This document shows positions 1-24,433 of a stretch of DNA of 24,433 nt, piece by piece. Positions within the stretch are counted from its first letter, which is position 1; each line of letters starts with the position of its first letter. The translations under genes and the position numbers were made by a program. The notes under the pieces are model-generated. The model searched no databases, was not told where the DNA came from, and saw only the letters and a program-made list of their open reading frames with translations. This DNA is from a virus, in the IMG/VR virus record IMGVR_UViG_3300025508_000147, positions 1 through 24,433 of that record, one strand, 5' to 3'.

Positions 1-105
1 CAGCAAGCTAAAAGAAGATGGGGCATTGATTATGATATGCCTGTTGGCATTGAGATAAAAATCGGAAGCAACTGGCTAGATACTAAAGAAATTTTTTCAA
101 ATTAA
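1..105 (+). CDS. C-terminal end of probable family A DNA polymerase (partial)
   Basis: The window opens inside a reading frame whose last 34 codons are visible and which stops with TAA at 103-105. The peptide contains MPVGIEIKIGSNW, then LDTKE. This fits the end of family A (Pol I/T7-type) DNA polymerases, where a 'VP(L)xVExxxGxNW' stretch with an invariant NW pair sits a few residues before the C terminus. Polymerase in front of an exonuclease and a T7-type endonuclease is also the expected order in podovirus replication clusters. The catalytic palm is outside the window, so the call rests on a short tail and on context. The upstream sequence would settle it. Confidence 0.6.
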   Translation, partial: QQAKRRWGIDYDMPVGIEIKIGSNWLDTKEIFSN

Positions 106-108
106 TGC

Positions 109-136
109 TTGCAATTAATTTATATTTAGCTATAAT
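109..136 (+). promoter_or_regulatory. sigma70-type promoter for the plus-strand replication operon
   Basis: A perfect -10 hexamer TATAAT (131-136) lies 16 bp after a -35-like TTGCAA (109-114, 4 of 6 to consensus). It falls in the only gap between the polymerase end and the next gene. Transcription would start near 143 and give a leader of about 26 nt carrying AAGGAG (157-162), 6 nt before the ATG at 169. Recognition by host RNA polymerase is inferred. No phage-type RNA polymerase promoter repeat was noticed. Confidence 0.6.
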
Positions 137-168
137 AATAAGATTGTGCAACTCATAAGGAGTATTAT

Positions 169-1023
169 ATGACACAACTAGCGACAACCGAGGCAACAGA
201 CCTTGTAATTCCAGACAATCTGGATAAATTATCTGTAGAAGAACTAGCAATTATGCTTGGTCAGAAGGATGGCATGGAGAGCCAGTCTTCAGGCGATTCC
301 TTTGCTAGACTATCCATTAATCATTCACCTGAAGACGATGCAGGCAACACTCTGCCTAGAGGTCACTTCGCATTATATAACCCAGATACTAAGCAAAAAG
401 TATTTGGTAAAGATGTGACTATGAGAGTTTTCGTAAGAAGGTTTATGTATAGCTTATGGGATAATGAGCAGGGTGCATACTCAGTTCGTAGTACTCAACA
501 AGCTAAACTGAATGATTTATTTCCAGACAATGAGGGTGGCTTTAAATGTGGTAAGCTAACTCGTAAGGAAATAGAAGACTTAGGAACTGAGTCTCCAGAA
601 GCTGCGGCATCTGCTATGGTCAAGTGTAACCAAGTGTTATACGGTCTAGTGACTATTGCTGATGGTAAAACAGCAACAGGTGAAGAAGCTCCTGTAGAGA
701 ATATACCAGTAGTATTTTATGGTAAGGGTGCAAGTTTTGTTCCTATCTCTCAGTACTTCAAAGATTTAGATTCTAAAAACTTACTAACATGGAATGTTAA
801 TTCTAAGTTACATTCTGTGCGTCATAAGAATGGTGCTACTATTTACTATTCAACAAACATGACTGTTTCTGACACAGTGGATTTTTCTAAGGAAGACAAG
901 GTGCTGTTACAAGCCATTGCTGACTCGATTAATTCATACAATCTCCGAGTGTCAGGAGAACACACTGAGGCGAATAATGGTCTTGGTGCTGATGCTATCG
1001 ACCTTGCTGCTGTCGAGGCATAA
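169..1023 (+). CDS. Conserved-type phage protein, possibly ssDNA-binding
   Basis: This 284-residue protein starts at an ATG with a strong Shine-Dalgarno (AAGGAG, 6 nt spacing) and is the first gene after the promoter. I recognise no certain domain. The N-terminal 50 residues are acidic and low in structure; the middle (about 60-235) is mixed beta-strand-like with segments such as VTMRVFVRRF and IPVVFYGKGASF; the tail is acidic (EHTEANN..GADAIDLAAVEA). Position between polymerase and exonuclease, beta-rich core and acidic ends make a T7 gp2.5-type ssDNA-binding role conceivable. However, the C terminus lacks the final aromatic residue of gp2.5, so this is inference only. It probably acts in the cytoplasm with the replication enzymes. 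The gene is directly followed by the exonuclease ATG without a gap. Confidence 0.35.
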   Translation: MTQLATTEATDLVIPDNLDKLSVEELAIMLGQKDGMESQSSGDSFARLSINHSPEDDAGNTLPRGHFALYNPDTKQKVFGKDVTMRVFVRRFMYSLWDNEQGAYSVRSTQQAKLNDLFPDNEGGFKCGKLTRKEIEDLGTESPEAAASAMVKCNQVLYGLVTIADGKTATGEEAPVENIPVVFYGKGASFVPISQYFKDLDSKNLLTWNVNSKLHSVRHKNGATIYYSTNMTVSDTVDFSKEDKVLLQAIADSINSYNLRVSGEHTEANNGLGADAIDLAAVEA

Positions 1024-1893
1024 ATGAACTCTATTCAAATTCTTATACAAGATTATTTGAGTAGAGGGATTAAGGGGGAGGCAGAAATGCCTTCCTCTCT
1101 AATCTCTGAATTTAAAGAAGCTTGCGGTCAAGCTTTAGAGAAACAATTTTCTAGAGAGCCCAGAGAACATAAGCTACGTTTGTCAGCTTTAGGCAAACCC
1201 TTATGTCAACAGCAATCAGAAAAATTAGGAATAGAACAAGAATTTAGTTACAATGCAATCATGCGTTTCTTGCTAGGAGATTTAGTAGAAGCTTCTCTTA
1301 TCGCAGTTATGAAGGCAGCAGGCATTGAAGTACAAGAAGAACAACAAAAAACAAAAATTAATTTAGACGATACAGATATTAATGGAACTTTAGACGTAGT
1401 GATAGATGATAAAGTTTATGATATTAAATCTGCTAGTCCATATGCGTTCCAAAATAAATTTGGAAAATTCGGTGGCTACGCTAAGGTGAAAGAAGACGAT
1501 CCTTTTGGGTATGTAGTCCAAGGTTATGCCTACGCTCAAGGTGTAGACAAGCCCTTTGGAGGGTGGATCGTTGTAGACAAATCGTCAGGTGAGGTCACGG
1601 TTTGCGAAGCTCCAGATATTCAAGAGCAAGATAAGCAAGACGCTTTAGACGCAGCCACCGTTAATGTACGTAAGTTAAAGAAAACAAAACGTATTGAGAA
1701 ACAATTTAAACCTACAGATGAAATAGATAAAGGAGAACCTACAGGTAATAAACTGTTACCTAGAGAATGTGGGTTTTGTGGATTTAGGCATAACTGTTGG
1801 TCCAAAGCACAATTCCTACCTAAACATACATCAAGAGCTAAAAACCCTCCGTATGTTTGGTATACTAAGGTAGCTAAAAATGCCCATACTTAA
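1024..1893 (+). CDS. Cas4/RecB-like PD-(D/E)XK exonuclease with Fe-S cluster cysteines
   Basis: This 289-residue nuclease of the RecB/Cas4 family probably degrades DNA ends during phage recombination or host-DNA breakdown. Visible landmarks are RLSALGKPLC with C61; GDLVEA at 85-90; the metal-binding core G121-x-x-D124 followed by D133-I-K135 (the D..DxK signature); and the QxxxY motif Q166-GYA-Y170. A C-terminal triplet C249-x2-C252-x5-C258 with C61 makes the four ligands of a Cas4/AddB-type [4Fe-4S] cluster. The length is close to that of phage Cas4-like exonucleases. The ATG follows the previous stop immediately, with GAGG 5 nt upstream. The frame overlaps the next gene by 14 nt. There are no CRISPR genes nearby, so a CRISPR role is unlikely; a counterpart of T7 gp6 exonuclease is the better reading. 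Confidence 0.88.
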   Translation: MNSIQILIQDYLSRGIKGEAEMPSSLISEFKEACGQALEKQFSREPREHKLRLSALGKPLCQQQSEKLGIEQEFSYNAIMRFLLGDLVEASLIAVMKAAGIEVQEEQQKTKINLDDTDINGTLDVVIDDKVYDIKSASPYAFQNKFGKFGGYAKVKEDDPFGYVVQGYAYAQGVDKPFGGWIVVDKSSGEVTVCEAPDIQEQDKQDALDAATVNVRKLKKTKRIEKQFKPTDEIDKGEPTGNKLLPRECGFCGFRHNCWSKAQFLPKHTSRAKNPPYVWYTKVAKNAHT

Positions 1894-2266
1894 AACACAC
1901 AATCTTTCTGTAGCAGACTTTACGGAAAACGAAAACATATATTATCTGTTTCCTGATAACTGGAGCCACCAGAAAGGCTCTAACATAGTTAAGATACTTA
2001 GAGACAGTGACCATGGTATTCCTTTGTATACAGGTCTATCTCCTATTAAACCTTTTGATGAAGAAAGAGGCATGAGACAATTAGATGAAAGTCTAGAAGT
2101 AATAAAAAATATTCTTATGCAAAAAGGTTTAGTAATAGTTTTAATAAATGAATTTTACCAAGACATAGACTACGATCACGGTGAGCTTTATGAAAAAGAA
2201 ATACTAGATAGTATACATGAAATATTAAATATAGGATGCCCTAAAGATGTTAAAGTTACCATATAG
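1880..2266 (+). CDS. Small phage protein of unknown function
   Basis: A 128-residue protein whose ATG lies inside the end of the exonuclease gene (14 nt overlap), with AAGG (1867-1870) 9 nt upstream. I do not recognise it firmly. The N-terminal part has IYYLFPDNWSHQKG and, further on, LRDSDHGIPLYTGLSP. This resembles the pattern of short phage domains with an aromatic-x-DN turn, a G-containing loop and a 'GIPxxT/G' motif. The C-terminal half (about 66-125) is alternately hydrophobic and acidic, with LVIVLINEFYQD as a probable core strand. There is no signal peptide or membrane segment. It sits between two nucleases in the same operon and overlaps the endonuclease by 20 nt, so it is likely made with them. 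Its function is open. Confidence 0.85.
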   Translation: MPILKTHNLSVADFTENENIYYLFPDNWSHQKGSNIVKILRDSDHGIPLYTGLSPIKPFDEERGMRQLDESLEVIKNILMQKGLVIVLINEFYQDIDYDHGELYEKEILDSIHEILNIGCPKDVKVTI

Positions 2267-2615
2267 ATCAAAGTTTGAAATAAGTATTGCTGCAGACTTA
2301 GGTAAGAAAAACATAGGTTTTGAGTATGAGCCTGAGACATTTAGTTATGTACCAAAGATAAGATCATATACTCCTGACTTTTATATAAAAGAAAAAGACT
2401 TTTACATTGAAGCTAAAGGTAGGCTTACAACTAATGATAGAGTTAAGCACCTTATGATTAAAGAACAATGGGAAGACTTAGATATAAGATTTATATTTGT
2501 ACAGGCAGACAACAAAATATTAAAAGGTTCAAAAACTACATATGCAGATTGGTGTGATAGGCATGGTTTTCTTTGGGCACAAGGAACTATACCTATGGAG
2601 TGGATTAATGAGTGA
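2247..2615 (+). CDS. T7 endonuclease I-like Holliday junction resolvase
   Basis: A 122-residue homologue of T7 gene 3 endonuclease I, which resolves branched phage DNA before packaging and helps break down host DNA. The whole family pattern can be read. RSKFE carries E11; SYTPDFYI has D44; FYIEAKG has E55 and K57, matching T7 E20, D55, E65 and K67. It continues with the conserved RVKHLMIKEQWEDLDIR, KGSKTTYADWCDRHG and IPMEWI blocks. The protein is slightly shorter than T7's 149 residues, mainly at the N terminus, and E11 is retained. The ATG at 2247 has AGGA (2233-2236) upstream and overlaps the previous gene by 20 nt. In T7 the enzyme works as a domain-swapped dimer; this is assumed here. 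Confidence 0.94.
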   Translation: MLKLPYRSKFEISIAADLGKKNIGFEYEPETFSYVPKIRSYTPDFYIKEKDFYIEAKGRLTTNDRVKHLMIKEQWEDLDIRFIFVQADNKILKGSKTTYADWCDRHGFLWAQGTIPMEWINE

Positions 2616-2946
2616 TGATGAAATGACTATAACTTTTGAGAGAGATGAAAACATAGAAGGTTTTGTCAAGGCTCTTGACTTAAAGGATGGTAATCTCTAT
2701 CTTGTAATTAAACCAGAAGAAGATGGGTTTCAGATTATAGGTGCAGATAAATTACCTTTAGGTACAGGTAACGAAATATCAACTAAGATGTATATATTGT
2801 TTGCAGGTCTTATGCACATAGCTACAGAACAACAAGACTTAGTTATGGAAGCAGGTAACTATGCTATTGGTGAAGAGATAGATAGGAAAGAAAGAGAGAA
2901 GCTTAGAGAGAAAGGAGATAACATTGTCCAATTCCCTAAAAAATAA
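2608..2946 (+). CDS. Hypothetical small acidic phage protein
   Basis: A 112-residue protein. I place its start at the ATG at 2608 rather than the in-frame ATG 66 nt further upstream: GGAG (2597-2600) stands 7 nt before 2608, and the extension would overlap the conserved end of the endonuclease with an unrelated hydrophobic leader. The product begins MSDDEMTITFERDENIEG and has a short beta-like first half (NLYLVIKPEEDGFQIIG). A helical middle (TKMYILFAGLMHIATEQQD) and a charged EERR-type helix follow, and it ends in NIVQFPKK, a tail often seen on small phage proteins. No domain is recognised. It is cytoplasmic by composition. It overlaps the endonuclease by 8 nt and the next gene by 23 nt. Confidence 0.8.
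   Translation: MSDDEMTITFERDENIEGFVKALDLKDGNLYLVIKPEEDGFQIIGADKLPLGTGNEISTKMYILFAGLMHIATEQQDLVMEAGNYAIGEEIDRKEREKLREKGDNIVQFPKK
2912..2917 (+). promoter_or_regulatory. Ribosome binding site that selects a TTG start
   Basis: AAGGAG lies 6 nt before TTG at 2924-2926. The first in-frame ATG of that gene (2954) has only an A-rich stretch in front of it. The site lies inside the coding end of the preceding gene. Confidence 0.75.
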
Positions 2947-3265
2947 AACACAAATGCAAACATTAAAAGCGTTTGCTGCAACTATAGATTTTAAATATAA
3001 TGAAGGTAAGTTACTTGATGAAGTTCTTGCTTACATAATAAAAACCTACACCCAACATTACTCAAAAGATAAATACCAAGCCACAGAGTTTATTATAGAC
3101 GCAGGGCATGGTAAAGGTTTTTGTATCGGCAATGTGCTTAAGTATGCACAACGGTACGGAAAGAAAGGAAGTCACGAAGACCATAAGAAAGACTTGCTTA
3201 AGATAATACACTATGCTATCATAGCGTTGTTTATTCACAATAAAGAAGGAAACGAAGATGACTGA
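2924..3265 (+). CDS. DUF3310-like small phage protein
   Basis: A 113-residue protein read from a TTG start with a strong Shine-Dalgarno (AAGGAG, 6 nt). Residues 45-103 follow the DUF3310 pattern: HYSKDKYQATEFI, then GFCIGNVLKYAQRYGKKG, then an acidic/basic turn and DLLKIIHYAIIALF. In that family a short 'Y.xE.I' helix is followed by 'F..GN..KY..R..KK' and a final 'KA..Y' helix. DUF3310 proteins are common in phages next to nucleotide or DNA metabolism genes; some carry the name 'nucleotide kinase' without experimental proof, so I would not use it. The N-terminal 40 residues are an extra helix. It overlaps the previous gene by 23 nt and the next by 8 nt. Confidence 0.7.
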   Translation: MSNSLKNKTQMQTLKAFAATIDFKYNEGKLLDEVLAYIIKTYTQHYSKDKYQATEFIIDAGHGKGFCIGNVLKYAQRYGKKGSHEDHKKDLLKIIHYAIIALFIHNKEGNEDD

Positions 3266-3536
3266 AGACATAAAGAAAGAACGAGCCCATAAAGAAGATG
3301 GCACGTTTCAGGCAGACAATCCTGATACACCAGATCAAAATGAGGCTTTTAAACCTGTAAGGTTTTACCTTATGCAGGACACCCTTGCTAATACTATCTT
3401 GCAAAAACTAGCAACCTTACCTTACGGTGAAGTTAGTGAAATGCTTAACAGTGTTAGAGCTATGCAACATGTGTTAGTAGACCCAACTACTAAAAAAGTA
3501 GTGGATCAAGCTGTTGCAAAACCCACCAAAAAATAG
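3258..3536 (+). CDS. Hypothetical small phage protein
   Basis: A 92-residue protein starting at ATG 3258 with AAGGA (3246-3250) 7 nt upstream; its start overlaps the preceding stop by 8 nt. The first 30 residues are charged and probably disordered (KKERAHKEDG, DNPDTPDQ). The second part (about 34-75) reads as two helices, with QDTLANTILQKLATLPYGEV followed by SEMLNSVRAMQHV. The 'xLxNxIxxxLxxxPYxEV' spacing recurs in short proteins of marine phages, where it has no assigned function. The tail is lysine-rich (KPTKK) and houses the TTG start of the next gene. Co-expression with the nucleases suggests a role around DNA metabolism, but nothing in the residues shows an active site. Confidence 0.85.
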   Translation: MTEDIKKERAHKEDGTFQADNPDTPDQNEAFKPVRFYLMQDTLANTILQKLATLPYGEVSEMLNSVRAMQHVLVDPTTKKVVDQAVAKPTKK

Positions 3537-3744
3537 AGTAGTCCTTGCTCAACTGACTGTAGAATTAAGTCAAGATGGTAAAGTGTATCTAGAGAATCAA
3601 ACTCTTGATCCTAAGCTTTTTAGACAAGCGATGGATGATTGGAATGATACTTATGAAGGTACACTTACCTTAACTAACCTACTACATGAACTAAAACGTG
3701 AAATGGAGCTTTTACAAGAGAAAATACCTAGTTTTCTTAGGTAA
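3514..3744 (+). CDS. Hypothetical small protein, last gene of the plus-strand operon
   Basis: A 76-residue protein ending at TAA 3742-3744. No ATG is usable: the first in-frame one is at methionine 40, inside QAMDDW. TTG at 3514 is therefore the likeliest start, with a modest TGGA (3502-3505) 8 nt in front. Translational coupling to the overlapping upstream gene (23 nt) could make up for the weak site. The residues suggest a short beta hairpin (LTVELSQDGKVYLENQTL) and two helices (PKLFRQAMDDWNDTYEG; LTNLLHELKREMELLQEKI), the latter coiled-coil-like. No family is recognised. The terminator hairpin follows about 75 nt after the stop. Confidence 0.75.
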   Translation: MQNPPKNRVVLAQLTVELSQDGKVYLENQTLDPKLFRQAMDDWNDTYEGTLTLTNLLHELKREMELLQEKIPSFLR

Positions 3745-3771
3745 TGCTCTGTAACGCCCACACAAGCTTAT

Positions 3772-3791
3772 ACAACAAAATGTGTTGTTTT
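3772..3791 (+). terminator. Weak hairpin with short T run
   Basis: ACAACA (3772-3777) and TGTTGT (3783-3788) can pair around a 5-nt loop and are followed by a TTTT run (3788-3791). All stem pairs but two are A-T, so it is a poor terminator by itself. It may assist the stronger structure at 3818-3855. Confidence 0.3.
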
Positions 3792-3817
3792 GGTATGTCT
3801 ACTATTAGGTGTGTACT

Positions 3818-3855
3818 AAAAGGGGCTTAGAAACGATTCTGAGGAACTTTTTTTT
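3818..3855. terminator. Intrinsic terminator for the plus operon, probably two-way
   Basis: CTTAGAA (3826-3832) pairs with TTCTGAG (3837-3843) around loop ACGA, with one G-U pair on the plus-strand RNA. AAAAG (3818-3822) pairs with CTTTT (3847-3851) outside a symmetrical 3 x 3 internal loop. Eight T follow (3848-3855). It stands 73 nt after the last plus-strand stop. On the minus strand the same arms fold and end in a CTTTT run, so it could also stop transcripts from the right. The eight A on that strand contain the stop codon of the micro-ORF at 3854-3919. Confidence 0.6.
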
Positions 3856-3919
3856 ACAGAACCTGTGTTAAACAAATAATTATTACTGCATATGATGCTA
3901 AGTGCAAAATATCTTCCAT
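3854..3919 (-). CDS. Micro-ORF for a 21-residue hydrophobic membrane-type peptide
   Basis: ATG at 3919-3917 is preceded by AGGAG (3929-3925) at 5 nt spacing, the same 'AGGAGAT' style used by the neighbouring minus-strand genes. Twenty-one codons follow up to TAA at 3856-3854. The peptide starts MEDILHLASYA, continues VIIICLTQVL, and so consists of a short acidic start and one probable membrane span with a single cysteine. It has its own promoter 30-60 nt upstream and a terminator at its stop codon. No family can be assigned at this length. Options are a small lysis-timing or holin-like peptide, a peptide acting on the host membrane, or an accidental ORF. The close match of promoter, ribosome site, frame and terminator argues for a real gene. 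Confidence 0.5.
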   Translation of the reverse strand: MEDILHLASYAVIIICLTQVL

Positions 3920-3944
3920 CTTATCTCCTACATATGGAAAGGGT

Positions 3945-3960
3945 TACTATAATTATAGTA
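3945..3960. promoter_or_regulatory. 16-bp perfect palindrome over promoter start region (possible operator)
   Basis: TACTATAATTATAGTA reads the same on both strands. It overlaps the -10 element (3957-3962) and the expected start point (near 3950) of the minus-strand promoter, which is where a dimeric repressor would bind. Being A/T-only at its centre, such a palindrome could also arise by chance. Confidence 0.35.
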
Positions 3961-3985
3961 TACACCTCAGATGCACATTTGTCCA
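3957..3985 (-). promoter_or_regulatory. sigma70-type promoter for the micro-ORF
   Basis: On the minus strand, TGGACA (3985-3980, 5 of 6 to TTGACA), a 17-bp spacer and TATACT (3962-3957, 5 of 6 to TATAAT) make a near-consensus promoter. A second TATAAT lies just downstream (3957-3952). The expected start near 3950 gives a 30-nt leader with the AGGAG of the micro-ORF. It sits after the last long late gene, so the micro-ORF could be transcribed independently of the late operon. Confidence 0.55.
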
Positions 3986-4023
3986 ATCAATAGTTGTGAT
4001 AAGAAGTATTTATATTGTAAATA

Positions 4024-4290
4024 TTAGTTAGCTAACGGATTGTCGTTGTTGCCTACCTTGTCTACCCTACTCTCAGTTCTATCCATTCTGTTCTCAAGAT
4101 TGTCTACTCTTGTAGTTAAAGTTGCTACAGATTCTTTTACTGGATTAAGATTAACACTTTTTTTAGTCTTAGCTTCTATTTGATCTAAGCGTAGGTTAAA
4201 CTGCCCCCATGTGTAGAAACCTCCTCCGATTGCAGTGATGACCCCCACAATGGTGATGTACTGCTGAAGCTTTGGTAATATGTTTTTCAT
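4024..4290 (-). CDS. Small protein with N-terminal membrane helix and coiled coil (spanin-like topology)
   Basis: An 88-residue protein starting at ATG 4290 with AAGGAG (4302-4297) 6 nt upstream. Residues about 10-30 (QYITIVGVITAIGGGFYTW) form one membrane span. The rest is hydrophilic with heptad-like spacing (RLDQIEAK; VATLTTRVDNLENRMDRTES) and suggests a coiled coil ending in a polar tail. An N-terminal anchor followed by a periplasmic coiled coil is how inner-membrane spanins (Rz type) are built. The position behind a two-span holin candidate supports this, but the protein is short and no lipoprotein partner with a lipobox is seen. A haemolysin XhlA-like or structural membrane role is possible. 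It is the last substantial gene of the late operon. Confidence 0.5.
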   Translation of the reverse strand: MKNILPKLQQYITIVGVITAIGGGFYTWGQFNLRLDQIEAKTKKSVNLNPVKESVATLTTRVDNLENRMDRTESRVDKVGNNDNPLAN

Positions 4291-4305
4291 ATCATTCTCC
4301 TTAAG

Positions 4306-4401
4306 TTACCAGTGTCTAAGGACACCTGCTATTATAAAAAAACAAGTAAGCCATCCTAAGACTCTATCTGTTTTTAATATAAATCTTTTTATTAAATACA
4401 T
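4306..4401 (-). CDS. 31-residue single-span membrane peptide
   Basis: I start this gene at the ATG at 4401-4399, which shares one base with the stop of the preceding gene (TAATG) and has AGGA about 8 nt upstream in that gene's last codons. Longer in-frame starts would lie fully inside the preceding membrane protein gene and have no ribosome site. The peptide begins with a basic segment (MYLIKRFILKTDR) followed by a hydrophobic stretch, VLGWLTCFFIIAGVL, and ends RHW. A short membrane peptide next to a holin-like gene could be a holin regulator. The cysteine is not in a lipobox (T, not A/G/S, precedes it), so an outer-membrane lipoprotein is unlikely. Confidence 0.55.
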   Translation of the reverse strand: MYLIKRFILKTDRVLGWLTCFFIIAGVLRHW

Positions 4402-4643
4402 TATTTTTTTCCTACATAAAGACCAAACCAAGCTGCACCTGCACCCACAATAACAGATACAAAAGCTGATTGTGAATTGGTGGGGTCTGGTAAAGTCATA
4501 AACCACATAGACGTTTTATAAAACATCAACCCATAAAGGCTTATCAAAAGTCTAGGAAAGACCCTCCACTTATCAAAACCTTCAGCATTATTGTACCATG
4601 ACTTCTTAGGTACTTCTACTATCTTTATCTCTGGTTCACTCAT
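4401..4643 (-). CDS. Two-span membrane protein, probable holin
   Basis: An 80-residue protein with ATG at 4643 and AGGAG (4653-4649) 5 nt upstream; that ribosome site is formed by the last codons of the previous gene. After a charged start (MSEPEIKIVEVPKKSW) come two hydrophobic segments: FPRLLISLYGLMFYKTSMWF at about 27-46, and SAFVSVIVGAGAAWFGLYVG at about 59-78. They are joined by a short polar loop (LPDPTNSQ), and the protein ends in KK. Two spans with a small, charged N terminus and a positive end match class II holins. Closely similar small proteins are frequent near the end of late operons in marine phages. Function is inferred from topology and position. No endolysin lies next to it in this window. 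Confidence 0.55.
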   Translation of the reverse strand: MSEPEIKIVEVPKKSWYNNAEGFDKWRVFPRLLISLYGLMFYKTSMWFMTLPDPTNSQSAFVSVIVGAGAAWFGLYVGKK

Positions 4644-4644
4644 A

Positions 4645-6714
4645 CTATCTCCTATCTATAAAAATGCCTACAGGCTGTTGACCCATAATGCTATACAAAG
4701 TATCCATACTGTCAGATACCATATTACCATACCCTGCATTATCTCCTAGAGTTGCACTTGCATATATAGCAGTAGGTGCGTACCAGTTTGTTTGGTCTGT
4801 TATGTTAGCAGTGGTATAATCAGAGAAGTTGGGTACGTAGTTCATGTAGGCAATCAATGTAGATTGTCCTTGTGAATCATATTGTCCAGACTCCTCTTGT
4901 TGTGTTTGTGATGACTCTTGCTGTGCTCTTATGTTGTTAGCTACAATTTCTTCTGCTATCTGTTCTGCTTCAGATGATGTAACCATAGTGCTTGTAACAC
5001 TTTCTATTTGGTTATCCATAGTAGTAACTTGTACCTCAGCTATTACCATAGATGGTGTATTATCCATTGTAGGCATTGGTAGTATTTCTATAGATTGTAA
5101 AACGTTGTTTGTTTGTACTTGTGCAGAAGATATTTGAGCCGAAATACTAGGAGAATTAGACACTGAAGTAGCCCCTGAGCTGCTTGAAACAGCAGAAGTA
5201 GTAGTACTGGCAACACTAGAAGAGCCTGAGACACCATTATTTGTAGTGCTACCACCAGTAGATGACCCTGAAATACTAATACTTGTAGTACTATTAGCAA
5301 TAGAGTTGCTTACTATAGAGTCTGTAGAGTTAACTACAATTAAATTTCTACGCCTATTTCTTCGTTCAGATCGTTCAGGTTTATCTCCTGGCTCCTCAAC
5401 AAGTTCTTCGCTAATCTCCTCTTCCTCAAACTCTTCTTCATATTCTTCTTCAGACTCTTCTTCCGTTTCTCCAAGTTCTTCTGTCTCCTCGTTTTCTTCT
5501 ACTATCTCTTCTTCAAAGTCTTCAAACTGTTCTTCAAACTGTTCTCTATCCATTTCGTCTTCAAAATCAAAGTGTTCATCCATATGTTGAGCAAACTCTA
5601 CAAACTCTTCCTCGGTTAATCTTATCTCAGGTAGAGTATCTAAAGGTATCACATCTATTTCTAAATCAAAATCTATAAAAGTTAATGGTCCTTCTTCGTA
5701 ATCACCCAGAGTAGCATCCCCACTAAAAGGTATATCATCAATACTGAAATTGTCTTCATGTTCTATTACATCCCTGCTATCATATTCAATATAACTAACC
5801 CCACTAAAATCATCGTGGAAGTCACCAGTATCACTCCTGCCATCAGTAATCGTAGAAAAAACAAGTGTTCCTGTATAAATTTCTTCATCATTAAAACCAT
5901 AAAACTCCTCCTCATTATCGTAGCCTAACAACATAGCTTCAGATACACCTGAACCCTGCATATAGTATTCTTCGTCATCAAAAGTATCTTCAAAAGTATT
6001 TGTTAAATCATAGACACCACAAAGATCACTAAAGTCAGAATCTATTAAACATTGAGAAGATAAGTTAGTAAAAGATTCATCTATTGCTGTACTAATAGAC
6101 CAATCATCTGTTCTGTTAAACGTTGTTGAATTGTTGTCTTCATATCTCAGGTAAGTTACAGCTTCGTTATTGCCTTGTAAACCTATAGTTATGTCGTGGT
6201 TTGATACATTTATCTTATCATATCTAAACTCTATAGCATTTGTAGTTTCATACAAGATAGCTTCAAAAGAACTTAGATTGTTATTTCTATATTCATTAAC
6301 GTTATACCAACCTGCAACCCAATACCTAGAACCCACATCACCGTAAGTGCCTACGTAAGGGGAACCATTGTTATTGTTCTTGTCAATAAAATCAGACCAC
6401 AAAGCAAATATGGTAAAATCGAAACCAGACGCAGGTAAAGTTTCAGACAAATAGTTTCTTTGATTGTATACATTAAAGTTAGGATTAAAAGTTATAAAGC
6501 CATTCATAGCTACTTTAGCTTGACTATATGTATTACCATAGTAAGTAAAGTCAAAGCCTAAGTTTTGTGTAGGAGATAAAGCATCGTCTGCTAGGTTTAG
6601 GGCAGTACCAGTATTTTGTATATTAAGAAGGGGGTCAGTGCCTACAGTAAATGTAGGTGTGTTTGCGTATACGGTACTACCCAGTAGGAAGATTATTGTT
6701 AGGAGTTTGTACAT
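4645..6714 (-). CDS. Exported-type protein with nidogen-like domain and acidic block
   Basis: A 689-residue protein with a clear signal peptide (KLLTIIFLLGSTVYA, likely cut after A17). Residues about 30-190 look like a nidogen-type (NIDO) domain: FDFTYYGNTYSQAKVAMNGF, LPASGFDFTIFALWSDF, YWVAGWYNV, FEAILYETTNAIEFRY and ITIGLQG in family order. Residues 222 and 232 are a possible disulfide pair. An acidic region (about 240-441) culminates in a dense Glu block at 367-441. Then follow a basic patch (PERSERRNRRRN, 447-458), a Ser/Thr-rich stretch (462-535), a helix (580-600) and a C-terminal region containing YMNYVPNFSDY and MGQQPVGIFIDRR. The start overlaps the upstream gene by 16 nt and has only a weak ribosome site, so coupling is likely. 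It could be a surface or host-interaction protein released at lysis or a virion component; I cannot tell which. Confidence 0.65.
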   Translation of the reverse strand: MYKLLTIIFLLGSTVYANTPTFTVGTDPLLNIQNTGTALNLADDALSPTQNLGFDFTYYGNTYSQAKVAMNGFITFNPNFNVYNQRNYLSETLPASGFDFTIFALWSDFIDKNNNNGSPYVGTYGDVGSRYWVAGWYNVNEYRNNNLSSFEAILYETTNAIEFRYDKINVSNHDITIGLQGNNEAVTYLRYEDNNSTTFNRTDDWSISTAIDESFTNLSSQCLIDSDFSDLCGVYDLTNTFEDTFDDEEYYMQGSGVSEAMLLGYDNEEEFYGFNDEEIYTGTLVFSTITDGRSDTGDFHDDFSGVSYIEYDSRDVIEHEDNFSIDDIPFSGDATLGDYEEGPLTFIDFDLEIDVIPLDTLPEIRLTEEEFVEFAQHMDEHFDFEDEMDREQFEEQFEDFEEEIVEENEETEELGETEEESEEEYEEEFEEEEISEELVEEPGDKPERSERRNRRRNLIVVNSTDSIVSNSIANSTTSISISGSSTGGSTTNNGVSGSSSVASTTTSAVSSSSGATSVSNSPSISAQISSAQVQTNNVLQSIEILPMPTMDNTPSMVIAEVQVTTMDNQIESVTSTMVTSSEAEQIAEEIVANNIRAQQESSQTQQEESGQYDSQGQSTLIAYMNYVPNFSDYTTANITDQTNWYAPTAIYASATLGDNAGYGNMVSDSMDTLYSIMGQQPVGIFIDRR

Positions 6715-7736
6715 ATCTTATGCGTAGGATATTTTTTACAGAACTTTGGTTTAGTGTAGGCTTTAAATTCATGGGAAGCTTGTTCTTTCTTTACTTGATC
6801 CCAGTCTGGTCTGTCTTCTTGGTTTTCATTCCAAGCTACTTGTGCTTCTGCACCTATCAAACCATTGTAAGGACAAGGAGTGCCTGCCATTTTCATAGCT
6901 CTGTGCACTTTACCTGTGCTTTCGCCACATAACAAAGCAACTGCTGCTACTTTCATTCCCATATCGTAAAGACCTTTGCTGAGTTTTAAGGTTTCGCAGT
7001 TCTCATCTCGTACACTTCTACCTGTAGATATACCAAAGAACTGAGTTTGGACTGCCGAACTAGCTCCTGTGGTGCACAAGTCTTGACTATATGACATTAT
7101 GGAGGGGGCTATAGCGGATGGAGGAGCAGTTTTAATTCTTTGTGTTACCTTCTGCGTAGAGTCGTTTCTAGATACGCTTGTGTTATTATTATTAGAAGTA
7201 CTTGTATTAATATTAGTATTAGAGCTATTATTAGTGTTTTTAGTATCTATACTAGAAGTAGTATTACTAATATTAGTATTAGTGCTTTTATTAATATTAC
7301 TAGAAGTATTTGTATTGGTATTATTTGATGTGCTATTGTTAGTACTTAAATTTGTATTAGTATTAGTATTTGTGTTTGTACCTACAGAAGTAATGGTACT
7401 ATCATTAGTTACGTTTTGAGTTTGTGTTATATTTGATGTTACATTAGACGTACTATTAGTGGTATTTATATTAGTATTATTATTAGTATTGGTAGCATTT
7501 GTCGTTTGATTTATCGTAGTTGTATTTACGTTATTATTGTTATTAGTATTAATATTAGTATTTGTTGCAGTGCTGTTTACAGTATTGTTATTAGTATTAG
7601 TGTTGGTATTGTTTGAGGTCACGGTACTAGTGCTAGTAGTAGTGTTCGTTATGTTACTGTCCTCCGCTAGTAGCAAGCTGCTAACAGATATTAATGCTAC
7701 TCCTATGATAGCAAATTCTTGTAGGTTTTTAATCAC
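6699..7736 (-). CDS. Exported-type Asn/Thr-repeat protein with six-cysteine C-terminal domain
   Basis: A 345-residue protein. It starts with GTG (7736-7734), supported by AGGAG (7747-7743) 6 nt upstream. Residues 1-24 form a signal peptide (FAIIGVALISVSSLLLA). Residues about 27-195 are almost only Asn, Thr, Ser, Ile and Val (NTNTNTN-type runs). Residues 200-345 are a conserved-looking domain: APPSAIAPSIMSYSQDLC, FGISTGRSVRDENCETLKLSK, LYDMGMKVAAVALLC and AGTPCPYNGLIG, with cysteines at 221, 247, 270, 288, 333 and 342. I recall such 'PSIMSYSQDLC...GRSVRDENCE' domains in many marine phages, where they have no known function. Six cysteines plus a signal peptide suggest a disulfide-bonded product in the periplasm or outside the cell. 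The gene overlaps the nidogen-like gene, hinting at joint action. Confidence 0.65.
   Translation of the reverse strand: MIKNLQEFAIIGVALISVSSLLLAEDSNITNTTTSTSTVTSNNTNTNTNNNTVNSTATNTNINTNNNNNVNTTTINQTTNATNTNNNTNINTTNSTSNVTSNITQTQNVTNDSTITSVGTNTNTNTNTNLSTNNSTSNNTNTNTSSNINKSTNTNISNTTSSIDTKNTNNSSNTNINTSTSNNNNTSVSRNDSTQKVTQRIKTAPPSAIAPSIMSYSQDLCTTGASSAVQTQFFGISTGRSVRDENCETLKLSKGLYDMGMKVAAVALLCGESTGKVHRAMKMAGTPCPYNGLIGAEAQVAWNENQEDRPDWDQVKKEQASHEFKAYTKPKFCKKYPTHKICTNS
7154..7658 (-). repeat. In-frame AAT/ACT low-complexity tract
   Basis: About 500 bp made largely of alternating AAT and ACT codons (read on the plus strand as TTAGTATTAGTATT runs), encoding Asn-Thr repeats. Copies are imperfect, with interspersed Ser, Ile and Val codons. 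Gains or losses of multiples of 6 bp would keep the frame. Confidence 0.75.
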
Positions 7737-7759
7737 AACAATCTCCTATTGTAATTTAG

Positions 7760-10700
7760 TTAATTTAAATTTAAACTTTTCATCTGATCTTCAGTTGCAT
7801 TTCCTCGATCAATTCTTCTTTTTTTTGCTGCCAGACCTATTTCTCTTAACATTTCTTGTATAACTTTATCTCTTTGTTCATTATACTTTTTAATTTGTTC
7901 TGGGTCTGTTTCTTCTGGGTACAGCTCACTTGTGTTAGGTAGTAAATAAATTAAAGCACCTCTAAGTTTATTTGCCATACCAGGCTCAAGTTGACCTATA
8001 GGTTCTCCCCTAAATAATGATTCCATAGATTCTTTTATAGCAGGATCAGTTAACATCCTTACTTGGAAACGAGCATTTCTCATTTTAATTGCTTGGAAAC
8101 TTGCATACCCTAATGCGTAACTTCTACTTGTAATACGTTTCATATAGGTATTTAACCAACCTGTGATTTGTGCTGAAGTCCATTTTCTAGGTATGTTTAC
8201 AGGTCTTCTTCCATCGCTTGATCCTAAACGTGTATTTTCATCTAAAATATTTTTTTGAGTAGAAGATAACTCTTTAAGAACTCCAATATCATCTTTTAAA
8301 TAAGATACAGCTCCTTCTCCTGTTGTTAAGAACTCTATCAAGCTTGCATTTTCTAGTAAGGATTTATCTAAAGTTGCAGTCCAACCTTTTACTACATCTG
8401 TCCATTCTAGTTCTTTGTTATTTAATTGTTCTAAAATAGGTTCATCTTGAAAAGTTATAAAACCTTTTTTGTTCCATATTCCTGTTCCCCCAAATCTTTG
8501 AGGTACACCAAAACCTCTTCTTCCTACATCTACTTTACCAAAATCAAAACCAAATCTTTCTGAAATTTCTTTAGGAGTTGGAACACTTTTACCGTCTATT
8601 GTTGCAATACCTTCTTTAGGAGTTTTAAGAAGTTCGGCTACATTTGAATCACTTTTTTCTGCAGGTAACATAGCTATCTCTGAACCAAATACTAAATCGT
8701 TCATAAGAGTTTCTCTAAGTCCTGTAAGTAAACCTTGCTTTACTTCCGCTATATCTAAGCCAGAGTTTTCAACTATTGTATTAGCAGTTACATTCATACC
8801 CTCTATACTTTTACCAGCAAAATCTTTTATAAAAGGAACTATCCTTTCTTCACCGCCAGTTAAAGCAAACATAACTTTATCTAAATTAAGTTGAGAATTA
8901 ATAGAATCTTCCATGTCTTTTATTGCTTTTGCTTGTTTATTAGTAGAGTCAAGACCCAACTCTATTTTTACTAGCTGGCTATCATTTACAAGTTTGTCTG
9001 CTTGACCTCCAAGACCACTAATTTTTTCTACGTCTTTACCTATTCTATCAGTAATTACTTCTCCTTGAGAGTTTACTTTAACATTAGAATTAAACATACT
9101 TTTTAAAAGAACAGGTAATTGTTGTAGTTCAGTACTATTAAATCTATTGTTATCTAAAGCGTAAGCAAAACCTTCTGCTATTATTTTTTTATATGAAGGA
9201 CCAAAATACATAAAAGCATTTTTAGCAGCTTCTTCAGGACTCTTTATACCAAATCTAATAAATTCTTCTATTACATTAAAGTCAGCTAATTCAAATTTAC
9301 CACCAGGTTGTTTTGCTCTTAACTGAGCTCCAAAGTCATTAAACCAAACATCAGCGTATGCTTTAAATGTTTCGTTTGCTTTTTGGTAACCAGGAAGTTG
9401 ATTTAATACATTAGTCATATCAGTTAGTGTTGCGTCTAAACCTGAACCTTTAGCATCAACACCTAAATTAGATACTTTATTTTTTATAATACTTCTAGCT
9501 AATACTAAATCATCCACAGTAACAGAGTTAGGAATATATGTGGGGTCTTTTATACCTTGGTTTTTTTCAAATATTCCTGCTTCTTTTAATCCTCTTATTA
9601 ATGAATCTTTTACTCTTCTGCCTTCACCTGTAGCACCATCTAATGTTATCTCACCATTTTCTCTTAAAATAACACCTGATGCTATTTCGTATTCATTTAA
9701 AGTTTCTCTTAAATTTTTATCTTCAGTTATAACTTGTGATGGATTATCTTTTCTAAATTGTATATTTTCAACAGCCTGCACTTCTGCAACAGCTTCATTA
9801 AATGTAGAAAAATCATCAGGAAATTTTGTTGTATCTTTTACAAAACCCATATCTCCTCCATATCTACCTATTTGAAACATTGGCGTTGAACCAAAAATAA
9901 CATAAGTGTTTCCTGTTACTGGTCCTACTGCTTCTTGAAACACTTCAGTTGAGTCCGTAGGCACAAAATCTACTTTAGGAGCTTGTTCAGAAGTTTCTGT
10001 TTTTCTAACTACATCATACGCTTTTTTGATAATACCATTTTCACCAAAAATTTCATCATACCTAGAATCTGCAATAGCTCTAGCCTTGTTGCCTGATTCT
10101 GTATAACCTTCTATAGTACCTCTAGTTTCACCAGTAAGCGATGAAAAGTTTTCTTCGTAAGCTATTAAACTTCTTGGTTTATCAAATCCAGATTCATCTA
10201 GTTTAAGAGATATAGTAGATAAATTTAAATTATTTTCAGCTCCTTGTTGAATAGCTTTTAATTGAGCACCTGCATTAGCTAGATTTTCTTTATATGTTGT
10301 AAAAGATTTTTGTTGTGTTGCTATAGCTTCTTGTGCACCATCTAAAAATATTCTTAAAGGGTCTTGTGCTGGCATATCATTTAGATTTCTACCTAAAGAA
10401 TTTACTATAGTTACAAGTGCATTATTAGTAGTCACTAGTGCTTGCTCTTCCATAGCAGACATTATTTCTAAATCATTATATAATATAGTATCTATTTTAT
10501 TTCCAAGAGGACCTAAATCTCCAGCCTCTGTTATTAATCTTCTATAACCTGAAGCCATAACTAAATTTGTATGTTTATCAAAGTAAGCGTACATACCAGT
10601 AATATCAGAGGGTTCTATTATTCCCTTATACCTTGGTTGTATTTCTCCTTTATTATTTACAAAGGTAGACATAATTCTATCTTGCGTTTGTATTGAAGTT

Positions 10701-12532
10701 TTAGTCCATTCTATAGCCGATTGAGCTAAAGGACTGCTTTTCTGAGACATCTCATCATACAACATAAACATTTCTTGATTTGCTCTTGCTGTCTTAACAT
10801 CTAAATTTAACAAATCCATTTTATTATTAAAGGAATTAATTGCTTGTCTATCTACAGGGTCTTTATACATAGCTTCTACTCTTCTTTTATCTGTAAGCCT
10901 ACCAGACACCCATTCATTATATAAATAATCTTCTGGTCCAAGTTGCATACGTCTTGCTTGGTCTATTATTACAGGACCTTTTTCTCCAAATAATTGTGCA
11001 TTTTCCATATTAAATTTATTAATGCCTTTATCTATAGATTGTATTTGTTCTGGAGTTACTCTGTTTGATTTTAATAAAAACTTAGTAGAAGCTTCTTGTA
11101 TAGTCATTTTTTCTCTAAAAGGATTAAAACCAAAACCCTTTCTAGTACCAAGTACCTGACCTCTTGCTATTGCATTTAATTGTTGTTGAGCATGAAAAGC
11201 AGGTACTCTACCTATAGTATTACTAGTAGCCCAGCCTCCTGCTCCAGCAATAACAGGAGCTGCTACATAGCCTATAGGAACATCAAATTCAAATCCAGGA
11301 ATCCATTTTGTAGGTATGGTTTTAGAACTAAACTTACCTTCAAATAACCCTTGTTCAACTCCAAAAACCCAAGCTAGTGTTGAATTAGCCATATCAAATT
11401 GTTTTCTCAGTTGTTGTCCTCTAAGAGTGTCTGAAGCAAATTCCATATTATTTTTAGCGTTTCTTCCTTTAAGATATTTTAATGTACCTTTAATTTTGCC
11501 AAGCTCTCTTAGTTGATCTTTAAATGATTTATTCCATATCTTTTCAAACTTAGATAAAACTTCTGGGTTGTCTGCTATGTATTTTCCGTATGTTTTTTTA
11601 GCTTGTTTAATACCTTTACTAATACCAAAGAAATCTCTAACTGTTTCTGCACCTCTTCTAAAATTACCATTAGCCATTAAGCGACTTGTGTATGTTTGTT
11701 CTACAGCTTTTAATGCAGAGCCAGATATAGATTCATGTATTTGAGTCCAGTTTTTTCCTAGGTAGTCATTAAGGCTTCCATCAAAACCTGCTAAAGAAGG
11801 TATAGTTGCATCTGTAAAAGGTAAGTCTAATTCAAATTTTCTATCCATTTGAGGGAGCTTATCTATTCTAGTTTGTTCTGCATACTCTGCAGGAAAAAAT
11901 TGAGAGGTTACAGCGTTTTCTACAGTATTAACTAAAAGGTGATTTACCAGTCTAGGACCTATTCCTAGTGCTAAATCTGCAGTAAATATTGCAAAGTTAG
12001 GAACAAACTCTGTAGCATATTTTATAGTATCAGCAAGTACATCATCGGTTTGCCCTAAAATAGATGTCATTCCATAAAGTAAATTTTCTCTTTTATCAGA
12101 ATTATATTTTTCAGATACATATTTATGTCTTTTTGCCCACCAAGCTCTATCTTTTTCATCTAAATCTAAATTGTTCATGTTTACTCTTGCTTGATCAATA
12201 CTATATCTAAAATCTTTATCTAGTTTATCATAAATACCATCATAATCATATTGCTTAAAAGCTATTCTTCCTTGTTCATCATCATCTTCTGTTTGTGCCG
12301 CAGCATCGCCTAGACCTTGCCAAGTTTTATAATTTGTAACAAAAGGGTTTATATTTTTATTTAAAAACGCATTGCTTACTATATTATAATCATTATCATT
12401 GTAAAATAAATCTAAATCTTTTGTTTGGGTAGGCGGAATCATTACTTCATCGTCAAAAGCAATGTTGTCTAATTCTGAATTTATTGCTTGTTCAAATATA
12501 GTTCTAGATGATTTGTTGTAGTATGCTGACAT
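7760..12532 (-). CDS. Very large probable internal virion (DNA ejection) protein
   Basis: A 1590-residue protein with ATG at 12532 and AAGGA about 6-7 nt upstream. I see no transglycosylase or peptidase signature, so the call rests on size, composition and place: a giant, mostly helical, charged protein encoded after other virion genes, as with T7 gp16 or its marine counterparts. Residues about 174-202 (FVPNFAIFTADLALGIGP..VNHLL) and 417-435 (DVPIGYVAAPVIAGAGGWA) are hydrophobic and Gly/Ala-rich and could insert into a membrane. The middle has a conserved-looking patch, LPGYQKANETFKAYADVWF, of the sort shared by large phage ejection proteins. The C terminus is lysine/arginine-rich (AAKKRRIDRG). 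It may form part of the channel through which DNA enters the host. Alternative: a tape-measure-like or scaffold protein. Confidence 0.55.
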   Translation of the reverse strand: MSAYYNKSSRTIFEQAINSELDNIAFDDEVMIPPTQTKDLDLFYNDNDYNIVSNAFLNKNINPFVTNYKTWQGLGDAAAQTEDDDEQGRIAFKQYDYDGIYDKLDKDFRYSIDQARVNMNNLDLDEKDRAWWAKRHKYVSEKYNSDKRENLLYGMTSILGQTDDVLADTIKYATEFVPNFAIFTADLALGIGPRLVNHLLVNTVENAVTSQFFPAEYAEQTRIDKLPQMDRKFELDLPFTDATIPSLAGFDGSLNDYLGKNWTQIHESISGSALKAVEQTYTSRLMANGNFRRGAETVRDFFGISKGIKQAKKTYGKYIADNPEVLSKFEKIWNKSFKDQLRELGKIKGTLKYLKGRNAKNNMEFASDTLRGQQLRKQFDMANSTLAWVFGVEQGLFEGKFSSKTIPTKWIPGFEFDVPIGYVAAPVIAGAGGWATSNTIGRVPAFHAQQQLNAIARGQVLGTRKGFGFNPFREKMTIQEASTKFLLKSNRVTPEQIQSIDKGINKFNMENAQLFGEKGPVIIDQARRMQLGPEDYLYNEWVSGRLTDKRRVEAMYKDPVDRQAINSFNNKMDLLNLDVKTARANQEMFMLYDEMSQKSSPLAQSAIEWTKTSIQTQDRIMSTFVNNKGEIQPRYKGIIEPSDITGMYAYFDKHTNLVMASGYRRLITEAGDLGPLGNKIDTILYNDLEIMSAMEEQALVTTNNALVTIVNSLGRNLNDMPAQDPLRIFLDGAQEAIATQQKSFTTYKENLANAGAQLKAIQQGAENNLNLSTISLKLDESGFDKPRSLIAYEENFSSLTGETRGTIEGYTESGNKARAIADSRYDEIFGENGIIKKAYDVVRKTETSEQAPKVDFVPTDSTEVFQEAVGPVTGNTYVIFGSTPMFQIGRYGGDMGFVKDTTKFPDDFSTFNEAVAEVQAVENIQFRKDNPSQVITEDKNLRETLNEYEIASGVILRENGEITLDGATGEGRRVKDSLIRGLKEAGIFEKNQGIKDPTYIPNSVTVDDLVLARSIIKNKVSNLGVDAKGSGLDATLTDMTNVLNQLPGYQKANETFKAYADVWFNDFGAQLRAKQPGGKFELADFNVIEEFIRFGIKSPEEAAKNAFMYFGPSYKKIIAEGFAYALDNNRFNSTELQQLPVLLKSMFNSNVKVNSQGEVITDRIGKDVEKISGLGGQADKLVNDSQLVKIELGLDSTNKQAKAIKDMEDSINSQLNLDKVMFALTGGEERIVPFIKDFAGKSIEGMNVTANTIVENSGLDIAEVKQGLLTGLRETLMNDLVFGSEIAMLPAEKSDSNVAELLKTPKEGIATIDGKSVPTPKEISERFGFDFGKVDVGRRGFGVPQRFGGTGIWNKKGFITFQDEPILEQLNNKELEWTDVVKGWTATLDKSLLENASLIEFLTTGEGAVSYLKDDIGVLKELSSTQKNILDENTRLGSSDGRRPVNIPRKWTSAQITGWLNTYMKRITSRSYALGYASFQAIKMRNARFQVRMLTDPAIKESMESLFRGEPIGQLEPGMANKLRGALIYLLPNTSELYPEETDPEQIKKYNEQRDKVIQEMLREIGLAAKKRRIDRGNATEDQMKSLNLN

Positions 12533-12550
12533 AAAATTTCCTTTTATTAA

Positions 12551-14497
12551 TTATGGAGTTAATGCACTTACGTTTGCGTTAACATTAAAATCCCCATCGT
12601 ATAATCTATTTGTTCTACCTCTATAAGCACGCTTAACTGACTTTGCCCATGTTTTACTTTTTTGTTCACCATTAGGTCTTGTTATTAAATAGTTTATTGC
12701 ACTGTAAGGTGATGCGTAATTACCTGCTTGCTCAAACCCAGAATCAAAAGACTCTCTACTTAAAATTAAAGGTATGATACCGTTTCTTAATTCCCCTCTT
12801 TTAGGTTGTATATTATATCCTTGCTCGTTGTTTAACATATGAAAAGACATAGATTTAGAAATAGTGCCTTGATAATATTGCATAAGACCTAACATTCTAT
12901 TTTCTAAACTATCAAAACCTCCACCAACTATAGCAGATTTAGAATTATCATAATCTTCATTAGATACTCTAGCAGATAAGCTAGTACCACCTTGCGTAGT
13001 AAGAGCTACATTGTAAGCTAAAAGAGTAAATATTTGTTCTAATAATGTTGTTGCCCTAGCACTATCACTAAAAAATTTATCTCTTTCTTCAGCACCCATG
13101 CTTACGTAACTAGATATACCAGCGTTTGCAGCTCTAATTTCTTCTTTTCTAGTATCGTCTAAACCATTCCATGTTTGATCTAGAGTACCACTAATAAGGG
13201 CGTCAAAGCCTCTAAAAAATTGTGCAACTTGAGAATTTTTTTCTATAAAAACATCGTTTAAAAATTTAACAGTATTACCAGCAATAGATGCAGGATCAAT
13301 ACCATCTACACTTATATCACTAAATATATCTAAGGCTAAAAATATATTATCTTCTGCCCCATCCTGAGCTTCTGCTATAGCAGTTAGATCGTTAAATATA
13401 TTACCTTTAGCAGTGTTATATTCAGAGTCGTCAAGTATTCTAAATCTACCACCTCTAAAAGTATTAACATTCATAGCTGCGTATATATTTTTAGACCAAT
13501 CTCTTTGATTCCATCCTGTGTTTATATATCTTGTTTCATATTTACCTTTACCGTCTTCTCCCATAACAAATACTTCTAACTTTAATCCTTGACCTTCGTT
13601 TTCTTTAGTATCAGGGTTATCTTGTACGGCAGGAGTAAAAAAGAAGTTATCCCAATCCCTATAAATAAAAGGCAAATCTTTAGGGTTTGCAGGGTTTCTA
13701 GTAAACAAATCATTTATTGATACCGTAAGAAATTCTGAAGTAGGTACACCTAATTTATTATCAAGAATATGTACACCCTCTGCATTTGTTACGCTTCTAT
13801 TAGGAGAATTTGGATGCAGTAATTGACTGTTTGTGTGCAAGAACGTATTATCTGGCGTTATATCTCCACTCATATTTTCATTAGTTCTTTCAATATTATA
13901 TGTACCATCTGGAGTTGGAGTAACACGTAATACTTTTACACCCATATCTTTTATGTCGTCTTCATTATAGCCTTGAATTTTTGTGTTTACTTGATTAAAA
14001 AAGTCATAATGAGGATGATCTTGTGAAACCGAAACATTAACCCCTATGGGTTCTCCTTTATTATCAGGACCCCAATTTTGAGAAGCGTTTAATCTGTAGC
14101 CATACATTTGACTAATTATATCAGAACCATAAACTCCTTGAGATTCAGCAGCAGCTTTAAATAATTCATTTTTTTTATCAGTATCTAGTTTAGATAGTAC
14201 ATTATCAATTTCACCTACAGTTAATTTTGTATTTGAACCAAAATTTTCTCTAGTAGGAAAACTAACACTTGTGCCATCATCAAATTCTACATTAAAAAGT
14301 TTTTTTGGTTTAAAACCTGCTGTTACTCCTGCTCTCCTGTCAAATTCGCCTTCTTCATATTCTCTTTTATTTTCTAATGCTTTTCTATCCAGTATACCTT
14401 TTTGACCTAAAGCAAGAGCCTCTGCTTCAACTTTCTTTCTTAACATTTCATCTTGGTTGTAGCCTTTCATCATGCCACCTAGTATTGATATAACCAT
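12551..14497 (-). CDS. Virion-associated protein, possibly internal
   Basis: A 648-residue protein of unknown family, with ATG at 14497 and GGGAG a few nt upstream, one base after the stop of the preceding gene. The first 60 residues have a glycine-rich start (MVISILGGMMKG) and a long charged helix with heptad character (MLRKKVEAEALALGQKGILDRKALENKR is interrupted only by single residues). The remainder mixes beta-like and helical parts, for example VKVLRVTPTPDGTYNIERT and WNQRDWSKNIYAAMNVNTF. No membrane span or signal peptide is present. It is encoded just before the giant internal-virion candidate, the place where T7-like phages encode gp14/gp15, so a partner in the ejection complex is plausible. 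Nothing in the residues proves it. Confidence 0.5.
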   Translation of the reverse strand: MVISILGGMMKGYNQDEMLRKKVEAEALALGQKGILDRKALENKREYEEGEFDRRAGVTAGFKPKKLFNVEFDDGTSVSFPTRENFGSNTKLTVGEIDNVLSKLDTDKKNELFKAAAESQGVYGSDIISQMYGYRLNASQNWGPDNKGEPIGVNVSVSQDHPHYDFFNQVNTKIQGYNEDDIKDMGVKVLRVTPTPDGTYNIERTNENMSGDITPDNTFLHTNSQLLHPNSPNRSVTNAEGVHILDNKLGVPTSEFLTVSINDLFTRNPANPKDLPFIYRDWDNFFFTPAVQDNPDTKENEGQGLKLEVFVMGEDGKGKYETRYINTGWNQRDWSKNIYAAMNVNTFRGGRFRILDDSEYNTAKGNIFNDLTAIAEAQDGAEDNIFLALDIFSDISVDGIDPASIAGNTVKFLNDVFIEKNSQVAQFFRGFDALISGTLDQTWNGLDDTRKEEIRAANAGISSYVSMGAEERDKFFSDSARATTLLEQIFTLLAYNVALTTQGGTSLSARVSNEDYDNSKSAIVGGGFDSLENRMLGLMQYYQGTISKSMSFHMLNNEQGYNIQPKRGELRNGIIPLILSRESFDSGFEQAGNYASPYSAINYLITRPNGEQKSKTWAKSVKRAYRGRTNRLYDGDFNVNANVSALTP

Positions 14498-14498
14498 G

Positions 14499-15131
14499 TT
14501 ACTCTCCCTCTAATTCTAAGAAGCTTCCGTCAGAATCTACTGTAGGCATTTCTTCTTCTCTCATTCTTATTTCTTCTCTAGCATCTAATCTACCCTTTTG
14601 TTCATTTGCTAGACCTTCAAATTCATTCATAAACATTTGACCTTTAACATGTCTGGCTCTTTCTGGTGCAACTTCTTCCATGTTTGCTAAAGTTCTTTCG
14701 TCTCTCATCATATCTTGTTCTTCTTCAGATAAAACTTTATCTGTAAATGGTGTTACAGGTATGTTGTTTTCTAAACCTAGTTTAATAAGAAACAAAGCTA
14801 TAACTGGTTTTGCTATCTCTGCAACATCCACACTAAATTTACCGTCAGCTACTCCTGCTAAAGCAAAACTATGAACCATAGCTTCTACTGGAAAACCTGA
14901 TGCCATTACAGCTAACATATCTTTTTGAACAGCAGGCTCTTGTAATACACCTATAATTTCTGAAATAGCTTCTTGAGGATCAGAAGTTTCTGGAGGACCC
15001 TCATAAGGCATGTTTTGAGGATCAGACGTTAAAGATTGCCCAGGTACAGGTGCATCCATAGGGTCTAGCTGATTCATAGAAGACTCTTCTCCTCCAGGAG
15101 GTACGTTAATTGTTTCTTCTGTTACCTGCAT
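14499..15131 (-). CDS. Acidic virion-operon protein of unknown function
   Basis: A 210-residue, strongly acidic protein. Its ATG shares one base with the preceding stop (TAATG at 15129-15133), and AGGAG lies in the last codons of that gene, so the two are translationally coupled. The N-terminal 65 residues are rich in Pro, Gly, Ser and Asp (VPPGGEESS, DPMDAPVPGQS, YEGPPETSDP) and probably disordered. Residues about 70-125 form a hydrophobic helical core (SEIIGVLQEP, MLAVMASGFPVEAMVHSFAL, PVIALFLIKLGLENN). The rest is charged helix ending in SFLELEGE. It is not a membrane protein by its residue pattern. Similar short acidic proteins occur between head and ejection genes in marine podoviruses. 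A chaperone or scaffold-like role is speculation. Confidence 0.6.
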   Translation of the reverse strand: MQVTEETINVPPGGEESSMNQLDPMDAPVPGQSLTSDPQNMPYEGPPETSDPQEAISEIIGVLQEPAVQKDMLAVMASGFPVEAMVHSFALAGVADGKFSVDVAEIAKPVIALFLIKLGLENNIPVTPFTDKVLSEEEQDMMRDERTLANMEEVAPERARHVKGQMFMNEFEGLANEQKGRLDAREEIRMREEEMPTVDSDGSFLELEGE

Positions 15132-15658
15132 TATTCATCTCCTATATCAATGTTAGGTTTAGAATAATCTCCCTTACCTAAATCTGGATCAACTGTAAAA
15201 GCTTCAGCAAAAGCATTTAATTCATTTGCTTGACTAAAATCATTAATGGAAAGATTACTTCCTAGATTTTCATTTATAATATTTTTTAAAGAAGAACTTG
15301 CTGATGGGACAGGACCTGCTGTTTGATCAAATGAGTCAAAACCTCTTTCTGATCTACCTCTCCCTAAATACTTTGTTTGATTTTGACCAATATTTAAAAA
15401 ACTGCTATCACCTGATTGTTCTGATAAAGCTCTAGCCCTGCTTTGGTGCCAAGCATCTGTATAAGTTTGTTGATCCCTTTCACTCATTTGATCAAAACCA
15501 GGTACTTTAGCTACAAAACTTGCTAAAGTTGCACTTTCTTCTATCGTAAATGTACCTCCTAAAGTAACTATAGGTTTAATAATTTCTTTCCCTACATAAT
15601 TTATTCCTGCTTTTATAGGGTCAACGATTGATTTTATTGTGTCTCTTAGTGCTGTCAT
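15131..15658 (-). CDS. Hypothetical virion-operon protein
   Basis: A 175-residue protein with ATG at 15658 and AAGGA about 7 nt upstream, one base after the end of the 1046-residue gene. The N terminus is amphipathic (MTALRDTIKSIVDPIKAGIN, then YVGKEIIKPIVTLGG). The middle has a helix followed by a Trp-containing turn (MSERDQQTYTDAWHQSRAR). The C-terminal half is Ser/Gly/Asp-rich and probably flexible (SGDSSFLNIGQNQ, GYV-free loops), ending in NIDIGDE. No family is recognised. It is flanked by structural genes on both sides and spaced by one base from each, so it is most likely a minor virion or assembly protein made together with them. Confidence 0.6.
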   Translation of the reverse strand: MTALRDTIKSIVDPIKAGINYVGKEIIKPIVTLGGTFTIEESATLASFVAKVPGFDQMSERDQQTYTDAWHQSRARALSEQSGDSSFLNIGQNQTKYLGRGRSERGFDSFDQTAGPVPSASSSLKNIINENLGSNLSINDFSQANELNAFAEAFTVDPDLGKGDYSKPNIDIGDE

Positions 15659-15659
15659 T

Positions 15660-18600
15660 TTATAATCCTTTTAACCAATTCCATATAGTAGTACCGAATC
15701 TGTCTTTTATTTCTGTTCTATTTTGATGATTAAACAATCTTTCATCTACATCTCCAGCTAAACCTATTTTAGCTATTTCGTGCATGTATTGATCTTTTGC
15801 CATACTTTTACTATTTATCCAGTTAGCTTCATCTCTGTAAGCTTGCCATACTTTATTTAATGAGTTCTGATTTATTTGTAATAAGCTCATTGCATTAAGT
15901 CTATTAGCTTCATTTTGGTTAGTAGTGTTTATAGTATTTAAATCTCTTCTCCACTTTGCATTAGATTGATTAATTTGACTTGTCATTGTAGCATTAAATT
16001 TATCTCTAGTATCTACTAGTGAAGTATTAAATCTTGCTTGAGCATTAGTTTCATTTACATTAAATTGCCTCATAGCAGCTACTCTATTTGAATTTTGGTT
16101 TCTAACAGTAGCACCTAACTGACTAAAAAATTGTTCCATTTGATTTTCAGACTGTGCATTAAATTGTTTTCTAGCATTATCTGCAGCAGCATCAGAAAAT
16201 AGAGCTTGTGTTTTAGCTTGGTATTGTAATACTTCACCCTGTTGTTTGTTAGTAAGGTTAGCCATATCTAACTGTAAAAACGATTGAGCATTTAATACTT
16301 CAGCCTGTTGTCTATTATTAAGATTAGTCATGTCCATATTTGCGTAGGTAGCAGCATTTGTAAGTGCAGCTTTCATGTCAGAATCTAAATTAGTTAAAGT
16401 CATGTTTTCCATAATTTTAGCATTGTTTAAATTACGTTGCTGTTGTTCTGTAAATTCTATATTATTTACTTCAGCTACTCTAGCACCATTTAATACAGCT
16501 CTTTGTTGATCTCCTGTTAACTCTTGACCCATTAATGCAGAGTCTATCTGGGCTTGAGCTAAATTTCTTTGTTGTTTATTAGATAGATTACCCATAGTAA
16601 CTTGCATATTATTTATGGAATCTTGCATAATTCCTTGCTGTTCATTACTAAGATTTAAATTTTGTATTTCAGAATACCTAGCAGCATTAGCTACTGCTTT
16701 TTGTTGATCAAAACTTAACTCTCTTTCTTTTAAGGAAGACCTTAACTGTGCATTAGCTACAGCTACTTGTTGTAAATTAGAAAGACTTTGAGATTGTAAT
16801 TTAAAACCATTAGTAGAATTTTGTAAATTTGTTTGTTGACTAGCACTTAAATTAGCTAAACCAATATTCATAGAGTTTGCAGCATTAGCTAAAGCTACTT
16901 GTTGTTTATTATTTAAGTTTGTTAAATTTATTTCTTTAAAGATTTGTGCATCTTGTGCAGCTACTGGAATAGATGATTCCATTGCAGCTTGCATAATTGC
17001 AGCACCTGCCATAGAGCTTGCAGATAAACCTCTAGCAGCCATTTGTGCTTCGGCATTTCTTATTGCTCCTGCAGCATAAGGAGGTGTTTTACCATCAGCA
17101 AACTGTGCCATAAGGTTTGTTAATTGTCCTTGAACAGTAGCCTCTACAGGTACTTCAGATATAGCTTGTTGTTGAGCTGTAGCAAAAGCACTAACCTCTG
17201 GATCATCGCTAAACTGTGCTAACTCCATAGTAGCTTCTTGAGTTTTTTCGTACTGAAATTCTTTTTCTGCTTGTTGTGCTTCTCTAGGGTTTATTTCAGG
17301 AATAGTATCGCCTACTTCCATTTGTCTATCAGCAGCATTTATTTTTTCATTAAATCCTGCAGTATCTATACCTACAACAGGAGTACCTCTTCTATCTACC
17401 TTATCTATTTCTTCGGCTAATGCTCCTTCTGATTTTATTACTTCTATACTTTCAGGGTCTGGTTTTATTGCTTTTAACTTTTCATCAGTTATAGTAGCAT
17501 TTGCACTTACGGTACTTTCTTCGCCTACAGCCTCTTGACTAAGAGCATCTGTTGCTTGTGCTGCAAGGGCTAGTGCATTTACTTTTTGTTCAGAAGCTAC
17601 TAGAGAATCTACTGTACTAGCACTAGCTTCAGTAGGAACTTGAGCTTGTAAATCTGCATCGGAAGCTGTTGTAGTAGCAGCCGAAGGCGTTCCTGTAAGT
17701 TGTGTACCTTCAGTAGGTACTAACTCACCTTCTAAAACTTTACCAGCAGTAGGTGTAACTGTACCTCCAGTAGGTAATTGAGTGCCTCCTGGAGTGAGTC
17801 CTGAATATTTATCCATTTGGTTAATAGCATCGCCATATCTTTGTTCTAAAAGACCACCTGTTCCAGTATTAGTATTAGTGGTAGTTCCAGTTTCTCTTTT
17901 TGTTCCAGTTATTTCAGATGTTCCATCACTATAAAACACAGTAAAAGTACCATCGCCATTGTCTATAGTGTTTACAACTGTTTTTGTTTTTGTTCCAGTT
18001 ATTTCAGATGTTCCGTCACTGTAAGTAATAGTAGAAGTACCGTCACCATGAGATACTATGCTTACTATAGTTTTTTCTGGAGTGTCACCTGTATCTCCTC
18101 CAGTTGAACCATCTACAGTATCAGTACCAGTTGAACCATCTACAGTATCAGTACTAGTTGAACCATCAATAGTATCAGTACTAGTTGAACCATCTACAGT
18201 ATCAGTACTAGTTGAACCATCTACAGTATCAGTACCTGTAGCTCCAGTTATAGTTGATGTTCCTCCAGTTATAGTATCAGTACCTGTAGCTCCAGATGTA
18301 GCAGCAGCTATTTGTTCGTTAAGAGTGTCCATGTTAAGAAAGCCACCACCAGGAAGTTTAATGGTGCCTGTGTAGTTACTTAAAATATTACCTGCATTAG
18401 TTGTAGCACCAGTTGTAGCACCAGTTGTAGCACCAGTTGTAGCACCAGTTGTAGCACCAGTTGTAGCACCAGTTGTAGCACCAGTTGTAGCACCAGTTGT
18501 AGCACCAGTACCTGTAATGCCTAAACTTGACAAATCTGGAACAAAAGAACCACTTAACCCTGAAAGATTTACATTTCCTAAACCTGCAAGACTACTAGGT

Positions 18601-18800
18601 ATACTAGGTGGAGGTGGAGTAAGAGGTGCAGTATTTGCAGGTGGAGGTGAAGGTGGAGGTGCAGATGTATTAGTATTTTGATACTGCTTAACCATATCTC
18701 CTATCTGAGATTGAGTCATACCACCAAGAAACATGTTTTGCCTAACTAAGGCTCCTGCTCTCATCTGTTTTTCTTTTTTTGTCAACGGTTTCTTTGGCAT
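15660..18800 (-). CDS. Large repeat-rich virion protein with 22-residue helical repeats
   Basis: A 1046-residue protein; ATG at 18800 has AGGAAAGAG just upstream. Order of regions: a lysine-rich start and a Pro-rich linker (about 45-75); nine 4-residue Ala-Thr-Thr-Gly units (about 98-134); five 9-residue DGST/TDTV units (about 188-233); two 30-residue beta-hairpin-like copies with YSDGTSEITGTK (about 240-300); an Ala/Glu-rich region; a block, RNAEAQMAARGLSASSMAGA, near 590 that I associate with marine phage structural proteins; eleven consecutive 22-residue repeats (628-869) with consensus NLSxxQQxxxxNA; and a helical Asn/Gln-rich tail ending WNWLKGL. The product is predicted to be long and fibrous. 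It follows the fibre genes and precedes internal virion genes. A tail-tube, neck-appendage or internal core component are all possible. Confidence 0.55.
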   Translation of the reverse strand: MPKKPLTKKEKQMRAGALVRQNMFLGGMTQSQIGDMVKQYQNTNTSAPPPSPPPANTAPLTPPPPSIPSSLAGLGNVNLSGLSGSFVPDLSSLGITGTGATTGATTGATTGATTGATTGATTGATTGATTGATTNAGNILSNYTGTIKLPGGGFLNMDTLNEQIAAATSGATGTDTITGGTSTITGATGTDTVDGSTSTDTVDGSTSTDTIDGSTSTDTVDGSTGTDTVDGSTGGDTGDTPEKTIVSIVSHGDGTSTITYSDGTSEITGTKTKTVVNTIDNGDGTFTVFYSDGTSEITGTKRETGTTTNTNTGTGGLLEQRYGDAINQMDKYSGLTPGGTQLPTGGTVTPTAGKVLEGELVPTEGTQLTGTPSAATTTASDADLQAQVPTEASASTVDSLVASEQKVNALALAAQATDALSQEAVGEESTVSANATITDEKLKAIKPDPESIEVIKSEGALAEEIDKVDRRGTPVVGIDTAGFNEKINAADRQMEVGDTIPEINPREAQQAEKEFQYEKTQEATMELAQFSDDPEVSAFATAQQQAISEVPVEATVQGQLTNLMAQFADGKTPPYAAGAIRNAEAQMAARGLSASSMAGAAIMQAAMESSIPVAAQDAQIFKEINLTNLNNKQQVALANAANSMNIGLANLSASQQTNLQNSTNGFKLQSQSLSNLQQVAVANAQLRSSLKERELSFDQQKAVANAARYSEIQNLNLSNEQQGIMQDSINNMQVTMGNLSNKQQRNLAQAQIDSALMGQELTGDQQRAVLNGARVAEVNNIEFTEQQQRNLNNAKIMENMTLTNLDSDMKAALTNAATYANMDMTNLNNRQQAEVLNAQSFLQLDMANLTNKQQGEVLQYQAKTQALFSDAAADNARKQFNAQSENQMEQFFSQLGATVRNQNSNRVAAMRQFNVNETNAQARFNTSLVDTRDKFNATMTSQINQSNAKWRRDLNTINTTNQNEANRLNAMSLLQINQNSLNKVWQAYRDEANWINSKSMAKDQYMHEIAKIGLAGDVDERLFNHQNRTEIKDRFGTTIWNWLKGL
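16194..16919 (-). repeat. Eleven tandem 66-bp (22-residue) repeats, protein-level
   Basis: Codons 628-869 of the 1046-residue gene divide into eleven units of exactly 22 residues without insertions. Examples of unit starts are NLNNKQQVALANA, SLSNLQQVAVANA, ELSFDQQKAVANA, NLSNKQQRNLAQA, ELTGDQQRAVLNG and NLTNKQQGEVLQY. The DNA copies have diverged, so only the spacing and key positions (L2, Q6-Q7, N12-A13) are conserved. Confidence 0.85.
17901..18080 (-). repeat. Two 90-bp direct copies (beta-hairpin units)
   Basis: Two adjacent in-frame copies, 90 bp apart, each encode a NGDGT/HGDGT turn and YSDGTSEITGTK. A 28-bp core (ending in TTATTTCAGATGTTCC on the plus strand) is identical in both, near 17901 and 17991. 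Confidence 0.75.
18103..18237 (-). repeat. Five tandem 27-bp repeats encoding a 9-residue DGST unit
   Basis: GTTGAACC recurs on the plus strand at 18103, 18130, 18157, 18184 and 18211, exactly 27 bp apart. The encoded unit is T-D-T-V/I-D-G-S-T-S/G. Copies are nearly identical. Confidence 0.9.
18401..18508 (-). repeat. Nine identical tandem 12-bp repeats
   Basis: TTGTAGCACCAG (plus strand) is repeated nine times without any change, giving Ala-Thr-Thr-Gly units in the 1046-residue protein. Perfect identity points to recent slippage-type expansion. Confidence 0.95.
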
Positions 18801-18811
18801 ATCTCTTTCCT

Positions 18812-18982
18812 CTAGCCTACAATTATTTTAATTAGTAATCCTATTACAGAGACACTAGCCCCTATAAGTATTGCTTCTATTCTGTAAAGCCTACGATCAA
18901 TGGCTTCATACCTACTCGTACAAGCATCTACATGGTCATCTATCTTTTGGTTTACTACACTTGTTGTTGGTTTAGTAGGCAT
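18812..18982 (-). CDS. 56-residue membrane protein
   Basis: ATG at 18982-18980 with AAGGAG (18993-18988) 5 nt upstream opens a 56-codon frame that ends with TAG at 18814-18812. The N-terminal half is hydrophilic and helical (VVNQKIDDHVDACTSRYEAI, then DRRLYRIEA). The C-terminal part is one membrane span, ILIGASVSVIGLLIKIIVG. This topology, a short amphipathic or coiled-coil helix followed by a C-terminal span, recalls haemolysin XhlA-type and related small phage membrane proteins. A lysis or membrane-anchoring role is possible but unproven. It fills the gap between the small fibre-associated gene and the 1046-residue gene, and is easily missed because of its length. Confidence 0.75.
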   Translation of the reverse strand: MPTKPTTSVVNQKIDDHVDACTSRYEAIDRRLYRIEAILIGASVSVIGLLIKIIVG

Positions 18983-18994
18983 GATTACTCCTTA

Positions 18995-19450
18995 TTATAT
19001 TTGTGTTACAGTATCGCCAGAGGTATAACTTGCAGCATCAGTTGATGCAGTTCCTCTAGTGCAACCTGTAAGATTTGTTCCATCAACTCCAGTGTATGTA
19101 ATTTTCTCATCACCTATTTGCACAGTACCAGATGTTGTAAATGGGTTTGAGTTACCGACAGGAATAGTCGTTACAGAGTCATTAATATCAGATGTAAGGT
19201 TATTCATACCTTTAAAATCTGCATTAGCTGACCATGAAGAACCATCATGTTTGTATTTCCAACCCCACCAAGTAGCTTGTGCATCTACGTCTGTACGCAA
19301 TGTTGCATTACTTGTAGTACAATCTGATATAATAAGTTCTGGCGTACCACCTTCACTTATTGTTGTTGAGTCAGAACCAATGTTTACAGTCTTACTATCG
19401 GTTAGATAAAAAAGACTAATATTAGTTCCGTTTCTTACTATTGTTTGCAT
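18995..19450 (-). CDS. Small fibre-associated virion protein
   Basis: A 151-residue protein with ATG at 19450 and AAGGAG 6 nt upstream, starting just after the giant fibre gene. The first 50 residues are beta-like (NISLFYLTDSKTVNIG). The middle contains TWWGWKYKHDGSSWSANAD. The last 60 residues form a recognisable module, TTIPVGNSNPFTTSGTVQIG, then DEKITYTGVDGTNLTGCTRG and SYTSGDTVTQI. This 'sGtvxIgdEkItYTgv..t.LtgctRG' pattern is repeated in many tail-fibre and appendage proteins of marine phages. It probably decorates or caps the fibre, or is a separate short appendage. It is strongly polar, with no signal peptide or membrane span. Confidence 0.6.
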   Translation of the reverse strand: MQTIVRNGTNISLFYLTDSKTVNIGSDSTTISEGGTPELIISDCTTSNATLRTDVDAQATWWGWKYKHDGSSWSANADFKGMNNLTSDINDSVTTIPVGNSNPFTTSGTVQIGDEKITYTGVDGTNLTGCTRGTASTDAASYTSGDTVTQI

Positions 19451-19460
19451 TGTTTACTCC

Positions 19461-22400
19461 TTATTCGCTAATCAATAATTTTGTTGCAGATAATGCTTTA
19501 CCTGCTACTGTTGTTACAGTACCTGAATAACCTGGTACTGAAACATCTGCACTTGTAGCCAAACTACCATCTGACTGTACAAAATATTTTTGCCCTGCGG
19601 TAAGTCCACTTTGTTGAGCATCTATTTGACCAAATGTTGCTACTTCAGCTTGTGCGTCATTAGCAACTGTTTTTGTTGCAATGCCTAAATAGTTTTCTCC
19701 GTCTGTTGTCATAGTTGTATTTGTCTCACTTCCTTCTACAGCAATAACTTGATAATATATGTCATTGTTACTATTTTCTTTAAATATTATAACTGCTCGT
19801 TTAGTATCAGGATCAAAAACTCCTGCTACAGTGCTGTGAGCAGTAGTAGTTTCTATAGTCCTGTCTGATCCCATTGTAAGTGTTGTGCCATCTACACTTA
19901 CAGGTATACTATTAATATCTACGCTGTCATCACTATATACTATAACAGGTGTGTTTTCATAAGCGGTAAATACATTATATTTAAGAACAGGCTGTGAATC
20001 AAACACTACATTTCCTGCATGACCTGGAGCAGTTCCTGAGTTATTGACTAATACAGCGTCAGTTCCTGAACCACTAGTTTTTACAGCAAGAACTTCACCA
20101 TCACTACTCCTATCTATAGCAAGCACATGTACATCTTTTGCAGGAACATACGTGGCACTTCCAGGATGAGGATGAGCACTACCTCCATTGTTAAGAGGTC
20201 CTGTAGAACTACCAAAACTAATATCTGTACCAGAAATAGTACCAACGTAGCCATAAATATCTCCACCTGAATGTCTAACAAATACTACTACCTGTGAGCT
20301 TGCGGTATCATAACTTATAGCAATTCCTGCTTTAGAACCTGTAATACCTGATGCTGAAGAAACACTAAATATAGTAACTGCAGTGCCATAACTTACATTA
20401 GTTCCTGAAGCTGATACTACTCTTACTTCAGGATAACCTGATCCTTGCAGATACGCTACTACCCATTTATCTTCTCCTACATTAACTACATCTACTCCCT
20501 GAGGATCACTACTAAAAAAATTACTGCTAGTTCCTGCAGTAGTGCTAGTTCCTGAACTGTTTGTAAATATAAATCCTTCTGCTTGGCTACCATTATAGAA
20601 ACCACAGAATGTTTTATATGATATAGGATCATATGCTATTTTTAATGTATCAGCAGAACCTACACTTGTTCTTATATCAGTAGAACCCCAAGTAACTGTA
20701 TTTGTAGTTCCACCATTTACTGTACCATGATGTGATGTCATTTTACCATCTGCTGAATTTACTTGCACAACATTTACTTTATCTGTATTTGTATTATAGG
20801 CTATGTCACCGCAAACATTAGTTCCTAGTGATATTTGAGCAGATGAACCTTGAGCAAAAGAATAACTTGTAGTTGTTTCTGAAATTGCTTGAAAATCACC
20901 ATCAGATTTTACTTGTACTGGCTTACCTGCGGTTATTGCACCATCGGCAGTACCATATAAATAACCTTCGTTTTCTAATAATTGTATTTCTGTTGCTGAT
21001 ATAGCCCTACCAAGATATTGTTCTCCTGTTGTATTGCCTACTAAGCCAATAGCACCTGCACCATTTGTAAAGTAGTGGTTGCCAATAGTAAGAGAAGAAT
21101 GTCCTGTGCTTGTACCACCAATAACATTTATTTTACCTGTAGCAGTATCAGATATTGCTTCAGCAGATATGCCTAGATAGTTTCCGTTGTCTAGGGTTGT
21201 GGTTGTAGAAGATGCAAAGAAGGCAGTTGAATAGGCTACTTTATTGCTATCACTTCTGTCATTAAGACCTACTAAAAATCCTTTATTTGCACCAAAGGAT
21301 GCTGAACCAGAATGTAAGAACACATCACCATTACTCATTGTTGCACCAGTTGCTACACTAAATGATGAAGCTCCAGGTGTTATTATTTTGTGTGTCAATA
21401 CGCTGCTGTTATCAACATCTCTGTAAAAGAACAAAATTTTATTATTAACTGTATCAAATTCTATGTCACCATTACTTAAATTTCCTGCTCCATCCCAGAT
21501 AGTTGCTCTACCTGTAAAAGAAATAGCATTAGTTCCTGCTGTAACTGTACCTATAACACCTTTCCACATTTGATCTGAGCTATCAGAATTATCATCATGA
21601 TATGCAATAAATACTTTGTTATTTTGTGTATCATAACACATTGCAGTATGGTCTGCATCATGATTTGATTCTGTATAATCTACAAAAGTTCCAACTGTGT
21701 CTGTAGGAGAACTTGCTGTACCGCCAAAACCTATGACACACGCTTTACCAACATCGCCATCTGATCCATCATATGTTGCATAAATAGCTTTTCCGTTGTC
21801 TGGATCAGCTATTAAATCTGCTCTATTCATATGAGCATTTGTATTTAAAATACTTTCTTCTGATGTACTACCTTCTATTGTTCCGTCAGATATATTTAAT
21901 GTATGACTTTGAATATAGGTAACAGGCGTTCCACCATAAGCATATATATGAGCAATCACACCGCAAACTGGGCTGTAAGGAGAACTTGAAAATGCTGATG
22001 CTGGAACATAAGCTACTTTATTTCCAGAACAATTATCTGATATATTTTGAGCAGCAGTTTGTGTAAATGATGTGCCTGATATACTGAAAACTCTAAGCTT
22101 ACAAACTCCACCATCATCATAAGACGCAAATACATACCCATCACCTGCTGTTAAAGAAGGCTCGTTTTCTAGCCCAGACGCTTCAACAACATGAGGTGTT
22201 CCCCATGTAACAGTTCCATCAGACCAAGAACCTGCTACTAATGTTGGATAATTACTGTTTGAAGTGTCTCTATAAAACATTACAAATCTTTCAGAACTAG
22301 CTTCATATGCTGTTGCAACATAATCTGTAGCTGTGTCCGAACCATCCATGTCTGTTATTTGTTTAACTGTTGCTGATGTAGCTACTGTTGTAGTTTCCGC

Positions 22401-24433
22401 AACTTCTTTTGCCTTACCTGCAGCAGTAAGTACAACTGGTTTTCTAATAGCTATAGCACCATCTGCAACCTTGTTTATAATACCGCCTGCTACTACATTA
22501 GTTAATGCTGAACCGTCTACGGCAGGTAGCTTGGCAGAACCGTCTAATTGTACAACATTACTAGCAGATGTTCCAACAGCTTGCGTTGCAGCAGTTCCTA
22601 ATCCTAATGTTGTTCTTTGTGCTGAAGCGTCTGCATCATCTAATAAGGCTTTACCTGCTGCGGTTAAATCATAAACACCTGCAGTTCCACTACCTGTAAA
22701 TTGTATGCCCTTATCTGCAGCAGATGTAAGTCCTGCAAGAGCTTGTAATTCTGCATCTAAACGAGCATTTGCAACTGTACCAGAAAGTTGGTTTGCATTT
22801 AATGTTCCTGCTAGAGTTCCACCAGAAATTGCACCTGTAGTAGTTATATTAGAAGAACCTGTATTTATAGCACCAAAGTTAGATGTTATAGAACCACCAT
22901 CTAGAGCACCTACAGATGTTATATTTGTTTGTGCCGCAGTAGTTAAAGTACCTGCAATATTGCCAAAAGCTACATTACCTACTGTACCACTAAATACTTC
23001 TGAAGAATTAGAGGCATCTGGTATAAATGTAAATACACTAGCAGAATCATCATAACCAAAGAAACCTACTTTAGCTCCTGATCCATTATGCCATCTAAAT
23101 TCAATACCTCTATCTTTATTATCATCAGAGCCTGGTGCGGAATCTCCACCTAGTGTAAAGATAGGATCATCTATAGTTACTGTTGTTGAATTTACTGTTG
23201 TTGTAGTACCATTTACAGTAAGATCACCCCCTACAGTTATATTATCTGTAATAGTAAGAGAATCAACAAAAGCGTCTTTCCACCTAACTCCTGTAGCACC
23301 TAAATCTACATCACTATCTGTTTGTGGACCAAATATACCATCAGCTACATATACTTGTTCTGCGTTAGCTGCATAAAAATGTATTTCATTTGCTTCTTCA
23401 AAATCAATTTTAGTTTCGTTATCTTCACCGATTTTAAGATCGGTAGCTAATATAGATGTAATACCTGTTTGTGCAGCATCTACAGTAAATGTCATATCAT
23501 ATGGATCAGCATCCGTACCGTTATCTGTATCTGTCCAATTTGTTGTAATACCAGAACCAATAAATTTAACTTCTTTACCAGAAGCTACGCCTACTTCAGT
23601 ACCATCATCATCTTCAAGTGTCCATGTAGTGCTTACACCACCTACCTGACCATCTACATATGCTTTAATAGATTGTTGTGTTGCTAACTTAGTAGCAGAA
23701 TCAGAAGCTAAATTATCTTCATCTAATATAGCAGTACCAGATACTCCAGTATTTAAAACTGGACTAGTAAGTGTTTTGTTTGTTAAAGTCTGTGAGCCTG
23801 TAAGTGTAGTTACAGTACTATCTATTGCTAAAGTTACAGTATTAGAAGTAGCACTAGAGGCTAAACCTGTACCGCCTGCAATAGTAAGTGTTTCAGAATC
23901 TAAATCAATAGCTATAGTACCACTATCAGAAGTCACGTCTAAGTCTTCTGCAGTTACAGTAGCATCTACATAAGCTTTAATTGATTGTTGCGTAGCAAGT
24001 TTAGTAGCAGAATTTGAAGACATATTATCTTCGTCTGCAATGTCTGTAATAGTAACAGTACCATCTCCTAAACTACCAAAAACTAAAGTGCCAGAAACAT
24101 CTACATTACCGTTCATATCAATGGTAGTAGCAGCTATCTGTATTTCTGTATCAGCAACTAAATCTAATTGTCCATCAGCAGAAGAATTAATGTATATTGC
24201 AGTGTCTCTAAATTGTAATTTTTCTGTAGTGTTAATTAATATATCATCAGAAAACTGGAAATAATCTTCATCTTCCATCCATGTTATAACACCATCATTT
24301 GAGTTAGCATTAAATGTAAGAGCTATATCGGTATCTGCACCTGTACCCATACTAATAGCATTACTAAATAATGTGGATATTGGACCACCATCACCTGCTG
24401 TGCTACCATCATGTTTATGACCTGTACTTACAT
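19461..24433 (-). CDS. Giant tail fibre/spike protein, 5' end outside the window
   Basis: The frame stays open to the window edge (24433). The ATG at 24350 is internal, because 27 codons before it are open and include [17 protein letters not shown], a typical fibre collar motif. At least 1656 residues are seen. In order they are: beta-structured shaft with two copies of a [13 protein letters not shown] unit; a part with [20 protein letters not shown] and DRGIEFRW, common in cyanophage and pelagiphage fibres; a Thr/Gly/Ala-rich helical-fibre stretch with [14 protein letters not shown]; then two similar halves. Each half opens with a 'GAI..GKPV' segment and runs through blade-like strands such as [36 protein letters not shown] and VIVYSDD. 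It ends in a NYLGI(S/A) segment followed by a T-x-G-x-x-(H/K)YF strand. The halves look like beta-propeller receptor-binding domains. It ends [10 protein letters not shown]. Confidence 0.8.
23653..24035 (-). repeat. Pair of diverged ~70-bp direct repeats in the fibre gene
   Basis: Segments starting at 23653 and 23965 (312 bp apart) share most bases over about 70 bp. They encode the same stretch: D/E-D-N-(L/M)-x-S-(D/N)[16 protein letters not shown]. They mark a duplicated shaft module. Confidence 0.7.

Follow-up and report, generated by a model that had tools for sequence, protein, structure and literature searches.

Organization of the locus

At the junction of two convergent operons, the window of this analysis (the whole stretch of DNA, a virus record of 24,433 bp with a GC content of 35.0%) carries on its minus strand a micro-ORF of 21 codons that is preceded by putative expression signals of its own, in the order dyad, CTATTGATTGGACAAAT block with the -35 element, spacer, -10 element, AGGAG and ORF. 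The features of the locus are the following:

3514–3744, plus strand: 76-aa gene, the last of the convergent early operon
3818–3855, plus strand: terminator hairpin with U8 of the convergent plus-strand operon; its T run (3848–3855) overlaps the stop codon of the micro-ORF
3854–3919, minus strand: micro-ORF of 21 codons plus stop (ATG...TAA), MEDILHLASYAVIIICLTQVL, GRAVY 1.58, with homologues, omega about 0.28
3925–3929, minus strand: Shine-Dalgarno sequence AGGAG, 5 nt before the ATG, unchanged in clade A
3934–3941, minus strand: leader arm CTTTCCAT, able to pair with ATGGAAG at the start of the ORF (3919–3913), in clade A only
3957–3962, minus strand: -10 element TATACT (TATAMT in clades A and B, TATAAC in clades C and D)
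3980–3985, minus strand: -35 element TGGACA, 17-nt spacer, within the block CTATTGATTGGACAAAT (3993–3977) that is unchanged in clade A
4007–4023, no strand given: AT-rich dyad TATTTA-CAATA-TAAATA upstream of the -35 element, part of the cassette
4024–4290, minus strand: 88-aa late gene, the last of the late operon, with an N-terminal transmembrane segment and a coiled coil; it is always the neighbour on the upstream side of the cassette
4306–4401, minus strand: second micro-ORF of 31 aa, MYLIKRFILKTDRVLGWLTCFFIIAGVLRHW, with one transmembrane span; its start overlaps the stop of the 80-aa gene (TAATG)
4401–4643, minus strand: 80-aa protein with two hydrophobic spans and a holin-like look

The original prediction, which had been made from the letters of this stretch, described a near-consensus promoter, a 30-nt leader, an AGGAG site and an ORF of 21 codons whose product has a single hydrophobic span, and all of these hold: the sigma-70-type promoter TGGACA-17-TATACT (3985–3980 and 3962–3957) scores 10/12 matches, the leader has about 31 nt, the AGGAG at 3929–3925 stands five bases ahead of the ATG, and the ORF runs from 3919 to 3854. 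Also its claim that such a combination is rare by chance agrees with a scan of the window for a promoter, a Shine-Dalgarno sequence and a hydrophobic ORF of 15–40 codons, in which this unit alone was found, at a chance expectation of 0.03 per Markov-shuffled window, and further with the conservation in relatives that is described below. Every cassette clade retains at least part of the dyad upstream of the promoter (TATTTA-N5-TAAATA), which empty sites lack and which could possibly be an UP element or an operator.

As for the neighbourhood, the 31-aa micro-ORF is conserved in many relatives (with variants such as MEKIKKFIVKTDRFVGWLTCFFIIAGVIRHW) and missing in others. The 80-aa protein has relatives in 355 phage records, mostly of Vibrio phages, but also of phages of Puniceispirillum (the host genus of HMO-2011), Roseobacter and Pelagibacter. 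Elsewhere on the minus strand there are a 345-aa protein dominated by Asn/Thr/Ser low-complexity repeats (6699–7736) and a 1046-aa protein in which TGAT and STDTVDG are repeated in tandem (15660–18800), which could make its length vary among phages.

The phage

The phage exonuclease matches that of Pelagibacter phage HTVC033P (44% aa), genes for a phage endonuclease I and a DUF3310 protein are also present, and the order of these three genes as well as the convergent early/late junction are as in HMO-2011-type phages, with the DNA polymerase lying outside the window, which is a genome fragment. Late proteins that were tried against isolates gave no or only distant matches. It is likely that the phage belongs to an uncultivated part of the HMO-2011-type group, and likely also that it is lytic and infects SAR11. 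In that group, subgroups VII–IX, which are predicted to infect SAR11, have GC contents of 31.9–35.4%, and subgroups IV–X are without lysogeny genes (PMC9038755). The 35.0% GC of the window lies inside that range. A genome scan for the host with the 88-aa protein returned only coiled-coil look-alikes.

Conservation and selection among relatives

Relatives were collected from IMG/VR with the 88-aa neighbour protein as bait and, independently, with two promoter patterns, which together recovered 49 distinct versions of the unit with 27 distinct ORF sequences and 20 peptides. All peptides have 21–22 residues (22 in clade B) and a single hydrophobic span, with Met1 and Cys16 invariant and [QR]19 [VI]20 towards the end. 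Start, stop and frame are retained in 49/49 distinct sequences, a set that was gathered by peptide similarity, which is why frameshifted copies were sought separately; length differs solely by the insertion of one whole codon in clade B. At loci that lack the peptide, no frameshifted or start-less copies were seen, as there the whole unit is missing. The frameshifts and lost start codons that had been named as arguments against the gene were thus not encountered, the unit being either intact or wholly absent, and the expected conservation of start (ATG or GTG), stop, length and hydrophobicity was found together with purifying selection. Codon models gave an omega of about 0.28 (lnL -636.4 versus -653.1 at omega = 1, 2 delta lnL about 33), the best omega lay at 0.2–0.3 in each of three clades run separately, and parsimony changes in clade A fall on codon positions 1/2/3 as 14/3/19. 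At the level of sequence comparison, this establishes that the micro-ORF evolves as protein-coding sequence, and it is almost certain that the 21-codon gene is real.

The promoter is similarly well kept. It was found in the sense direction at a fixed offset in 19/19 variants tested, and it exists in two types that have the correct distance throughout, TGGACA-17-TATAMT in clades A and B and TTGATT-16-TATAAC in clades C and D. Within clade A, spacer and leader vary, while the Shine-Dalgarno sequence, the -35 block and the larger part of the -10 element are constant. When both patterns were run over all of IMG/VR, nearly all of the 65 matches stood ahead of this micro-ORF, the exceptions being an unrelated jumbo-contig sequence, present in six copies, and a contig whose end falls within the ORF. 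It is likely that the micro-gene is expressed from its own promoter. Clade A has in addition an invariant leader arm, CUUUCCAU, that is able to pair with AUGGAAG and leaves the Shine-Dalgarno sequence in the loop, with the AUG predicted to be paired (P 0.86–0.99). Since the energy of this hairpin is not below that of shuffled sequences and the leader fold energy is ordinary, the hairpin is treated here as a lead for clade A only.

Presence, absence and exchange of the cassette

At seven empty sites (L200, L205, L207, L208, L210, L212 and L213), the stop of the 88-aa gene abuts the downstream stretch directly. The most instructive pair is L206, which has the unit, and L207, which lacks it: the 88-aa proteins are identical, the flanks are 95.8% and 93.8% identical, and the gap between the matching flanks is 157 nt in L206 and 5 nt in L207, from which it follows that the accessory micro-gene has been gained or lost as a whole. 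Further presence/absence comparisons at the shared site exist with L014/L207 and others. The clade B cassette is found behind three different alleles of the 88-aa gene (L014, L126 and L202), while its downstream flank is similar in these loci, an indication that recombination has exchanged it. On the tree of the 88-aa protein, presence and absence take about seven changes (a rough figure, as there are few columns), and the starred branches force at least five. As far as sequences tell, these comparisons establish that the unit is optional and is inherited as a block, flanked on one side by the end of the late operon and on the other by the shared terminator of the early operon that converges on it. 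In the part of the convergent junction that was checked, the isolates HTVC033P, HMO-2011, CRP-212 and CRP-1 have no such ORF, and in HTVC104P the flanking genes overlap at the junction.

The terminator at the stop codon

One claim of the original prediction, a dedicated terminator at the stop codon of the ORF, had to be given up, because the hairpin and its U8 face the plus strand and end the convergent operon. On that strand, the stem CTTAGAA-ACGA-TTCTGAG is followed by GAAC and eight T's (-8.8 kcal/mol), and the full hairpin reads AAAAG GGG CTTAGAA ACGA TTCTGAG GAA CTTTT, then TTTT. Read on the minus strand, the U-G pair of the stem turns into a C-A mismatch, and there are only four T's, some distance off. 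In clade A, it is the plus-strand hairpin that is the strong version, whereas clade B and its empty site L207 have a small minus-strand hairpin, GCTC-ATACA-GAGC-TTTT(T), downstream. Phages without the micro-gene still carry terminator-like hairpins at the junction. A terminator belonging to the micro-gene itself was therefore rejected: the strong hairpin serves the opposite strand, and related hairpins outlast the absence of the cassette. As empty sites keep the sequence that follows the position of the cassette, the terminator is part of the site and not of the micro-gene. Because the antisense side of the ORF end bears the terminator of the early operon, conservation of the last codons could partly serve that terminator.

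At 3755–3790 on the plus strand, there are another conserved hairpin, ACAACA-N5-TGTTGT, which in some relatives is ACAGCA/TGCTGT and hence changed on both sides, and the conserved motif AGAAGCTCATACA; both are present with or without the cassette.

Possible functions of the peptide

The peptides of this family are hydrophobic (GRAVY 1.5–2.0) apart from a polar, in many cases acidic, beginning and one polar residue three positions from the end, and it is very likely that they are located in a membrane. One face of the predicted helix gathers positions 9–10 (small), 13 (V/T), 17 (Cys) and 20–21 ([QR][VI]) in alignment numbering, and through this conserved face the helix may pack against a partner or against itself. 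As selection maintains the gene in many relatives while other phages lack it entirely, it probably encodes a tiny optional membrane peptide that is used during infection.

As to what such a peptide might do, one reading is an action in lysis timing, in which the helix, similar to that of an antiholin or a pinholin, would become part of the holin or spanin set of the phage itself and set the lysis clock. The micro-gene directly follows the small membrane genes that end the late operon (80 aa, 31 aa and 88 aa), its constant neighbour, the 88-aa gene, has a sub-threshold Rz-spanin-like PHROG match (E = 0.053), and the polar face with its Cys would permit oligomers. However, the micro-gene is not part of the late operon but has a promoter to itself, many phages possess the 88-aa gene but not the micro-gene, in the loci of clades C and D the 80-aa and 31-aa genes do not adjoin it, and no neighbour has been confirmed as a lysis gene, so that a role in lysis is rather unlikely.

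It would also be in line with size and composition that the peptide is a toxin like those of type I systems, of which IbsC (19 aa) and ShoB (26 aa) are single hydrophobic helices, some with a Cys (PMC8309996). Such a peptide would depolarise the inner membrane and be restrained by RNA structure or by antisense transcription from the convergent operon, and in clade A there are both a start codon paired within the leader hairpin and an antisense promoter-like site, TTTACA-16-RATRAT, inside the ORF. These two features are, however, missing from clades B–D, the hairpin is no stronger than shuffled sequences, and the strong plus-strand terminator just outside the ORF shields against antisense read-through. 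Toxicity of this kind therefore appears quite improbable.

Still another view is that the conserved product is the RNA, a short transcript whose part downstream of the ORF would pair as antisense with the early operon and so regulate it. While the promoter is directed into the 3' end of the plus-strand operon, where conserved hairpins lie at 3755–3855, these hairpins exist also without the cassette, and the substitutions follow a codon pattern with the sole indel in the ORF being a whole codon, which makes an RNA function very improbable. A chance ORF with a chance promoter, for which one could cite that short ORFs and AT-rich promoters are common and that the leader fold energy is ordinary, is already refuted by the comparative data, with 20 peptide variants conserved under purifying selection and 0.03 such units expected per window.

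Genes with optional presence and exchange are typically those for host or inter-phage conflict, and it is for this reason that an action on a membrane process of the host or of a competing phage, and not on the lysis of the phage itself, is the reading tentatively preferred here, on the grounds of composition and context. The host RNA polymerase would transcribe the micro-gene independently of the late operon, so that the peptide would be available early, as with a sigma-70-type promoter of its own it need not wait for late transcription. It would then insert as a single inner-membrane helix, and the stripe of small residues, V, Cys and [QR][VI] would pack against itself or against a membrane partner, which might be a host transporter, a respiratory protein or a phage-entry protein, and this packing would alter the support that the cell gives to this phage or its permissiveness towards a competitor. 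Overall, an autonomous accessory micro-gene for an early inner-membrane peptide whose helix packs on a membrane partner appears to be the best explanation and is moderately probable, with the role read from composition and context.

Standard gene callers generally skip genes as short as 21 codons, which is why a gene under selection has stayed unannotated in these marine phages. The empty-site pairs indicate that phages without known lysogeny genes can acquire or lose, as a single block, a gene of 21 codons together with the promoter that belongs to it, and they permit a direct test, as the same genomic background is available with and without the unit. The peptide profile and the promoter signature can be used for finding more such genes.

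Comparison with known systems

Sequence and comparative data support the view that the locus encodes a phage micro-protein not yet catalogued, which has a single hydrophobic span and is preceded by a promoter of its own, and it has no family match in PHROGs or NCBIfam. A tblastn search with the peptide against 50,697 phage records gave no match, as expected for 21 aa, Rfam gave only a sub-threshold match away from the unit, and a tRNA search found none. The work of Fremin et al. 2022 (Cell Rep 39:110984) reportedly described unannotated short phage genes by means of comparative conservation, some of them with a membrane span, and the bare ORF may be listed in that catalogue. Large catalogues of predicted small phage genes do exist, according to the papers that cite them (Fremin et al. 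2022, cited in PMC11364881 and PMC11323111). As far as these accounts describe the small transmembrane families, they are likewise unannotated, conserved and in some cases membrane-spanning, while in the present case there are in addition a promoter, a whole cassette and an empty site.

Antiholins and pinholins are also small transmembrane peptides beside putative lysis genes, but the micro-gene differs from them by its own promoter and by having no family match, and to our knowledge its peptide is shorter than any antiholin. IbsC and ShoB resemble it, by their description, in length, single hydrophobic helix, composition and, in some, a Cys (PMC8309996), yet no antisense RNA gene as in type I toxin-antitoxin systems is conserved across the clades, with the promoter-like antisense site confined to clade A. 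It is possible, if speculative, that the unit is a minimal moron-like element (promoter, ribosome site and 21 codons) that is exchanged among lytic marine phages at the convergent junction, and that its early membrane peptide excludes competitors or retunes a host membrane complex. Like a phage moron, it is an accessory unit with its own promoter motif between two phage operons that is present or absent in close relatives; unlike a moron, it has only 21 codons, occurs in phages for whose group no lysogeny genes are known, and uses the existing terminator of the site in place of one of its own.
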